The notes under the pieces were generated by a model. The model worked only from the letters and a program-made list of their open reading frames with translations. It had not been told where the DNA came from and did no database searches. Of a DNA stretch of 64,000 bases, positions 1 through 64,000 are shown piece by piece. The DNA comes from Legionella jordanis (GTDB lineage Bacteria > Pseudomonadota > Gammaproteobacteria > Legionellales > Legionellaceae), in the NCBI RefSeq assembly GCF_900637635.1, contig NZ_LR134383.1, positions 124,001 to 188,000 of the forward strand, given 5' to 3'. Numbering within the stretch: position 1 is the first letter of the stretch; each line of letters begins with the position of its first letter. A program made the position numbers and the translations under genes.

Positions 1-1130
1 GCAACCGTTATGTGGCTTCCGAAGGTGTTCCCGGTTTCAAAACCTTCAGTTCAATCATGCAACAAGGGGGGAAACCCAGCGATTATAAAACTTTGGCTCG
101 GATTCTCGTGAGTGCCTTAGTTCTTGCTGAAATTGATTTAAAGGCGGATAACATCGGCGATAATGACAATGGAAAAAGCGTCAAAATCGATCACGACTCC
201 TCATTATGGCCTCTCGTTTTAAGAATTATGTCGGTGCAGAATGATATCAATCAAACGAATTTCAGTTATGAAGATCTCGACAACATTTTGGAGCCAAAAA
301 CCTTTAAGCCGGCTGTATGGGCAGGAGGGCTTAGCAAAGACATTAAAGAAGGCCTGCAAAACAATGAAGAATTTAGAGTGGAAGTTTACCGGCAAATCTT
401 AAGGATTATGGTTTACCCCAGTGAAATTCTAACCAGGATTCAAGACGTAAATGCCCCCTCTGATCTTCAGTTAAAAACGGATGTGCAACAGTTTATCCAA
501 GAGCGAATGCAGTTATTAAGAGCAGAATCATTGAAGAGTAAGGAGTTTAGGAGCTTTATCAGTAATCTGGATCTCAACGACTGCCAAAACCAGTTTGCAA
601 GTGAACTCAATGAATTTTTTTCAGAAAATAAAGCCTATGTCGAGGAGGGCGATAATTTATTTCAACCGATGGTGCAGACCATTGAAGCAATTAAAACGGA
701 AGTGGGGGAGCTAAATACAGCACATGGGGAAGAATTGCATAAAATGGGTCAGCTGAAGACAAGGCTTAAATTAGACAAAGGCAATCCTGAGCACCTCATG
801 TACTGGCAAGAGAAGGTCAAACTTGGCGGGACATCCATAAACTGTGGTGGCATACGTTATTATGTTCCGGCAAAAATTGCTCAAATGATGCAACTGGAAG
901 TGGATTCTTTTGCCAGCTTCAGGGAATTTAAAAATGGATTAGATGCGATTAGACGCTCTAGGAAAGACAACCAAAAACCGGGGTCCCTGTTCTCTTTTTT
1001 TGGGGAAATAAAAGACAGCATTGTGCGAGATAGAACAACACAAAGTCTTTATGAAGCTCAAGATATTGAAGAAGTGGATTTGCGAGAATTAGGCATGGAA
1101 GAAACCTTTAAGCCACAGAGTAGGTCTTAA
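1..1130 (+). CDS. Kinase-like effector candidate, 5' truncated
   Basis: The reading frame is open to the left edge (codons from base 3 read NRYVASEG), so the GTG at 12 is probably not the start and the N-terminal part lies outside the window. The visible 375 residues begin in what looks like the C-lobe of a protein- or lipid-kinase-like fold. The motif IDLKADNIG resembles a catalytic loop (D42 and N47 counted from the GTG), followed by VKIDHD, where D60 could be the metal-binding Asp of a DFG-like motif. The same spacing of motifs occurs in the large gene at 14024-17095. The rest is mostly helical and charged. The C-terminus is rich in Glu (EEVDLRELGMEE), which fits an E-block secretion signal of Dot/Icm effectors. 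Function is inferred. I cannot name an orthologue. Confidence 0.6.
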   Translation, partial: NRYVASEGVPGFKTFSSIMQQGGKPSDYKTLARILVSALVLAEIDLKADNIGDNDNGKSVKIDHDSSLWPLVLRIMSVQNDINQTNFSYEDLDNILEPKTFKPAVWAGGLSKDIKEGLQNNEEFRVEVYRQILRIMVYPSEILTRIQDVNAPSDLQLKTDVQQFIQERMQLLRAESLKSKEFRSFISNLDLNDCQNQFASELNEFFSENKAYVEEGDNLFQPMVQTIEAIKTEVGELNTAHGEELHKMGQLKTRLKLDKGNPEHLMYWQEKVKLGGTSINCGGIRYYVPAKIAQMMQLEVDSFASFREFKNGLDAIRRSRKDNQKPGSLFSFFGEIKDSIVRDRTTQSLYEAQDIEEVDLRELGMEETFKPQSRS

Positions 1131-1178
1131 ATGGGTTTGGCACTATGGATGGGGCAAATGGCCTTTAAATTTTGTACT

Positions 1179-1208
1179 AAAATTAATCATATTAATTAAA
1201 TTAATTTT
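1179..1208. promoter_or_regulatory. AT-rich inverted repeat upstream of 1212 gene
   Basis: AAAATTAAT and its exact complement ATTAATTTT flank a 12-base spacer, and TTAA recurs about every 9 bases. It lies directly before the ATG at 1212 and may hold the promoter or an operator. TTAA arrays recall PmrA boxes of Legionella effector genes, but the spacing does not fit the consensus well. Confidence 0.25.
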
Positions 1209-1211
1209 GAT

Positions 1212-2621
1212 ATGAGAAATATCATCATTGCAGTAAAAAGACTGCAGCAATTGCCGCAAAAAGGATTGTCTGCGCAACAAAAGGAATTGATTAAAACCCT
1301 CTTAAATGCACTGCATGAGCAAAAAAAGAATCCCAAAATCCATGAATTAAAGCAAATTAAAGAACTGGTCTTGGCCGAAATGACGGGTTCAAATCCCACC
1401 TCAAAGCTTTATCTCGATTGTTTAAATGAAGTCAGTATGGATATTACAGTCGTTATCGAGTCCGCAGAAACCATTAAAAATCCCACGAATGAACGGGTTA
1501 AAAGACTTCAGGTATTTAATGGCATATATCAGGAGACTGCTAGTAAATATAACGGCAAATTAGTTTTGCCTTTATTCCAGAGTGCCGATGCCCGCTTGGG
1601 AGACGCCGAAGGGGTTTGTTTCGGTTATGTCATAGAGTGGCTGGGATGCATGTTGAACGGCAAGAAGCCATTTGGTATTAACCCTCTCAATCCTCCCTAT
1701 TTCAAACCAATAAAGTACAGCAAGCCTGTGCTCAATAGCTTCCCTGGAGTCAATCATGTTATTCCTCTTAGGGATGACATTTTTGATTTACAAGAGGCGC
1801 AAGGAAGTCCTGAAAAGCTGCTGAGCAAGATAAGTCAGGATTCGCCCAAAGGATTTGCAATAGCAAGTGAATCCGTGCGTCGCCTGCGCTATTTTTCCAA
1901 TCCGAAGGCAGTCGCAGTCGACATGTTGGACATGATCAGCAATTATCCTAATCAATATTTTATGTTGTCCATGAACTCAAACCATTCTGGACATGCAATG
2001 GGTTTTGGCAGAGACGCGAATGGGACCTATCATTTCCTAGATGCGAATGGTGGCTGGTTTACCTTCGAGAGTAAAAATGATATTGAGAGATGGCTGCCCT
2101 TTTATTTTAAAAAAATGGGTTATACGGACCGATATCACTCTTATGAAGTCAGTTCTTATCAGCTGACAGAAAAAAATTCTCTGAGGCAGACGTGGAATGC
2201 AATTCTTTCATTTTTGGCAGATATGGCAAACACCTATGTTTATGTCCTGGCTACGCCGTTTAATTTCCTAAGTAAAGCAATCCGATCGTTTAGAAAAATT
2301 GAAGAGATAGATGTTGGCTCAGATGCCGTTGAAGAACTAAGGAGTGATGAGCCAAGCTATTCAAGGGATGATAGCTATCAACAACTGCCCTCAGGAAGAA
2401 GCAATTGTGACTCAAGCTATTCTACCCTCTGCGGTTTGCTGGACATATCGGCAGAGGATCTGGAGGCAGCAAGAAAGCAGGCTCTGAAAAACCCTGAATT
2501 CAAAGTGCGTGTTACGAAAAATTCTCCTGCTGATTTGCCTTCTCCTCGCAACAAGACCATTGAAGAACCTCTTGAATCCCATCTGGTTGGAAATGAGGGA
2601 CGTAAACGCAGCATCAATTGA
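1212..2621 (+). CDS. YopT/C58-like cysteine protease fold, effector candidate
   Basis: This 469-residue protein has no signal peptide. Residues 1-120 are helical and charged. A papain-like core follows, with Cys136 in GVCFGYVIEW, His261 in NHSGHAMGF and Asp277 in HFLDANGG. This Cys-His-Asp order, with a small hydrophobic helix after the Cys and a beta-strand holding the His, is that of the YopT/AvrPphB (C58) family and related bacterial virulence proteases. The segment at about 335-360 is hydrophobic (LADMANTYVYVLATPF) and could be a membrane-binding helix. The tail is Ser/Glu-rich. The gene stands alone after the kinase-like gene, 81 bases downstream. Protease activity and translocation are inferred. 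Substrate and orthologue are unknown. Confidence 0.6.
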   Translation: MRNIIIAVKRLQQLPQKGLSAQQKELIKTLLNALHEQKKNPKIHELKQIKELVLAEMTGSNPTSKLYLDCLNEVSMDITVVIESAETIKNPTNERVKRLQVFNGIYQETASKYNGKLVLPLFQSADARLGDAEGVCFGYVIEWLGCMLNGKKPFGINPLNPPYFKPIKYSKPVLNSFPGVNHVIPLRDDIFDLQEAQGSPEKLLSKISQDSPKGFAIASESVRRLRYFSNPKAVAVDMLDMISNYPNQYFMLSMNSNHSGHAMGFGRDANGTYHFLDANGGWFTFESKNDIERWLPFYFKKMGYTDRYHSYEVSSYQLTEKNSLRQTWNAILSFLADMANTYVYVLATPFNFLSKAIRSFRKIEEIDVGSDAVEELRSDEPSYSRDDSYQQLPSGRSNCDSSYSTLCGLLDISAEDLEAARKQALKNPEFKVRVTKNSPADLPSPRNKTIEEPLESHLVGNEGRKRSIN

Positions 2622-2820
2622 AGAAGCCTGTTTCCTTTCAGGGCGCTGATTTTAGGTAAATAAATCGAGCAATTTACTGCATCGGGTAAATTCTTATCTT
2701 GTATTGAATAAGGTCATACGATTTAGGGTTTATGCCAACACCACTTGCAAATGCTGGACGGAAATCGAGCGAAAGTAAACTATACTTAATTTTGTATTTT
2801 CTTTGTTATGGGACAGCATC

Positions 2821-3012
2821 ATGAACAATTCTTCTAAAACTTCCACCAAAAAACAAAACAAAGAAATAAAAAAAGAAAATTTAAAGGATATTTCCGGTGG
2901 TAATAACCGGGGATCTTCGAGAAGATTTGATCCACTTGAGGGAGAGCCAATAGGCCCTTCACTTCCGAGCCATCCAGGCGGCGATCCCTATGAGCCACCG
3001 AGAAGACGTTAA
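2821..3012 (+). CDS. Small double-glycine leader peptide (bacteriocin-like)
   Basis: The ATG at 2821 gives 63 residues. A TTG at 2803 is possible in the same frame but has no advantage. GGGA lies about 8 bases before the ATG, and TATACT at 2781-2786 could be a -10 box. Residues 1-27 are Lys/Asn/Glu-rich and end in LKDISGG, the hallmark of leaders cut after Gly-Gly by C39 peptidase ABC exporters. The predicted core, residues 28-63, is Pro/Gly/Arg-rich (FDPLEGEP, HPGGDPYEPP) and has no Cys or Thr, so it cannot be a lanthipeptide. No exporter or immunity gene is nearby. It could be a class II-type bacteriocin, a signal peptide or a decayed remnant. Confidence 0.5.
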   Translation: MNNSSKTSTKKQNKEIKKENLKDISGGNNRGSSRRFDPLEGEPIGPSLPSHPGGDPYEPPRRR

Positions 3013-3050
3013 GCTGCCTTAACCTCGATTTATAACAGCAAGCTGCCTTA
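3011..3050. repeat. 11-bp direct repeat after small peptide gene
   Basis: AAGCTGCCTTA occurs at 3011-3021 and again at 3040-3050, immediately after the peptide stop codon. It may be a small duplication. No function is evident. Confidence 0.5.
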
Positions 3051-3122
3051 TTTCATTTTTCTAAATGTACATTGCAGAAAGCCATTGATGGATTCTGTAA
3101 GATGTCTTAAGTTCAGCCAGTG

Positions 3123-4358
3123 CTATTCAAAACCAAAGACACTCCTGCCGCCATAAAGGGGTGAGACCTCTTTTTCGTGAGCAATGATTTCTTCCAGGCT
3201 TGGTCCTTTGATAATGTGCTGTTCCAGTTTGCGAGCTTGATTATCGAGCTGTTTAATCGCTCCCAATTTCTCATCGCGACCTAACTTTGCTTGTTGAACT
3301 GCGGTTTTCAAAACACGGATGGTTTCATCATAGACTTTCAATGGGACAGGATAGGGGTGGCGGTCCTTGCCCCCATGGGCCAGTGAAAAACGGGCCGGAT
3401 CGGAGAAGCGATAAGGGGCACCATGAATGACCTCAGCCACCATCGCAAGAGCAAGAATTGTCCTTGCACCTACTCCTGGGACCAGAAGCAGCTCTGAAAA
3501 ATCTTGTGGCCCACGATCAATGGCAGCAGCAATGTTTCCATGCAAGCGCTTTAACGAAATATTTTCAGCCTTAACCTCATGGTGCACTGGCATTTCCAGA
3601 TGCGGAAATGCCATTTGCCCGCTGTTTAAAGGCTGTGAACCAATCAGTCCATTTTGAGTCTTTGACGCTTCTGCAAGGATGCGTTCAGGAGAACATGTTT
3701 TCAAGAGATCAATTTGCCTTAAGCGCGACAGCTGGGCTCTTTGATCGGTAAGATTAATAATATTGCCTTGTGGACGTCCTTCAATGGCGGCATGAGGCGC
3801 ATCGATAAAACTATCTAAACCTTCAGATAACCAATGGTAGCGACGTGCCTGCTTGTTGGCAGTGTTCATACCCTGCTGAATAACCGTCCATTTCCCCTCA
3901 TCGGTCACAATAAAGGCGTGTAAGTAAAGATCAAAACCATCTTGAACCGCGGCGCTGTCTACTTTGGCCACCAGGCGGCTGGACTGGGCAAGTTGCTGGC
4001 CATCAAAACCCACCCTTAAACCAATGGTTGCAAGTTCCTGCGGGGTTTGACGTGAATACTTACCCCTGCCTCCACAGACATGAATGCCCAATTCGGACGA
4101 TATCGGTGTTAACCCCCGTTTAAGAGCGCCAATGACACTGGTGGTAATGCCTGAGGAATGCCAATCCATGCCCATGACTGCACCAAAAGACTGGAACCAG
4201 AAAGGATGGGCAAGACGCCGCAAAAATTCATCTCGTCCGTAGTGATGGACGATGGCTTGACTCATGACTGCACCCAATCTGGTCATGCGGTCTGCAAGCC
4301 ATGAGGGTACACGACCATAATGCAAGGGAAGGTTAGCGCTGCCTGTTCTTTGAGCCAT
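3123..4358 (-). CDS. DUF763 family protein
   Basis: The product is about 411 residues from the ATG at 4358. A TTG at 4373 would add five residues, but family members begin close to RTG-x-A-x-LPLH, which matches AQRTGSANLPLHYG here. Diagnostic stretches are FWFQSFGAVMGMDWHSSG, ELGIHVCGGRGKYSRQ and a helix-hairpin-helix-like LLLVPGVGARTILALA, followed by FSLAHGGKDRHPYPVP. The family (COG1415) is common in archaea and scattered in bacteria. Its function is not established, though the hairpin suggests nucleic-acid binding. The gene is isolated, with a remnant-rich stretch upstream, which fits horizontal gain. Confidence 0.85.
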   Translation of the reverse strand: MAQRTGSANLPLHYGRVPSWLADRMTRLGAVMSQAIVHHYGRDEFLRRLAHPFWFQSFGAVMGMDWHSSGITTSVIGALKRGLTPISSELGIHVCGGRGKYSRQTPQELATIGLRVGFDGQQLAQSSRLVAKVDSAAVQDGFDLYLHAFIVTDEGKWTVIQQGMNTANKQARRYHWLSEGLDSFIDAPHAAIEGRPQGNIINLTDQRAQLSRLRQIDLLKTCSPERILAEASKTQNGLIGSQPLNSGQMAFPHLEMPVHHEVKAENISLKRLHGNIAAAIDRGPQDFSELLLVPGVGARTILALAMVAEVIHGAPYRFSDPARFSLAHGGKDRHPYPVPLKVYDETIRVLKTAVQQAKLGRDEKLGAIKQLDNQARKLEQHIIKGPSLEEIIAHEKEVSPLYGGRSVFGFE

Positions 4359-4925
4359 AGAAATGTGCGCCAAGAAAATAAAGTGACTAAATTATAGCCG
4401 CCAGGCTGGGGAAATCCAATTGTAAATCATTGCGCAAAAGGAGCTGGTAAGACAGAAAATAGAAGAAGTAACTAATCGTTTGGTGCCTGCAAAAATACTT
4501 GGCCTGTCCTAAGAAGATCAAGGCCTAAGGCAAAGAGTCCAAAGCCGGTTTAATGCTATCGCAACATTGGCTACAATAATTTTCCCTTGTTCTCGATGCC
4601 TGTCATTTTCCTTATCGTTGGAATGAAGTTTTTCAAGAAATGCCGTTTTAAATGCTGTTTTTTGTTAGATAAAGACCATGTGCAATCATTTGGTCAATGG
4701 CATTGTTTAGAGCATGAAGTTCGAATGGACCTTCCCACATCAATGCTTCACATAATCAGATGCTGTAATCCTTACAAAAGAGGGGCAACAAGCTTGGCTT
4801 GAAACACAACTGATCTCAAACCAATAAGGATTAGACGAACTCAATAACAATATTTGAGAAGGCATGCTTTAAGGTTAAAATCAAAAATAGCCGAGCATCT
4901 TCTAAAACTGGTATAAGGGGTCAGA
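4359..4925. other. Gene-poor stretch with no recognisable gene
   Basis: About 570 bases separate the DUF763 gene from the broken DUF6624 gene. A 71-codon open frame at 4587-4802 has Cys-rich, low-plausibility content and no clear ribosome site. I see no tRNA, terminator or insertion-sequence end that can be supported. It is probably decayed coding DNA. Confidence 0.5.
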
Positions 4926-5593
4926 TTGAAAAAATTTTTATGGCTTCGTTGTTTCATTACTTACTGTTGTATCCTGCAGTTGTTTTGCTGAAGGGGATAA
5001 TCCTCTATCTTCTTGTCAATATGATTCCCACCTGCAAGCCACTCGCTCACAAGAAATGCAAGACTTACTTAAAGCAGACCAAGTGAGCGGGATAACTGGC
5101 AAAATTTAACGGACGAGATGTGGCTTCAAATAAGAAAAAACGATCTTGAACGACGAAAGAGAATAGGAGAGATATTTGGAGAGGGTTGTATTAATAATGG
5201 TGAAGACTATGCGGCTGCCTCTCTTATTTATCAACATGGAGATGTTTCAGATCATTATTACCAGGCATTTCACTGGGCTCTATTAGCAAAGGAAAAAGGT
5301 GTAAGTAAGGCGAAATATTTGGTCGCTTTAACTTTGGATCATTACTTAGTCAGTATTGGAAAAAACAGTTATTCGGAAGTCAGGCGTATATAGAAGGAAA
5401 TGGAAATGAATGTGCATGTCTTCATCAAGTAGAAGAATCCTTTCCTGATTCCTTAAGAATGCAGTATACCAAGAAAAGTTTAGACGCGCAGTTTGAATGG
5501 CTTAATTCACTTAATGTAGGGAAAAACTGTTCTAATCAGGTATGTTTAATCGATCTAGCGCCAACACCAGCAGGTAGTGTAATTGGCTTTTAG
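4926..5593 (+). pseudogene. DUF6624-family exported protein, multiply frameshifted
   Basis: Three frames together restore one protein. A TTG at 4926 gives MKKFLW. The next frame gives a hydrophobic signal (VVSLLTVVSCSCFAEGD) and RSQEMQDLLKADQ, and ends near 5110. Another frame reads ERDNWQNLTDEMWLQIRKND, then AASLIYQHGD and LVALTLDHYL, and stops at 5393. The last frame resumes at an A6 run (5361-5366) with KKQLFGSQAYIEG and runs to the stop at 5591-5593 (PTPAGSVIGF). The ERR, IYQHGD, TLDHYL and LFG(S/T)Q motifs are those of DUF6624 proteins, which follow a Sec or lipoprotein signal. At least two, probably three, indels are needed, so this is an inactive gene. Confidence 0.75.
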
Positions 5594-5785
5594 TAGTAAC
5601 AAATTACTCCATGGTTAAAAATCTAAAGGCAAGTCTGCCTAATTGAATATTTTGAATTATGATGATGGGGGATAGTTTTTATCCATCTGTTTTTTCCTGT
5701 GTATAACTTTTCCTTTTTATCGGTTGCATTACTCTCAGAATTTCTAATTTACCCAAAATAGGTCTTGGAATTCAAACAACAATTC

Positions 5786-5977
5786 CTATCCGTAAACAGA
5801 AAAACAAGCATGAATCACACACTCTTGTTGTTCGAAAGACGAGTCTTTACCAAACTTTTCATTACGAATATTAAACCCATACACTTTATCATCTGCAGCC
5901 TTAAAACGTTTTCCATTCAGATAAAAATTGAATTCTTCAGGAATAACTTCTGACCACTCAGTAAATGCTAACGATGA
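5786..5977 (-). pseudogene. Coding remnant with WSEVIPEEF-like segment
   Basis: The minus strand is open from 5977 to the stop at 5786 and reads TEWSEVIPEEFNFYLNGKRF, then DDKVYGFNIRNEKFG. The composition is that of a real protein rather than noise, but there is no start codon with a ribosome site, and a stop in frame lies just upstream. It may be the 3' part of the small gene described at 5968-6108, in another frame. The family is not recognised. Confidence 0.35.
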
Positions 5978-6108
5978 CTATTCCAATAGTAATGATCAGA
6001 GGCAGTGGAACCCATGGAATTGCCCAAACAATCCAATGCCCCAATCATGGGTAATCCGGTAGCAGGATTATTCTGTTTTATCTTGTGCCGACTCAAAATT
6101 TTCTTCAT
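5968..6108 (-). pseudogene. Small protein remnant with NPATGLPMIG motif
   Basis: The 46 codons from the ATG at 6108 include NNPATGLPMIGALDCLGNSMGS, a motif seen in short uncharacterised bacterial proteins (NPATGLPM followed by a Gly-rich D/GN segment). The frame overlaps the end of the 38-residue gene upstream, and neighbouring fragments continue in other frames. A small intact gene and a piece of a frameshifted one are both possible. Confidence 0.35.
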
Positions 6109-6184
6109 TGTTTTTCTCTTCATCATGCTTGGTAAACAAGGTGACGAACGCAAGAACTGCAAAAACTAGAATAGGTATAATCAT
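6068..6184 (-). CDS. 38-residue single-span membrane peptide
   Basis: The ATG at 6184 is preceded by AAAAAAGGAG seven bases upstream, a near-perfect ribosome site. The product starts with a hydrophobic helix (MIIPILVFAVLAFVTLF), followed by a charged tail, KHDEEKNNEENFES. It is short, but the strong ribosome site and the clear helix plus acidic tail favour a real gene. It may once have been the N-terminus of a longer protein continued by the fragments at 5786-6108. Confidence 0.45.
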   Translation of the reverse strand: MIIPILVFAVLAFVTLFTKHDEEKNNEENFESAQDKTE

Positions 6185-6264
6185 TTAAAACTCCTTTTTT
6201 AAATCGGACTACAGATTTAGGATACGCCTATTTCACTCCGCTCATGAAATCTCCAGGAACAGGA

Positions 6265-7317
6265 TCAAAAACCACACTCTATTCCTTTCTGCCCTTGCGG
6301 ATTTTGGAGCTGCAGGCGCTCAACAAGCTCCGGCAAATCGGTTGTGGTCCAGCGCTCATCCAGGGCCCGCAAAATGTCTATTTCTGCCAAATCGGGGGCC
6401 TCAGTAATGCCATAGGCTGTAAGAGCTTGCGCGGCAGTAGGACGATGCCCCGGTATGTAAGCCACAGCCCAAGCCTGGCCAATCCCCGCTAAATTTTCGT
6501 TCCACATCTGAAATACATTTAATTCTTGATTATAAATTTGCAGTGAACGCTTTAGTTTGGGTTCTTTAACGTTCAGATCTTTCAAAAGAAAGTTTAGCGG
6601 ATTGCAATAATAATGACGTATGTGTGCAGGAAATAGAGCTTGGGCTGCGCCAATTACAGTGCGCCAATAGATAGTTTTCTCCTTGTAATTTAGGCTGCTG
6701 AATTTGTTTTTATAATCTGCGACCGCTGCAATGAAGGGGGCTAGGCTAAACTGTCCCTTACTCTCATAGCAGACCCCCTTTAAGTGATACGCCACACCTT
6801 TAGCCATGAGCTCCTTGTATTGGCCTAACAGCTGGCGCCTTATCTCTTCACCCTTGGAATCCTGTGGTAGGCAATCCAACATCATTTTAGCCATATAGCA
6901 TATGTCTTTTGTCCATATTGCATGTTGAAAAACGCTAATCGATGTAAATATTCTTCCTGAAATATCTCGTAATCGTCCCTTAACCAATAAATCCTCGGGA
7001 TGTTCCTTAAGAATGGCTTCCATTTCATCTTGCGCGGCTAAACCTGCAAGACAAAAGAGTACCTCTCTTCGCAAATCAGGGCGTATCTTAAGGAGAGCTG
7101 TAATTTGTGTTGTATTCGCTTCGGCAGCGTATTGCGCCAATCTCGCCAGAATGCGGTTTTTTCGAATCAAACCATCGCGAAATAAAGGAAAGTTGCTACT
7201 GCGAATGCTTTTTATCTTTTGCGATTCATCTGCAGCATCTAAATAACTTGTAATCTTTACTATGAGCTCTGCAGGTAAGACTTCCAAAGGAAACAGTTCT
7301 GTTTTCTCTTGACTCAT
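6265..7317 (-). CDS. F-box-like effector candidate
   Basis: The protein has 350 residues. Residues 8-40 (FPLEVLPAELIVKITSYLD, then IKSIRSSN) match the F-box pattern of Leu-Pro-x-Glu-Leu/Ile-x2-Ile-x3-Leu. In Legionella this is found in effectors that dock to host SKP1 and redirect SCF ubiquitin ligase. The remaining 300 residues are helical, with pieces that could be degenerate ankyrin-like or TPR-like helices (ITALLKIRPDLRREVLFCLAG), but I cannot assign a fold. There is no signal peptide. The gene lies between the decayed region and polA and is transcribed alone. Role and translocation are inferred from the domain and the genomic setting. Confidence 0.6.
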   Translation of the reverse strand: MSQEKTELFPLEVLPAELIVKITSYLDAADESQKIKSIRSSNFPLFRDGLIRKNRILARLAQYAAEANTTQITALLKIRPDLRREVLFCLAGLAAQDEMEAILKEHPEDLLVKGRLRDISGRIFTSISVFQHAIWTKDICYMAKMMLDCLPQDSKGEEIRRQLLGQYKELMAKGVAYHLKGVCYESKGQFSLAPFIAAVADYKNKFSSLNYKEKTIYWRTVIGAAQALFPAHIRHYYCNPLNFLLKDLNVKEPKLKRSLQIYNQELNVFQMWNENLAGIGQAWAVAYIPGHRPTAAQALTAYGITEAPDLAEIDILRALDERWTTTDLPELVERLQLQNPQGQKGIECGF

Positions 7318-7461
7318 ATTATCAATCAGACAGGGAGTTAGCTTATAGTGTACTAGTGGGATTTAAAAGGCAATGAGTTTAGAGCCTTATGGGAACAAGA
7401 ATTTTAGCCTCAGAGGCAGGTAAAATTTACAGGAATAAGAACAAGACTTTAGAAAAATTGT

Positions 7462-7492
7462 TAGGGAGAAAAACCCTGCACTCTTCTCCCTA
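7462..7492 (-). terminator. Rho-independent terminator after polA
   Basis: TAGGGAGAA and TTCTCCCTA form a perfect 9-bp stem with a 13-base loop, just after the polA stop. On the minus strand the stem is followed by ACAATTTTTC, a short U-rich tract. Confidence 0.6.
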
Positions 7493-7501
7493 TGGAGCAC
7501 T

Positions 7502-10195
7502 CTAATGGGCTTCATCCCAATTTTGTCCCACTCCGATAGATACTTGTAAGGGGACACGCAAGTGAGCTGCATGTTCCATCAATTCGCGTATGCCTTGCAT
7601 GGCTGAGCTGACAAAATCCTTATGGATTTCAAACACCAATTCATCATGAACTTGCATTATCATTCTTGCAAAGGGCTGCGCTTGCGAAGATTGCCATTTC
7701 GCAATGGCAATCATTGCCTTTTTTATTATGTCCGCAGCAGTTCCCTGCATGGGAGCATTAATGGCCATTCTTTCAGCTGCTCTTTGGCGAACAAGATTGC
7801 GGGTATTAATTTCGGGTAAATGGAGCCTTCGGCCAAATAAAGTCTCCACATAACCTTGTTCATGAGCCTGTTTTCTGGTGCGCTCCATGTATTGAAGAAC
7901 CCCAGGATAGCGCTTGAAATAGGTCTCCATGTAAATTTGTGCATCTTGGCGTTCAATGCCAAGTTGCCTGGATAAGCCAAATGCAGACATGCCATAAATC
8001 AGACCAAAATTTATGGCTTTCGAACGTCGCCGCTGTTCATTAGTCACTTGATCAAGTGGTACCTGGAAAATTTCACTGGCCGTGGCTGCATGAATGTCCC
8101 AACCCATGCTAAAGGCTTTCAATAAATTTTCATCCTGGGACAGATGGGCCATAATCCTTAACTCAATCTGCGAGTAGTCCGCAGCCATTAAAACGTGATT
8201 GGCTGGAGCGATGAAAGCTTTGCGGATTAAACGGCCTTCTTCATTGCGGATGGGGATGTTCTGCAGGTTGGGCTCGCTTGAGGATAAGCGCCCCGTGGCG
8301 GCCACCGCCTGATTGTAGCAAGTATGTACGCGATGTGTGACTGGATTGATGCATTTGGGTAAGGCATCGATATAAGTGCTAACCAGTTTGCTTAAGCTTC
8401 GATATTCGAGAATCACTGCAGGTAGACGATAGTCAAAGGCAAGTTCCTGCAAAACGGACTCTGCCGTAGAAGGCTGACCTGTCGGTGTTTTATCAATGAT
8501 TGGGAGTTTTAGCTCATCAAAAAGAATTTCTTGCAATTGCTTGGGTGAATTTAAGTTAAATGGGCGCCCGGCAAGCTGGACTGCCTCCTGTTCAAGCTCA
8601 AGCATGCGCAGTTTCAGGCGATCGCCATGTTGCGCCAGGCTGTTTTCATCAATGAGCACACCTTTGAATTCCATGTCGGCAAGGACTGGCAATAGCGGGA
8701 TTTCAATTTCTTCCAAAACCTTTTTTAAAGGCGCATCAAGCATGGGGTATAATTTATGATGCAATTTTAAGGTTATTTCAGCCGCGGCGGCTGCATAAGG
8801 AGCAGCTTGGCTTACCGGAATTTTATCAAAAGCCAGCTGCTTTGCCCCTTTCCCGGCAATGTCTTCATAACTGATGGTTTTAAGGCCTAAATATTTTAAA
8901 GAGAGTGAGTCGCGATCGTGTTTGCTTGCACTGCTATTTAATACATAGGACTCAAGCATGCTGTCAAATGTGATTCCTCTTAAAAAGAGGCCTTGTTTTT
9001 TTAGTACATTGGCATCGTACTTCAAGTTTTCGCCAATTTTGGCGATGCCTGGATTCTCCAATATTGGTTTTAGGCTTTGTAAAACCTTCTCTCTTGGCAA
9101 CTGCGCGCTGGCATCTTGATGACTGAGGGGAATATAAACAGGGAGATTGTCGTCCCTGGCTATTGCTAGGCCGACCAGATCAGCATCTAAGGAATTGTTG
9201 TTATTCGTTTCTACATTTAGGCAAAAAGAAGAGCAATGACCCAGCTGAGCAACAAAATCGGATAAAGCTTCTTCAGTATTAATCAGTGAAAAATTAATTT
9301 TAAATAAAGGTGCCAAATCGCCATTGCTGGCCGCTTCAATTTCTTCTTCCCCTAATAACTCTTTAAGCCAGGTTTTAAACTCCATCTCCCGTGTGAGGGC
9401 AATGAGATGCTCACGATTGCTTGGTTTAATGGTTAAATCGGCAAGCGTGAGTGGCAACTCCACGTCGGTTTTAATCGTTATCAATTTTTTTGATAGAGGC
9501 AAGTGGGCTAAGCTTGCGCGCAAATACTCACCAATTTTGCCACTAATTTTATCGGCATTGGCACTAAGGTTATCGAGGGTTTGGTATTCCTCCAGCCATT
9601 TGGCCGCCGTTTTAGGCCCGCATTTATTGACTCCGGGAATATTATCGATGCTGTCGCCAATAAGCGTTAAATAGTCAATAATTTGCTCTGGGGCCACGCC
9701 AAATTTTGTTTTGACTCCTTCTCTATTGAGGGTTTGATTCGTCATCGTATTGACGAGAGTGACATGCTCATTGACCAGTTGCGCCATGTCTTTATCACTT
9801 GTGGAAACCAGTACTGACTGCCCTTGTGCGGTTGCCCAATGAGCCAAAGTGCCAATAACATCATCGGCTTCAACGCCTTCAATGATCAAAATAGGCAAAC
9901 CCATTGCTTCTAAGAGCGTTAGCAGAGGTTGAAATTGGCAACTTAAGTCATGAGGCATGGGGGCACGATGGGCTTTGTATTCTGGGTACCAGTCATCGCG
10001 AAATGTTTTTCCCTTGGCGTCAAAAATAACCGCTATTTGCGTTGGGTTGTAATCTTTGATTAAACGCTTGACCATATTGGCCACCCCGTACACTGCACCG
10101 GTAGGTTGGCCTTTTGAGGTCGTTAGAGGGGGAAGAGCATGAAAGGCCCGAAAAAAATAGGAAGAGCCATCAATAAGAATCAAAGGTGCCGTCAT
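7502..10195 (-). CDS. polA: DNA polymerase I
   Basis: The 897-residue enzyme fills gaps and replaces RNA primers. Order of parts: 5' nuclease (residues 1 to about 290; [46 protein letters not shown]), 3'-5' exonuclease-like domain (about 310-500) and polymerase (520-897). Polymerase motifs A ([14 protein letters not shown]), B ([14 protein letters not shown]) and C ([10 protein letters not shown]) are intact. In the exonuclease domain the first metal ligand is changed: LNVET has Asn327 where E. coli Pol I has Asp355. YAAAAAEIT has Ala471 where E. coli has Asp501. Asp394 (NLKYD, E. coli Asp424) is kept. Proofreading is therefore probably lost. The start overlaps the lpxD stop by four bases, so the two genes are co-transcribed. 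Confidence 0.97.
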
Positions 10196-11244
10196 TTATC
10201 CGTCTCTTGCTGTGCTAAAAGTTGACTGAGCTTATCAACTTTTTCGCTTAAATTTTTTAAATTTTTCCGCATTAGAGGAATTCTTGTCACGGAAAGCTCC
10301 TGTTCGATTGCTTTGTCTTTAGGTCGAGCAGGGTTACCCAAGTAGACATTTCCTCGTTTTAGATGTTTTTTGGGGGGGACACCCGCACGAGCGGCTAGAA
10401 TAACGCCATCATCGATGCGAACGTGATCACTTACGCCTACATTGGCTGCGAAAATAACATGATCACCACTGGTGGTGCTGCCTGCAATACCCGTAAAAGC
10501 ACATAGAATGTTGTGCTTTCCTAATTTTACGGAGTGGGCGACTTGTACCAGGTTATCAATTTTAGTACCCGCGCCTATTACTGTTGAGCCTAGGGTCGCC
10601 CTATCAATTACCGTGTTGGCTCCCACTTCTACATCATCTTCAATAATCACATTCCCGACATGGGGTACTTTTAAATGTTGATTATCTACAAAAGTATAGC
10701 CGAAACCATCTGAACCCACGACTGTGGATGCATGAATGGTCACTCGAGAGCCGATTTGACAATTTTCATAAATGGTTACTTGCGGATGAATCGTTGTATC
10801 CGAACCGATGCTTGCATTGGCAGCAATATGAACGTGGCTTTTAATAATGCAGTTGTCAGCAATTTTAACACCTGACTCAATCACGACGTAAGGACCAATG
10901 CTCACGTTTTTGCCGATCGCGGCGTTTTGATCAATAACGGCAGTAGGATGAATTTGAGCCTGGGGTTTTTGGCTAGGGTAAAAATGGTTAAGCAGCTGAA
11001 TAAATGCTTTGAATGGGTGGGATACTTGGACAACAGGCTTGGAAGAGCTGTTGAATGAATGGCTGAGTAAAATTGCTGCAGCCGCAGAATTTTCAGCAAT
11101 CAGCAAATTTTCATCACCATCCGCAAAAACCAAAGAGCCAGCCGTTATGTTGTCAATTGGTGCTAACGAAGAAATAGTAACTTTGTCATCACCAATTACT
11201 GAACCATTCACTAAATTGGCAATCTCACACAACGAAGCATTCAT
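10192..11244 (-). CDS. lpxD: UDP-3-O-acylglucosamine N-acyltransferase
   Basis: The 350-residue enzyme adds the N-linked 3-hydroxyacyl chain in lipid A synthesis, in the cytoplasm. An N-terminal uridine-binding domain (residues 1-100) precedes a long left-handed beta-helix of hexapeptide repeats ([31 protein letters not shown]). The catalytic His is in [10 protein letters not shown], and a C-terminal helix covers 315-345. Family members are usually about 340 residues. The gene lies upstream of and overlaps polA rather than sitting in the lpxD-fabZ-lpxA cluster. Legionella genomes carry more than one lpxD, so this may be the extra copy. Confidence 0.93.
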
Positions 11245-11363
11245 TAAGATAAACCCTATAAATTTTGCAAAATAACGGGATTATACTCCGATGCTGCTTC
11301 AGTTGCGAATCTTAAATCAATAAAGAACTTCCGAACCTGTTTATAAAATTCACATCGCCACTA

Positions 11364-12587
11364 TTAGGCTCGTCTCAAGATCAAAGCCGCGTTTGCGCCA
11401 CCAAAGGCAAAATGATTGGACAAAGCAATATTAATCGGTTGCTTTCGAGCCTCATTGGCCACGTAATCCAAATCACAAGCAGGATCCGGCTCATGCAAAT
11501 TAATGGTTGGCAAAAGAAGATCATGTTGCAAACTCAATGCAGTGGCAATAATTTCCATTGCACCGGCTGCACCGATAGCGTGGCCTGTCATGGATTTTTG
11601 GGCTGTTATTGGAATTTTGTAGGCTAGTTTGCCAAAAACCGCCTTAATGGTTTCGGTTTCAGTGATGTCATTGAGCTGGGTACCTGTTCCGTGAGCATTG
11701 ATGTATTGGATATCACCAATGGCTAACCTGGCATCATCGAGTGCGGCTTGGATGGCTTTGATTTGTCCTTCTGATTTCGGGGCGGTTACATGGTAGGCAT
11801 CACAACTTGCCCCAAAGCCAATGATCTCAGCGTAAATTTTAGCTCCCCTTGCTTTAGCATGTTGCAACTCCTCGAGGATTAAAATTCCGGCTCCGTCAGC
11901 CATAACCAAACCATCACGGTTGATGTCAAAGGGTCGGCAAGCTTGCTTCGGATTTTCATTTTGGGTCGACATGACTCTTAATTTGCACCAGGCTGCCATG
12001 ATTGTTTCCCAAAGAAGGGATTCAGTACCGCCGCATAAAGCCACTTTCAACTGACCGTGGGCAATCTGCTGATAAGCGGAACCTATGGCTTCAGCGGAGG
12101 AAACGCAAGCGTTGGAAATGGTTGAGTTCGGTCCACCAAGTCCAAAAGCAATGGCCACATGATTAGCCACAGAGTTTGGCATGCCGCGAATCACACTCAG
12201 AGGAGGAACTTTTTTCCAACCCTGGCTGAAAAATGCTTGATAAGCCGCTTCAAGTTCTGGGGTGCCGCCTAAGCTGGTGCCAATATAGGTTCCTGCCTGG
12301 CTTAATTCTGCCTTGCTTAAACCGGAGCGCTCAATGGCATGAGACGCGCAGAAAAGCGCATATTGAGCTACTCTTGGATAGCGTTTGCTGTTGGCGAACT
12401 CCGGCAAGTGGTCCAGCGAAAACTGTTTGATTTCGCCAGCGATTTGCGTTGGATAAGGGCTGGGATCATACAATTGAATACGTTCAATGCCGCATTGGCC
12501 AGCTACAGCTGCTTCCCAGAAGGCCTCCAAGCCATTGCCAATGGAAGAAACTATTTCCATTCCAGTAATCACAACGCGTTTTTTCAT
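11364..12587 (-). CDS. Beta-ketoacyl-ACP synthase (FabF/KAS II type)
   Basis: The ATG at 12587 (MKKRVVITGMEIVSS) has AAGGGGAAGGA directly before it. The longer frame from 12629 adds an unlikely 14-residue tail. The product has 407 residues, the usual KAS II length. The Claisen-condensing triad is visible: Cys in ISNACVSSAEAIG, His in HGTGTQLND and His in KSMTGHAIGAAG. FGGANAALIL closes the thiolase fold. It elongates acyl-ACP with malonyl-ACP. It is not in a fab operon, so it may be a specialised second KAS rather than the main fabF. Confidence 0.88.
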   Translation of the reverse strand: MKKRVVITGMEIVSSIGNGLEAFWEAAVAGQCGIERIQLYDPSPYPTQIAGEIKQFSLDHLPEFANSKRYPRVAQYALFCASHAIERSGLSKAELSQAGTYIGTSLGGTPELEAAYQAFFSQGWKKVPPLSVIRGMPNSVANHVAIAFGLGGPNSTISNACVSSAEAIGSAYQQIAHGQLKVALCGGTESLLWETIMAAWCKLRVMSTQNENPKQACRPFDINRDGLVMADGAGILILEELQHAKARGAKIYAEIIGFGASCDAYHVTAPKSEGQIKAIQAALDDARLAIGDIQYINAHGTGTQLNDITETETIKAVFGKLAYKIPITAQKSMTGHAIGAAGAMEIIATALSLQHDLLLPTINLHEPDPACDLDYVANEARKQPINIALSNHFAFGGANAALILRRA

Positions 12588-12675
12588 TCCTTCCCCTTTG
12601 GCCTTTCCATTGCAGGCTAAAAAAAACAAATACTAAAGGTGCATAAGAAAATCTGTCAAGTTCAATTCTCTGAGC

Positions 12676-13887
12676 TTAAGCTTCATCTTCTTTTTTTTCA
12701 CAGATTAAAAGCTGATTTTGCTGTAAGAGGTAATGATATATATTTTGCACGAGTTCTCGAGCATGATCATTTTCTTGGTTGGTGGCGCTGTTAAATAACG
12801 CACTGATAATGATTTCATTGCAAGGAACATACATATAGATGGCTCGATAGCCTAGTGTCTCCCCCTCATAAAACCAGTAATGGCCAATTTTGGCGTCAAA
12901 ACCTTGAGCAATTCCCAAGCCAAAGCCATAAGGTTCTTTGCTGTGAGTAATCTTTAGAGGCAGTCCGGAGGACAGCGAAACCAAAGTTTGCATTTGCTCT
13001 TTTTGATGGGCATTGAGCAGTTTATTACCAAGGAATAATTCATAAACCCAATGAATGACATCTTCGCTATTGGCAACAACAGCACCAGCCGCTCCCGCCC
13101 AACTGAGATTGTTATCCGTCACGTCTTGGCCTAGTAACTCTGGATTATCATAAATGTTATAAGAATAGCCATGAACCAACCGTTTACTGACTTCAGCTGG
13201 ATACTCTGGAACAGGATAAAAGGTATTTTTCAAATCCAGAGGTTTAATAATTTTGTCGGTGATGAGAGCCTGGAAAGGGGTTTGATGAATTTTTTCGAGG
13301 ATTAACTGAATTAAAATATAACCGGTGTTGCTGTAGAAATAGCCTGGCTTGCGAGGAGGGTTCACATTTTTTGGATAAACCAAGGCCAAAAGATCAGTTG
13401 CATTCCAGAATTGCCGCAGGTTTTGACTCATTAAATAATTAATTTTGGGAGCATCGCTGTAATTGGGGATACCGCTGCTCATGTTTAATAAACGGTTTAG
13501 GTTTATATCCCCCCAATGGGGGTAATCGTTAAGATAATTGCTGACTGGGGCAGTTAGTTTGAGTTTATTTTCCCCCTCAGCTAACAAGGCCAATGAGGCG
13601 GTAAACGATTTGGTAATACTGCCAATGTCAAATAAATCCTCAGGGGTGATTGGTTCACTATCCGCTTGCCTTGAGCGTCTACCCGCAACATAGGTATTTA
13701 ACTGATCCTTAACTTTGACAGAAACCTGGATGGCTGAAAAAAATTCATCCTTTCCATATTTTTCAAGATGAGCTTGCAGCATTCGAGTGATGGCTGCATT
13801 CGGAGTTAGGGGGGCCTTTGTTGGTGGAGTGGAAGCAGAAAGGCAGGTTGAAATCGAAGCTAAAAAAAGAAAATATAAACATTTCAT
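12676..13887 (-). CDS. Periplasmic serine hydrolase, beta-lactamase class C fold
   Basis: The 403-residue protein carries a signal peptide (MKCLYFLFLASISTCLSAS). The catalytic SxxK is S90-I-T-K93, and YxN is Y185-S-N187 within FYSNTGYIL. These place it in the beta-lactamase / D-Ala-D-Ala carboxypeptidase / esterase family (Pfam Beta-lactamase). The KTG-like third motif is not clear; GETLGYRAIYMY lies near the expected place. The substrate cannot be told. It is probably an esterase or peptidase in the periplasm. The gene is single, upstream of the beta-ketoacyl synthase on the same strand with an 88-base gap. Confidence 0.85.
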   Translation of the reverse strand: MKCLYFLFLASISTCLSASTPPTKAPLTPNAAITRMLQAHLEKYGKDEFFSAIQVSVKVKDQLNTYVAGRRSRQADSEPITPEDLFDIGSITKSFTASLALLAEGENKLKLTAPVSNYLNDYPHWGDINLNRLLNMSSGIPNYSDAPKINYLMSQNLRQFWNATDLLALVYPKNVNPPRKPGYFYSNTGYILIQLILEKIHQTPFQALITDKIIKPLDLKNTFYPVPEYPAEVSKRLVHGYSYNIYDNPELLGQDVTDNNLSWAGAAGAVVANSEDVIHWVYELFLGNKLLNAHQKEQMQTLVSLSSGLPLKITHSKEPYGFGLGIAQGFDAKIGHYWFYEGETLGYRAIYMYVPCNEIIISALFNSATNQENDHARELVQNIYHYLLQQNQLLICEKKEDEA

Positions 13888-13977
13888 TGTTGCTGTCTTC
13901 CTGGACTCTGGCCCATTGGCCAGTCAGCGTCATAAGCCAATAAACTAACACGATTAATCAAGGAGGTGCAAGAAAGC

Positions 13978-14006
13978 TTTGGAAGGAGAGAAACTCTCCC
14001 TCCAAA
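13978..14006 (-). terminator. Terminator after the 1023-residue protein
   Basis: A 13-bp stem with one A-C mismatch and an AAA loop (TTTGGAAGGAGAG / CTCTCCCTCCAAA) lies 17 bases after the stop at 14024. On the minus strand it is followed by GCTTTCTTG. Confidence 0.6.
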
Positions 14007-14023
14007 ATCAGAGTGGGTGTGAA

Positions 14024-17000
14024 TTAGGCCGGCACGGAAACCAATCGAGTATTAGCTTCGTCTTCTACTGGAATATTGACCCATTTTCTCAAATCCACTT
14101 CCCGTTCAGTGGCTGTTTTACTAAAGAAAGCCGGTTGTTTCTGTATGAATACGCGAGCCGCCATAAAAATGGCACCCAAGCCGCCAAAAAGGGTTGCAAT
14201 GACTAGCAACACATCGGCTAATAGTCTTCTTGTGTCATGACGATGGCTAAACTCTTTATGTGCAGCCTCTAGAATGGCATCGGCTTGTTGTTTGGCGGGT
14301 TTATCGGATAGGCGAATGCCTACGGCTTGTTCATAGAATTTGTTCAGGGACGCACTATACTTCTCGCCAAATTCATTCTCCTTATTCAATTCCAATTTTT
14401 GTTGATGGAATACTCTAAGGGCAAGAATATCTTCTACGACTTCAGCGCTTAATTGTGACAATGGGCTGGCTTTTAAAGCATTCCAAAGAATGAGATCGCC
14501 AAATACTGCAGTTTTAAAACGCTGTTGTAGCGACTGTTCAAGATGTTTTGTGCATTCTTCAAGCTTTGTAATGTCTATATTCAGTTGCTCACTTGGGCTG
14601 TTTTGGGGCAGAATTTGTGCAAGCAGCTGATAAATGTGATGTTGTTTTTCCAGTTGCTGGAAGAGATCAATCAGACCTCGTGGTGCTTCTTCAACTTGTC
14701 CAAAAGTATTTCTTACCTGTTCAAAACTGCTGATTTTGCTCGACAAGGAAGCGGGATTCATCCAGTCCCCCATGGTTTTATAAGCCAGATGAATAAGCCC
14801 TTGTTTATTAAATTTAATCCGGGTGTTGCTCTGTACCTCATGGGGCAAGGCCTCAAAGAATTGACATAAGCTGTGGTATTTCTGAGAGAAGTTTTCAAAG
14901 GATGCAGCATTGAATTCTGCAAAATGAATGTCAAGTTCAGCCTGCAAATGCAAGAGCCTTAATTCTTCCTTGGCTTTAATGAGTTGCAAATTGTTTTCAG
15001 CCTGGAAAGCCTCTGGCAAAACTGCGAACATTTCCTCAAGCTCATGCAAAGCAAGTTCTTTTTGTTCGAGATTTTCTTCTACGGAAAAAGCAGTATGGGC
15101 AATTTGGAATGCTTGAATTTGCTGCCTAAACAGCATCAAATCAGCAATTTTTTTCTCACATTGATCTTGTCGGTTTAAAAATTCTGCACGGTGTTCAACA
15201 AGAGCGGTTTTTAATTTCTGCCAAAGCTGCTCGTCCCGAACGATACGGTAAATCAACAGACTGGGTTGGCTTGCATTTAACTCTTCAAGGCAAATGGTAG
15301 CCAGTTGTGCCCCGTTCATTAAAGCCAATTCCTTATCGCTAATGGGATAGAAAAACAAGCTGTCGTATTCTGGAAATGAGGCCTCTTCAGAATGTTCAAA
15401 CAATTTCAGCAATTTCCCATGAGATTCTTTTAATGTCTGCAAAGCTTGTTTTAAATTGTTAATGGATATTGCAATATTTTCCTGGGAGGTTAGATCGGAA
15501 CTGTTATCCTCTTGTAATTTTTTTACCGCCCTGACAGAGGTGAAGATGTCTAAGCCTGCTAGAGAAATGGTCTGCAGAATATTCCAGACTGATTCTTCGT
15601 GTTCGCTACTAAATAACCGGCTGGGTTCCTCATAAGGCTTAATCCGGATGGCTCCCTGATTTTGTGGATTTAGGGTCAGCAAACGGCAGAGTATGGTGCT
15701 TTCACGATACTGTGGTACGAAAGCATGTCCATATTGCAGCCCATTATTGCCATCATGGTGTGGGGATAACATATTGTGGTTTGCAGGAATCCCATCGTCC
15801 TCAGACCTGTTTTTTTGCCAGAAGTTAGAAGCTTCTGCATGAGCTGCAATGGCTTCAATATAGCTATTGAACCGTTCAATCAACGCATGCAGTTGGATTT
15901 CTGAGAAATCGATCTCAGCTGCTTTGGCCAACGCCAGGTCTGTAGTCCATGCTTCGGCAATGGCGGGTAGGGATAGGGTTCCATCCAGTTTTAACACTGT
16001 TTTAGCGTTCGTCTTTTGACTGGCATTTGCAGGGCCGCTATTGGGATTAAAAAGAATGCTTTGAAATAAATCTTCCTCTGCCACTGGGGTTGAACTTTGT
16101 GCCACTTGATAATTGCGCAGGTTCTCTGCTTGTTCAAAACGAACCTGCATCACCCGGGCAAAATCCTTGGCAACTGCCTCGACGTTGCCGTCAAACTGGA
16201 TGGAGGCAAAAGAAGGGATATGCATATAAGCTGCCAAACTCTTTTTTTGCTCTTCAGAGACGAAATCAGCAGGAATCTGGGCAAGTGCTTGGCTGATGAT
16301 GCCAGTCAATACGGATTCCATGCTGGATTCTGGGTTGGATGCTTGAGCTTTCTTAGTCATAGCATCAACAAACAGCTTGGCTTTTTGCCCTATCGAGGCA
16401 AAAACGCCAGGTAAGTTTTTGTAATTGCTAATGTAGTTTTTAGTCACTCTTTTCCATATAGCCAAACCCTGATATTCATAGGGGGACAGAATATCCCTAT
16501 TGTTTTCAGGGGCACCATAATGCCGCCAGCCATCCCCCCAATCAATTCGGCCAAATTGTTTCGGACGATAGCCAAGAGGGTCGCCTTCTTTGACAATCAT
16601 ATTGGAACTGTGAACGCTGTATGCCCCGATGACTAATGAAAACAATAAGGAAATGGATAAACCAAAATAATCTCCAACGCTCTTAAGCCGCATGTAGCTT
16701 GCAGGACCATTTAAAATCTCATAGAGGGCATCCCTATCCGAGCCACTGGAGTTCCCGGTGCCAATAATTTTATATAAAGGAGTGAAATCAACCTTGGGCT
16801 GTATTAAACCATAAGAACCATCTTCGAATTTAATCCAGTCGGCCGTTACCAGAGAATCAGCCGAACCAGGAGGAAGTTTCCCCTCCTTAATTAATTCCTG
16901 AATAAGGACTTTAAATCGGTTCAATACCAAGCCCGCAAATAATTCGGTGAATAATTCATTTTTATCTTTTGGTTTCTTTATGAAATACTCATTGCTGTCG

Positions 17001-17095
17001 GAATCACGATAAAAACCGTCTACAGAGCTTTGGTTTTTTCCAGCTGTTTTTGCGCGAATTTTTGTTAATTCTGTACCCTTGTAAACTATAGTCAT
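14024..17095 (-). CDS. Kinase-like N-domain, coiled-coil effector candidate
   Basis: The protein has 1023 residues. Residues 1-200 resemble an atypical protein- or lipid-kinase fold: EYFIKKPKD (Lys40/41), ELFTELFAGLVLNRF (a helix like alpha-C), YGLIQPKVD (hinge strand), VHSSNMIV (His162 and Asn165, catalytic loop) and GRIDWGDGW (Asp185, DFG-like). Legionella LepB has an N-terminal domain of this general type with phosphoinositide kinase activity. The rest is long helical and coiled-coil-like (about 400-900). A hydrophobic segment at about 960-985 (VLLVIATLFGGLGAIFMAARV) could anchor it in a membrane. No signal peptide is seen. A relation to LepB is a guess from motif order only. A translocated membrane-associated effector is the likeliest role. 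Confidence 0.6.
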   Translation of the reverse strand: MTIVYKGTELTKIRAKTAGKNQSSVDGFYRDSDSNEYFIKKPKDKNELFTELFAGLVLNRFKVLIQELIKEGKLPPGSADSLVTADWIKFEDGSYGLIQPKVDFTPLYKIIGTGNSSGSDRDALYEILNGPASYMRLKSVGDYFGLSISLLFSLVIGAYSVHSSNMIVKEGDPLGYRPKQFGRIDWGDGWRHYGAPENNRDILSPYEYQGLAIWKRVTKNYISNYKNLPGVFASIGQKAKLFVDAMTKKAQASNPESSMESVLTGIISQALAQIPADFVSEEQKKSLAAYMHIPSFASIQFDGNVEAVAKDFARVMQVRFEQAENLRNYQVAQSSTPVAEEDLFQSILFNPNSGPANASQKTNAKTVLKLDGTLSLPAIAEAWTTDLALAKAAEIDFSEIQLHALIERFNSYIEAIAAHAEASNFWQKNRSEDDGIPANHNMLSPHHDGNNGLQYGHAFVPQYRESTILCRLLTLNPQNQGAIRIKPYEEPSRLFSSEHEESVWNILQTISLAGLDIFTSVRAVKKLQEDNSSDLTSQENIAISINNLKQALQTLKESHGKLLKLFEHSEEASFPEYDSLFFYPISDKELALMNGAQLATICLEELNASQPSLLIYRIVRDEQLWQKLKTALVEHRAEFLNRQDQCEKKIADLMLFRQQIQAFQIAHTAFSVEENLEQKELALHELEEMFAVLPEAFQAENNLQLIKAKEELRLLHLQAELDIHFAEFNAASFENFSQKYHSLCQFFEALPHEVQSNTRIKFNKQGLIHLAYKTMGDWMNPASLSSKISSFEQVRNTFGQVEEAPRGLIDLFQQLEKQHHIYQLLAQILPQNSPSEQLNIDITKLEECTKHLEQSLQQRFKTAVFGDLILWNALKASPLSQLSAEVVEDILALRVFHQQKLELNKENEFGEKYSASLNKFYEQAVGIRLSDKPAKQQADAILEAAHKEFSHRHDTRRLLADVLLVIATLFGGLGAIFMAARVFIQKQPAFFSKTATEREVDLRKWVNIPVEDEANTRLVSVPA

Positions 17096-17213
17096 GATTT
17101 AAAATCAACCAATAATCAAAAAACTGCCATTTTATGATGCAATAATTAAGGGAACCTTAAGTGAATGTTGCTGTTTTGATCATTTTTGTGAAGAGACGGT
17201 TTAAGTCCTGCGT

Positions 17214-17951
17214 TTATTTCTCATTGCCAAAGTAAGTTTGATACAGGTTCAAATAAGAACCATCTTTCTCCAGGTCTTGAAGAGCTTGATTAATTTGCTG
17301 GAGTAAAGCCGCATTTTTTGGCAGAGCCATTATGCCAATGCCCTGACCTAATAATACGGGGCCTGCCAGCAATTTAAATTGGCCACCGCCATTTTCTTGC
17401 CAATACAATGCGGTTGATTCATGAGTGAAAGCAGCGGAAATTTGATTGGCACTTAATGCGGTAATAAGGTCTTCCATATCATCAAATTGGGAAACGCTAA
17501 ATTGGCCGGGAAAGTTGTCATTTAGATAGCTGATAAAAACACCATTGTCTTGTTCGCCTTTAATTACACCGACTTTTTGGCCTTTAAGATCGTTAACGGT
17601 TTGGACATTGCTGTTTTGCGTAACAAGAAACTGACCCTTGCTCAACATATAAGGCAAACTAAAATCATATTTCTGCTGTCTAATCTGGCTAATCACAATA
17701 CCGCCAATAGCTAAATCTATACTGCCATTGTCCAGCGCGGGGAAAAGTTTATTGAAATCCATGGGTTGTAATTCACAACTTAAGTTTAGGCGTTGACAAA
17801 TGCTACGCACTAACTCGATATCAAAACCCTCGTTTAGAGAGGTGACAAATGGGGGAAAGAAAAAAACGGTGCCAACCCTGACCGTTGCGTAGGTGAAGGT
17901 GGTTGAAAACAAGAAGGGTAATGAAAACAGAAGTGCTTTAAGTAATTTCAT
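17214..17951 (-). CDS. Amino-acid ABC transporter substrate-binding protein
   Basis: This periplasmic solute-binding protein of family 3 has 245 residues. The signal peptide is MKLLKALLFSLPFLFSTTFTYA. Typical motifs are VRVGTVFFFPPF, GFDIELVRSICQRL, LDNGSIDLAIGGI and the hinge region GQKVGVIKGEQD, and the C-terminus has LNLYQTYFG. These fit the arginine/glutamine/polar amino-acid binders. No permease or ATPase gene is next to it, so it works with transporter parts encoded elsewhere. Ligand not determined. Confidence 0.88.
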   Translation of the reverse strand: MKLLKALLFSLPFLFSTTFTYATVRVGTVFFFPPFVTSLNEGFDIELVRSICQRLNLSCELQPMDFNKLFPALDNGSIDLAIGGIVISQIRQQKYDFSLPYMLSKGQFLVTQNSNVQTVNDLKGQKVGVIKGEQDNGVFISYLNDNFPGQFSVSQFDDMEDLITALSANQISAAFTHESTALYWQENGGGQFKLLAGPVLLGQGIGIMALPKNAALLQQINQALQDLEKDGSYLNLYQTYFGNEK

Positions 17952-18019
17952 GATTCATCCCTGTCATCGATTGCTAGGAAGCGTTTATCCTAATTGTAGA
18001 CAAGAATTGGTCTTCGAGA

Positions 18020-18892
18020 TTAATTTTCCCAGTGTAAGCTTAATTTTTCTAAAGGAATTATCCAGTAATCACACACATTACTCGTCTTAAAATCGCATCG
18101 ACGGTAGAGATTTAATGCATTCTGGTTTGATGTTTCCACATCCAAATTCAGATGGTGTTTACCTTGCATCAGCGCATGATTAATGCAGTAAGCCAGCATC
18201 TCACCCCCAAAGCCTTGACCCTGGTATTGCGGCAGTATAGCGATGTCGGATAATGCGGTGCTGTGTTCTTGCCAATGAATGTGTGCCTTCCCGATCGGTT
18301 CTTCGTCTCGCATCGCCAGGATTAGCGTGTAATTGCTGTCATTAAGCAACAGTTGAAAACGGGAAACCATATCGACTGGTTGACTGGCAAAACAAGCTTC
18401 GTCTAGGGCACATAATATTGGAATGTCCTTAACTTCAGCTTTTCGGATTTGCAGTTTAGATGCGGTAATCAAGATGGGCTCATAACTGATTCTTTCCATG
18501 TGATATTCACTGTTTTTATAACTGCAGCCTAACTGTTTTAGCCAGCGGTTGTCGGCTAATCTAGGGGCAGAAAAAATCAAATGCTCCATGTCTTTTGCCC
18601 TCAGTAAGGGCAGAATGGTATTGAACAGTTTCCTGGCTATTCCCTGGCGTCTGGATGAGGGCGAGACTAAAAGACTGAGCTCACAAGCATTTGTATAAAA
18701 AAAGTATGCACTTACGAAGGCAATCAATTGCTCATTTTGATAGTAAAGTACATTGCTTTTGGCCAAACGTTTTTGCCTTAAGAGATGAAAATAAATGCTG
18801 GGGAGACCGCCATCGACTTTTTGACTGTCCAAAGTCAAGGTTTCTAATTGTTTGAGCTCCTGTTCATCCAGTTGGGGTTTGCAAATGATCAT
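18020..18892 (-). CDS. Tandem GNAT N-acetyltransferase
   Basis: The protein has 290 residues with two GNAT halves. Residues 1-130 contain LLVSPSSRRQGIARKLF (acetyl-CoA pyrophosphate loop pattern R-x-x-G-x-G/A). Residues 140-290 contain IAILPQYQGQGFGGEMLAY (Q-x-x-G-x-G) and LDVETSNQNALNLYRRCDF, the classic C-terminal strand and helix. The second half is the more canonical. The acceptor is unknown. The gene stands between the binding protein and the purine permease, on the same strand. Confidence 0.88.
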   Translation of the reverse strand: MIICKPQLDEQELKQLETLTLDSQKVDGGLPSIYFHLLRQKRLAKSNVLYYQNEQLIAFVSAYFFYTNACELSLLVSPSSRRQGIARKLFNTILPLLRAKDMEHLIFSAPRLADNRWLKQLGCSYKNSEYHMERISYEPILITASKLQIRKAEVKDIPILCALDEACFASQPVDMVSRFQLLLNDSNYTLILAMRDEEPIGKAHIHWQEHSTALSDIAILPQYQGQGFGGEMLAYCINHALMQGKHHLNLDVETSNQNALNLYRRCDFKTSNVCDYWIIPLEKLSLHWEN

Positions 18893-18967
18893 AGGGCATA
18901 TTTTCTTAAATAATTGTAATTATACATAGTTGCAGTGAACTTTGCGTTTTGCTGCAAGTAGCCCAGT

Positions 18968-20245
18968 TTAGCGAATCGCAAAAAAGGCAACAAATAAGAA
19001 CGTTAAAATCCAAAGTAAGGGATTAACGTTCTGGCGCGTCAGGAGCTTCAATAGGGTATAGAAAATGATACCGCCGCCGATCCCATCTGCGATTGAGGCC
19101 GTAAAAGGAATCATCATGATGGTAAGCATACAAGGTGCTACCTCTGTGAAATCAGTCAATTTTAAATCCCCTAGATGCTTCATCATACTGCAAGCAACAT
19201 ACAGAAGTGCCGGGCCGACGGCATAGCTGGGAATCATTTGGGCCAAAGGGAAAAAAAATAACATCAGGATAAAGCCGATGGCAATTACAATGGCAGTTAG
19301 TCCGGTGCGTCCTCCCGCTTTAATTCCTGCTGCTGATTCAATATAGGGGGAAGTACTTGCCGAGCCCAATGCACCAGCCAAGGCCGATGCGGCAGCATCT
19401 GCGGTTAAACTTTTGCTAAGCTTTAATGGATAATCGCTACTGTCTTTGAACACAGACTGGTTTAATAAACCAATTAACGTTCCCGTGGCATCAAAAATAG
19501 CAATCAGAAAGAAGGTAAAAATGGCTTTCATGGCCGCAATGCTTCCGAGACCTGCAAATTGAAATTGTAAAAAAGTGGCAGCCATGGAGGGGGGGAGAGA
19601 AACCAAGCCCTGCCAATGGGTTAAACCAAGCAGCAAGCTCAGCACGCTGATGCTTAAAATACCTAAAATGATGGCCGCAGGAATCCGGTAATAATCCAAA
19701 ATGAGAATCAGCAAAAAACCAAGGAAAAACAATCCGCTTTCAAGCGTGGCAAGATTACCCAAGCTCATCAGGGTATGGGGATTTGCGATGATAATCTGAT
19801 TGGTCCGCAAAGCGATTAAAGCGATGAGCAGGCTGATGCCAATCAGTATTGCGACTTGCAAGTTGTAGGGAATGGATTCCAGTAGCAAGCGACGCAAAGG
19901 GGTCAAACTGACGAATAAAAACATGAGTCCCGAAATAAACACCATGGCCAAAGCATGAGGCCAATCTATGCCCATTCCCTGCACCACACCATAAGCAAAG
20001 TAAATATTTAAGGCCATGCCAGGAGCAATACCAATGGGGGTATTGGCAAGAATTCCAGTTAAGGCACAAGCAAAAGCGGTCACTAGGCAGGTTGCTGTAA
20101 ATACAGCGCCCGAATCCATACCTGCGTCATGGAGAATGGCGGGATTGACAAAGGCGATGTAGGCCATGGTCAGAAAGCTGGTGATTCCCGCCACTATTTC
20201 TGTTTTAAGAGAGGATTCTTTCAGTAAGCGAGCTTTAAGATTCAT
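18968..20245 (-). CDS. NCS2 purine permease (AzgA/GhxP-like)
   Basis: This is an inner-membrane protein of about 425 residues with 12-14 membrane segments. The ATG at 20245 (MNLKARLLKESS) matches family starts; an upstream TTG at 20299 is less likely. Family motifs include TEIVAGITSFLTMAYIAFVNP, TCLVTAFACALTGILANTPIGIAPGM, FDATGTLIGL and the substrate-binding region ASTSPYIESAAGIKAGGRTGLTA. These are the guanine/hypoxanthine/adenine proton-symporter branch. It probably imports purine bases. No neighbouring purine gene gives the specificity. Confidence 0.92.
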   Translation of the reverse strand: MNLKARLLKESSLKTEIVAGITSFLTMAYIAFVNPAILHDAGMDSGAVFTATCLVTAFACALTGILANTPIGIAPGMALNIYFAYGVVQGMGIDWPHALAMVFISGLMFLFVSLTPLRRLLLESIPYNLQVAILIGISLLIALIALRTNQIIIANPHTLMSLGNLATLESGLFFLGFLLILILDYYRIPAAIILGILSISVLSLLLGLTHWQGLVSLPPSMAATFLQFQFAGLGSIAAMKAIFTFFLIAIFDATGTLIGLLNQSVFKDSSDYPLKLSKSLTADAAASALAGALGSASTSPYIESAAGIKAGGRTGLTAIVIAIGFILMLFFFPLAQMIPSYAVGPALLYVACSMMKHLGDLKLTDFTEVAPCMLTIMMIPFTASIADGIGGGIIFYTLLKLLTRQNVNPLLWILTFLFVAFFAIR

Positions 20246-20401
20246 ACACTGAGCTCTGGCGTAAAAGCTGATACTACAAAAGTTCATCGATTCTGGCAAT
20301 CAGTGTGTTCTGAATTTTACAGAAGGCAATTCCTCGGTATTGATTAAAAAACAAGCAGGCTATGGTCTATAACTAATCATATCCTGTTTATTTTTTAACC
20401 T

Positions 20402-22711
20402 ATGCCTAAATTAAAAGTTAAAAGCCTTGAGATCGAAGTCCCTGATGCCATGCGCGCGGCTTGCTATTTGGAAACATTGGAAAAAATGTATGAAAGCATG
20501 ACAAAAGAATTTGCCATGGATCCCCATCTTACATTTAAGTTTTTTAAGAAAAATACGGTTCCAAAGCAAGATGGGTTCAAGCCAAGTGTTTTAAAGTCAT
20601 TATTGGAAAATTTTGCCAGGCAGCTGGATAAAGAAGTCATGTATTATCTTGATAAGGACATGATGCAATATCTTGAGCAAGATCGAAAACTATCTTCAAA
20701 AGCAAGATACTACCGCGATAGTCTCTCAAGGGAGCAAGCTTCCAAAGATTATTCGGAATACTTCAATGTAAGGCATAAAAATAATGCTGAGTTGTTCGCT
20801 AAAAACATGAAGAAGAATTATCCCAATATGTCCATTCATTTTGCGGCACTTGGTAAAAATAGCACTGACAACTCGCTGCTCTTATTAGCGCGATTAAAAA
20901 AGGATTGGGATTTACTCAAGCATTCGCTGTTAGAAGATTGGCAAACTCCTGAGCTGAGAAGAATTATTTCTTCCGGCAGCGATTTTCACAAACATGGGCA
21001 ACAAGTATTAATCCTTGAGTTTACCGACGGAAAAAATGGCTTAAGAAAAGTGATTTACAAACCTTCGCCAGTAACAGCTGATGCCATGCTCTTTGGTGAT
21101 TTGCAGCGTCTTTCAAAAATTGATCCCGCATTTACAGGGGAGGCAAGTTTTATAGAACTCGTAAACTTAAATGTTTTGCCCTCCGTCAAACAGCCCATTG
21201 CAAAACCATTACCAACTTACTTAATTATTCCACGGATTGATGATGATAAGGATTCGTTAGCAAATCATTACGGCTACATTGAATATTTGTCACATTCACC
21301 AAGCGATCCCACTGAGTACGAAGACTTACTTTTGACAAGAATAAAAAAGGCACGGCCATCTGAGATGGAAAACGATGCATTCAGAGATGACATTACAGCT
21401 TTGTTGGAGACAACGAAAGAAAAATTTTTGGCCTTGGCATGCAAACATGCCGCTTGCGATTTTTTGGTAAAAGGGGACTCTGATCGAAAGCAGTATTCCT
21501 ATGATTGTGGAATGTTACTTGCGGTCATGACGCTTACAGGACTTTCTGACAGCCATCTTGAAAACATAATCATTCATGAGTTAAGACCCATGTTAATTGA
21601 TGGAGAAGCTTGCTTTTGTCAGCGGGTTAGCCCAACGCCTCAGGATTTTTCTGCTTTCGATGCTGTCAGCGGCTCAATGAATGCTTTATCAACAGCAAAT
21701 GAAGATTTTTATTTTTTATTTGATATCACCGGAATACAAAAGATTTCCATTAGTAAAGGCGCAAAAAACGTTCTTTATGAAATCGACGAGAATGGGGAGG
21801 TAGTGGCCTGTCAACCGGATAAAGAGTTGTTAAAAGAAGGTTATCGTGATGGGCTGGAGTTAATGGCTAAACATGGCCAAGCCTTTTTGGCTTGGTTTGA
21901 ACAGCCCCATGTTATGCACATGATGATTCGCGTGATTCCCCAGAAGACATCGGCATTCGCCAGTGAAATTGAAAAAATGAAAAGGGAAAAATACAGCTAT
22001 GACCGGTATGAAAAATATTGCCTGGCGAATTTAAGGAAAAATGGCATTGATCAATATTACGATGCGGTAGTGAAATATAATTCCACCCGCCAAATTACCG
22101 CCCAGGATGAGCAGAAAATGGTTTCCAAAGAGCCTGATGCGGTACAAGAAATGCACTCCAGCGGAATGGCAATTGCTGAGGACAGTGCTTATGATTATGT
22201 GAGCCGCGAATTACCTCCCTATCCGGTACCGAATGGGATTATTTTTGCAAACGATGATCGGAGCTCTAATATTTTCAGTGAGTATCAAAATAATAGTGTG
22301 CCCGTATATTACACCCGCGCATCCAGCAAAGAATTGCTTGATTTCAATGGCAATCCTCTGTCTATGCCAACTGGTTTTCAAAAAGTACGCGATTGCATCG
22401 GGCAGAAGGATATTCCCACCCAGGAGGAATTGCTTTCTTCCGAGGAACGCTACAAGCTGAGCAATCCCAATAGTGGTATAGATGAAGAGAGCGAGCTCTT
22501 AATGACCAGGTTGCCTTCCTTATCAATGCAGGAAAAACAGGATAGCACGTTTGTTCAGCATTCAGCCTTGGAGATCACTAAACAAAGAGCGGAAAAAATT
22601 CTAACATTTCCTGGCCTAAGGAAGAATTTAGTTGCTGTTGCTGAGGAGCAAGTCAGTTGTTTACGTGATCCTGATGCGTCGAAGAAAGGACAAAAGCAAA
22701 TATTTTTATGA
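20402..22711 (+). CDS. LanM-type kinase-like (DUF4135) protein, no cyclase
   Basis: The protein has 769 residues. Residues about 180-410 match the dehydratase/kinase domain of class II lanthipeptide synthetases: SDFHKHGQ (Asp194, His196), KVIYKP (Lys220), GYIEYLSH, then LSDSHLENI (Asp383, His385, Asn388) and LIDGE (Asp400, Glu402). The spacing Asp-x-His-x2-Asn-x11-Asp equals that of the LanM kinase-like active site. The C-terminal zinc cyclase of LanM (Cys and Cys-His ligands) is missing; the last 350 residues are unrelated and helical. No precursor peptide, transporter or protease is adjacent. With no ribosome site and an isolated setting, I infer a translocated or cytosolic protein kinase or phosphate lyase acting on a protein. 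Confidence 0.7.
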   Translation: MPKLKVKSLEIEVPDAMRAACYLETLEKMYESMTKEFAMDPHLTFKFFKKNTVPKQDGFKPSVLKSLLENFARQLDKEVMYYLDKDMMQYLEQDRKLSSKARYYRDSLSREQASKDYSEYFNVRHKNNAELFAKNMKKNYPNMSIHFAALGKNSTDNSLLLLARLKKDWDLLKHSLLEDWQTPELRRIISSGSDFHKHGQQVLILEFTDGKNGLRKVIYKPSPVTADAMLFGDLQRLSKIDPAFTGEASFIELVNLNVLPSVKQPIAKPLPTYLIIPRIDDDKDSLANHYGYIEYLSHSPSDPTEYEDLLLTRIKKARPSEMENDAFRDDITALLETTKEKFLALACKHAACDFLVKGDSDRKQYSYDCGMLLAVMTLTGLSDSHLENIIIHELRPMLIDGEACFCQRVSPTPQDFSAFDAVSGSMNALSTANEDFYFLFDITGIQKISISKGAKNVLYEIDENGEVVACQPDKELLKEGYRDGLELMAKHGQAFLAWFEQPHVMHMMIRVIPQKTSAFASEIEKMKREKYSYDRYEKYCLANLRKNGIDQYYDAVVKYNSTRQITAQDEQKMVSKEPDAVQEMHSSGMAIAEDSAYDYVSRELPPYPVPNGIIFANDDRSSNIFSEYQNNSVPVYYTRASSKELLDFNGNPLSMPTGFQKVRDCIGQKDIPTQEELLSSEERYKLSNPNSGIDEESELLMTRLPSLSMQEKQDSTFVQHSALEITKQRAEKILTFPGLRKNLVAVAEEQVSCLRDPDASKKGQKQIFL

Positions 22712-22740
22712 GCCTTACTCCTTCTAAGAGACGCAAAGGG

Positions 22741-22778
22741 GCTTTAGGAATTCCAGCCACAACCAGAATTCCCAAAGC
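22741..22778. terminator. Terminator hairpin between convergent genes
   Basis: GCTTTAGGAATTC and GAATTCCCAAAGC form a 13-bp stem with one mismatch and a 12-base loop, between the DUF4135 gene and the convergent Spy-like gene. There is no strong T tract. It may serve both genes. Confidence 0.5.
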
Positions 22779-22786
22779 AGTGGAGA

Positions 22787-23224
22787 TTAAATAAAAGCTC
22801 TGTGATGGTGATGAAACATTACCGCCCTTGGTCGAGGAGGGAGGAGAACTCCAAATTTTTGAAAGATTTGTAATTGTGTTTTTGCCAGCAATTCAGTAAT
22901 TTGGCTGTTATTGGCATTGATCTTGGTAACAAGGGGTGAGAGCTCGTCCCATTGCATTCCCGCAGTTGCCAGCTTGCCCATCAGTTGCAAACGCAGTGCT
23001 TGTCTTTCTTTAATTAGGGGATTCAGTTGCTGATGCATGGTTTCAATCATCTTATCCACTTCGCCCCTTTGCTCAGCCGTCAGTAAATGGCCGGCATGCG
23101 ATTTGTGAATCTTGCCAGTTGGCAGGGTTTGATTGTGTTGCGGACCGTCGTCTGCCAAGGCCAATGGTGACAAACCTAAGCTAAGGAGGAAAGCAGGCAT
23201 GCATAACAAACGTCTTAAATTCAT
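22787..23224 (-). CDS. Spy/CpxP-like periplasmic stress protein
   Basis: The ATG at 23224 follows GGAG at a 7-base spacing; the frame from 23236 is longer but less supported. The product has about 145 residues. The signal peptide (MNLRRLLCMPAFLLSLGLSPLALA) is followed by a helical domain with the LTxxQ-type motif LLTAEQRGEVDKM and a second helix (LNPLIKERQALRLQLMGKL). Spy and CpxP are periplasmic chaperones or sensors induced by envelope stress. The gene diverges from an OmpR/EnvZ-type pair, as cpxP does from cpxRA, so it is probably controlled by it. The C-terminal HHHHRAF could bind metal. Confidence 0.8.
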   Translation of the reverse strand: MNLRRLLCMPAFLLSLGLSPLALADDGPQHNQTLPTGKIHKSHAGHLLTAEQRGEVDKMIETMHQQLNPLIKERQALRLQLMGKLATAGMQWDELSPLVTKINANNSQITELLAKTQLQIFQKFGVLLPPRPRAVMFHHHHRAFI

Positions 23225-23300
23225 TGTGTTCTCCAAATTGTTTTCTCAAGGAGAAGCTTAGGGTTTTAATGTAATGGCAATATAACAATCCGTTCTCTAA

Positions 23301-23320
23301 TTGTAACAGTGCTGTTACAA
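23301..23320. promoter_or_regulatory. Inverted repeat operator between Spy-like and ompR-like genes
   Basis: TTGTAACAG and CTGTTACAA are exact complements around a TG centre, 20 bp in all. The site is 77 bases before the Spy-like ATG and 61 bases before the response-regulator ATG, a position suited to a site controlling both genes. It is probably the binding site of the adjacent response regulator. Confidence 0.55.
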
Positions 23321-23347
23321 AGCTGTTTTTAGAATTGGAACTGCGTC

Positions 23348-23353
23348 TATAAT
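23348..23353 (+). promoter_or_regulatory. -10 box of the two-component operon
   Basis: A perfect TATAAT lies 28 bases upstream of the response-regulator ATG. No good -35 box is found 16-18 bases before it, which fits activator-dependent transcription from the nearby inverted repeat. Confidence 0.45.
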
Positions 23354-23380
23354 TGCGCTAATTACCCAAGCCCTTTAATT

Positions 23381-24109
23381 ATGAACAGCAAAAAACATCA
23401 CATCTTAATCATTGATGATGATAAGGAAATCAGTGAGCTTATTAGCACTTACCTGAGTCAGCATGGCTTTCGCTGTACTTACGCGTTAAATGGTCTAAAC
23501 ATCAAATCATTATTAAGGGAACATAATTTTGATTTGGTTATTCTGGACATCATGTTACCGGGAACAGACGGACTTAGCCTGTGCCAGATGATTCGGGAGA
23601 ACCATAACTTGCCCATCATCATGTTAAGCGCTGCCAATAGCACTGCTGATCGCGTGGCTGGTTTGGAACTGGGGGCAGATGATTATATTTCAAAACCATT
23701 TAGTTCACGGGAATTGCTGGCGAGAGTCAAGGCGCAACTCAGAAGAACTTGTGGCGAACTCAGCAGTGATAGCCCACGGCTTGCACCCCTGAAACAAATT
23801 AAATTTGCAGGCTGGATTTTGGACAGAGACACTCATTCTTTGATAGACAAAGACGATATAGCCATTCCCCTTAGTCAAAAAGAATATGAATTGCTGTTGA
23901 TTTTTCTGGAGCACCCTCAAAGGATCTTGAGTCGCGACCAACTCATGGATCTATTGTACGACAAACATTGCGATCCTCAGGATAGAACCATTGATGTGTT
24001 AATTGGCCGTTTACGCAAAAAACTCGAGATCGATTCCCGTAATCCGCATTTGTTATTAACCATTCGCGGCGGGGGGTATCAACTTAAAGGCAAGGTAACA
24101 ACGATATGA
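23381..24109 (+). CDS. OmpR-family response regulator
   Basis: The protein has 242 residues. The receiver domain (residues 5-120) has the acidic pair IIDDDKE, the phospho-accepting Asp in LVILDIMLPGTDG, the Thr/Ser of IIMLSAA and the Lys of YISKPFSSREL. The winged-helix DNA-binding domain (about 140-238) has LSQKEYELLLIFLEHP, LSRDQLMDLLY and RTIDVLIGRLRKKL. The stop overlaps the sensor kinase start by four bases, so the two are coupled. By neighbourhood (divergent Spy-like gene) it is an envelope-stress regulator. By sequence it is closer to OmpR. It is probably autoregulated through the inverted repeat at 23301-23320. Confidence 0.93.
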   Translation: MNSKKHHILIIDDDKEISELISTYLSQHGFRCTYALNGLNIKSLLREHNFDLVILDIMLPGTDGLSLCQMIRENHNLPIIMLSAANSTADRVAGLELGADDYISKPFSSRELLARVKAQLRRTCGELSSDSPRLAPLKQIKFAGWILDRDTHSLIDKDDIAIPLSQKEYELLLIFLEHPQRILSRDQLMDLLYDKHCDPQDRTIDVLIGRLRKKLEIDSRNPHLLLTIRGGGYQLKGKVTTI

Positions 24110-25356
24110 AGCAGCTAACTCCCAGTGCCAGGAAAATGTTTTTAAGCCTTGTTCTTGGTAATTTATTGTTGCTTTTAGCCTTTCTGCAGTTAGGGCAATA
24201 CTATGTGCAAACAAAACCCCCCATGATTCCGCCACACAGCATACGTTCCCTGCTTCACTTAATCGGACGTTTACAAACAACAGCGCAAATGTATTGGCCT
24301 ATGATTATCAAAACCCAAGCGGTGCCTTGGTCAAAAATCACCTGGTCTGAAAAACCGCTGTATCCACAAAATGCATTATTGCAGGCCAACCCGGCCAATC
24401 TTTTTAATTTGGTGAAAGAAAACCGCCGGCTGGAGGCTTCTGTTTTTATTCGCAAGAACGTGTGGTTAAACATCGAGATTTTGTCTCCAAATGTGCAAAA
24501 TACAGAACTAATTATTCTGATTGCATTAATTTTGTGTGCCGCTTTGTTTGCATTGAATTACTGGGTTGTGTATAGCTTAAATGCACCAGTCCAAGCACTA
24601 TTAACCAGTCTCAATGAGGACCAGAGCCAGGAGGGTTGGTCGCCCATTCCCATTAGCGGCAACGCCGATCAGAAAGCGATTTTGGAAAAAATCAATCGCC
24701 TCCAAGGCAAGTTAAGTAAACTGCTGTCCACAAGAACTCAAGTCGTTACTGCCATTTCCCATGATTTACGTACTCCTCTAACGCGATTGAAATTGCGAAC
24801 GGAGTACTTGGAGCAAGACGCTAATCATCAGAAAATTCTAAAGGATATTCATGAAATGGAATCAATGATTCGTGAAACCTTAGACTACTTTCAGGATGTT
24901 CATCGCGAAGAAAAAATGCAACGCTTTGATTTGGTAGCATTGCTCAATTCCTTAAAAGAGGATGCTTTGGATTTGCATCACCCGGTCGAATTTAAAAGCA
25001 CTGTGGATAAACTCATCATAACTGGCGCGGTCAATCTGTTAAAAAGAGCCTTTAATAACATCATCAATAACGCCGTATATTATGGCCAAAGCGCATTCAT
25101 AGAATTAAAAAAACATCAGGATGAGGTTGAAATTTCAATTGTCGACACAGGCCCCGGACTCTCTGAGGCTGATTTGGAGAACGCCTTTAACCCTTTTTAC
25201 CGAGGTGAAAATTCTCGCTCGCGAAGCACAGGAGGGACGGGACTTGGCCTTACCATTGCCAGGGAAATAATACAAATGCATCAAGGGAGCATCTTATTAA
25301 GCAATGCTTCGGGTAGCGGCCTCAGCGTTAAAATTAGTTTGCCTGTTGGCTCATGA
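24106..25356 (+). CDS. EnvZ-type sensor histidine kinase
   Basis: The inner-membrane kinase has 416 residues. The first membrane segment is at about 8-32 (MFLSLVLGNLLLLLAFLQL) and the second at about 127-148 (LIILIALILCAALFALNYWVV), leaving a periplasmic loop of roughly 95 residues. A HAMP-like linker follows. The H box is AISHDLRTPLTRLKLR, followed by the N box (AFNNIINNAVYYG), D/F boxes (DTGPGLS, FNPFYRG) and G2 box (GTGLGLTIA). It phosphorylates the response regulator encoded just upstream. The signal is unknown, and the divergent Spy-like gene suggests periplasmic stress. Confidence 0.92.
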   Translation: MKQLTPSARKMFLSLVLGNLLLLLAFLQLGQYYVQTKPPMIPPHSIRSLLHLIGRLQTTAQMYWPMIIKTQAVPWSKITWSEKPLYPQNALLQANPANLFNLVKENRRLEASVFIRKNVWLNIEILSPNVQNTELIILIALILCAALFALNYWVVYSLNAPVQALLTSLNEDQSQEGWSPIPISGNADQKAILEKINRLQGKLSKLLSTRTQVVTAISHDLRTPLTRLKLRTEYLEQDANHQKILKDIHEMESMIRETLDYFQDVHREEKMQRFDLVALLNSLKEDALDLHHPVEFKSTVDKLIITGAVNLLKRAFNNIINNAVYYGQSAFIELKKHQDEVEISIVDTGPGLSEADLENAFNPFYRGENSRSRSTGGTGLGLTIAREIIQMHQGSILLSNASGSGLSVKISLPVGS

Positions 25357-25417
25357 TCTATGCATGGGGTGACAGCTGATGTAACCATCACGGATTAGTA
25401 ACAGCCCGTTCTCGCTT

Positions 25418-25441
25418 ATGCAGCAGATTGTGCTGCTGCAT
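25418..25441. terminator. Hairpin between convergent genes
   Basis: ATGCAGCAG and CTGCTGCAT form a perfect 9-bp stem with a 6-base loop, between the sensor kinase stop and the DUF155 stop. It lacks a T tract, so it is a weak terminator candidate. Confidence 0.35.
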
Positions 25442-25483
25442 CCAAAATGGCGAAATTCTAGGGTTGTTCATAGCCTGCAAGGC

Positions 25484-26290
25484 TTAAAAATGAATGTTGA
25501 GTACGGCAAAAATAATTTCTATGGTAATAAGTACGATGATGATAATTTCCAGGCTATGGGAGTGTCTGGTCTCAAGATAGCCATTAAACATGTCAAAAAT
25601 TTCATTGAGCGTATCGAGGCGGTGATTGATGGCATTTACCCGTCGTTGAATGTGTAAATAGCGCTCCATCATGGTGTAATATTCTTCCAGTGTTGGGTGC
25701 TGCCAAAAGTACTTGGGGTGATAAAGGAAATTACTGATTAGGTTCATTTCGCTTTTGGCCCCTAGAATTTCACCAATGACCTGTCGTATTTGATTACGGG
25801 TGACTGGCATTTCACCTTTGCTCGAGAGACTTAATATCATTGGATTGTATTTTTCAATTAATGCTTCAATGATGGTTTCAAAATATTGCAGTTTGGCGGA
25901 TTGCGAAAATCCATAGGATAAACTTAACTTGATTTCATCGCTGTCACCATCAATGGTCAAACAGTCTACGTCAAAATAGTCATGAGGCTTCATCGCGGTG
26001 CGATCGCCAATCTGATAACTGAATTCATCCCGAACCAAAAAATTTACCAGTTTATCGCCAAAAGGGCGAATGATGTCGAGATAATTATTAATTTGATAGC
26101 GCTTAATGCCCCAGGATACCACCGTGCCATTTTTAAAAACAAAAATTTGCACATTGGGGAGCTCATCGGGGGTAAGTTTTAGCACATCCCTGGATTTTAC
26201 GGAGCTAAAACCCTTTAAGCTTTTTTTTAAATGCGCATCTAAGCGTGATAAATCAATTGAGTTGGCAATGCAATAACTTAAGCATTCCAT
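25484..26290 (-). CDS. RMD1/DUF155 family membrane protein
   Basis: The protein has 268 residues. The family pattern is visible: NVQIFVFKNGTVVSWGI, an acidic middle part with IKLSLSYGFSQSAKL, VIGEILGAKSEMNL, LYHPKYFWQHPTLEEYY, then a long helix with RRVNAINHRLDTLNEIFDM and a single C-terminal membrane span (LEIIIIVLITIEIIFAVLNI). The yeast homologues Rmd1/Rmd8/Sif2 have roles in meiosis or mitochondria. The bacterial function is not known. The C-terminal anchor suggests a tail-anchored inner-membrane protein. It stands alone. Confidence 0.88.
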   Translation of the reverse strand: MECLSYCIANSIDLSRLDAHLKKSLKGFSSVKSRDVLKLTPDELPNVQIFVFKNGTVVSWGIKRYQINNYLDIIRPFGDKLVNFLVRDEFSYQIGDRTAMKPHDYFDVDCLTIDGDSDEIKLSLSYGFSQSAKLQYFETIIEALIEKYNPMILSLSSKGEMPVTRNQIRQVIGEILGAKSEMNLISNFLYHPKYFWQHPTLEEYYTMMERYLHIQRRVNAINHRLDTLNEIFDMFNGYLETRHSHSLEIIIIVLITIEIIFAVLNIHF

Positions 26291-26377
26291 GATGTGTAAC
26301 CTTTATTGAATTTTCACTCGTGGTATAAGCCATACCACGAGTACTTTAACAAAGATTATAACCCAAGCTGCCTAAGA

Positions 26378-26647
26378 CTACACGCTTTCCGTCGTTTCTC
26401 TTCCAGGATAAGCTTTTTTTCGATCCGTTGCGCCACTTAACCATTGAGGACAAACTTCCAATACTTCAGCAATTTTATCCAATTGTTCCGGAGAAGGAAG
26501 CAAATGACCAAATATCATCGCATTGGCCAAATGGCGGGTTACACCAAATACTTTGGCAACAGCTTTGGTTTTCTCAGAAAGCTCTTCTGGAAATCCTAAC
26601 AAGGAGAGCTCACGATTAAATCGTTGTGAAAATACTTTACTATTCAC
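26378..26647 (-). CDS. Small helix-turn-helix regulator
   Basis: The product has about 89 residues. A GTG at 26647 has GGAG at 8-base spacing and is preferred; a GTG at 26656 is also in frame. The sequence has the helix pattern of phage-repressor/XRE DNA-binding domains: KTKAVAKVFGVTRHLANAMIFG as the HTH, then PSPEQLDKIAEVLEVCPQWLSG, the usual last helix of this family. There is no second domain. It may repress its own promoter through the repeats upstream. The target is unknown. Confidence 0.8.
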   Translation of the reverse strand: MNSKVFSQRFNRELSLLGFPEELSEKTKAVAKVFGVTRHLANAMIFGHLLPSPEQLDKIAEVLEVCPQWLSGATDRKKAYPGRETTESV

Positions 26648-26668
26648 TGCTTTCACTCCATGAAAAAA

Positions 26669-26736
26669 ATAACTTATCAGCTCTGCGCTGACCCCTAACC
26701 CGTCTATCCTTTACAGGTAAATCTGTTATAACTTAT
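26669..26736. promoter_or_regulatory. Paired ATAACTTAT repeats upstream of HTH gene
   Basis: ATAACTTAT occurs at 26669-26677 and 26728-26736 in an AT-rich stretch just before the HTH gene. Between them TCAGC-TCTGC-GCTGA (26677-26691) is a small inverted repeat. This is consistent with operators for autoregulation. The remainder of 26657-26929 holds no gene I can see. Confidence 0.3.
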
Positions 26737-26929
26737 TTTTTTATTGTCGCAAAGTATTTTTTGCTATTTTAAACAACCAGTTATTGGGAATAATGATCCT
26801 CAGGTCCTTTTAATTTTATGAAGCCTGGAACAGCCTAAATCTGCAGGTTTTTTTTTGGAATGACTGTCTCAGCAATGGGCAGAGGGATTTAAATTAGGCG
26901 ATGACCTAAGCCAGCTAATATTCATGTTA

Positions 26930-26957
26930 ATTTCTCCAACACGGCGGTTGGAGAAAT
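26930..26957 (-). terminator. Terminator hairpin after gcvPB
   Basis: ATTTCTCCAAC and GTTGGAGAAAT form a perfect 11-bp stem with a 6-base loop, 14 bases beyond the gcvPB stop. On the minus strand it is followed by TAACATG rather than a U run, so termination strength is uncertain. Confidence 0.5.
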
Positions 26958-26970
26958 GCTCTTTACGTCC

Positions 26971-28427
26971 TTATACTTCTGGCTGGTTAAAATAATTGAG
27001 GTTCAGCTCTCTTGCAGCCTTAACATCATCCAAACGGCGTACGGGCAAGTTATGGGGTGCTTCTTTAAGCAAATCAGCACAATGCTCCATTTCATAATGG
27101 ATTTGCTTCATGGCTTTCGTAAATGCATCCAACTCTTCCTTGCATTCAGTTTCAGTAGGCTCAATCAATAAACATTCTGGTACCAGCAAAGGAAAATAGG
27201 TGGTAGGGGCATGAAAGCCATAGTCCAACAAACGCTTGGCCAAATCCATCGCTGTAACCCCAAAGGTCTTTTTTTCCTGATTAAGACTAATGACAAATTC
27301 ATGCGTAGCCCTTCTTCCAGGGTAAGCCGGTTTAAAGCCCGCCTTACTCAACTCCGCAAGCAAATAATTGGCATTCAGTGTGGCGTATTCAGAAACGCGA
27401 AGTAATCCTTCCTTGCCAAGTACGCGAATGTAGAAATAAGCCCTCAGTAAAATTCCTGCATTGCCCATGAAGCAAGACAAGCGCCCAATGCTTTGTGGAC
27501 AATCCTCATGATTTGCCCAGCGATATTCATTATGTTCCTTAACGACAAAGGGCAGGGGGAGAAAAGGCAGTAAGCGCTTGCTTACGGCCACCGGACCTGC
27601 CCCGGGGCCGCCTCCGCCATGTGGCGTGGCAAAGGTCTTATGAAGGTTAAGATGCATAACATCAAAGCCCATGTCCCCTGGCCTCACCTTGCCTAGAATG
27701 GCATTTAAGTTGGCACCATCGTAATAGAGCAAACCGCCTGCCTGATGGACGATTTCGGCAATGTCTTTAATTTGCCTCATGAACAAGCCCAAAGTAGAGG
27801 GATTAGTCAGCATAATTCCCGCTGTTTTAGGGCCTACTTTGGTACGCAATTCTTCAAGATCAAGATCACCTTCTTTGCCGGTATTGAGCTCAATCACCTT
27901 AAAACCACACATCACAGCCGAAGCAGGGTTTGTACCGTGAGCTGCATCAGGGATTAGAATTTCGTCCCTTGCGCTATCCCCCGGGATTGGTGGTAGGCTT
28001 TTATCATTGCCACGCCGGCAAATTCCCCTTGAGAGCCTGCCATAGGAGTCAAGGAAACGCCTGCCATGCCGGTTATCTCAGTAATATAAGCTTGCAGTTC
28101 GTGGAGAATTTGTAAAAAGCCCTGGCTCGCTTTCTCAGGCGCGAGTGGGTGTCGGTTTAAAAATTCAGGCAGTGACGCTGCTTTGTGTACCCCACGCGGA
28201 TTGTATTTCATGGTGCAAGAGCCCAGGGGATAGAAATGGCTGTCTATTGAAAAATTCAATTGGGACAATCCAGTAAAATGACGGACGACTTGCAGTTCGG
28301 AACAGGCCGGTAAACGAGGGGCTTTTGTCCGTAAAAATGCGCTGGGAATGGACAATTCTCCCTGAACAGGTTTGGGAATTTGGGCAGTTGCTGTTCTATT
28401 AAGCTTTGAGCGTTCAAAAATTAACAT
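26971..28427 (-). pseudogene. gcvPB: Glycine dehydrogenase subunit 2, frameshifted
   Basis: Two frames together encode a complete P-protein C-terminal subunit (about 485 residues). The first, from the ATG at 28427, runs through [15 protein letters not shown] and [20 protein letters not shown] to [13 protein letters not shown] and a stop. The second resumes with [17 protein letters not shown] and contains the PLP lysine region [18 protein letters not shown], ending at 26971. At about 27988-27992 the coding strand has five G where six restore the frame ([11 protein letters not shown]). A single-base deletion in a homopolymer, or a sequencing error, splits the gene. If real, the glycine cleavage system lacks this subunit. 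It is the last gene of the gcv operon. Confidence 0.85.
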
Positions 28428-28729
28428 AATTTGCCCTCCGATTTCTGAATAAGATCCTTCAGTTCATCCAAATGTTTAACCGGGGTAAATTCAATAAATT
28501 GATAGTCGGCAATCTCAGCCAGATAGTAAGGATCTTGGCGAAAAACGGATTCTACATAAGCCTTGTCATTGCTAAGCGCGATAATGATGCCGCCAGTGCG
28601 TGGTTTCATTGGTCCAGAGGCTAATAAAATGCCTTGCTTGTAATAGTAATCAAGAAACTCCCGATGCGCTTGCAAATACTTATCAACGTCACTTAAAGGA
28701 GTTTTATAAGTCAGTTGGATAATGATCAT
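28421..28729 (-). CDS. YciI-like protein inside the gcv operon
   Basis: The protein has 102 residues with the ferredoxin-like alpha/beta fold of YciI proteins: a first strand [37 protein letters not shown] (His and Gly-Pro typical of the active-site pocket), [24 protein letters not shown], and EFTPVKH at the end. It overlaps gcvPA by four bases upstream and gcvPB by seven downstream, so it is translationally coupled to both. YciI proteins are small putative enzymes of uncertain reaction. A role linked to glycine or one-carbon metabolism is inferred only from this position. Confidence 0.85.
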
Positions 28730-30099
28730 TCATGTTCTCCCACATGCAGAATTTGTTTAAGTGAATCGACGTAATGTTGCATTTCATCGGGCGTTCGCAT
28801 CTCCGTTGCGCAAATTAAAATGCAGTTTTTAAGTTGGGGAAAATGCGATTCCAGAGCGTAACCGCCTATTATTCCATACTGACGCAATTTCAATAGAACC
28901 TCGTCTGCAGGCTGGGATAATTTCAACACCATCTCGTGGAAAGAAGGTGCCGTAAATACTGCTTCCACGCCCTTGATGGCAAGGAGCATGGTTTTAAGTT
29001 TTTGGGTATTAAGATGGCACTGTCGGGCTACCTCAAACAATCCTTCTGCACCTAATAAGCTCATGTAGATGGTCGCTGCAGTCACCAGTAAGCCTTGATT
29101 GGTGCAAATGTTGGAAGTTGCTTTGCCCCGTCTTATATGTTGCTCTCGTGCCTGCAGAGTAAGACTAAAGCCAGGTTTGCCCTCTTTGTCCACCGTTTGG
29201 CCTATTAGACGGCCCGGCATTTGACGCACATATTGCAATCGGGTACTTAGAAAGCCGAAGTAAGGTCCACCAGAAGCAATCGGAGCACCAAGAGGTTGTC
29301 CTTCGCCACAGGCTATATCGACTCCATGCTCCCCCCATTCTCCAGGGGGGTTAAGCAGGGCGAGAGAAGTTGGATTAACACAGGCAATGCTTATCGCGCC
29401 ATGGGCATAAGCCCAATTGCTTAATTCGTCAACCAGTTCCAGGCAACCAAAAAAATTAGGCTGCGGAATCACAAGGGCTGTAATATCATCATTGTTGAAC
29501 TTCGCAAGCTCAGTCATAGAGCTAATGCCTGCCTCAAGGTCAAAAGGCAAAGTGGTGACCTCAATGTGCTGTGTGCGTACAATGGTTTCTAAAGTTTCAC
29601 GATAAAGCGGATGAAGTGTTCCTGTAACCAGCACGCGGTTGCTTTTGCTCTTTTTATTCAGTCGCACGGCCATTAATACCGCTTCAGCCAGGGCTGATGC
29701 GCCGTCATACATGGATGCGTTAGCAACATCAAGGCCAGTCAACTCAGCAATCATGGTTTGAAATTCATAAAGCAGTTGAAGCGTTCCCTGGCTTGCCTCT
29801 GCTTGATAAGGGGTATATGCGGTTAAAAACTCACCACGAGATGCAATATCCCACACGGCAGCAGGAATATGATGCTCATAACTCCCAGCGCCTAAAAAAC
29901 AGATTCCCGATTGATTTTTGTGAGCCAGCTTTTGCGCTTCTTTGAGCATGGCCATTTCAGACAGTCCCTCCGGAATATTCTTTAGCTCGCCATAAAGCAA
30001 GGACTGAGGGATTTCATCAAACAATTGTTCTATTTTTTCTACACCAATGCTTTCAAGCATGGCTTCGGTATCTGCTTTGCTGTGTGGAATATAAGGCAT
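28726..30099 (-). CDS. gcvPA: Glycine dehydrogenase subunit 1
   Basis: The protein has 457 residues, the usual length of the N-terminal half of split P-protein. Motifs include MPYIPHSKADTEAML, GICFLGAGSYEHHIPAAV, FLTAYTPYQAEASQGTLQ, YDGASALAEAVLMA, QPNFFGCLE and ARGQHIRR-like AREQHIRRGKATSNICTNQ. With GcvPB it forms the PLP decarboxylase that loads the aminomethyl group of glycine on lipoyl-GcvH. The start lies two bases after the gcvH stop. This subunit appears intact, unlike gcvPB. Confidence 0.95.
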   Translation of the reverse strand: MPYIPHSKADTEAMLESIGVEKIEQLFDEIPQSLLYGELKNIPEGLSEMAMLKEAQKLAHKNQSGICFLGAGSYEHHIPAAVWDIASRGEFLTAYTPYQAEASQGTLQLLYEFQTMIAELTGLDVANASMYDGASALAEAVLMAVRLNKKSKSNRVLVTGTLHPLYRETLETIVRTQHIEVTTLPFDLEAGISSMTELAKFNNDDITALVIPQPNFFGCLELVDELSNWAYAHGAISIACVNPTSLALLNPPGEWGEHGVDIACGEGQPLGAPIASGGPYFGFLSTRLQYVRQMPGRLIGQTVDKEGKPGFSLTLQAREQHIRRGKATSNICTNQGLLVTAATIYMSLLGAEGLFEVARQCHLNTQKLKTMLLAIKGVEAVFTAPSFHEMVLKLSQPADEVLLKLRQYGIIGGYALESHFPQLKNCILICATEMRTPDEMQHYVDSLKQILHVGEHE

Positions 30100-30101
30100 T
30101 A

Positions 30102-30479
30102 TTAATGTTCCTCATCAATTTCGTTTTGATATTCCTCTTCACTTAGGAGGTCATTTAATTCTTCTTCATCTCTTGCCTGAATTTTGACTAGCCAGCCCTC
30201 ACCATAAGGATCTTTATTCAAGAGAGCAGGGTTTTCACTAACTTCCTGATTGACCGCGACAATGACACCGCTTATTGGCGCATAAACATCGGAGGCTGCC
30301 TTTACAGATTCAACTACTGCGATTTCTTCGCCTGCGTTGATTTCATCACCTTCTTCCGGCAAATCAACAAAAACCATATCGCCGAGCAGTTCCTGTGCAT
30401 GTTCGGTAATGCCAACGGTGAATTCGTTGCCGTCTGCTCTCAACCATTCGTGGGTTTTAGTAAATTTTAAATCTGCCAT
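30102..30479 (-). CDS. gcvH: Glycine cleavage H protein
   Basis: The 125-residue lipoyl carrier protein shuttles the aminomethyl intermediate between P, T and L proteins. The lipoylated Lys lies in [46 protein letters not shown] is the family N-terminus (shown here only as a landmark split by Thr18). The C-terminal tail is acidic ([13 protein letters not shown]). It follows gcvT by seven bases and precedes gcvPA. Confidence 0.96.
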
Positions 30480-30486
30480 GTTAACC

Positions 30487-31605
30487 TCATTTCTTATTAT
30501 TAATTTTTAACTGACTCCAGCGCTCAAGTATTTTTCCCTGTTTCACGAATCTTGGTTTGCCCACTTTAGCCGGAATTTGTTTATCCCGAATTTCTACAAG
30601 GACTTTATCTCCAGTCGCGTTAGGTACTCTGGCTAAAGCAATGGATTGACCTAAAGTGGCAGAATAGCCACCGCTGGTTATAAGGCCTTCCCCAATGCCC
30701 TCGACAATAACGCGCTGACCGGAGCGCATAATTCCCTTATCTTCAAGCAGCAAACCGACGAGTTTTCTTTTAATGCCATGTTGCTTCTGGGATAATAATG
30801 CCCCCATACCGATAAAACCGCGATCTTCAGGCTGCCATTTTACAGTCCATTCAAGTCCAGATTCCAAGGGAGTGCTAAGTTCATCCATATCCTGCCCGTA
30901 AAGAAGCAGGCCTGCTTCCAGTCGAAGTGTGTCCCTTGCTCCGAGACCACAGGGTTTGACTCCCACTTTTATGAGAGAAGACCATAATTCAGTAATCTCT
31001 TCTTTCGGAAGAATAATCTCAAGGCCATCCTCTCCGGTATACCCTGTGCGTGCAAAAAACCAATGGCCCACGTCAACGCATTCGAAACTGGTCAAAGTGG
31101 ATACTGCGTCTGCTTGTGCCGGACTTAAAATGGCCAGGGTTTTTTCAATGGCTTCCGGACCTTGAACAGCTACCATGGCCAAATCATTGCGTTCCTGAAG
31201 ACCAACTGAGAAACCTTCACTTTTTTCACGAATCCAGGCTAAATCACGACTGCGGGTGGCTGAATTTAATACCAGACGATAATTGTCTGATGCTCTTTGA
31301 TAGACGATTAAATCATCGATGATGCCTCCATGCTCGTTGCACATGCAACTGTAGAGTGCCCGCCCCGTATGTGACAATTGATCAACATCATTGGTTAGTA
31401 ATTTTCTTAAGAACTGACGACCGCCAGCGCCTAAGACATCGACTACTGTCATGTGGGAAACATCGAATATACCTGCATGTTCGCGTACTTGATTATGTTC
31501 CTCAAGCTGTGAACCATAATGCAATGGCATTTCCCATCCATGAAAATCAACCATTTTGGCACCCATTGCGATATGCATAGCATGCAGTGGCGTCTTTGCG
31601 ATCAT
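30487..31605 (-). CDS. gcvT: Glycine cleavage T protein (aminomethyltransferase)
   Basis: The 372-residue enzyme transfers the methylene carbon from aminomethyl-lipoyl H-protein to tetrahydrofolate and releases ammonia. Motifs are [45 protein letters not shown] and the catalytic-region Asp in [13 protein letters not shown], with [19 protein letters not shown]. It is first in the operon. AGAGGG lies 6 bases before the ATG, and a sigma-70-like promoter lies 33-60 bases upstream, so the leader is too short for a glycine riboswitch. Confidence 0.96.
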
Positions 31606-31637
31606 AATATCCCTCTTTTGGCGCGTTGGTGCGAATG

Positions 31638-31665
31638 ATTATACCGAGATGTACTGCCGCGACAA
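31638..31665 (-). promoter_or_regulatory. Promoter of the gcv operon
   Basis: Read on the minus strand, TTGTCG (31665-31660), a 16-base spacer and a perfect TATAAT (31643-31638) precede gcvT. The predicted untranslated leader is about 25-30 bases. Confidence 0.5.
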
Positions 31666-31810
31666 GAGCGTATGACTCATCTTTGTATTCGCAGTTATTA
31701 ATTTGCTAATAAAGAGCCGGGCCTATTAACGGGGCTGAAGACCTTTTCCATTAACATGGAAAGGGCAAGTACTATTATGATAGATGATAATCCAGGTTTA
31801 TCTAGGGCCG

Positions 31811-32560
31811 TTAGGCAATTTTTTCGTCTAAGATTTGTTCAACAAAGCGTTTCAGTTTTTGGTAATGTGTTCCTTGCCAATAAATACGATGGCAATTTAT
31901 ACAGCGCGTAAATTGTTCATAATGTTTTTTGGTTAAGGCCTGAAGGTGCATGATGACTTCCGCTTTAGGTACTGCTTTGAGCTCACCATTGCATTCCAAG
32001 CATCGACTAAAGGGTTTACAGGCTTGGTACAAATCAAACCGTTTTAATACTTCTGAAATCTGCGTTAGAGGTTTATTGCTTCTTAGCCAATAGCCATGTG
32101 TAATGATCTTATGTTTTAAGAGACCCACATCCCGTGTAAGAATAATCCTCTTCTCCGCTTGGCTTCGCTGGATAATCTCGGAGTCAGCAAAATTGTTTTG
32201 GTAAGCGCTATCAAAGCCAAGGAGCCTAAGATATCTTGCCAATTTCCCCAAGTGGACATCCAGTATAAATGCAGTATTGCGAAGCGGCTTCGCCCTTAAA
32301 TGAGTCAAGGTGCTGATGTCGAACGACTCAAAAACAGGATAAACAGCAATGTGGTCCCCACCTTTAACTTGATAGGAAAAGTTAACCGATTGTCCGTTAA
32401 CCAAAATGAGATCCACCTCAGCATGAGGAACCCCTAAGGATTCGATCAGGTCTTTAATCGCTGTCCTTGCTGCCACTGCGTGTTCAAACCCTTGATTACG
32501 TTTCTGCAAGGTGAGGAAATCGTTTAATTCTTCATAAAAACGCAGCCATACTTTATTCAT
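31811..32560 (-). CDS. Mut7-C RNase-like protein with ubiquitin-like domain
   Basis: The protein has 249 residues. The N-terminal part (residues 1-80) is a ThiS/MoaD-like beta-grasp (LILVNGQSVNFSYQVKGGDHIAVYPVF). The C-terminal Mut7-C domain is a PIN-type nuclease fold with acidic residues in FILDVHLGKLARYLRLLGFD and RIILTRDVGLL, and a zinc ribbon of two Cys pairs (CLECNG and CINCHR). The family is Mut7-C ubiquitin/RNAse. Activity is predicted from homology to Mut-7 and is not proven for bacterial proteins. It lies 21 bases downstream of the permease gene, probably in one transcript with it. Confidence 0.88.
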   Translation of the reverse strand: MNKVWLRFYEELNDFLTLQKRNQGFEHAVAARTAIKDLIESLGVPHAEVDLILVNGQSVNFSYQVKGGDHIAVYPVFESFDISTLTHLRAKPLRNTAFILDVHLGKLARYLRLLGFDSAYQNNFADSEIIQRSQAEKRIILTRDVGLLKHKIITHGYWLRSNKPLTQISEVLKRFDLYQACKPFSRCLECNGELKAVPKAEVIMHLQALTKKHYEQFTRCINCHRIYWQGTHYQKLKRFVEQILDEKIA

Positions 32561-32581
32561 TTGTTGCTCAATAACAGGACA

Positions 32582-34285
32582 TCAAACATTAAAATAAAGA
32601 TTGATCTCGGACTTATTATCAACCATCGAGCGTTCAAATTTATCCGGATAGACGCCGATTAGGAAGTCACTCAGGCCATAAGAAAAGGCTTCCTCCTCCA
32701 AAAAAGAGGTTTTCTTTTGATTGACAAAAGGCAAAATCAATAAATCCCCCTCATACTGAATTTTTACTGCCACATCAATTTGATCATAGGACAAAATAAC
32801 ATTGATGCTGCTTATCGCCAGATGGCCATGAAGCAAATGGTGCATGATGGAACCAATAGTCAATGCAATTCTTTCCATATGATAAGAATCAATTTTCCAT
32901 TGTTTGCCACGTGCCAAGATAAATTCTTTCAGCTTTTCGGCAGAGGACTCTTGTTCATCACCAAAGCTGAATACAGCTTGCTTACGAATGCCTAAACGAA
33001 ATAGCAGATGCAAGGATAAGGCGACAATCACCGATAAGGACAGGGAAGTGCAGGTAATGGCTTGTAAAAGGGGTGGCAAGCTATTATAAAACCCAGGATA
33101 AATCTCCTTGCTGAGACCAAACAATAACGCCAAACCGATTACATAAGTCATCCTGGTATCAATGTTTCGGGAGGTCATGACTTCGATGCCACCGACAATC
33201 ATAAAACTACCGGTGAACATCAACGCCGGCCCTATAACGGACATGGGCATGATGAGCAGTAAAGACGCGAACTTTGGTAGCAGGGATAAAAGCAGCAACA
33301 ACACACTGGCTGCAAAGGCGATGTAACGGCTGGTAGCTCCTGTTGCTGTGGAGACTCCCACCAGACTTGGTCCGGTGCTAATCCCGGGTATACCGAATAA
33401 GCCCGCCACAATTGCGCCAAGGCCATCAGCAAAAACGCCTCCTTTGATGGATTTTAAATCAGGGTTTTTCCAGGAAGAATCGTTGATTTTCTGGCAGGTA
33501 GTTATCACCCCCACAGTTCTTAATGCAGCAGCAATGCTGGCTACAAAAAAGGGCAGGATAAGGGAAAAAGAAAAGTGATAAGAGATAAATTGCACATGAG
33601 GCAGGGCAAAAAACGGTATGTTTTTAAGTTCGGCAATTTTCTCAGGCGCAATGGAGCCCAATAAGTATGCGCTAAGGAAGCCAATTGCAAGGCCCAGGAA
33701 AGAGCAAACCAATTTAATGATGCCTCGCCACCAGATGCTAAGGCTTACCATCGTGCCTAAGGTAAGAAGGCCAATAAAAATATGTCTTTCAAAATTTAAA
33801 GAATCAACGCGTGCAATCCCTAAAAACTGGTTTAAACCTTCAAGACCCAATTCAATGCCGACAATTGCAATGATAAATCCTGAAATTCCAGGAGGAAAAA
33901 TGGCACGCAGCTGATAAACAAATCGCGAAAAAAGCACTTCCATTAAGCCAGAAAAAATGGTCATTCCTAAAACCAAAGGCAATCCTCCGGCGTCTGCTGC
34001 TAAAAGAGAAGCTTTAAGATAAATGGCCGATACCACAGGTGCGGCCAGATAACCTGAACCCACAGGAGGCCGCAAAGCCTGGATGGAAGTGGCTACGGCT
34101 AGGGCAATCATGCCCATCCTTACAGCATCCAAAGCAATGTCACTGGTCAAATGAGCCGCTCTAACAACAATGATGATGAGTACAAGATAGACAGACATCA
34201 ATAATACGTGTTGCAAGGCAAGTAGAAATAGTTTCACCAAAGGTGGTTTGTCATTGACACCATAAATTAATTCTTCATTATTCAT
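32582..34285 (-). CDS. SLC23/NCS2-type permease with extra C-terminal domain
   Basis: The protein has 567 residues. Residues 1-435 form the transporter: a nucleobase/ascorbate (xanthine-uracil) permease core with motifs SGFIIAIVGIELGLEGL, GLFGIPGISTGPSLVGVSTATGATSRY and a long membrane series ending SLSVIVALSLHLLF. Residues about 445-567 are soluble and begin EKLKEFILARGKQWKIDSYHMERIALTIG, which has the look of the N-box helix of anti-sigma/histidine-kinase-like ATPases, then VILSYDQIDVAVKIQYEGDLL. Such a cytosolic tail is unusual in this family and may regulate transport. Substrate not determined; purines or uracil are likely. Confidence 0.82.
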   Translation of the reverse strand: MNNEELIYGVNDKPPLVKLFLLALQHVLLMSVYLVLIIIVVRAAHLTSDIALDAVRMGMIALAVATSIQALRPPVGSGYLAAPVVSAIYLKASLLAADAGGLPLVLGMTIFSGLMEVLFSRFVYQLRAIFPPGISGFIIAIVGIELGLEGLNQFLGIARVDSLNFERHIFIGLLTLGTMVSLSIWWRGIIKLVCSFLGLAIGFLSAYLLGSIAPEKIAELKNIPFFALPHVQFISYHFSFSLILPFFVASIAAALRTVGVITTCQKINDSSWKNPDLKSIKGGVFADGLGAIVAGLFGIPGISTGPSLVGVSTATGATSRYIAFAASVLLLLLSLLPKFASLLLIMPMSVIGPALMFTGSFMIVGGIEVMTSRNIDTRMTYVIGLALLFGLSKEIYPGFYNSLPPLLQAITCTSLSLSVIVALSLHLLFRLGIRKQAVFSFGDEQESSAEKLKEFILARGKQWKIDSYHMERIALTIGSIMHHLLHGHLAISSINVILSYDQIDVAVKIQYEGDLLILPFVNQKKTSFLEEEAFSYGLSDFLIGVYPDKFERSMVDNKSEINLYFNV

Positions 34286-34450
34286 TCATAATCCAGCTGT
34301 TTTATCTGTTTTAATTCTACACAATATTGGCAGCATAGCTATCCATAAATCTTCAGATCGGTTATTGAATTGCTTTACAGGAAAGGAGGCGGTTTAACTT
34401 GAATTTTAACATGCAATCGGTTGAAATCAGCTAATGCCTGAGATAAGCAA

Positions 34451-35437
34451 ATGAGGATCGTTTTGTTTGAGAAATTAAAAATAAGCAAATGGATAATTGG
34501 ATTTTTTGTTTTTATTCTCATCCTGCTTGTCTACATTCACTTTACAGAACTGAGCAAATTTGTACTTTTATTGCGGCAAATAAAACCGCTTTGGTTCTTG
34601 CTTGCCTTATTATTTCAAGTTGGCACCTACGCTTGTCTGGCTGCTGTGTGGTGGATTGCTCTTAGCTATTTGCAGGAAAACATTCTTTTTAAGAATCTTC
34701 TGCTATTAAGCCTTGCGCAATTATTTGTAAATCAAACCATCCCCAGTAGTGGCTTAAGCGGAACAACCGTGGTCACGCAATTTTTGCTCAAGCGCGACAT
34801 ATCGACCAAAGCCATCGCTTTAGCCATTGCTTTAAATGTCTTCGCGCGCCAGATTTCCTATATTTTAGTATTCATCTTGTCAATTGCGATTCTTTGGCTG
34901 AACCACGGCTTGGGTAAGGCGCTGATTATTTTGACGGTAATTTTTACCAGCATCATGGTCATTATTTTTGCCGGGGCAGCTGTTCTTTGGATTCTGGCAC
35001 GCAAAAATAAGCTGCCTTCGATACTTAAACGCCATAAAAACCTCGAATCACTTGTTTCGGCCATTAAAAAATTAAATCCCAGGCTGCTGTTGGATGTACG
35101 CGTTAGTTTGCCTGCCATTGCGTTATCAATTGCCATTTTTATTTTTGATTCATTAACCCTGTGGATGATTCTTTTGGCTCTAGGCATTCATTTAAATTTT
35201 GCTTTGGTTTTTTCAGCGCAAGTCATAGCACAAGCGGTTGCAACCCTCTCCTTTGTGCCTGGAGGTCTTGGTGTTTTTGAAGGAAGTTTAACGGGGGTGT
35301 TGCATTTGCTGGGCTTAAGCATAGAACCTGCTTTGGCAGCAACCATTCTTTTTCGAGGCTTAACGTACTGGCTGCCGATGATCCCAGGATTTTTTATCAC
35401 CCAGAAAGAAGCTCGTAAAAAGAAAAAACAAGAATAA
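34451..35437 (+). CDS. YbhN/AglD-type flippase-like membrane protein
   Basis: The protein has 328 residues with about eight membrane segments (WIIGFFVFILILLVYIHF, ALLFQVGTYACLAAVWWIAL, and so on). Motifs are LFVNQTIPSSGLSG near residue 95 and FVPGGLGVFEGSLTGVL near 275, with a Pro-Gly-Gly-Leu-Gly-Glu pattern typical of the lysylphosphatidylglycerol synthetase membrane domain (UPF0104, YbhN). No catalytic LPG domain is attached. It is probably a lipid transporter or synthase partner. The gene diverges from the permease gene upstream and has its own start after a 165-base gap. Confidence 0.82.
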   Translation: MRIVLFEKLKISKWIIGFFVFILILLVYIHFTELSKFVLLLRQIKPLWFLLALLFQVGTYACLAAVWWIALSYLQENILFKNLLLLSLAQLFVNQTIPSSGLSGTTVVTQFLLKRDISTKAIALAIALNVFARQISYILVFILSIAILWLNHGLGKALIILTVIFTSIMVIIFAGAAVLWILARKNKLPSILKRHKNLESLVSAIKKLNPRLLLDVRVSLPAIALSIAIFIFDSLTLWMILLALGIHLNFALVFSAQVIAQAVATLSFVPGGLGVFEGSLTGVLHLLGLSIEPALAATILFRGLTYWLPMIPGFFITQKEARKKKKQE

Positions 35438-35528
35438 AAGGGTATTTTTCTGTTTTACCCCCATCAGTGGGATTGCACTTAAACCATGTTTGCCTTAAGC
35501 ATCTACCATCCACCATTTGATTAAGGCA

Positions 35529-37064
35529 TCAATAAAAGTGAGGCTGAGAAAGATGAGCTTGGTTGTCCTGCCTGGCTATGCTATCCCCCTTGGGAAAGAA
35601 GTGATAGGAGTGCCCTGTCGACCCGGTTCTATTTCTGTTCACCATTGCAGCCCGAATAGGGCGCGTTTTTTTCGTCTGTACAGCAAGATGAGCTTCGATG
35701 ACCAAGATGGCTGCTTGATTATGGTGTTTTCGGGCAATTGTTAAAGGGTCTTCCTGATTTAAATTTCTGCTCTTCAGGCTTGCTCCCTTGGCCAGCAATA
35801 GACGAAATAATTCACGATTTTCTTTGCTTAATTTAGAGCGACAAGCCAGCATTAAGGGTGTCAATTGCTTGCAATTGACCGCATCCACCTCCACACCCGG
35901 CATATTTAATATTTCTTTGGCGATTTGATAATGTCCCTGGCGGCAAGCCAATGCCAAGGGTGTTTCCTTTTTTGCACCACAACGAAGGTTGATGTCAAGA
36001 TTGGGTGCTCTCAGTAAATGTCTCACAGCCTGCCATTGCTGATTGGCCATGGCATAGACGAAAGCTGCAGAGAACTGGAGCTCTGTAAGAAAGTTGGTTT
36101 TTTTACTAAGCCTGATGATTTCCCTTAGCGTTTCCTCTTCACCATTTTGAGCGGCAAGCACCAAAGCACTCAGGTTGCGATTATTTAAAATGGTCATATG
36201 TTGGTAAAGTACAGGATAACGGTTATGAAGCTGATGCAATCTGGTTGTCAGCTTTGAAGAAGAATCAGCACTGATGAAATCGATGTTAAAAACAATCTGC
36301 TCCTTTTCTTTAAAACTGAGGTATAACTGCTGGCAAAGCTCCTGATGGTTTAAAACAAGATAAGGTCTGTCCTGCCGTTGACCATAGAGATAGTTAATAT
36401 CAATAAATAGCCAATCTTTTTGCAGTTTTTTGAATCCCGTCGTATGTTCTTCACTGCTAATAAGCATCGCAATGTTATCTTCATTGTTTAGAAGTTCATG
36501 CAAATCTTCTATGAATCTAAGCAGCTTTAATGGTGAAGGAAATGAAAACACTTTACGAAATGCGCAAAAGACCTGTTTGTTTGCTGCTAATCTTGAGGCA
36601 ATCATGCTCAAAATTTGATTGATGCTCGTCTGAGTTAAATGAGAGGCGTAGATGTCTGGAAACCATCCAGGGGTCTGTGCCAGACATAAGGCATCAAGAA
36701 AACTGCCGATTTCAAGTAATTCATCTTCTTGTGGTCTGATGCGCTTTTTAAATTTTATTTTGTGGTTGATTTGCGAGAGTTTATGGGGCAAATCCTGCTT
36801 CTGATTTTTTATGATATTTAGCCTTTGGTAGAAAGCATCATCATAATCCAGTGCTGCATCTTGAGCCCATGTGAGGGTGAAACCGAAACAAACCCCATTG
36901 TCGCGAACGTAATGAAAGCGGCTGATGAGGTCTAGTAAATCATGGTGACTTAAAACTCGGTTAGACCGTGAAGCGTAGGCTCGTTGAAAAAAAGATTGCC
37001 GCAAGACCACCTGATACAGAATAATTACGGCCATACCAACAATAAGAATATAAAAGTAGTACAT
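35529..37064 (-). CDS. Cysteine protease fold with ankyrin repeats, effector candidate
   Basis: The ATG at 37064 (MYYFYILIVGMAVII) follows AAGGAG and AAGGGA; a frame from 37112 is longer but lacks this. The product has 511 residues. It has one membrane span at the N-terminus, then a C58/papain-like core: Cys59 in NGVCFGFTLTWAQ, His207 in EEHTTGF and Asp222 in WLFIDINYLYG. Ankyrin repeats (about 310-475) follow: NLSALVLAAQNGEEETLRE, ETPLALACRQGHYQIAKEIL and LTPLMLACRSK. The core resembles the gene at 1212 (GVCFGY/F). Ankyrin-protease effectors are known in Legionella. The substrate is unknown, and protease activity is inferred. Confidence 0.7.
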   Translation of the reverse strand: MYYFYILIVGMAVIILYQVVLRQSFFQRAYASRSNRVLSHHDLLDLISRFHYVRDNGVCFGFTLTWAQDAALDYDDAFYQRLNIIKNQKQDLPHKLSQINHKIKFKKRIRPQEDELLEIGSFLDALCLAQTPGWFPDIYASHLTQTSINQILSMIASRLAANKQVFCAFRKVFSFPSPLKLLRFIEDLHELLNNEDNIAMLISSEEHTTGFKKLQKDWLFIDINYLYGQRQDRPYLVLNHQELCQQLYLSFKEKEQIVFNIDFISADSSSKLTTRLHQLHNRYPVLYQHMTILNNRNLSALVLAAQNGEEETLREIIRLSKKTNFLTELQFSAAFVYAMANQQWQAVRHLLRAPNLDINLRCGAKKETPLALACRQGHYQIAKEILNMPGVEVDAVNCKQLTPLMLACRSKLSKENRELFRLLLAKGASLKSRNLNQEDPLTIARKHHNQAAILVIEAHLAVQTKKTRPIRAAMVNRNRTGSTGHSYHFFPKGDSIARQDNQAHLSQPHFY

Positions 37065-37291
37065 TCCCTTAGGCTCCTTGCAATCCATTAAAATCAAAAC
37101 ACATCTGGGCATGCCTGTAAAGCTTATAGGAATGGCTTTCCCACCAGCTGTGTAAAACCATCTGAACCATACAATTTATACAGCAACTTAGCTGCTGCGG
37201 GAGAAAATCCAAATAGCAAACCGTAGTGAGAGACAGGCAAACACGTTAGCCAACAAAATTTCAGAATGATAATATAACGAGCATTTAATTC

Positions 37292-40200
37292 ATGGGAATT
37301 ACTATGTTTCTTGCAAGAAGAGCAGCTGCCAGTCCAAACTTTAATTTCATTATTGATACACTGAACCAATATGCTTCATTGCCAGGCCTTAGTGACTGTG
37401 AAATTCGTTTGGCGCTAAACGAAGAGGAGCAAATTCGATTGCAAAATCACCTGGTCTTTTCTTCCCTTCAGTTTCAGTTTGCCCCTAATGCCGACAAGAA
37501 CCAGCCTGCTTTAATCCTCAAAAGCCTTAAACTGAATGCCAAAGAATATGGACTTACACTGGCAATTTTCCGTGACCAGCGGATAGAACAACAGGTGCTG
37601 ATTCCTAAAACATTAGAAACCGAGATCATTAATAATCCGGACGATCACTTTGGTTTGCCTGCTTTTTGTGAGGACAAAGAGCTCTTTATTTGCGTGGAAA
37701 AAAATCTTGGTGAGGATAGGAAACGTCAAATCATCAAGTATCTGGAAGGTCATAAGAACAGTCAGGCGATCCTTTTTGAAATCGATACAAATCAGCCAGG
37801 GCAAGCCTGGGAGCAACTGATTGCCCTTTCAACTGAAGCCAAAACAAGGAATTTCAATCGTCGCGGTATTTTTGTCGCAGTAGGGGGGGCGGCAATCCAA
37901 AATATGGTGGGTATGACCGCCAGAACATTTCGACGTGGGGCAAGTTGCATGTACTACCCACTGACCCAAGATGATCTTAAAGAAGCCTTTAAATTGAATC
38001 CTAAAATTCAATGGGATTCTAAAGCAAGAGCAATCCCTTTTTATCCTGCAACTTGGGTGATCATTGAGAAAAGCCTTGATGTTTCTTTAGGCGATAGCAA
38101 GCTTTGCGAACACTTGCCGCAGTCATTAACCGTAAAGGAGATCACAAAAGCCTTAGAACCCGATAATAATCAGATTGTTCAGGCTTGTCCTGAAAAACGC
38201 CTGTTGATAGTAATTGATAGGAAATTTTATGAATCCCATAAGGAGAAATTGGACGATTATTTCCGTCACAATCTTCTTCTACAGCAGAAAACATATCGAA
38301 TTCTGTTTCTTGAAGGTGGGGATGAAAACAAAAATCAGTTCATTCTCAAAAAAATTATGGACGAGGCCTTCACCGTGGGTGTGGATAATCGCCAAGGCGC
38401 TATCCTTGCTTTTGGTGGTGGCGTTGTTTTAGATGCAGTCGGCGCGGCTGCAGCTTTGGTCGATACCGACTACATTAGAGTGCCAACCACCTTACTGGCC
38501 GTTATTGATGCTGCGGTAGGGATTAAAACTGGGATTAACTTAAACGGCAAAAATGATTTTGGTGCTTTTTATAAACCACGCGCTGTGGTTTACGATCAAG
38601 AATTCCTTAAAACCGAAGCATTAAGAAACATTCAGAGCGGTTTGGCAGAAATGATAAAGATCTTTATCGTAACTGATTCCAGCTCTTTTTATCGCTTGGA
38701 GAAGCATTTTAAACAGTTTCTCACAAAGGATTTCAACGAGAATACCTCAGTGCTGATGAGCGCTGCCATTTATTGCATGCTCCATCAATTGCAACCCAAC
38801 ATTTATGAAGATCGAACTTTAGAAAGATTGGCTGATTTTGGCCATGAAATTGGGCATATCTTCGAATATTTGTCTGAATATCGCCTGCTTCATGGAGAAG
38901 CGGTTTCCCTCGGAATGGCTGTGGCTTCGACAATAGCTTACCACCGACAATTACTGGCTAAGGCAGAGCTTGATAACATATTAAGGTTGTTGCATGCCAT
39001 TGGTTTGCCCATAGCAGATGAATTATATGGGCAAAATCATCTTGGGCACATTGCTGAAAAAATGAGGGATGCTAAAGCCAATAAAGGAGGCGATTCCGCG
39101 GTTGTAGCTCCGGTTAAAGTGGGTCAGGGCAGTTTTATTCGTGACATCAGCCTGGAAGAACTCGAGAGAGCGTTCTCCTATCTGGTTGATGAAAAAGAGC
39201 AGTTGGATAAAGACAAATGGCAAGAGCAGGGCCAACAGTTTATAGTCGATGAATTCAGGCCAACTGAAGCACAAGCTTCAATAGTTTTCGACGTTGGAGG
39301 CACGAATTTACGCTGCGGTGTTTATTTGTCAAATGGCACCTTGGTGTATGAAACGAGAAATCCTACGCCCTCCATAAAATCAATGCCTGAAGCTTCACTT
39401 AAGGAAATTCAACGGTCATTAATTGGCGCTATCAAACAATATGTGCGGCAAGCTCAAGAGAAATTTCCCGAAGAGGACTTGCAACAAGTAATTATTTCTT
39501 TTGCAGGCACACTAAAGAAAGGCGTGGTGCTAAAATCAGCCTCCCTTTGGGGGGAAGCTTCCAATGTGCCCTTGCAGGATATGTTGGAGTCAGCCATGCC
39601 CAATTTAAAGTTTACTTTAATCAATGACGTAATAGCCGCCGCATGGCGTTATGGCACTGACCCCTATTATTCGCAACTGAATAGCATTTGTATCTTCACT
39701 CTAAGCACAGGCATTGGCGCCGCTTATTTCTCAATTGGTGAACAAAATCAGGATAAGGAAGTCATCTCCATCGGCCATAAGAAAAAATTCAATGAAGAAA
39801 ACAGTTTGCAATGCGATTGTGGCGAATATGGGCATTTGGAACCTTATGTGTCTGGACGAGGAGCCCTGCACCAGATCATCCGCATGGCAATTGATGCCAC
39901 CCAATCTTCACAACGTGCTGCTTTTCAACAGTCTTTTTTATTTTACCCGGCAAAGCAAAAATTACTGTCTTTATCTCCATCAAAGATAGAGGCCATTCTA
40001 AAAGATCCCTACATCAAAAAAATTCTAGACGAAAAAGGAATCCCCATTGCCCCCATTGATGAAATGAGTTCATACTTTATCCAAGGTAAAACGGAGTGCT
40101 CTTCCGATCCTGAACTCATTGAGGCATTGGCTTGTGCCGTCGTGATGGATAACCAATTGCTTTGTGCAGCCATTAATAAAAAAGATCCCTTTGTTGAGCC

Positions 40201-43057
40201 GTTGTTTCAGCAGATTGTTGAACAAATTGGCGAGGAAATCCTGCAAATCGCAAGAGGGGGAACCGATCGCATTATTTTAATGGGAGGCTTTGCCAGGGCC
40301 ATTAAAGAGCGGCTGGAAACGGCGTTATTAACTGTTTGCTTGAACAATAAAATTCCTGCTAAACGGGTGCATTCGCTTTTTAGTTGGGCTTTAGACGACG
40401 ATAACGATGGAATTTTGGGGGCGGCCTATTACGGTGATCAACCGCGGCGCTTATGGAGTCTTTTTAATCGGATTATTGCTGACAAGGCCAGATTAGCTCA
40501 GGACAAAGCCTCTGCTTTGCACGAGAAAATATTAAGAAAAGCTTTTCTTTGTGCTTATCATTTCCACAGTCACCGGCCCAAACAGGCAAGTTTTAAATAC
40601 CGGCCTGACGAACCTTCCCGTTATTTCATTTGGCATCCGCTGGAGCTTGCAGGGCAGGTTGTTCGTCAGTTATCTCCAGATGATAGCGAATTGATTGTAG
40701 CGGCTTTCCTGCATGATTTGCTTGAATACACCGAGATGGAAGCAACAAAATTGCAGGAGAGTTTTGGTCTTAAGGTTTTAAACATCGCCTGTGATCTTTC
40801 TCAGCGTCGAGAGTTGCTCTCGATGTCGCTGGCAGATTTAGACAAGCATGGCTTTAACAGCACAATCATTGCCAAGTATTTGGGTTGGGATTTAAGCCTT
40901 CCTCTGGCAGACGAGCAAGTTAAAGCCATAGCAAACATCGCCACCAAAATTGAACACTACTCACGCTTGCTCGATAATCCCCTGGATGTTCGCAGTCAAG
41001 TCCTGAAAATTTTGGATAACATCAATAACTATTCCTCAATCGATAGGCTAAGCAGCAGTGAGCTGAAATACAGAACGGACGTGGAATTGCTGCTCTTTAA
41101 AATTTATCTTGATAAATTATCCGTTCCCAGGGCTATCCGTGCAGATGCTTATAGCTACATCAATAAATTGCTGCTTACTTTCGGCCATGCTGATTTAAAT
41201 TCTGAGGCAAGTAAAAAGAAGCAAGCCTTAATCGAAAGGGACTTATTGCAACCGGCTCGTCGAAAAACGATGGCAGTTTCTATAACAGACAGTTCCTATT
41301 TATACGAAAATTCCCTCTCAAAGGCTTGTGAGCAACTTTCTTGCGCAAAGCAACAAAATTTTGCCCGTGCTTTGAAACGCTTGACGGATTTAAATACGCT
41401 TCCAATCAGCAAAAATCAATTTCTACAAAAATTAAAAGGAGCATTTCAGGCTCAAAGCGAAGAAGCAGAGAGCCAAAATACCAAAGAGGGCAGGCTGTTT
41501 GAAATCGCTTCCCGGCTGTTTAGTCAGCTTAAGGAACACTACTCCTTGCCAGGGCATTATGGCCGATTTTCTTCAAATCTTTCCTCAGCGCAGTTGCTTT
41601 CCTGTGGCCAAACGATTGTTTATTGTCCGAAAGGAAAAAATCTCAGTGTTTTGCCTGGACAAAAATATAAGGATCCGGATACTGGAAGGATTAATCCTCT
41701 AGTTACTGCCATGAGTGGAAGCAAGGAGTTTTGGCTTGAGTTTTTAGAAGAGCAGGAACTTGATGTGGAAAGTCAAAATTTTTATAGTGAAAATCAGACT
41801 GAAATTGATAAATTCCTGCAAGATAAACAATTCCTTTCTTATGCGTCTCTATTTTATACCTCTGATCGGGTGGTTCCTTTCAAGATAAAGTTGCCAAACG
41901 GTAGGGTGCAAGAGCTTTGTCTATTTGAAAGCAACGCCTCTCAAATCGTGGGTGGGCAATTCATGTTTGTCGCGCCAAGCAGTATGCCAGAGCTGCAAAC
42001 GGAACAATTGGTTCGAGAAATCACTTCAATCAGTAAGGCTCTAGATCATTATTTGCTTACGGGCCATTACTCGCGCGCGTTTGAAATCCTTCAGGCGAAA
42101 CATCGCAATCTGGTACGAAGTTTAAATCCAGTGAAATGCCTGCAGCGACGAGGCTCAACCTCTCTGTTATCGACAACCCCTTCCTTTTTTACAGAAAAAA
42201 ACGATGCTCCAAAATCCCCGCAACCTGTCTCGAGCAATGATTTGTTTCCAAAAAGCCAGGCGAAAATGGTATTTCGAAATCTTCCTATTCGCAAAAAAGC
42301 GGCCTTCCCTATGAAAAAAAATGAGCATGCTGAATATCTGTTGATGGTTGCAACAGCACTTGAAGCCAATTACGCCTTGTTTCAAAATTCCTCAGACACG
42401 GCTTCAATTCCTGAGCATTATCATTTCTATGCGGTTAATAAAAATAAATTCCTTTTTGATGGGGAAAAGGTTCAAAGCATTCCCTTGTTTCAGGCGAAAA
42501 AGGCCTATGGGCTTTATCAATCGGACAAATTCATGCTTGAACGGGTTGAATGGCAAGGGGCTTGTTATCGCCTGACTGTCCATTTGCAAGAGCATTTAAT
42601 TGACTATGGCCCTGCTGTGGATTGTCTGCAAATGATAGAGGGGATTGCCAATGAGCTCATTTCTGATGAGGTTAGTGAATCCTGCCAACTCACTTTCGTT
42701 GCCAATCGGCAGAATCATTGTGTTGATCTGTATATTGGAATTCGCAAACATTTTAGAACTTATCCCTTGGAAAATTCTTTGGCCAAGCAGAATGATCTTC
42801 AGTATCCATTTAACGGCGCTTTAGAGTTTGCAGGCATCAATACGATGAAAGATGAAAATGAATTTAAAAAATACCAGGCTTTTTATCAAAAGCATGTTCT
42901 GGAACAAGGAGAGGCAATGGCGAAAAAAATGCTTGTTGAGATTCAAAATGAATCTTTAAGATTGTCGAAACCAGAGACTCAACTTTTGACCGAGTTTGAA
43001 ACTCGTCTTAAGCAAGGGTTAGCTCAACAAGCAGAAACAACTTTTTCATGCAGTTAA
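37292..43057 (+). CDS. Cyclase-ROK kinase-HD multidomain protein
   Basis: The protein has 1921 residues. (1) About 1-240: a partial dehydroquinate-synthase-like half (GIFVAVGGAAIQNMVG). (2) About 300-640: a full sugar-phosphate cyclase with NAD-binding ILAFGGGVVLDAVG, RVPTTLLAVIDAAVGIKTG, NGKNDFGAFYKP, and three metal ligands (Glu in GLAEMIK, His in FGHEIGH, His in LLHGEAVSLGM). (3) About 660-1060: a ROK sugar kinase (FDVGGTNLRCG, TLSTGIG, zinc motif CDCGEYGHLE with the last Cys replaced by His). (4) About 1085-1240: a RelA/SpoT-like HD domain (HPLELAG, AFLHDLLEYTE). (5) About 1380-1921: unknown. The GIKTG variant and a cyclase followed by a ROK kinase resemble C7-cyclitol (valiolone) pathways. 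It is a single gene ended by a terminator. Confidence 0.8.
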   Translation: MGITMFLARRAAASPNFNFIIDTLNQYASLPGLSDCEIRLALNEEEQIRLQNHLVFSSLQFQFAPNADKNQPALILKSLKLNAKEYGLTLAIFRDQRIEQQVLIPKTLETEIINNPDDHFGLPAFCEDKELFICVEKNLGEDRKRQIIKYLEGHKNSQAILFEIDTNQPGQAWEQLIALSTEAKTRNFNRRGIFVAVGGAAIQNMVGMTARTFRRGASCMYYPLTQDDLKEAFKLNPKIQWDSKARAIPFYPATWVIIEKSLDVSLGDSKLCEHLPQSLTVKEITKALEPDNNQIVQACPEKRLLIVIDRKFYESHKEKLDDYFRHNLLLQQKTYRILFLEGGDENKNQFILKKIMDEAFTVGVDNRQGAILAFGGGVVLDAVGAAAALVDTDYIRVPTTLLAVIDAAVGIKTGINLNGKNDFGAFYKPRAVVYDQEFLKTEALRNIQSGLAEMIKIFIVTDSSSFYRLEKHFKQFLTKDFNENTSVLMSAAIYCMLHQLQPNIYEDRTLERLADFGHEIGHIFEYLSEYRLLHGEAVSLGMAVASTIAYHRQLLAKAELDNILRLLHAIGLPIADELYGQNHLGHIAEKMRDAKANKGGDSAVVAPVKVGQGSFIRDISLEELERAFSYLVDEKEQLDKDKWQEQGQQFIVDEFRPTEAQASIVFDVGGTNLRCGVYLSNGTLVYETRNPTPSIKSMPEASLKEIQRSLIGAIKQYVRQAQEKFPEEDLQQVIISFAGTLKKGVVLKSASLWGEASNVPLQDMLESAMPNLKFTLINDVIAAAWRYGTDPYYSQLNSICIFTLSTGIGAAYFSIGEQNQDKEVISIGHKKKFNEENSLQCDCGEYGHLEPYVSGRGALHQIIRMAIDATQSSQRAAFQQSFLFYPAKQKLLSLSPSKIEAILKDPYIKKILDEKGIPIAPIDEMSSYFIQGKTECSSDPELIEALACAVVMDNQLLCAAINKKDPFVEPLFQQIVEQIGEEILQIARGGTDRIILMGGFARAIKERLETALLTVCLNNKIPAKRVHSLFSWALDDDNDGILGAAYYGDQPRRLWSLFNRIIADKARLAQDKASALHEKILRKAFLCAYHFHSHRPKQASFKYRPDEPSRYFIWHPLELAGQVVRQLSPDDSELIVAAFLHDLLEYTEMEATKLQESFGLKVLNIACDLSQRRELLSMSLADLDKHGFNSTIIAKYLGWDLSLPLADEQVKAIANIATKIEHYSRLLDNPLDVRSQVLKILDNINNYSSIDRLSSSELKYRTDVELLLFKIYLDKLSVPRAIRADAYSYINKLLLTFGHADLNSEASKKKQALIERDLLQPARRKTMAVSITDSSYLYENSLSKACEQLSCAKQQNFARALKRLTDLNTLPISKNQFLQKLKGAFQAQSEEAESQNTKEGRLFEIASRLFSQLKEHYSLPGHYGRFSSNLSSAQLLSCGQTIVYCPKGKNLSVLPGQKYKDPDTGRINPLVTAMSGSKEFWLEFLEEQELDVESQNFYSENQTEIDKFLQDKQFLSYASLFYTSDRVVPFKIKLPNGRVQELCLFESNASQIVGGQFMFVAPSSMPELQTEQLVREITSISKALDHYLLTGHYSRAFEILQAKHRNLVRSLNPVKCLQRRGSTSLLSTTPSFFTEKNDAPKSPQPVSSNDLFPKSQAKMVFRNLPIRKKAAFPMKKNEHAEYLLMVATALEANYALFQNSSDTASIPEHYHFYAVNKNKFLFDGEKVQSIPLFQAKKAYGLYQSDKFMLERVEWQGACYRLTVHLQEHLIDYGPAVDCLQMIEGIANELISDEVSESCQLTFVANRQNHCVDLYIGIRKHFRTYPLENSLAKQNDLQYPFNGALEFAGINTMKDENEFKKYQAFYQKHVLEQGEAMAKKMLVEIQNESLRLSKPETQLLTEFETRLKQGLAQQAETTFSCS

Positions 43058-43063
43058 ATGTTC

Positions 43064-43103
43064 AAACATGCCCAAGGAGCTATCGCTCTTCGGCATGTTT
43101 TTT
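43064..43103 (+). terminator. Rho-independent terminator after the cyclase-kinase gene
   Basis: AAACATGCC pairs with GGCATGTTT, with an inner GAGC/GCTC stem, and the hairpin ends in a T6 run. It starts seven bases after the stop codon. Confidence 0.85.
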
Positions 43104-43149
43104 GCCAGCAATTCATTAAAGACGGTCACATTGGCGGGGAAATTAAACT

Positions 43150-44319
43150 ATGGCAGAGGAAATCATCAGCAAATCCTGGGGGAGCCGCATAAAGGATGCA
43201 TTTATGGGCATTCTCTTTGGTATTCTTCTGATCATTGCCGGCATTATTCTCACTTTCTGGAATGAAGGCCATGGTTTGCACACCGCCCAGTCATTAGTTG
43301 AAGCGAAACAACAGCTGATTTCAGTCCCGACCTCACCGATTGATCCCAAAAATAACTTAAAAGTCGTTTATTTTAGCGGCTTCGCCAACACTAAGGATAT
43401 ACTCAGAGATACTCTACTGGGGGTTTCTGAAAATGCAATTTCCTTGCAACGAAAAGTTCTGATGTACCAGTGGAAGGAAAATAAAGAGACCAAAACGGAA
43501 TCTCAATTGGGTGGCTCTGAAAAGCAAGTTACGACTTATTCCTATCAAAAAGTCTGGTCCAGCCGCTTGATTGACAGCAGTCAATTTAAACAACAGCCAG
43601 GTCATGAAAACCCTGCTGCCTTGCCTGTTGAATCCGAACAGCAATATGCGCAAACCGTAAAGGTAGGCGACTTTTTACTGCCCGAAGTATTGATAAGGGA
43701 AATCAGTGAGGCAAAAGCCGTCGATTTAAGTAAGATCAATATTAATAATTTGCAAAGCCGCTTGAATAAGCCCATAAAACTTATCAATAATCAGCTTTAT
43801 GCAGGCCAGGATTATCAAAACCCGCAGGTGGGTGATGTACGCATTTCGCTTCTGGTCATCCCAGCGCAAACGGTTAGCATCATCGCCCAACAAACGGGTA
43901 ACAGTTTGCAGGCTTATATGGCCAAAGCCGGCCAATCTGTTCTTCTGCTTGCTTCAGGACAACAGTCCTCGGATCAAATGATTGAGAATGCTTTAACGGA
44001 AAATCGCATCATCACCTGGATTTTGCGAGGGGCTTCCTTAGCGATGATGATTTTGGGATTTTCCCTCATTCTAAAGCCAATTGTTGTCTTGGCTGATGTT
44101 TTGCCAATATTGGGCAGCATTGCCGGTTTTGGTACGGGTGTAGTGGCCTTTCTCTGTGGATTCAGTCTGTGGGTTTTAATCACGGCCATTGCCTGGTTTG
44201 CCATTCGGCCTTTATGGTCATTGGGTTTGTTGTTAGTTGCTGCGATAATCATATATTTTGTTTATCAGCGGCGAAAAACTAAACCAATCGCTCCTGTACA
44301 ACCCATCAGGAAGGATTAG
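43150..44319 (+). CDS. TMEM43 family membrane protein
   Basis: The protein has 389 residues. An N-terminal membrane span (MGILFGILLIIAGIILTFWNEG) and three C-terminal spans (about 288-375) enclose a soluble domain in the periplasm. FWNEGH, VYFSG and LLPEV match the TMEM43/LUMA family. The human homologue is an inner-nuclear-membrane protein, and the bacterial function is unknown. It is followed after 22 bases by the DUF3592 gene, which forms a two-gene unit with it. Confidence 0.85.
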   Translation: MAEEIISKSWGSRIKDAFMGILFGILLIIAGIILTFWNEGHGLHTAQSLVEAKQQLISVPTSPIDPKNNLKVVYFSGFANTKDILRDTLLGVSENAISLQRKVLMYQWKENKETKTESQLGGSEKQVTTYSYQKVWSSRLIDSSQFKQQPGHENPAALPVESEQQYAQTVKVGDFLLPEVLIREISEAKAVDLSKININNLQSRLNKPIKLINNQLYAGQDYQNPQVGDVRISLLVIPAQTVSIIAQQTGNSLQAYMAKAGQSVLLLASGQQSSDQMIENALTENRIITWILRGASLAMMILGFSLILKPIVVLADVLPILGSIAGFGTGVVAFLCGFSLWVLITAIAWFAIRPLWSLGLLLVAAIIIYFVYQRRKTKPIAPVQPIRKD

Positions 44320-44341
44320 GTAAATTTAATTAAGGACAGCA

Positions 44342-44806
44342 GTGAACTATTGGACATCCTGGCGTTGGTTAATTGACTTCATTTGGCTCTTTTTTTTAAT
44401 GGCCTTATTGCGTTATTTCTGGCGAGATCGACAACAATTAAAAAAAACCAAAAACTGGCATGCCACCAAAGGGCGTATTACTCAATTTTTATGGACACAG
44501 GAAGGGCATCGGCTTTGGCCAAAAATTCAATACAGTTATCGTGTCTATGAGCAGGATTATCAGGGTGAACATCTTTTTTTAGACAGTTCACACAACAGTC
44601 CAAATAGCAAATACGCGCGTCATTTAGCTTACCGTGCGGCCATGGCTTATGAAAAAGATGAGGAAGTGGATGTGTTTTACAACCCGGACAATCCCAATGA
44701 GGCGGTGCTCGATACGACCATGCCTCGCAAGCTTAATCTCATTATAGTTTTATTGACTTTCCTTATTTTACTTCACTTGTTGATTGTTTTTTATCGTTTG
44801 CTTTAG
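44342..44806 (+). CDS. DUF3592 membrane protein
   Basis: The protein has 154 residues and starts with GTG, with AAGGA five bases before it. Membrane spans lie near residues 10-25 and 132-150, with a beta-rich domain between them (WHATKGRI, YSYRVYEQDYQGEHLF, VDVFYNPDNPNEAVLD). The YNPxNPxxA motif is diagnostic of DUF3592. Function is unknown. The 3' end overlaps the opposite-strand IcmL-like gene by 44 bases. Confidence 0.85.
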   Translation: MNYWTSWRWLIDFIWLFFLMALLRYFWRDRQQLKKTKNWHATKGRITQFLWTQEGHRLWPKIQYSYRVYEQDYQGEHLFLDSSHNSPNSKYARHLAYRAAMAYEKDEEVDVFYNPDNPNEAVLDTTMPRKLNLIIVLLTFLILLHLLIVFYRLL

Positions 44807-45308
44807 TGGATTCATCAGCCGATGCGGGTTGACAACGACAAGGAGGCTTGCTGATCTTTGCTTGCAAACTCTCAATTGCAAGCCCTCGTACTCCTTGTCC
44901 TGATGGTGCTGGAATGAAATTAATGGTTACCAGTAAATGCTGCGTTTGCTGATACTGCGGGTTTTTATAAAGCACCAGTAGAGGCATGCTGGCTTGCCAT
45001 TGATCGGTTTTGATGGTTTTAACCTCTGGAGGCGAGGTGGCTACCGAGCTTACAAAATAAGAGTTCTGCTGCACCATTTGCGGAAGTTTTGCCGCATTCA
45101 ATGCATTGCTGTAAGCAATCCAACCCGATGCAGTGAAATATTTGGCAATTTCTTTCTGGCGAGTTAAGAAATTTTTGTAATCATAAGTATAGGTGGCTAC
45201 AATGGCTTCATTGGCCCAAACTGCAAGCTGAGTATTATCGGGGGCTGCAAAAGAGGGCATGGAGGATACCAGGAAAAGAAAAATCGCAAAAAATTTGCTT
45301 CGCTGCAT
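44763..45308 (-). CDS. IcmL/DotI-like secreted protein
   Basis: The protein has 181 residues. The signal peptide (MQRSKFFAIFLFLVSSMPSFA) replaces the membrane anchor of true DotI/IcmL. The mature part has the IcmL pattern: WANEAIVATYTYDYKNF, FTASGWIAYSNALN, and WQASMPLLVLYKN. It is likely a soluble periplasmic paralogue of the Dot/Icm inner-membrane component, as are other IcmL-like genes of Legionella. It is remote from any visible dot/icm cluster. The tail-to-tail overlap with the DUF3592 gene is 44 bases. Confidence 0.82.
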   Translation of the reverse strand: MQRSKFFAIFLFLVSSMPSFAAPDNTQLAVWANEAIVATYTYDYKNFLTRQKEIAKYFTASGWIAYSNALNAAKLPQMVQQNSYFVSSVATSPPEVKTIKTDQWQASMPLLVLYKNPQYQQTQHLLVTINFIPAPSGQGVRGLAIESLQAKISKPPCRCQPASADESTKANDKKQSTSEVK

Positions 45309-45526
45309 ACAATGTCCCCCGCTAAAAAATTGTATTCTAAACAGCTTTGACCAACAAAAAAACCCTCATTAAGAATAATCTTGCAAAGCAAAACAAGCTA
45401 TTTTATCCTTCCTCGTCTTATAGATGGACCTCTCTGTATCGATACGTCGGTATTTATGGTATTTTATACAGGTTTGGGATCTGATCTACCCAAATCGGGT
45501 GCTTAACAAATCCCCGCCCTTTATAG

Positions 45527-45547
45527 CCAATCAAATGATTTAATTGG
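45527..45547. promoter_or_regulatory. Imperfect 21-bp palindrome upstream of ABC operon
   Basis: CCAATCAAAT-G-ATTTAATTGG is a palindrome with one mismatch per arm. It lies 55 bases before the permease GTG and could be the operator of the transporter operon. Confidence 0.35.
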
Positions 45548-45601
45548 TTGAGTATAGGTTTTTCAATCAGTTTAATAATAAAAAGAGAAGGGAGGGTTGT
45601 G

Positions 45602-47341
45602 GTGCACAACGTCCGTTTTTATTTTGCCAACCGTGAAAACGTTAGTCGCTATATTAACCGCTTAGATATTTTATTATTAATTTTGACTTTTTCTGTTCTT
45701 TTTTTTCTCGGTTGGGCAGGGACACAAATGGCAAGTCCTTACCAATTGGGTGAACCCTTGCCAATTTCCCTTAATCCCTGGAAACTCCCCTTTTATGCAT
45801 CCCGGACTGTTCTCAGGATGTTTATTGCTCTTTGCTTGTCACTGACGTTTACTTTCGTTGTTGGCGCAATGGCTGCCAAAATCAGGAGAGCAGAGCAAAT
45901 CATTATTCCGGCCATTGATATTTTGCAATCAGTCCCTGTTTTAAGTTTTCTATCCATTACCGTGACGGGTTTTATTCATTTATTCCCTGGGAGTTTGTTA
46001 GGTCCTGAATGCGCCAGCATTTTTGCTATTTTTACGGCCCAGGTTTGGAATATGACTTTTGGTTTTTACCAATCGCTGAAGACTTTACCCCATGATTTAA
46101 AAGAAGCAGCAGCCATGTTCCAACTGTCCGCATGGCAACGATTTTGGAAAGTTGAAGTCCCTTTTTCCATGTCCGGTTTGCTCTGGAACATGATGATGTC
46201 CATGTCTGCCAGCTGGTTTTTCGTTGTTTTATCCGAAGCCATTGCCGTTTCGCATCAACAAATTCGCTTGCCCGGGGTGGGATCTTACATTGCGCTTGCA
46301 ATAGAACGCCATGACTTACACGCAGTAGGCTATGCCATTTTAACTATGGTTATTGTTATTTTCCTCTATGATCAAATCCTGTTTAGACCTTTAATCGCCT
46401 GGTCTGAAAAATTCAAAATGGAGCCTTCACCTGATGAGGAAGAATATCAATCCTGGCTGATTGACTTGGTTCGGGGCAGCCGCATTGTTAAACGGTTAAG
46501 CCAACCGGCAGCCCGTTTAAAGGAACGTTTTATCAATGCTCGCTGGCTCAGCAAGAGACATAACAAGCCCATCAAAGAAATTGATTATCGTCATCAAAAA
46601 CACATGGATTGGCTTTGGAATACCGTTGTTTTACTGACCATTATTGTGGGTGGTTGGCTTTTGTTAAAATTTATACTGGCTCAAGTAAAAGTGAGCGAAA
46701 TTTTTCATGTGTTTGTATTGGGTTCGGCTACGGCCGCTCGTGTCATTGTGCTGATTGTCTTAAGCTCCTTGCTGTGGATTCCTGTTGGTGTCTGGGTGGG
46801 ATTAAGACCACGTTTGGCGCAAAAAATTCAACCGGTTATCCAATTCGTCGCAGCATTTCCTGCTAATTTGTTTTATCCTTTATTTGTAATAGCCATCGTA
46901 AGATTTAATTTGAATGTGCAAATCTGGGTGACTCCGCTCATGATTCTTGGTACCCAGTGGTATATTTTATTCAATGTTATCGCCGGTGCGTCGAATATCC
47001 CACGGGATCTTTATTTGGCTGCTGATAATTTTGGCGTGCGCGGATGGCAATGGTGGAAACGATTGGCTTTGCCGGGTATTTTCCCTTTCTACATTACAGG
47101 CGCAATTACTGCAGCAGGGGGCGCGTGGAACGCGAGCATTGTCGCTGAATGGGTGAGTTGGGGTAATACGACATTGAGGGCCACGGGTTTGGGTGAGTAC
47201 ATTCAAGCCAGTACCATTGCCGGTGACTTTCCAAAAATCGCTTTAGGGACGGCGATGATGTGTCTTTATGTGTTGATGTTTAATCATTTAATATGGCGTC
47301 CCTTATTCCGTTTGGCTCAAGAACGCTTCCATTTTAATTAG
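45602..47341 (+). CDS. ABC transporter permease with two fused permease domains
   Basis: The GTG at 45602 (HNVRFYFANREN next) follows GGGAGGG at a good spacing; the open frame begins earlier, at 45548. The product has about 579 residues with two binding-protein-dependent permease domains joined: EAA-type loops EAAAMFQLSAWQRFWKVEVPF (first) and LAADNFGVRGWQWWKRLALPG (second). The family is that of nitrate/sulfonate/taurine/bicarbonate transporters. No periplasmic binding protein is encoded next to it. The substrate is unknown. Confidence 0.88.
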   Translation: MHNVRFYFANRENVSRYINRLDILLLILTFSVLFFLGWAGTQMASPYQLGEPLPISLNPWKLPFYASRTVLRMFIALCLSLTFTFVVGAMAAKIRRAEQIIIPAIDILQSVPVLSFLSITVTGFIHLFPGSLLGPECASIFAIFTAQVWNMTFGFYQSLKTLPHDLKEAAAMFQLSAWQRFWKVEVPFSMSGLLWNMMMSMSASWFFVVLSEAIAVSHQQIRLPGVGSYIALAIERHDLHAVGYAILTMVIVIFLYDQILFRPLIAWSEKFKMEPSPDEEEYQSWLIDLVRGSRIVKRLSQPAARLKERFINARWLSKRHNKPIKEIDYRHQKHMDWLWNTVVLLTIIVGGWLLLKFILAQVKVSEIFHVFVLGSATAARVIVLIVLSSLLWIPVGVWVGLRPRLAQKIQPVIQFVAAFPANLFYPLFVIAIVRFNLNVQIWVTPLMILGTQWYILFNVIAGASNIPRDLYLAADNFGVRGWQWWKRLALPGIFPFYITGAITAAGGAWNASIVAEWVSWGNTTLRATGLGEYIQASTIAGDFPKIALGTAMMCLYVLMFNHLIWRPLFRLAQERFHFN

Positions 47342-47355
47342 GTACTGAGGCATCT

Positions 47356-48654
47356 ATGTCAGAAACAATTATCGCCATTGAAAATTGCCGTAAATCATTT
47401 AAAAAGGCTTCTGATCAGGATTTATTAGTACTGGAAGACGTAAATTTTCAATTGAAAGAAGGTGAAATCGTCGCCATGCTGGGTAAGTCTGGTTCCGGCA
47501 AATCGACTCTCCTTCGCATCATTGCCGGTCTCGTTCCACCTTCGGCTGGAACAATCACTTATCGCGGTAAGCCGGTAACAGGACCCGTGCCAGGCATTGC
47601 TATGGTGTTTCAATCCTTTGCTTTAATGCCCTGGCTGACCGTGCTTGAAAACGTGGAGCTTGGCCTCGAAGCTCAAGGGGTCAATCGTGAAGAGCGAAGA
47701 CGCCGGGCGATTGAAGCCATTGATACCATTGGCCTGGATGGTTTTGAATCGGCTTTTCCCAAGGAATTGTCAGGGGGGATGCGTCAACGCGTTGGTTTCG
47801 CACGTGCCTTGGTGATTAATCCTGACGTTTTATTAATGGATGAACCTTTTTCCGCTTTAGACGTCCTTACTGCCGAAAATTTAAAATCCGATTTGTTGGA
47901 ATTGTGGAAGGAAAAGAAAACCAACACCAACGGCATTTTATTGGTTACCCACAACATTGAAGAGGCAGCAACCTTGGCTGATCGCATTGTTATTTTTGGC
48001 AGTGATCCAGGTTATATCCGTGCAGAGCTGCAAGTCACGCTGCCGCAACCGCGCGATAGTGGGACCCCTGAGTTTCGCGATCTGGTCGACAAAATTTATA
48101 AATTAATGACCACAGGGCCAAAAGAAAAAGCAAAACGCGCACAAAGACAGTGGCAAATCGGCCTGGGTTACCGATTGCCAGATGTGGAGCCTTCAGAATT
48201 ATCCGGCCTCATCGAAACCATGAAATCCTTTGAGGAGCGCATCGATTTGCCTGAGCTTGCCGATGAGCTCATGATGAATATTGATGACTTGTTCCCAATT
48301 CTTGAAACCTTGGAAATCTTAGGTTTTGCCAAAGTTTCAGATGGGGATATCCAATTGAGTGAGTTAGGCAAGCAGTTTTCCGAAGCCGATTTGCAAGCCC
48401 GCAAGCAACTCTTTGCGAGATGTTTGCTCGAAAAAGTGCCACTGGCCCGCTACATTCGTCGAGTGCTGGATGAAAAATTCGGCCATCGGGTTTCTGAGGA
48501 ACGATTTTTAAGCAAACTTGAAGATTATCTCAGTGAAAAAGAAGCGGACAGGGTATTACGGACCATGATTGACTGGGGGCGCTATGCCGAAATTTTCGCC
48601 TATGATTTCAATACAGGGATTTTAAGTTTGGAAAATCCCGGGAACCATGAGTAG
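47356..48654 (+). CDS. ABC transporter ATP-binding protein, nitrate/sulfonate type
   Basis: The protein has 432 residues. The ATPase domain (1 to about 250) has Walker A (LGKSGSGKSTLL), Q-loop (AMVFQSFALMPW), signature (LSGGMRQRVGFARAL), Walker B (LLMDEPFSALD) and switch His (VTHNIEEAA). The C-terminal 170 residues form the AAA-associated domain seen in a subset of sulfonate-type ATPases, which is probably regulatory. It lies 14 bases after the permease gene in the same operon. Confidence 0.93.
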   Translation: MSETIIAIENCRKSFKKASDQDLLVLEDVNFQLKEGEIVAMLGKSGSGKSTLLRIIAGLVPPSAGTITYRGKPVTGPVPGIAMVFQSFALMPWLTVLENVELGLEAQGVNREERRRRAIEAIDTIGLDGFESAFPKELSGGMRQRVGFARALVINPDVLLMDEPFSALDVLTAENLKSDLLELWKEKKTNTNGILLVTHNIEEAATLADRIVIFGSDPGYIRAELQVTLPQPRDSGTPEFRDLVDKIYKLMTTGPKEKAKRAQRQWQIGLGYRLPDVEPSELSGLIETMKSFEERIDLPELADELMMNIDDLFPILETLEILGFAKVSDGDIQLSELGKQFSEADLQARKQLFARCLLEKVPLARYIRRVLDEKFGHRVSEERFLSKLEDYLSEKEADRVLRTMIDWGRYAEIFAYDFNTGILSLENPGNHE

Positions 48655-48861
48655 AGTTGTTACAATTTCATAAATGATGATGGTAAGTTACTATCCCGGA
48701 AGATGGGGTATTTCCCTTTATTCAAAGCTTGTGAAATGAACGGGGGCAAGCCTGTTTCAATCTTCTTAGCTTAGTCTTTGCCTGCCAACAGTCAAAAATT
48801 GGCTAAAATTAAATTAAATAGGGAAATTTAATTATAACCAAGGGCTGATAAAAGTACTTTC

Positions 48862-49998
48862 ATGAAGAAAATACTGCAACTGCAACAGGAATGTTTTTTA
48901 CTGCTCCTCCAAACATCGGTAAAGACCATTCCTTTTAACATCTTGCTGTCCGCCATCATTTGTTGCTACCTTTTGTATCGGGGAGCTGAACTGCCTTCTA
49001 CAATAGTTTGGTTCCTGGCCATGACGTTTTTAAGCCTCATCCGCTTGTTCCATAGCCACTACACTTTGATCAAAAGGCTTTACATCGATTCAGCTAAGGC
49101 GCATTTGGCCCTCTTTGTAGGCTTAACGTTTTTAACTGGTTGCCTATGGGGCTTTTGCTACGTCTGGTTTTATAAATACTTCCTTGCAATGCATCAGAAT
49201 GTCATCACAGTTGTACTTGGGGGCCTGGCCGCAGGTGGCCTTGCCTCGCTTTCTGTATACCGGCCTGCTTACTATGCTTTTTTATTCCCAATTTTCTTGC
49301 CCATGATCATTTATAATCTTTCATTCGGTATACTGGATAAGGACTTATTAGCTGTTACTTTTCTACTGTTTATTATCATGTTGATGGTCACGGCAAATTT
49401 CACCTCAAGGGTTCTGCATAAGACCATTAACCTTAGCAAAGAAAAAGATTGCCTCATTAGCAACCTCCATCAGGCCAATCACGAGAAAGACGATGCCTTG
49501 GATGAGATCCGGCGAATCTCAATTACAGACTCCTTAACAGGCCTTTACAACCGTAGATATTTTGATCTTCGTCTTGATGAAGAGTTAAGAAGAGCAGAAA
49601 GAAACAAACATTTCCTGGTTTTGCTCTTCATTGATGTAGATAATTTTAAATGGATTAATGACAATCTTGGTCATCCTAAAGGGGATGAATTTTTAAAAAG
49701 AGTAGCGACCGTCATTGCAAATAATACCTCTCGTTCTAATGACAGCAGCTTTAGAATTGGTGGCGATGAGTTTGCAATTATTCTGGCGAATTGCCGATTA
49801 GAGGAAGCTAATCTGATTGCAAAGACCATACAGGAAGAGATAAAGATCGATTCTCCCAATAAAGTTTCATTGAGCATGGGCATCGTTGAAACGCGACCTT
49901 CGAAGACTAAGTTGGAGGATCTGGTTTCAGCCGCAGACTTCATGTTGTACCAGGCCAAAAAGAATGGGAAAAATATTATTTATTCTTCCCAAACCTAA
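48862..49998 (+). CDS. Membrane diguanylate cyclase (GGDEF)
   Basis: The protein has 378 residues. The N-terminal half has about six membrane spans (TIPFNILLSAIICCYLL, LFVGLTFLTGCLWGF, LLAVTFLLFIIMLMV). A coiled-coil linker follows (about 190-212), then the GGDEF domain with DSLTGLYNRRYF, LFIDVDNFKWIND, FRIGGDEFAII and SMGIVETR. The intact GGDEF with Asp in DVD fits an active enzyme making cyclic di-GMP. An allosteric I-site RxxD (RSND) stands at the right distance, so product inhibition is expected. It is a single gene. Confidence 0.93.
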   Translation: MKKILQLQQECFLLLLQTSVKTIPFNILLSAIICCYLLYRGAELPSTIVWFLAMTFLSLIRLFHSHYTLIKRLYIDSAKAHLALFVGLTFLTGCLWGFCYVWFYKYFLAMHQNVITVVLGGLAAGGLASLSVYRPAYYAFLFPIFLPMIIYNLSFGILDKDLLAVTFLLFIIMLMVTANFTSRVLHKTINLSKEKDCLISNLHQANHEKDDALDEIRRISITDSLTGLYNRRYFDLRLDEELRRAERNKHFLVLLFIDVDNFKWINDNLGHPKGDEFLKRVATVIANNTSRSNDSSFRIGGDEFAIILANCRLEEANLIAKTIQEEIKIDSPNKVSLSMGIVETRPSKTKLEDLVSAADFMLYQAKKNGKNIIYSSQT

Positions 49999-49999
49999 G

Positions 50000-50322
50000 C
50001 TGTAACCCTCTAATCTAAGCATTTGTAAATGCAAGGAATAAGGGGAAAAGACTGAGCTCATGGGCTTACCTGCCTAGTCTAGGGTCACAAAGGCTGGGCA
50101 TTGAAGGTAAGGGTTATTATAAAAACATGGTTGCAATTTAACTATTCTGCAGTCTGCCAGGTGTTCATTGAGTCTCAGAAAAATTGAAGGTCGATGGGAT
50201 TTCTCCTTCTCCGGCACAATTCAATATGCGTTTAATTGGTGGAGTGCTTGCACCCCTCCACCCTTTGCGCTAGACAGTTTGAAATGGTTTAAACGGTACC
50301 AAGGTTTAAATGCGTTGTTCCA
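50000..50322. other. Intergenic stretch with one hairpin
   Basis: No gene is seen over 320 bases between the diguanylate cyclase and the convergent dsbA. The only clear structure is a hairpin at 50238-50262, described separately. Confidence 0.5.
50238..50262 (-). terminator. Hairpin downstream of dsbA
   Basis: On the minus strand, GGTGGA pairs with TCCACC and an inner GTGC with GCAC, with a GGG bulge. There is no T tract, so terminator function is uncertain. Confidence 0.35.
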
Positions 50323-50940
50323 TTAAGCCGTTTGGGCTTTTTTAACCAGGAAATCTAAAATTTGTAAAAACCGCTCGGGGTTTTTAGCCATCTGCAAGTC
50401 GGTTTTGTATTGGTTATTGACAACGATGGCGGGTACGCCGTTGATGCGATAACGAGACATGGTTGCAAGACCCTCGGCAACTTGCACATCTATGGTTGTG
50501 GAGTTTTCAAAGGCGCTTTTTGCCGTGGCATTGTCCACGCCTTCGGCGGTAAAAAATTGAATCATTTCTTCATTGTTAGCCAATGGACGCTTGTCATTTT
50601 GAATGGCTTTGAACAAGGCTGGGCCAAGTTTGCTTTCAAGTCCCAATAAATTGGCCGTGTAGTAGGCTTTCGCATAGTATTCCCACTCTTTATGGAAAAC
50701 AACAGGAATGCGAGAAAATTGCACTTTGTTTCCTTGTTGTTGAACCCAGGTATTTAACGCCGGCTCAATTCGATAACACCAGGGACAACCATAACTGAAA
50801 AACTCAGTCACCATGACCTTGCCTGCATGCACGGAAGGAGCAGTACCATTAACCAGTTCATAGTCTTTCCCAGCAACAAAATCTTCTGCAAATGCGAGAA
50901 CCGGGAACAGCAAAAGAACACACAAAACACGCTTTAACAT
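50323..50940 (-). CDS. dsbA: Thiol:disulfide interchange protein DsbA
   Basis: The protein has 205 residues. The signal peptide (MLKRVLCVLLLFPVLAFA) is followed by a thioredoxin fold with the redox motif C52-P-W-C55 in FFSYGCPWCYRIEP. The classic DsbA motif is CPHC; Trp in place of His should change the redox potential. The cis-Pro loop is GVPAIVV. It oxidises periplasmic cysteines. It lies 16 bases downstream of the cytochrome c4 gene, a common gammaproteobacterial pairing. Confidence 0.9.
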   Translation of the reverse strand: MLKRVLCVLLLFPVLAFAEDFVAGKDYELVNGTAPSVHAGKVMVTEFFSYGCPWCYRIEPALNTWVQQQGNKVQFSRIPVVFHKEWEYYAKAYYTANLLGLESKLGPALFKAIQNDKRPLANNEEMIQFFTAEGVDNATAKSAFENSTTIDVQVAEGLATMSRYRINGVPAIVVNNQYKTDLQMAKNPERFLQILDFLVKKAQTA

Positions 50941-50956
50941 ATTGAATCTCTCTTTT

Positions 50957-51565
50957 TTAGTGCAAACCTTGAATGTAATAAGCCACGGCTTCCATGTCTT
51001 CCTGGCTCATGCGGGAGCTGATGTCCCTCATAATCCCATTTAAATCGTTGGAGCGCTTACCTTCCTTAAATGCTTGTAATTGCAGTATGGTATAAGCAGC
51101 ATGTTGCCCTGACAAGACAGGAAAACCAGCTTGTTCATTGCCTGTCCCTTTAGGGCCATGGCATGCGATGCAAGCTGTAATATGCTTGTCAAAATCCCCA
51201 CCTCGGTAAAGTTGTTGCCCGCGCTGAACAAATTTCTCAGGCGTCGCCCCTTTCGGTAGCGTTTGTTCGGAATAGTATTTAGCCAGCTCCAACATATCAT
51301 TCTCATTTAAATTGGCAACGATAGCGGTCATTGTTGGTACATTTCTGGTTTTGACGGCTTTATAATCCTTCAGCTGCTTGAACAGATAACTCGCGTGTTG
51401 GCCAGCAAGATTAGGCCATTGTGGATTAACACTAATCCCTTGCTGCCCATGACAGGCTACACAAACGGCTATTTTTTGTTCAATAGCTGTGGGCGAGGGT
51501 TGTTGGTTGGCAGCATTGATTGCGTATGTGTAAAATACAACAAGTGCAAACAAGATTTTTTTCAT
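50957..51565 (-). CDS. Dihaem cytochrome c4
   Basis: The protein has 202 residues. A signal peptide precedes two homologous domains, each with a haem-attachment site: C35-VACH and CIACH near residue 131. Met ligands are in VPTMTAI and NGIMRDISSRM. The product is a periplasmic electron carrier, usually feeding terminal oxidases. It is divergent from engB, 56 bases apart, and co-directional with dsbA. Confidence 0.92.
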   Translation of the reverse strand: MKKILFALVVFYTYAINAANQQPSPTAIEQKIAVCVACHGQQGISVNPQWPNLAGQHASYLFKQLKDYKAVKTRNVPTMTAIVANLNENDMLELAKYYSEQTLPKGATPEKFVQRGQQLYRGGDFDKHITACIACHGPKGTGNEQAGFPVLSGQHAAYTILQLQAFKEGKRSNDLNGIMRDISSRMSQEDMEAVAYYIQGLH

Positions 51566-51621
51566 GGTTTTCCCGAGGGTTCTTCTTATTTAATGGTACA
51601 CTGCTTGTTTAAAATACCAAA

Positions 51622-52260
51622 ATGAAATTAAAGATGTTAGTAAATCCATACAGGAAAGCAAGTTTTCTAAAAAGTGCCGCTCGAGTCAATCAATTGCCGA
51701 GTGATGAAGGGTTTGAAGTTGCTTTCGCAGGCCGTTCCAATGCTGGTAAATCAAGTGCTTTGAATTGTCTGACTGAAAATAAACAGCTTGCTAAAACCAG
51801 TAAAACGCCCGGTCGCACGCAGCTCATCAATTTGTTTGAACTGGACGATTCACGGCGGTTGGTGGATTTACCAGGTTATGGTTATGCCAAAGTGGCTCAG
51901 GATGTTAAAAAAGAATGGCAACAGCATTTAAGCCATTATTTGGAAGTCAGGCAGTGCCTAAGAGGATTAATTTTGTTAATGGATTGCCGTCATCCCTTAA
52001 AAGAGCTGGATCAAGTGATGATTGACTGGTCGCTATCTCGTGAATTGCCCGTCCATATTTTACTCACCAAATCCGACAAATTAAGTCGAAGTGAGGTTAA
52101 AAACAGCATGGCCAAAGTGCGCAAGCACTATGAGTTGATGGAGGATTTCATCAGTGTGCAAGCCTTTTCGGCCTTGAAAAAGGAAGGCATCGAAGAACTC
52201 ATCAAGAAATTAAATGAATGGTTTGCCTGGCCCGATTTGCAAACAGGCGCGGCAAGTTAA
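51622..52260 (+). CDS. engB: Ribosome biogenesis GTPase EngB (YsxC/YihA)
   Basis: The GTPase has 212 residues. Its motifs are G1 GRSNAGKSS, G2 SKTPGRTQLINLF, G3 DLPGYGYAK, G4 TKSDK and G5 VQAFSALKKEG. It assists assembly of the 50S ribosomal subunit and is usually essential. The arrangement engB divergent from cytochrome c4 is conserved in many gammaproteobacteria. Confidence 0.95.
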   Translation: MKLKMLVNPYRKASFLKSAARVNQLPSDEGFEVAFAGRSNAGKSSALNCLTENKQLAKTSKTPGRTQLINLFELDDSRRLVDLPGYGYAKVAQDVKKEWQQHLSHYLEVRQCLRGLILLMDCRHPLKELDQVMIDWSLSRELPVHILLTKSDKLSRSEVKNSMAKVRKHYELMEDFISVQAFSALKKEGIEELIKKLNEWFAWPDLQTGAAS

Positions 52261-52310
52261 CATAAAACCTTGAAAGCCGCCATTTTTGTTATTCTTCGAA
52301 TCAAGGCTTG

Positions 52311-52331
52311 TGATGGTTTGCTAAACCATCA
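52311..52331. terminator. Hairpin between engB and acs
   Basis: TGATGGTTT and AAACCATCA form a perfect 9-bp stem with a 3-base loop between convergent genes. There is no following T tract. Confidence 0.35.
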
Positions 52332-52465
52332 GAGAATTATTGATGCACCAGCTTAATTCCTGGCCCCATGAAAGCTTTGCTTAGAGCAATTCTAAAGAAT
52401 CAATGTTCAGGCTTTGCATTCCCGATATTGCTGTTGACTTATAAACTCCTAAGGACCGGTGGCTG

Positions 52466-54331
52466 TTATTTTTCTTTCTTGAGTAAATCCTCAACCACTT
52501 GAGGATTTGCCAAGGTGGATAAATCACCCAAATCAGAAAGCTCCTGTGCGTGATTGTTTGCGATTTGCCGAAGGATTCGGCGCATTATTTTACCCGATCT
52601 GGTCTTGGGCAAGTCTCTAACCCATGTGATTTCATCGGGTTTGGCAATGCTGCTGATGTCGTTTTTTACAGTGGATACTAATTCTTCGTACAGTTGAGGG
52701 GAGGGTTCTTCTCCCTCTTTTAAAGTCACATAAGCATGTATTCCTTGTCCTTTAATTTCATCGGGCATGCTGACCACTGCAGCTTCTGCCACTTTAGGGT
52801 GAGTGACTAGGGAGCTTTCAATTTCTGCGGTGCTCAAACGATGACCGGCAACATTCAACACGTCATCAATCCGTCCGGTAATCCAAAAATCACCATCCTT
52901 ATCGCGCTTGGCACCATCGCCGGTAATATAATAGTCATTGGCAAAATATGCCTTGCAGTAGCGCTCGTGATTACCGGCTATGGTTCTGGCAATAGAAGGC
53001 CAGGGTTTTTTAATGGCCAATATGCCTTCGCCCATGCCTTTAATTTCCTCATGTTGTTCATTGAGAATCACCGGGAATATTCCTGGCAGCGGTTGACTTG
53101 CGGCACCTGGTTTGGCATTCATGACCCCTCCTTGCGGGCATATCATGATTGCTCCCGTTTCAGTCTGCCACCAGGTATCTACAATTGGACAAGAATTTAA
53201 GCCCACCTTATGTTGATACCATTCCCATACTTCAGGGTTAATAGGCTCACCTACGGTTCCCAATAAACGTAAAGATTTGCGGCTGGTTGTCGAAAGCCAT
53301 TGATCGCCCTCGCGTTTTAAGGCACGAATGGCAGTTGGTGCTGTGTAAAACACATTGACCTGATGACGGTCTATAATTTCCCAGCAACGAGCGGGAGTAG
53401 GCCAATTGGGAACTCCCGCATACATTAAGCTTGTGATGCCATTGGCTAAGGGGCCGTAAATGACGTAGCTGTGCCCCGTAATCCAACCAATGTCTGCTGT
53501 GCACCAAAAGATTTCCGTGGGGGCGCAATTAAAAATATAATCAAAGCTATAAGCCACCTGTACGAGATAGCCGCCTGTGCTATGCACCAGACCTTTGGGT
53601 TTCCCGGTGCTGCCTGAAGTATAAAGAATGAATAAAGGATCTTCAGCATTCATGGCCTCAGGCTCGCAATGGCTGCTTTGCTCAAGGCGAAGTTCATGCC
53701 ACCAGTGATCCTTTTGCGCATTGAAAGGTACTTTTTCCTTGCTATTCTGGATTAGTAAAATTTGCAAAGGAAGCTCATTTGCGGCCGCATCGGCTTGTTG
53801 TTTTAGTGGAAAATGTTTGCCGCCGCGGAAATATCCGTCTGCTGTGATGAGCAATTTGCATTCGGCAGCCTGCAAACGCTGTCTTAGTGCTGCAGGAGAA
53901 AAACCGGCAAAGACAATGCAGTGTACCGCACCAATGCGAGCACAAGCCAAGGTAGCAATAACGGCTTCTGCAATCATTGGTAAATACAGTGCCACGCGAT
54001 CGCCCCTGCCCACACCTAAAGATTTAAGGACATTGGCCATTAAACAAACTTGTTCATGCAATTGCCCAAAACTAAGTGTGCTTTGCTGTTTGTCGTCATC
54101 GCCTTCCCAAATGATGGCTGGTTGATTGGCTTTGGTCGGTAAATGCCTGTCCAGGCAATTGACAGTGGCATTGAGTTTCGCACCTTGAAACCATTTTACT
54201 TGTCCTTGTGCAAACCCACCTTCGAACTCTTTGTCCCAAGGTTTAATCCAATCAATATACTCAAGAGCCACATCGTGCCAAAATGGCAAGAGAGAATCAT
54301 CGTCTGCTGTTGGGAATGGTCTTTTAGTCAT
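52466..54331 (-). CDS. acs: Acetyl/propionyl-CoA synthetase
   Basis: The ATG at 54331 (MTKRPFPTADDD) is chosen; the open frame from 54352 would overlap the upstream gene. The product has 621 residues. AMP-forming ligase motifs are YTSGSTGKPKGLVHSTGGY, WWQTETGA, YITGDGAKRD and the catalytic Lys in PKTRSGKIMRRILR. It activates acetate (or propionate) to the CoA ester. It follows mmsB by eight bases, so it is in one operon with valine catabolism genes that end in propionyl-CoA, which leaves propionate as an alternative substrate. Confidence 0.9.
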   Translation of the reverse strand: MTKRPFPTADDDSLLPFWHDVALEYIDWIKPWDKEFEGGFAQGQVKWFQGAKLNATVNCLDRHLPTKANQPAIIWEGDDDKQQSTLSFGQLHEQVCLMANVLKSLGVGRGDRVALYLPMIAEAVIATLACARIGAVHCIVFAGFSPAALRQRLQAAECKLLITADGYFRGGKHFPLKQQADAAANELPLQILLIQNSKEKVPFNAQKDHWWHELRLEQSSHCEPEAMNAEDPLFILYTSGSTGKPKGLVHSTGGYLVQVAYSFDYIFNCAPTEIFWCTADIGWITGHSYVIYGPLANGITSLMYAGVPNWPTPARCWEIIDRHQVNVFYTAPTAIRALKREGDQWLSTTSRKSLRLLGTVGEPINPEVWEWYQHKVGLNSCPIVDTWWQTETGAIMICPQGGVMNAKPGAASQPLPGIFPVILNEQHEEIKGMGEGILAIKKPWPSIARTIAGNHERYCKAYFANDYYITGDGAKRDKDGDFWITGRIDDVLNVAGHRLSTAEIESSLVTHPKVAEAAVVSMPDEIKGQGIHAYVTLKEGEEPSPQLYEELVSTVKNDISSIAKPDEITWVRDLPKTRSGKIMRRILRQIANNHAQELSDLGDLSTLANPQVVEDLLKKEK

Positions 54332-54338
54332 GGGGCAC

Positions 54339-55226
54339 CTAATTTTGGCCAATGGCTTTAATGATGGCTGAAAAGTCCAAATGTCCTAAGCCTGCTTCAT
54401 TAAATTCTCGATAAATGGCCGCGGCTTTCTCAGCCATGGCTGTCTTTACTCCTAAAGTGGCCGCTGAATTTTGGCTTAGATTCAAATCCTTAAGCATCAT
54501 TGCCGCAGTAAAGCCGGGTTGATAATCATTATTAGCTGGCACATTGGGCAATACTCCAGGTACCGGTGCATACTTAGTCATTGCCCAGCATTGCCCCGAT
54601 GAATTATTGACGACCTCAAATAACTTCTGTGCCGATAAACCTAAATGTTCTGCTAAGACAAAGGCTTCAGAAACGGCTATCATTGATATGCCAAGAATCA
54701 TATTGTTACAAATTTTTGCAGCTTGCCCGCTTCCGCAATCTCCTGTATGAATTATTTTTTGTCCCATGGCCGCTAAAATGGGTTTGGCTTTCTCAAAAGC
54801 AGGCTGGCTTCCTCCCACCATAAATGTCAAAGTAGCCGCAGCGGCTCCAGCAACTCCGCCAGAAACTGGGGCATCAACCGCTGAAATATTCAGGCGGGCA
54901 GCCTGGCTGTGAATTTCACGACTGCTCGGAACATCAATTGAAGAGCAGTCAATGTATAAACAACCGGGTGGAGCTTTGGCGAATAGCCCTTGTTCTCCCA
55001 GACAGACCTGCGAAACCTGCTGGCCAGTTTGCAACATTGTGATAATGATGTCTTTTGCATAAGCCGCTTCGGCAAGTTGAGTTGCTGCTTTTCCGCCAGC
55101 ATCCACCAATTGCTCAAGAGCGGAAGATTGCAAATCAAAGCCGGTTAGCTGATGTCCTGCTTTTATTAAATTGATGGCCATAGGCAGCCCCATATGCCCA
55201 AGCCCGACGAAACCAATCTTTGCCAT
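54339..55226 (-). CDS. mmsB: 3-hydroxyisobutyrate dehydrogenase
   Basis: The ATG at 55226 (MAKIGFVGLGHMG) follows AGGAG at 8 bases; the open frame from 55292 has no such site. The product has 295 residues. The NAD-binding GLGHMGLPMA, the substrate-binding DAPVSGGVAGA and the catalytic Lys in GSGQAAKICNNM identify the enzyme. It oxidises 3-hydroxyisobutyrate to methylmalonate semialdehyde in valine breakdown. It lies between mmsA and acs on the same strand. Confidence 0.93.
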   Translation of the reverse strand: MAKIGFVGLGHMGLPMAINLIKAGHQLTGFDLQSSALEQLVDAGGKAATQLAEAAYAKDIIITMLQTGQQVSQVCLGEQGLFAKAPPGCLYIDCSSIDVPSSREIHSQAARLNISAVDAPVSGGVAGAAAATLTFMVGGSQPAFEKAKPILAAMGQKIIHTGDCGSGQAAKICNNMILGISMIAVSEAFVLAEHLGLSAQKLFEVVNNSSGQCWAMTKYAPVPGVLPNVPANNDYQPGFTAAMMLKDLNLSQNSAATLGVKTAMAEKAAAIYREFNEAGLGHLDFSAIIKAIGQN

Positions 55227-55260
55227 GATTTGTTCTCCTGAACCGCTATAGATAATGACA

Positions 55261-56760
55261 TTAATCGTGAGTAGGCATATTAAAAGCGCCATTAGCCAAT
55301 TCAGTTACAGGCCATTTGCTGGTGACCGTTTTGCGCCGCGTGTAAAAATTAATGCTTTCCACACCATGCATATTGGTATCGCCAAACGAAGAACGTTTCC
55401 AGCCACCAAAGGGATGACTTGCAATGGGGACGGGGATGGGAATATTTATTCCAACCATGCCGGCCTGTACTCGACGACTGTATTCGCGAGCGCTGTAGCC
55501 ATCGCGGGTAAAAATGGCAGTGCCATTACCGTATTGATGACGATTGACTAAGGACAGGGCTTCTTCAAAAGTGGCTGCTCTTAGCACCACCAATACAGGT
55601 CCAAAAATCTCGTTTTGATAAATGGACATCGATTCTTTTACCTGATCAAACAGGGAGGGGCCTAAAAAATAACCTTGGGGATGTTCCTTATGCTTAAAGG
55701 CACGCCCGTCGACTAATAGCGTTGCCCCTTCGGCAACCCCTTCATTAATGGCAGAAAGGACTTTTTGCCGGTGCTCGGCACTGATTAAAGGACCCATGTC
55801 GCTGTCTTTGGCATCACCTGCATCCACACGAATGGCACGGACCAAAGGGATCAATTTCTGCAATAATTGCTCAGCTGTATTATCACCGACAGTCACCACC
55901 GCTGAAATCGCCATGCAGCGTTCACCGGCAGAACCATAAGCAGCCCCAACAATGGCATTTGCAGCTTGGTCTAAGTCGGCATCAGGCATCACAACACAAT
56001 GATTTTTTGCGCCGCCAAATGTATGAGCCCGTTTACCATAGGCAGTGGCCTTGCGGTAAATGGCTTCAGAAACGGGCGTTGATGCCACCGCAGTAAAGGC
56101 TGAAATATCAGGATGCTTAAGCAAGTGTTCAACCACTTCTTTATCGCCCTGAATGCAATTGGCAACACCATTTGGCAAGCCTGCTTCACTTAATAGTTCC
56201 AGCAGACGTATAGGTGCTGAAGGATCTTGCTCAGATGGCTTTAAAATGAAGGTATTGCCTGAAGCAATAGCAGGAATCATCATCCAAACGGGAACCATCA
56301 CTGGAAAGTTAAAAGGAGACACGCCTGCGCAGACACCAAGAGGTTGTCTGAAAGTGTGGCAGTCGATATGAGTTGACACGTCCGCGGAAAAATCCCCTTG
56401 CAGCTGAGTCACCAATCCGCAATGAAACTCAACCACCTCAATGGCTCGGGCTACAGAACCTTTTGCATCTTCAAGTGTTTTGCCATGTTCACGAGTGACT
56501 ATACGCGCTAAATCAAGCTGATATTTGTCGAGTAACTCACGAAATTTGAACAGAATCCTGGCACGCTTAAGTGCTGTGGTTTCAGCCCAAGCTGGCCAGG
56601 CAGCTTTGGCAGTAGCCACCACCTTATCGCATAAAGCTGAGTCGGCAAAATAGGCTCGGCCAATGTCTTCACCCAGAGCTGGATTAAAAATAGTACGAAA
56701 GTGGGCTGTTTCTGTAAGGACTGTTTCACCCGCGATGAAATGAGGGACGATGTAACCCAT
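55261..56760 (-). CDS. mmsA: Methylmalonate-semialdehyde dehydrogenase (acylating)
   Basis: The ATG at 56760 (MGYIVPHFIAGE) follows GGAG at 8 bases. The product has 499 residues. ALDH motifs: PFNFPVMVPVWMMIPA, FTAVASTPVSEAIY, the catalytic Cys in GERCMAISAV, and ENEIFGPVLVV-like NEIFGPVLVVL. It converts the semialdehyde to propionyl-CoA. It is followed 34 bases on by mmsB. The operon gives a path from valine to propionyl-CoA. Confidence 0.95.
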   Translation of the reverse strand: MGYIVPHFIAGETVLTETAHFRTIFNPALGEDIGRAYFADSALCDKVVATAKAAWPAWAETTALKRARILFKFRELLDKYQLDLARIVTREHGKTLEDAKGSVARAIEVVEFHCGLVTQLQGDFSADVSTHIDCHTFRQPLGVCAGVSPFNFPVMVPVWMMIPAIASGNTFILKPSEQDPSAPIRLLELLSEAGLPNGVANCIQGDKEVVEHLLKHPDISAFTAVASTPVSEAIYRKATAYGKRAHTFGGAKNHCVVMPDADLDQAANAIVGAAYGSAGERCMAISAVVTVGDNTAEQLLQKLIPLVRAIRVDAGDAKDSDMGPLISAEHRQKVLSAINEGVAEGATLLVDGRAFKHKEHPQGYFLGPSLFDQVKESMSIYQNEIFGPVLVVLRAATFEEALSLVNRHQYGNGTAIFTRDGYSAREYSRRVQAGMVGINIPIPVPIASHPFGGWKRSSFGDTNMHGVESINFYTRRKTVTSKWPVTELANGAFNMPTHD

Positions 56761-56790
56761 GTTCAAAACTCCATTTCAATAAGCATCAAT

Positions 56791-56967
56791 TTAATTGGCA
56801 AAAGCGCTTATTATCACTTGGTAATAGCGCTTGTTCTCTGTCCAGGAACTGCGGGTTTCAATAATTTCTATCAAGCTATGTTCGGGTACATTTTGCAAGG
56901 CTTGCTGAACGGCTTCATTAATCCCTGTTTCCGAAGAGCCGAAGTAATCTCCTGTTTTTATTTTCAT
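56791..56967 (-). CDS. 58-residue dodecin-like small protein
   Basis: The ATG at 56967 has AAGGA six bases upstream. The product reads MKIKTGDYFGSSETG, then VQQALQNVPEHSLIEIIE and ENKRYYQVIISAFAN: a helix followed by beta-strands, with a late strand pattern like that of dodecins (flavin-binding small proteins). The match is only in secondary-structure pattern, so the flavin role is a guess. It lies 30 bases upstream of mmsA on the same strand and may be co-transcribed. Confidence 0.5.
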   Translation of the reverse strand: MKIKTGDYFGSSETGINEAVQQALQNVPEHSLIEIIETRSSWTENKRYYQVIISAFAN

Positions 56968-57098
56968 TTTTTATCCTTAAGTCGAAATCCGTTAGAGTGA
57001 AGCCACATTGAATATCTTGTTAAAATGGTTTACAAGAAATTGTTAACTTTGCCGATTTATTTAATAATAAACAACCGATGCATGCAAGGATAGTAGAC

Positions 57099-60000
57099 AT
57101 GGGAAAAAAAACAATATTACGTCTCGCAGAAGGCATGGACATTTCTCCATTAATGCAGAGGAAACTACAAACCATTCTGGGTGAATTTGAAATCGAATTT
57201 TATCCAGCTATACCTAATTTAAGACGCAGTTATCAGCGTCGCATGCAAAGTTTTTACAATGCATTTTTATTAGTACTCAGTAGCCTCCCTGAACTTAAAC
57301 ACTCTAAGGAAGATCTGAAGCTCTACGTGGATTGGTGTTTAGAGTTTTATCGCCTACCCCAAGAAGAACTTCCAGTTGAAGAATATCAAGGCATTCTACC
57401 CAACTGGTACTTAGAGTTTGGCCCTTTACGCCAAGAACTTCCCATAGAGCAATATCAACACTTTCTCAGTGATTACACTTCTTTTCTGTTGAGTGCCCTT
57501 AAAGATCATTTCCCACATTATAAAAGCAAAGAGCATTTTGTGGAGTTAATCAATAAGGCCGAGCAGTATGTCATTATGAAAAGAGGACGAGCTGACCTGG
57601 CAACACTAATTCCCATAAAGACCGGCAACTCGGTTGAGTATGTTTTAAGATGGGAGGAGCAATTAAAGCCTTATACGGATAAAACGTTTAAGGAATTTGA
57701 AGCAATACAGCAACATGCAAAAGAAAACAATGGCTTAAACATTCCACATTGGTTTCGCTCTCTTTCACCTTGGATGCAAATCTATCTGCACTCTTTTATA
57801 CCTTCTGAGTTAATCAGCAAAGATGATCTTAAAACCCTCACTGGTTTAAAACGCAACCTGAATAGTCTTACTCTGCAGTGGAGCAGTATAAAACTCGAGC
57901 AGGGAGCAAACCTTCACCACGATTTAGAAAATATTGCCCAAGGCAAAATTCCGCTTTGGATGAAATCTTTAAATCCAGAGCATCAGCAACTATTAAAATT
58001 AATGGCTGATGCTGGATTAAGCGAAGCAGGCATTAGCGATGAAATTGCTAATTTTGATAATTGGCTGCAGGATAAAAGTGAACGGCTTGCCCGAGACAAA
58101 AAGCAATTGGAGCATTTTAATCAATTAACTGTTCTAGAATTGCCAGGCAGCTTGTCTTTCCTGAATGGTTTCATTGGGGAATGGAATAAGCTCAAGCTCG
58201 AACAGGGTGCGGCGCTTGATCATGATTTAAAACAAATTGCCCAAATGGGCCATGCCAAAATCCCAATTTGGTTGAAATCTTTAGATCCACAGCATCAGTT
58301 AGTATTGAGAATACTGGCTGAGACTAAACTCATGACAGCAAGCATGAGCCTTGATGTTTCGACCCTTCATTCCTGGTTGCTCAGTGAAAAAGAAAGAATT
58401 ACCAGTCAAAATAAATCTTTTGAGCCGTTAGAAAGGCTAAATTCCCTTAGAAAATTACCCTCATGGGTTTTATTTTTAGAAGATTTTGAGCGCCATTTCC
58501 TCAGCAATATTTTACAAGTTGGCTCTCTTGAACAGTGTATTTCATTTGCTCCAAGCCGCTTGCGTCGATTACCGCTCTTAGCCAATTTCTGTGAAACCAA
58601 GGTGTTCTGGCTTAATGAGAGAGGGGAAGTTGAACATGAATATTCAACAAGAATGCGCTCCAGTCATATGGCTGCGCGTGACATTGTCGAATGGCCTATG
58701 CCAATTAAAAGACTCTATGCAACAAGAAATTTGGAGTTAATCCATCAACATGCGTCTAACCAACCTTTATTGATACAAACTTTAATCAGCCCGGTGCCCT
58801 GGCTGCACGCTTACATACCAGATTATGCTTTGGACATGCAGCGCAAAGAAATCATTGCCAGTTTTCAAGAAGAGAAAGATAAATTAATTGTCTCAACCAA
58901 CCATCCGTTTAACATAGCCAAATACCTTTATTACACTACGGCGACAGACAAGTCATGTCAGGCTCTAATAACTTTGGTCGAAATGAGAATTTTGGCCATG
59001 CAGTATCCCCATTTCATTCCGTCATCCTGGTCCCTAAACAAAATCAAAGCCGTTATTGCTTTAGCATTTGCAGAAGTCGAGGACAAGCAGGCGTTAAATT
59101 CTGAACAATTATTTCCTGAGCAGGATAATGAAACACAGACCGTCATTTCGAATCTGAAACGTTTATTTGAAAAAAATCATCATGCATTGAGTCAAATGGA
59201 CGATTGGCAAGCCATATTGGCAAAACAATTGGAATGGAAAACGGTTTTAGAGAAAGAAGGAAAATCCAAACGCTTCTCGATCGATGTTGAAAGCGTACGA
59301 GAGCTGCTAAAAGAATATCGCACCATCTTAAATTCACCTTATGGTTCAGCCACTATTTTTGATTACTATGGGCGCGAACTGTTCTTAAGCTCGATAGAAA
59401 ATTTATTAATGGGTGAATCCCAGTGTAAAAGCTACGGTTCTTGCGTGAGTGGCAAAGACCGAAGAGAGGTCCTTGAAACCCATATATTAGCCATGCTTAT
59501 CTTTCATAAAAGAAAGGGTTATTGGCCAAGCATGAGTCACACCGGCCAAGATCGCGCAGATTTCGTTGATATTGTCGCGGATTTATGGGTGACCTGGCAT
59601 GGTTACGAACTGGCGGAGCAAAATGCAGATGGTTCTAGTGGAATTAAAACTCCTGCTAATTATTGGCCAGCGGACATTGCTGCTGCCATTTGCAAGAAAG
59701 CGGGAATGCATGCTTTGCACCACAGCGATGTTTTAGCTACCAATAATGAAGTAGGGCGCATTGGTAATCTCTCTGTAGATAAAAAGAATAGCAAACAGGT
59801 GATTACTGTCCTTAAAGCGGCGAGAGAGGATGAGGGGAATGCTAAAGAAATAATCACCCTATTGAACCATTTGATCCATCATGCGCTTGGGGTTAAGCCT
59901 TTAATTATGCTCCTCGATCTAACCCGTCAAGGCCAAAAAAATCCTATAAATAGGAGGTCTGCCCTGGAAGCATTGCATCAACTCTCAAAGAGAGCTGATT

Positions 60001-60422
60001 TTATGTCGGTTAATAACTATTTATATGCCGTTTTACAACTCAGTAGAGAAGAACGAGCAGAAATATTGGACCTTTTAACCGACTTATGCAACCAAGGCGA
60101 ATTCATGCGCAATAAAACTTCCAATTTGATGATATTTAAAAAAGAAGCACCAGAAGGTATTCTTGCAACAAAAGACATTTTGCAGAATCGCGATGGCAGG
60201 GAAGAAACAGACATGATAAAACTGACCCGGATTTTTGCAGAAATTTGCCCTAAAGCGACGGAGAAATGGAAACGAGCTCCTGAGATTTTAAAAATCTATC
60301 AAGCAATATTCAATATTCAGAATCATCCCCAGGATAAATCTGCAATTAAAGAAAATATTGCTGAATTGGCTAAAATCAAAGAAATCGCGATTCAATATTC
60401 AACCAGCCAAGTCATATCATAG
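57099..60422 (+). CDS. CX5R phosphatase-like repeat protein, effector candidate
   Basis: The ATG at 57099 (MGKKTILRLAEG) is preceded by AAGGA at 8 bases; the ATG at 57078 lies before this site. The product has 1107 residues. Three degenerate repeats carry IPHWFRSLSP (215), IPLWMKSLNP (284) and IPIWLKSLDP (388), each followed by a helix, with KLEQGA-x-L-x-HDL before two of them. At 782-788 lies C-VSGKD-R, the CX5R loop with Lys-Asp seen in phosphoinositide phosphatases of the SopB/SidP/SidF type (CKSGKDRT). The region after it (WHGYELAEQ) is helical. It has no signal peptide. The probable role is a translocated lipid phosphatase, inferred. Confidence 0.65.
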   Translation: MGKKTILRLAEGMDISPLMQRKLQTILGEFEIEFYPAIPNLRRSYQRRMQSFYNAFLLVLSSLPELKHSKEDLKLYVDWCLEFYRLPQEELPVEEYQGILPNWYLEFGPLRQELPIEQYQHFLSDYTSFLLSALKDHFPHYKSKEHFVELINKAEQYVIMKRGRADLATLIPIKTGNSVEYVLRWEEQLKPYTDKTFKEFEAIQQHAKENNGLNIPHWFRSLSPWMQIYLHSFIPSELISKDDLKTLTGLKRNLNSLTLQWSSIKLEQGANLHHDLENIAQGKIPLWMKSLNPEHQQLLKLMADAGLSEAGISDEIANFDNWLQDKSERLARDKKQLEHFNQLTVLELPGSLSFLNGFIGEWNKLKLEQGAALDHDLKQIAQMGHAKIPIWLKSLDPQHQLVLRILAETKLMTASMSLDVSTLHSWLLSEKERITSQNKSFEPLERLNSLRKLPSWVLFLEDFERHFLSNILQVGSLEQCISFAPSRLRRLPLLANFCETKVFWLNERGEVEHEYSTRMRSSHMAARDIVEWPMPIKRLYATRNLELIHQHASNQPLLIQTLISPVPWLHAYIPDYALDMQRKEIIASFQEEKDKLIVSTNHPFNIAKYLYYTTATDKSCQALITLVEMRILAMQYPHFIPSSWSLNKIKAVIALAFAEVEDKQALNSEQLFPEQDNETQTVISNLKRLFEKNHHALSQMDDWQAILAKQLEWKTVLEKEGKSKRFSIDVESVRELLKEYRTILNSPYGSATIFDYYGRELFLSSIENLLMGESQCKSYGSCVSGKDRREVLETHILAMLIFHKRKGYWPSMSHTGQDRADFVDIVADLWVTWHGYELAEQNADGSSGIKTPANYWPADIAAAICKKAGMHALHHSDVLATNNEVGRIGNLSVDKKNSKQVITVLKAAREDEGNAKEIITLLNHLIHHALGVKPLIMLLDLTRQGQKNPINRRSALEALHQLSKRADFMSVNNYLYAVLQLSREERAEILDLLTDLCNQGEFMRNKTSNLMIFKKEAPEGILATKDILQNRDGREETDMIKLTRIFAEICPKATEKWKRAPEILKIYQAIFNIQNHPQDKSAIKENIAELAKIKEIAIQYSTSQVIS

Positions 60423-61213
60423 TGAACGAATATCTTGTTTTTACATTGGTAGGCTTTGTGGCCCAGCTGATTGATGGTGGCATGGGCATGGGCTATGGTC
60501 TCATCAGCATGACCGTACTTCTTGCTTATGGCATTGCTCCCCCAATCGCCAGTGCAGGCGTTCACACGGCTGAAATTGTAACCACCGGGATTTCAGGTTT
60601 GTCCCATATGATGTTTAAAAACGTGGATCGTACTCTATTTAAACGTTTAGCCATTCCTGGAATGTTAGGGGGAGTACTTGGGGCCTTTTTTCTAAGTCAT
60701 GTACCCGCTCAGATTATTAAGCCTTTTGTCACTTCCTATTTGTTTCTCATGGCCATTTATATTGTTTATAAAACATTTCGCAAAAGCAATCTGTCGGAAC
60801 TCCTCTATGACTATGTTGTGTATGAGTGGATGAAGCGGGAAAGACCTGCTAAACGAATTCCTCGTCTAATATCTTTAGGCCTTACCGCTGGCTTTTTGGA
60901 TGCAGCCGGAGGCGGGGGATGGGGACCCATTGTCAACTCCACTTTGCTAGCTCAAGGTGAGCCGCCGCGATACACCATCGGCTCGGTCAATTTGGCCGAA
61001 TTTCTCGTCGCTCTCGGTATTTCAACGGCTTTTTTTTTCAACATTGGCATCAAGCAATGGCCGATTGTTGTTTGTCTAATCGCAGGAGGTGCTCTGGCAG
61101 CACCAATAGCCGCTTATATGGTAAAGAAGATCCCGAGAAAATTGTTAATGATTATGGTTGCCGTTTTAATCATGCTTTTGTGTTTACGCTCATTTTGGAC
61201 TTTGCTGTATTAA
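60422..61213 (+). CDS. TSUP/TauE-SafE family transporter
   Basis: The protein has 263 residues and about eight membrane segments. The GTG start overlaps the stop of the upstream gene by one base and lacks its own ribosome site, so it depends on coupling. Motifs are VAQLIDGGMGMGYGL and LTAGFLDAAGGGGWGPIVNST, the paired Gly-rich repeats of sulfite/sulfonate exporters, and SVNLAEFLVALGIS. The substrate is likely a sulfur-containing anion. Its linkage to the phosphatase-like gene has no evident reason. Confidence 0.9.
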   Translation: MNEYLVFTLVGFVAQLIDGGMGMGYGLISMTVLLAYGIAPPIASAGVHTAEIVTTGISGLSHMMFKNVDRTLFKRLAIPGMLGGVLGAFFLSHVPAQIIKPFVTSYLFLMAIYIVYKTFRKSNLSELLYDYVVYEWMKRERPAKRIPRLISLGLTAGFLDAAGGGGWGPIVNSTLLAQGEPPRYTIGSVNLAEFLVALGISTAFFFNIGIKQWPIVVCLIAGGALAAPIAAYMVKKIPRKLLMIMVAVLIMLLCLRSFWTLLY

Positions 61214-61249
61214 AGGAAAAACCCCTATGGTTAAGGGGTTGTTCCTTTT
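61212..61249. terminator. Terminator after TSUP gene
   Basis: AAAGGAA-AAACCCCT and AGGGGTT-G-TTCCTTTT form a long stem with a 7-base loop just after the stop, ending in T4 on the plus strand. Confidence 0.75.
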
Positions 61250-61290
61250 AGAATTCTTAAATGAGCCAAGACAGCCATGGCCGGCTTGTC

Positions 61291-62022
61291 TCACAAGATG
61301 TGCTCTAATCCGTAGTACAGGGAGTTCAACTGTTTCACTTTTTGACAAGCCAAAACAATTCCGGGCATAAAGGATATGCGGTCAATGCTGTTGTGGCTTA
61401 TGGTTAATGTTTCCCCTGTGCTGCCAAAAATGACTTGTTGCTGGGCTACAAATCCAGGTAGTCGCAAAGAGTGTATGCTAATGCCATGATGACAACCGCC
61501 TCGGACTCCCTCAACTAGTTCATGACCCTGGTCACTAGAGCCGCTCCTTGTTTGATTGGCTGAGATCATTTCCGCTGTTTTGAGTGCGGTTCCCGAGGGG
61601 GCATCAAATTTCTGCTGATGATGGGCTTCAATAATTTCTACATTGGCAAGGTAGCGAGCCGCTTCAGCAGAAAATCGCATCATTAACACGGCACTAATGG
61701 AGAAATTGGGGGCAATTAAGCCGCCTAAATTTTGTCGGTCGCAAAGGCTCTGCAACATTTCAATTTGCTCATTTAATAATCCGCTGGTGCCAATGACCGG
61801 GTGAGCACCACTTTCAACAATGGCAAGGCTATTTTCAAAGACTGAATCGGCTCGCGTGAGATCAACAACGATTTCAGCTCCGGTCTCAGAAATAGCTTGG
61901 CGAAGGTTATCCTGACGGCCTAAGCTGGCTACCAGTTCAAAATCGGGATGATTTTTTAATGTTTCACAAGCTAATTGGCCCATTTTGCCTTGAGCGCCAT
62001 TCACAATCACGGGGATAGGCAT
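61291..62022 (-). CDS. dapB: 4-hydroxy-tetrahydrodipicolinate reductase
   Basis: The enzyme has 243 residues. The NAD(P)-binding VNGAQGKMGQLAC and the catalytic-region EAHHQQKFDAPSGTAL (His-His and Lys) are intact. FGSTGETLTISHNSIDR closes the domain. It reduces HTPA in lysine and diaminopimelate synthesis. The family is usually about 245-270 residues, so it is slightly short. It lies 36 bases downstream of the YqaE gene. Confidence 0.95.
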   Translation of the reverse strand: MPIPVIVNGAQGKMGQLACETLKNHPDFELVASLGRQDNLRQAISETGAEIVVDLTRADSVFENSLAIVESGAHPVIGTSGLLNEQIEMLQSLCDRQNLGGLIAPNFSISAVLMMRFSAEAARYLANVEIIEAHHQQKFDAPSGTALKTAEMISANQTRSGSSDQGHELVEGVRGGCHHGISIHSLRLPGFVAQQQVIFGSTGETLTISHNSIDRISFMPGIVLACQKVKQLNSLYYGLEHIL

Positions 62023-62058
62023 GAGTTCTCCAGTTTTTATTTAAGCGGACAGATTTTG

Positions 62059-62244
62059 TTATTTCTCTTTTGGAGGGGTGTTTTCCCGCACCACCCGCAA
62101 AGCCCAGACACTGGCGGGAATCCAGCCGATCAAAGTGGCTTGCATAATGAGCGCCACTAAGGCCCCTCCAGGGTTATCATCGAGAAGCAAAACTATCCAA
62201 GGGAAAAAAACGGCCAGAAAAAACCAAAACAGTCGATTTAGCAT
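62059..62244 (-). CDS. YqaE/Pmp3-like two-span membrane peptide
   Basis: The protein has 61 residues. It has two hydrophobic spans (FWFFLAVFFPWIVLLL and ALVALIMQATLIGWIPASVWAL), and the loop and the Pro-Trp-x-x-Leu and GWIPAxxxA motifs match Pmp3/YqaE, small proteins induced by salt or cold stress. The C-terminal tail is charged (ENTPPKEK). A 17-bp palindrome lies 40 bases upstream. Confidence 0.8.
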   Translation of the reverse strand: MLNRLFWFFLAVFFPWIVLLLDDNPGGALVALIMQATLIGWIPASVWALRVVRENTPPKEK

Positions 62245-62647
62245 CGTTCGTTTACCTATTATCGAATTGAATGACTCGCATTGTCCGATTCAGAATCGGA
62301 ACTTACTTAATTGTAAATACATGCCTAATGCAGCAAGTTGGTTTAGGTGCAACTAAACAGGACTGCTCCAAAAAATGCATGCTTAAAGTATATATCTCTT
62401 TAATATGATTTTCATAGGCCTGTCTGGAAATCACTTGGCTTTATGCGTGGATAAAGGCTTGTGCAATTTAGTATCAGAGGACTATGAGAGGCTTGCAAAT
62501 GCCAAATAAACACTGTACATTGTATGCGCATTTTTCAAGAATCATTATCCATAAAATGGCAAGCTGCAGCCTCACTAATTGTGACTTTGTGCTCACTGGC
62601 TGTTGCCTTGTTTAACATTATGGCTCCATCAAAACAAAGGTAGTAGC
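62245..62647. other. 400-base intergenic region with a palindrome
   Basis: No gene is seen between the YqaE-like and ProQ-like genes. The only distinct element is the palindrome at 62284-62300. The rest is AT-rich. The region is long enough to hold a small RNA, but nothing in it can be recognised. Confidence 0.45.
62284..62300. promoter_or_regulatory. 17-bp palindrome upstream of yqaE-like gene
   Basis: TCCGATTC-A-GAATCGGA is an exact inverted repeat with a one-base centre. It is likely a dimeric repressor site in the promoter region of the minus-strand yqaE-dapB unit. Confidence 0.45.
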
Positions 62648-63280
62648 ATGAGAAGGCAAGAACTTCATCCTCGCACAGCGGTAATTAATAAAACGCAAAA
62701 AAATAAATCCAAAAAAGCCCGGAATGAGGCCTTATTGTGGCTTGCAGCTACTTTCCCTCACGTTTTTGATAACTCACTTAGAATTCGTCCATTAAAAATA
62801 GGGATTATGGAAGACATATTGGTCTATGCCGATAAAGCGGCGGAGCATGGTATTTCAAAAAGTAAATTACGCGAGGCGGTGGTTGTATTTACCCGTCGTA
62901 TTGATTACCTGGCCTGCTTGAAAGCTCGGGAAATGCGTGTGGATTTGGAGGGAAATCCCGTTAGCATGGTCAGTGAGGAAGAAGCCGAACGTGCTGCTAC
63001 AAAAATTCGAAAGCGCATTGAGAAAAGTGCTCGAAACGCTCGCAAGCTTGCACCTGCAAAAGGACAGCCTTTAAATACGTCTTCAGCATCCCAAATCACG
63101 GAATCGATAGCCTATTTTCCTGAGCGGGCACCAGCCTTCAGCGTGCAACATGCCGCAGCACCAGCTCGCCCTGCCGTGGTAATCAAACACAAACCTTCCC
63201 GACAGTTCGATCCGGATGCCGTTGCCAGATTGAAAGAAAAATTAGGTTTGTCGCGCAAATCCATCGAAACAACGGATTAA
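62648..63280 (+). CDS. ProQ/FinO-domain RNA chaperone
   Basis: The ATG at 62648 (MRRQELHPRTAV) has AAAGG upstream; the frame from 62603 is longer but less supported. The product has 210 residues. Residues about 20-120 match the ProQ/FinO domain: NEALLWLAATFPHVFDNSLRIRPLKIGIMEDIL and YADKAAEHGISKSKLREAVVV (landmarks by eye). The C-terminal part is Ala/Pro/Lys-rich. Such proteins bind small RNAs and mRNA. Legionella has RocC, which acts with the RocR RNA to repress competence. Whether this is RocC or a paralogue cannot be told. Confidence 0.82.
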   Translation: MRRQELHPRTAVINKTQKNKSKKARNEALLWLAATFPHVFDNSLRIRPLKIGIMEDILVYADKAAEHGISKSKLREAVVVFTRRIDYLACLKAREMRVDLEGNPVSMVSEEEAERAATKIRKRIEKSARNARKLAPAKGQPLNTSSASQITESIAYFPERAPAFSVQHAAAPARPAVVIKHKPSRQFDPDAVARLKEKLGLSRKSIETTD

Positions 63281-63293
63281 GCTCCTATGGGAA

Positions 63294-63321
63294 CTTTGCT
63301 TGATTTATAAATCAAGCAAAG
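63294..63321. terminator. 28-bp perfect palindromic terminator
   Basis: From 63294 to 63321 the sequence equals its own complement (CTTTGCTTGATTT repeated inverted). It lies between convergent genes and is followed on the plus strand by a T-rich stretch (GGTTTTTTAA), so it is a probable bidirectional terminator. Confidence 0.65.
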
Positions 63322-63350
63322 GCGTTTAATGGTTTTTTAATAGCACAACC

Positions 63351-64000
63351 TTAAGTTCGGACAATTTGCAGGCGATTCGTGCCGCCTGGCTCCCCAATTT
63401 TATGGCCTCGGGTTAACAGTACGAAGCTATTGGGTTTCAACAAGCCTTCTTTAATCAAGCATTGGATAATGCTGTTATCAATGTCTTGATCAAAAGCATA
63501 GTAATCCAAATAAATTGGAAAAACATTATTCACTAAACTTAACTTGCCTACAGTATAAGGGTTTGCCGTTACTGCATAAATAGGAACCAAACTATGTTGT
63601 CGCGACATCCAGATGGGAGTGGCCCCTGATTCAGTTAAAGCGACAATGGCTTTAATCGGAAAATGATTGGCAGCATGCATGGTTGCCATTGCAATCGTCT
63701 GATCGGCACGCTGAGGGTGACAGCTTTCATTATCAGCATGATAGAAAAAGCCAGCATGTTTTTCAGCACTGCGGCAAATTTTATCGACCATAGCAACGAC
63801 TTTGATTGGGAAGCTGCCGGTAGCCGTTTCTGCGGAAAGCATCACGGCATCTGTGCCATCTAAAATCGCATTAGCCACATCCGATACCTCAGCCCGAGTA
63901 GGTTGTGGGTGGTTAATCATGGATTCCATCATTTGCGTTGCGGTGATGACAACTTTGTTCAATCGCCTTGTTTGTTCAATAATCCGCTTTTGCATCGCAG
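63351..64000 (-). CDS. pyk: Pyruvate kinase, C-terminal part
   Basis: The gene is cut at the right edge of the window. About 216 C-terminal residues are visible. VVITATQMMESM and DAVMLSAETATGSFP are hallmark parts of the TIM barrel, and the C-terminal domain has IVALTESGATPIWMS and NSFVLLTRGHKIGEPGGTNRL. The enzyme makes pyruvate and ATP from phosphoenolpyruvate. The N-terminal part lies outside. Confidence 0.95.
   Translation of the reverse strand, partial: AMQKRIIEQTRRLNKVVITATQMMESMINHPQPTRAEVSDVANAILDGTDAVMLSAETATGSFPIKVVAMVDKICRSAEKHAGFFYHADNESCHPQRADQTIAMATMHAANHFPIKAIVALTESGATPIWMSRQHSLVPIYAVTANPYTVGKLSLVNNVFPIYLDYYAFDQDIDNSIIQCLIKEGLLKPNSFVLLTRGHKIGEPGGTNRLQIVRT

What the first reader, a model, noticed from the sequence alone, without database searches (positions are those of the whole stretch)
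37292..43057. Single protein joining a sugar-phosphate cyclase, a ROK kinase and a RelA/SpoT-like HD domain
Seen: an NAD-binding cyclase with all three metal ligands (Glu in GLAEMIK, His in FGHEIGH, His in LLHGEAVS), then ROK motifs (FDVGGTNLRCG, CDCGEYGH), then an HD domain. Known: in acarbose and validamycin pathways a valiolone synthase is followed by a separate ROK-like kinase. Inference: this protein may make and phosphorylate a C7 cyclitol, or another cyclised sugar, in an intracellular bacterium. I know of no such three-part fusion.
Basis: partly seen in the sequence, partly recalled or inferred. Interest (0 to 1): 0.85.

Follow-up and report, generated by a model that had tools for sequence, protein, structure and literature searches.

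The report
Fused cyclitol-making enzyme with extra domains
One very long bacterial protein joins a ring-forming sugar enzyme related to the one that starts acarbose synthesis to a matching sugar kinase and to further domains, which suggests that steps normally spread over several genes have been packed into one protein in a Legionella-like bacterium.

Summary
The searches made here found no third full-length copy.

The cyclase groups in trees with sedoheptulose 7-phosphate (S7P) cyclases (ValA, an AcbC-like protein), not with AroB; the genome has a separate AroB. Its pocket is mixed: two diagnostic columns read as in S7P cyclases, two as in AroB, so the product is open. The ROK part groups with ROK kinases encoded with such cyclases. 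The fused pair thus mirrors a known two-gene pair.

The HD domain is RelA/SpoT-like with its metal residues present.

Most likely it makes a cyclitol from S7P and phosphorylates it; the HD and HIT-like parts may process or activate the phosphate. Product, later steps and biological role are not shown. The genome looks like Legionella (inferred), so bench work on this gene is referred.

The parts
37292..43057 (+). Whole open frame, 1921 aa, free-standing gene (ankyrin-repeat gene on the other strand upstream, TMEM43-family gene 92 bases downstream)
   Evidence: ortholog 59% identical over aa 5-1906 in G016
37622..38101 (+). aa 111-270: degenerate second cyclase N-domain; where the complete cyclase of this protein has GGGVVLD this one has GGAAIQN; no metal-binding half follows
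   Evidence: PF01761 25.9 bits, cut-off 24.2, at aa 170-225 (21.9 bits in the ortholog, below cut-off); AroB profile 19.3 bits, ortholog 14.7, against a best of 4.3 among 2000 shuffles of the C-terminal parts; hhalign E 5.1e-5, probability 67%; 50% identity between orthologs
38159..39211 (+). aa 290-640: complete sugar phosphate cyclase, by tree of the sedoheptulose 7-phosphate type; metal ligands E453, H518, H534; N503 and D515 as in S7P cyclases, H522 and K595 as in AroB
39272..40471 (+). aa 661-1060: ROK kinase with a variable insert at about aa 870-960; expected catalytic D779 and metal-site candidates H829, C841, C843, H848 (roles recalled from the family)
   Evidence: PF00480; tree and motif table; hhalign with other ROKs E 2.1e-25; identity 78% (aa 661-870), 42% (insert), 76% (aa 961-1060) between orthologs
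40472..41161 (+). aa 1061-1290: RelA/SpoT-like HD domain; H1115, H1141-D1142, E1145 and D1242 conserved in the ortholog (roles recalled from the family)
41459..42076 (+). aa 1390-1595: conserved region of unknown kind (LPGHYGRFSSNL; FESNASQIVGGQFMFV)
   Evidence: 55% identity between the two orthologs; no family, PDB or profile match
42302..43006 (+). aa 1671-1905: probable HIT/GalT-superfamily domain resembling DUF4922; motif H1709-Y-H1711-F-Y1713
   Evidence: hhalign E 0.0011 with DUF4922 against 0.36 (GalT), 0.46 (AroB), 0.5 (ROK); hmmsearch 13.1 bits, first of 1366 ORFs of the loci held and above 2000 shuffles

Best explanation
The gene encodes a multi-enzyme protein for a cyclitol (carbasugar), probably C7. 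[quoted passage not shown] the precise product is open because its pocket mixes S7P-cyclase and AroB residues. The fused ROK unit then puts a phosphate from ATP on that cyclitol, as AcbM does at O-7 in acarbose synthesis. Shown by sequence: both units keep their known catalytic residues, and each groups with proteins found together in cyclitol gene clusters. Inferred: substrate, product and channelling. Less sure: the HD unit acts as a metal-dependent phosphohydrolase, and the C-terminal HIT/GalT-like unit, through a histidine-nucleotide intermediate, moves a nucleotide onto or off the cyclitol phosphate. The degenerate N-terminal cyclase half is probably a structural or regulatory relic of a duplication.
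For: Best PDB match of the cyclase is 4p53 (E 1.1e-45), ahead of the dehydroquinate synthase chains (3.8e-35 and weaker); 4P53 is ValA (PMC4426668, passages). Tree of 46 rows: window and ortholog fall in an 11-row group with ValA, 5tpr, an AcbC-like protein and six further S7P-type cyclases (98/84); own AroB is on the other side. With four rows out: 10-row group, 98/95. AU p 0.0248 against grouping with DHQS. Columns N503 and D515 read as in the S7P group (N in 8 of 10, D in 9 of 10 rows, ortholog included) and never as in AroB (D and N in 28 of 28). ROK tree of 34 rows: 6-row group of window, ortholog and four S7P-cyclase-cluster ROKs, 100/99; the group stays in subsets of 14, 13 and 11 rows. 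These 6 share His for the third Cys of the CxCG motif; of 28 others, 26 have Cys, 1 has His, 1 showed no motif. Of 14 plasmid records matched by the ROK part, the two best E-values are the ROK of an acarbose-type cluster and the ROK beside the A. vitis cyclase. HD. HIT-like; its E of 0.0011 with DUF4922 is better than that between DUF4922 and GalT themselves (0.014).
Against: H522 and K595 are as in AroB (28 of 28 rows each), where none of the nine other S7P-group rows has either (Pro in 6, Tyr in 2, Val in 1; Val, Thr, Ala or Trp). The cyclase pair is on a long branch (1.49 changes per column), and NCBIfam's best score for it is the aroB model, below cut-off. 5tpr (DDGS, a label that I recall; the tool prints 3-dehydroquinate synthase) lies inside the same group, so EEVS and DDGS products are not told apart. 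The AU p is modest. The ROK tree has long branches that meet (warning); the S. clavuligerus ROK was not among the 14 plasmid matches. No ROK-like frame lies in the short flanks held of six other cyclase loci tested. HIT-like assignment: hhalign probability only 12-21%, 4.4 bits in the ortholog, no match to GalT itself, no Pfam match to DUF4922, no PDB match, Tyr in place of the motif's Gln, both AlphaFold jobs failed (pLDDT 36 and 39). No reductase, dehydratase or glycosyltransferase was recognised among the neighbours examined.
Confidence: 0.58

Rival explanations
1. Only the cyclase and kinase are enzymes; the HD domain and C-terminal third are regulatory or scaffolding (for instance the HD unit senses (p)ppGpp), and the degenerate N-domain mimics a dimer partner.
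For: HD matches are below Pfam cut-offs; the Glu-Asp of the RelA HD motif reads Glu-Tyr here; HIT evidence is weak and its glutamine is lost.
Against: The HD metal residues and both His of the HxH motif are kept in the ortholog; the C-terminal unit is 56% identical between orthologs, well above the two linkers (24% and 35%) though below cyclase and ROK.
Confidence: 0.25
2. It is a cargo protein of the Dot/Icm (type IVB) secretion system and makes a cyclitol or sugar phosphate inside the host cell.
For: The genome has a DotA/TraY match in a 996-aa frame and a DotI/IcmL-family gene in the window; the gene is large, free-standing and found in 2 of 143 genomes of the order; an ankyrin-repeat gene lies next to it, and the ortholog lies near a RasGEF-domain gene.
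Against: No secretion signal was tested; lying beside such genes is weak evidence in a genome of this type; the pathway resembles ordinary secondary metabolism.
Confidence: 0.15
3. A divergent sugar phosphate cyclase that still uses DAHP (an AroB-like duplicate), fused to a sugar kinase.
For: H522 and K595 as in 28 of 28 AroB rows; NCBIfam's highest score is the aroB model (221.8 bits, below its cut-off of 305).
Against: Trees and AU test; N503 and D515 differ from 28 of 28 AroB rows; 4p53 is the best PDB match; the genome has its own AroB; the fused ROK is of the cyclase-associated group.
Confidence: 0.1
4. Assembly or frame artefact that joins separate genes.
For: None found.
Against: Full-length 59% identical frame in another genome with other neighbours; conserved through all modules.
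Confidence: 0.01

Closest known systems
[quoted passage not shown] sugar phosphate cyclase superfamily)
   Same: Family, metal ligands, N503 and D515 columns, tree position
   Different: AroB-like H522 and K595, two residues fewer than ValA after the glycine-rich motif (alignment), long branch, fused to other units
AcbM / ValC type ROK cyclitol kinases
   Same: ROK motifs, CDCG with His for the third Cys, tree position, pairing with an S7P cyclase. AcbM and ValC themselves were not in the set; an AcbM-like ROK was, so named by its cluster's content
   Different: Part of one chain with the cyclase; carries a variable insert of about 90 aa
RelA/SpoT HD hydrolase domain
   Same: H...HD...D metal set and alignment
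   Different: Glu-Asp of the catalytic motif reads Glu-Tyr; no synthetase domain was matched; scores below Pfam cut-offs
DUF4922 / Ap4A phosphorylase / GalT (HIT superfamily)
   Same: HxH motif region aligned to DUF4922, and in a permissive alignment the elements up to the C-terminus
   Different: Far below family thresholds; no match to GalT itself; Tyr for the Gln of HxHxQ (motif recalled)
Separate-gene S7P cyclase plus ROK pairs (A. vitis, R. rhizogenes, S. clavuligerus, Streptomyces sp. NBC_00467 plasmids)
   Same: Same two enzymes, adjacent genes in three of four clusters, about 9 kb apart in the fourth
   Different: Separate genes within larger clusters; no HD or HIT-like partner is annotated in the stretches shown (the gene table of that collection is incomplete)

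Membership tests
[quoted passage not shown]
   98/84 and 98/95; AU p 0.0248; AU p is modest and the branch is long
[quoted passage not shown]
   E453, H518, H534; GGGVVLD
EEVS proper (ValA/AcbC) | 14 active-site fingerprint residues of ValA (Kean 2014, named in PMC4426668) | tested here: inconclusive
   The list itself was not readable; of four group-diagnostic columns that I could read, two agree with the S7P group and two with AroB
EEVS proper (ValA/AcbC) | Converts sedoheptulose 7-phosphate to 2-epi-5-epi-valiolone | not testable with these tools
   needs an assay
AroB (3-dehydroquinate synthase) | Meets the aroB equivalog score and groups with AroB | tested here: not met
   221.8 bits, cut-off 305; tree
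ROK kinase | Pfam ROK over cut-off; DxGGT, catalytic Asp, CxCG metal motif | tested here: met
   58.6 bits, cut-off 22.9; motifs, with His in place of the third Cys
Cyclitol kinase (AcbM type) | Groups with ROKs encoded with S7P cyclases | tested here: met
   100/99 group of 6 rows, with a long-branch warning; kept in three subsets
Cyclitol kinase (AcbM type) | Phosphorylates a C7 cyclitol at O-7 | not testable with these tools
   needs an assay
RelA/SpoT-like HD hydrolase | H...HD...D metal residues | tested here: met
   H1115, H1141, D1142, D1242
RelA/SpoT-like HD hydrolase | Score over a family cut-off | tested here: not met
   HD_4 20.4 (27.2) and HD 16.7 (22) bits; HD_4 23.4 and HD 20.5 on the excised piece
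DUF4922 / HIT-GalT superfamily | Score over PF16269 cut-off | tested here: not met
   no PF16269 match at E up to 10
DUF4922 / HIT-GalT superfamily | Profile similarity above controls, with the HxH motif aligned | tested here: met
   hhalign E 0.0011-0.0023 against 0.28 or more for GalT, AroB and ROK profiles; first of 1366 ORFs
Dot/Icm-translocated protein | Translocation into host cells | not testable with these tools
   not done

The most novel reading that the evidence does not exclude
A one-chain assembly line that takes sedoheptulose 7-phosphate to a nucleotide-activated carbasugar: cyclase, cyclitol kinase, HD phosphohydrolase and HIT/GalT-type nucleotidyl transferase. These are the same kinds of step, in the same order, as cyclase, kinase, phosphatase and nucleotidyltransferase in acarbose synthesis (whose intermediate steps have no counterpart here), with unrelated enzymes for the last two, in an intracellular bacterium.
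Probability: 0.2. Interest if true: 0.85.

Novelty: new variant of a known kind. Interest (0 to 1): 0.66.

Why it matters
Cyclitol (carbasugar) pathways are known from actinomycete drugs, sunscreens and plant symbionts. A fused cyclase and cyclitol kinase in a Dot/Icm-bearing bacterium points to an unknown carbasugar in a lineage for which the searches made here found no such compound. The fusion is itself an argument that the two enzymes act together, the mixed pocket of the cyclase may mean a new ring product, and the HD and HIT-like parts suggest new solutions for the later phosphate and nucleotide steps.

Tried and rejected
Assembly artefact: rejected by the full-length ortholog. Cyclase as an AroB duplicate: disfavoured, not excluded. 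GalT proper for the C-terminus: no similarity. Ap4A phosphorylase N-domain as a partner: only 2 of 100 genomes gave matches, both below the family cut-off, so no profile was built. Wider relatives: the named-genome scan gave one AroB-type locus (it uses short exact peptide patterns and may leave out near records, so it does not exclude other copies); the viral scan gave none; class and phylum draws gave only cyclase matches at E up to 1e-37. Structure prediction of aa 1390-1921 and 1655-1921 without an alignment failed, so no fold search was run. dN/dS could not be estimated for the whole and most parts because synonymous sites are saturated. Promoter- and terminator-like sites lay within about 1.3 standard deviations of shuffles. 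Papers: searches (0 papers; 8 of 8 listed; 7 of 7; 5 of 5) showed nothing on such a protein; others (40 of 51 listed; 15 of 4,219; 10 of 2,060) were capped; most subscription journals are not held.

Mends and rows dropped: the first hhalign run used wrongly framed rows (8 of 15 DUF4922 rows, and some others); it was redone. On checking, the GalT control still held two misframed rows of 13 (L055, L060); redone with corrected frames (one row, L050, was then cut to 23 aa), same outcome. Cyclase tree: 13 of the 18 loci L006-L023 were used (L007, L014, L017, L018 and L022 left out), and all of L030-L047. ROK tree: 24 of the 25 loci (L108 left out). DUF4922 profile: 15 of 19 loci (L076-L079 left out).

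Full report
What is there. Window 37292-43057 (+) is one uninterrupted frame of 1921 aa in a 3.13 Mb single-contig genome. No tool names the organism; a DotA/TraY match in a 996-aa frame of the genome and a DotI/IcmL-family gene in the window make Legionella or a near relative likely (inference). The gene stands alone: an ankyrin-repeat gene lies upstream on the other strand and a TMEM43-family gene 92 bases downstream.

Is it real. Among 56 relatives searched with the whole protein, one other genome of the same genus (G016) has a full-length match, 59% identical over aa 5-1906, in one frame of 1984 codons; most other matches there are AroB-type. Its neighbours differ: a Stealth-type gene and a RasGEF-domain gene and a repeat protein that looks RTX-like by eye (not scanned). 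In 143 genomes of the order the C-terminal 618 aa were found in 2: the window's own genome and G016. With the whole protein at E up to 1e-37, 14 of 369 class genomes and 10 of 398 phylum genomes matched, the own genome being one of each; the other 13 and 9 matches cover only the cyclase part. The named-genome scan gave 1 relative, of AroB type; the viral scan gave none. So the gene is rare and patchy in what was searched, and the fusion is not an assembly error.

Anatomy. Identity between the two copies marks the modules: 50% for aa 111-270, 73% for 290-640, 78% for 661-870, 76% for 961-1060, 63% for 1061-1290, 55% for 1390-1595 and 56% for 1671-1905, against 24-45% for aa 1-110, 641-660, 870-960, 1291-1389 and 1596-1670. 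Aa 111-270 is a degenerate first half of a cyclase (PF01761 over cut-off at aa 170-225; hhalign with AroB E 5.1e-5), so the protein holds one and a half cyclases.

The cyclase. The best solved match is 4p53 (1.1e-45), before the dehydroquinate synthases; PMC4426668 (passages) identifies 4P53 as ValA. In a 46-row tree, window and ortholog join ValA, 5tpr, an AcbC-like protein and six further S7P-type cyclases with 98/84 support; own AroB lies on the other side with 28 more rows. 5tpr is printed by the tool as 3-dehydroquinate synthase; that it is the cyanobacterial DDGS is recalled. With four rows left out (three long, one of odd composition) the 10-row group has 98/95. Forcing the pair to the DHQS side costs 10.3 log units, AU p 0.0248. 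After the ortholog, the row nearest by path is the AcbC-like protein in both trees. A column count gives a mixed pocket: N503 and D515 agree with the S7P group (8 of 10 and 9 of 10 rows, ortholog included) and with none of 28 AroB rows; H522 and K595 agree with all 28 AroB rows and, apart from the ortholog, with none of the nine S7P-group rows. The five EboD-like rows also have D515 and H522. So the tree puts it on the S7P side, but its product need not be 2-epi-5-epi-valiolone.

The kinase. ROK motifs are complete. In the plasmid collection 14 records matched the ROK part; the best E-values are from Streptomyces sp. NBC_00467 (4e-14), whose cluster looks like an acarbose cluster by its annotated products (my reading), and from the ROK beside the A. 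vitis S7P cyclase (7e-14); Natrialba follows at 8e-10 and R. rhizogenes at 1e-9; the S. clavuligerus ROK is not among the 14. In a 34-row tree window and ortholog group with all four cyclase-associated ROKs (100/99); subsets of 14, 13 and 11 rows keep window and ortholog with those left in. The tool warns of long branches. As a separate character these 6 rows have His for the third Cys of the CxCG motif; of the 28 others 26 have Cys, 1 (Natrialba) has His and 1 gave no motif. Cyclase and kinase genes are adjacent in A. vitis, R. rhizogenes and S. clavuligerus and about 9 kb apart in NBC_00467. In the flanks held (about 1.5 kb a side or less) of six other cyclase loci no ROK-like frame was found. 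[quoted passage not shown]

The HD domain matches RelA/SpoT chains (9s6k 1.1e-4). H1115, H1141-D1142 and D1242 form the usual metal set (roles recalled); the Glu-Asp of the catalytic motif is Glu-Tyr here. It is below Pfam cut-offs.

The C-terminus. aa 1671-1905 resemble DUF4922, two members of which also match Ap4A_phos_N, and one CwfJ, below cut-off. hhalign E is 0.0023 with the whole C-terminus and 0.0011 with the last 267 aa; GalT, AroB and ROK profiles give 0.36, 0.46 and 0.5 with the same piece, and DUF4922 against GalT, accepted relatives, gives 0.014. A DUF4922 profile scores the window protein at 13.1 bits, first of 1366 ORFs from the window and loci held, DUF4922 loci left out (next 5.3), and above 2000 shuffles (best 7.0); the ortholog's same stretch scores only 4.4. 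H1709 and H1711 align with the HxH motif. Against: no Pfam or PDB match, hhalign probability 12-21%, no match to GalT, Tyr for the motif's Gln, and AlphaFold without an alignment failed. I take this as a probable, not a proven, HIT/GalT-type unit. aa 1390-1595 remain unassigned.

How it most likely works. Sedoheptulose 7-phosphate is cyclised by aa 290-640 with NAD+ and a metal; phosphate leaves; the ROK unit re-phosphorylates the cyclitol from ATP. In acarbose synthesis later steps include a second kinase (AcbU), a phosphatase (AcbJ) and a nucleotidyltransferase (AcbR) giving GDP-valienol, after modification by AcbL and AcbN (PMC9200736, passages). The HD and HIT-like units could supply phosphohydrolase and nucleotidyl steps with unrelated enzymes; the steps of AcbL, AcbN and AcbU have no counterpart in this chain. 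The first two steps rest on the homology shown above; the rest is inference.

Known or new. The searches (listings; one search capped at 10 of 2,060) and passages of PMC7826186 on algal EEVS clusters and PMC5133447 on EboD show no such fusion; the held library lacks most subscription journals. The enzymes are of known kinds; their union in one chain with HD and HIT-like units is new as far as these searches reach.

Noticed in passing
window 35529-37112 (-): Ankyrin-repeat protein gene directly upstream on the other strand (Ank_2 1.3e-14).
   Followed up: partly
window 44763-45308 (-): Small protein of the DotI/IcmL family (PF11393, 1.4e-20), far from the genome's DotA/TraY match.
   Followed up: no
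window 43150-44806 (+): TMEM43-family gene followed by a DUF3592 gene just downstream of the fusion gene.
   Followed up: no
L113 1-19501 (G016): The ortholog lies beside a Stealth-type (CR1/CR2) gene and near a RasGEF-domain gene, and near a 1248-aa repeat protein that looks RTX-like by eye.
   Followed up: partly
L018, L022 and G011:C16:1597-2517: In three same-genus genomes the frame reported for the AroB match is 861-882 aa (the G011 match runs across one TAA), against about 370-380 aa in most others; a possible AroB fusion.
   Followed up: no
L042, L043: AroB-type frames of 576 aa in two genomes of the phylum, on a long shared branch.
   Followed up: no
L082 2605-3720: Streptomyces microflavus plasmid cyclase with PNLFE but an AroB-like NLGH stretch, on a very long branch; product unknown.
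   Followed up: partly
L081 4749-7053: Gloeothece plasmid: TatD-family gene next to a cyclase annotated 3-dehydroquinate synthase, reminiscent of eboB-eboD of the ebo operon in PMC5133447 (passages).
   Followed up: partly
L111 3992-7640: Tsukamurella plasmid with a ROK gene close to a class II DAHP synthase gene.
   Followed up: no
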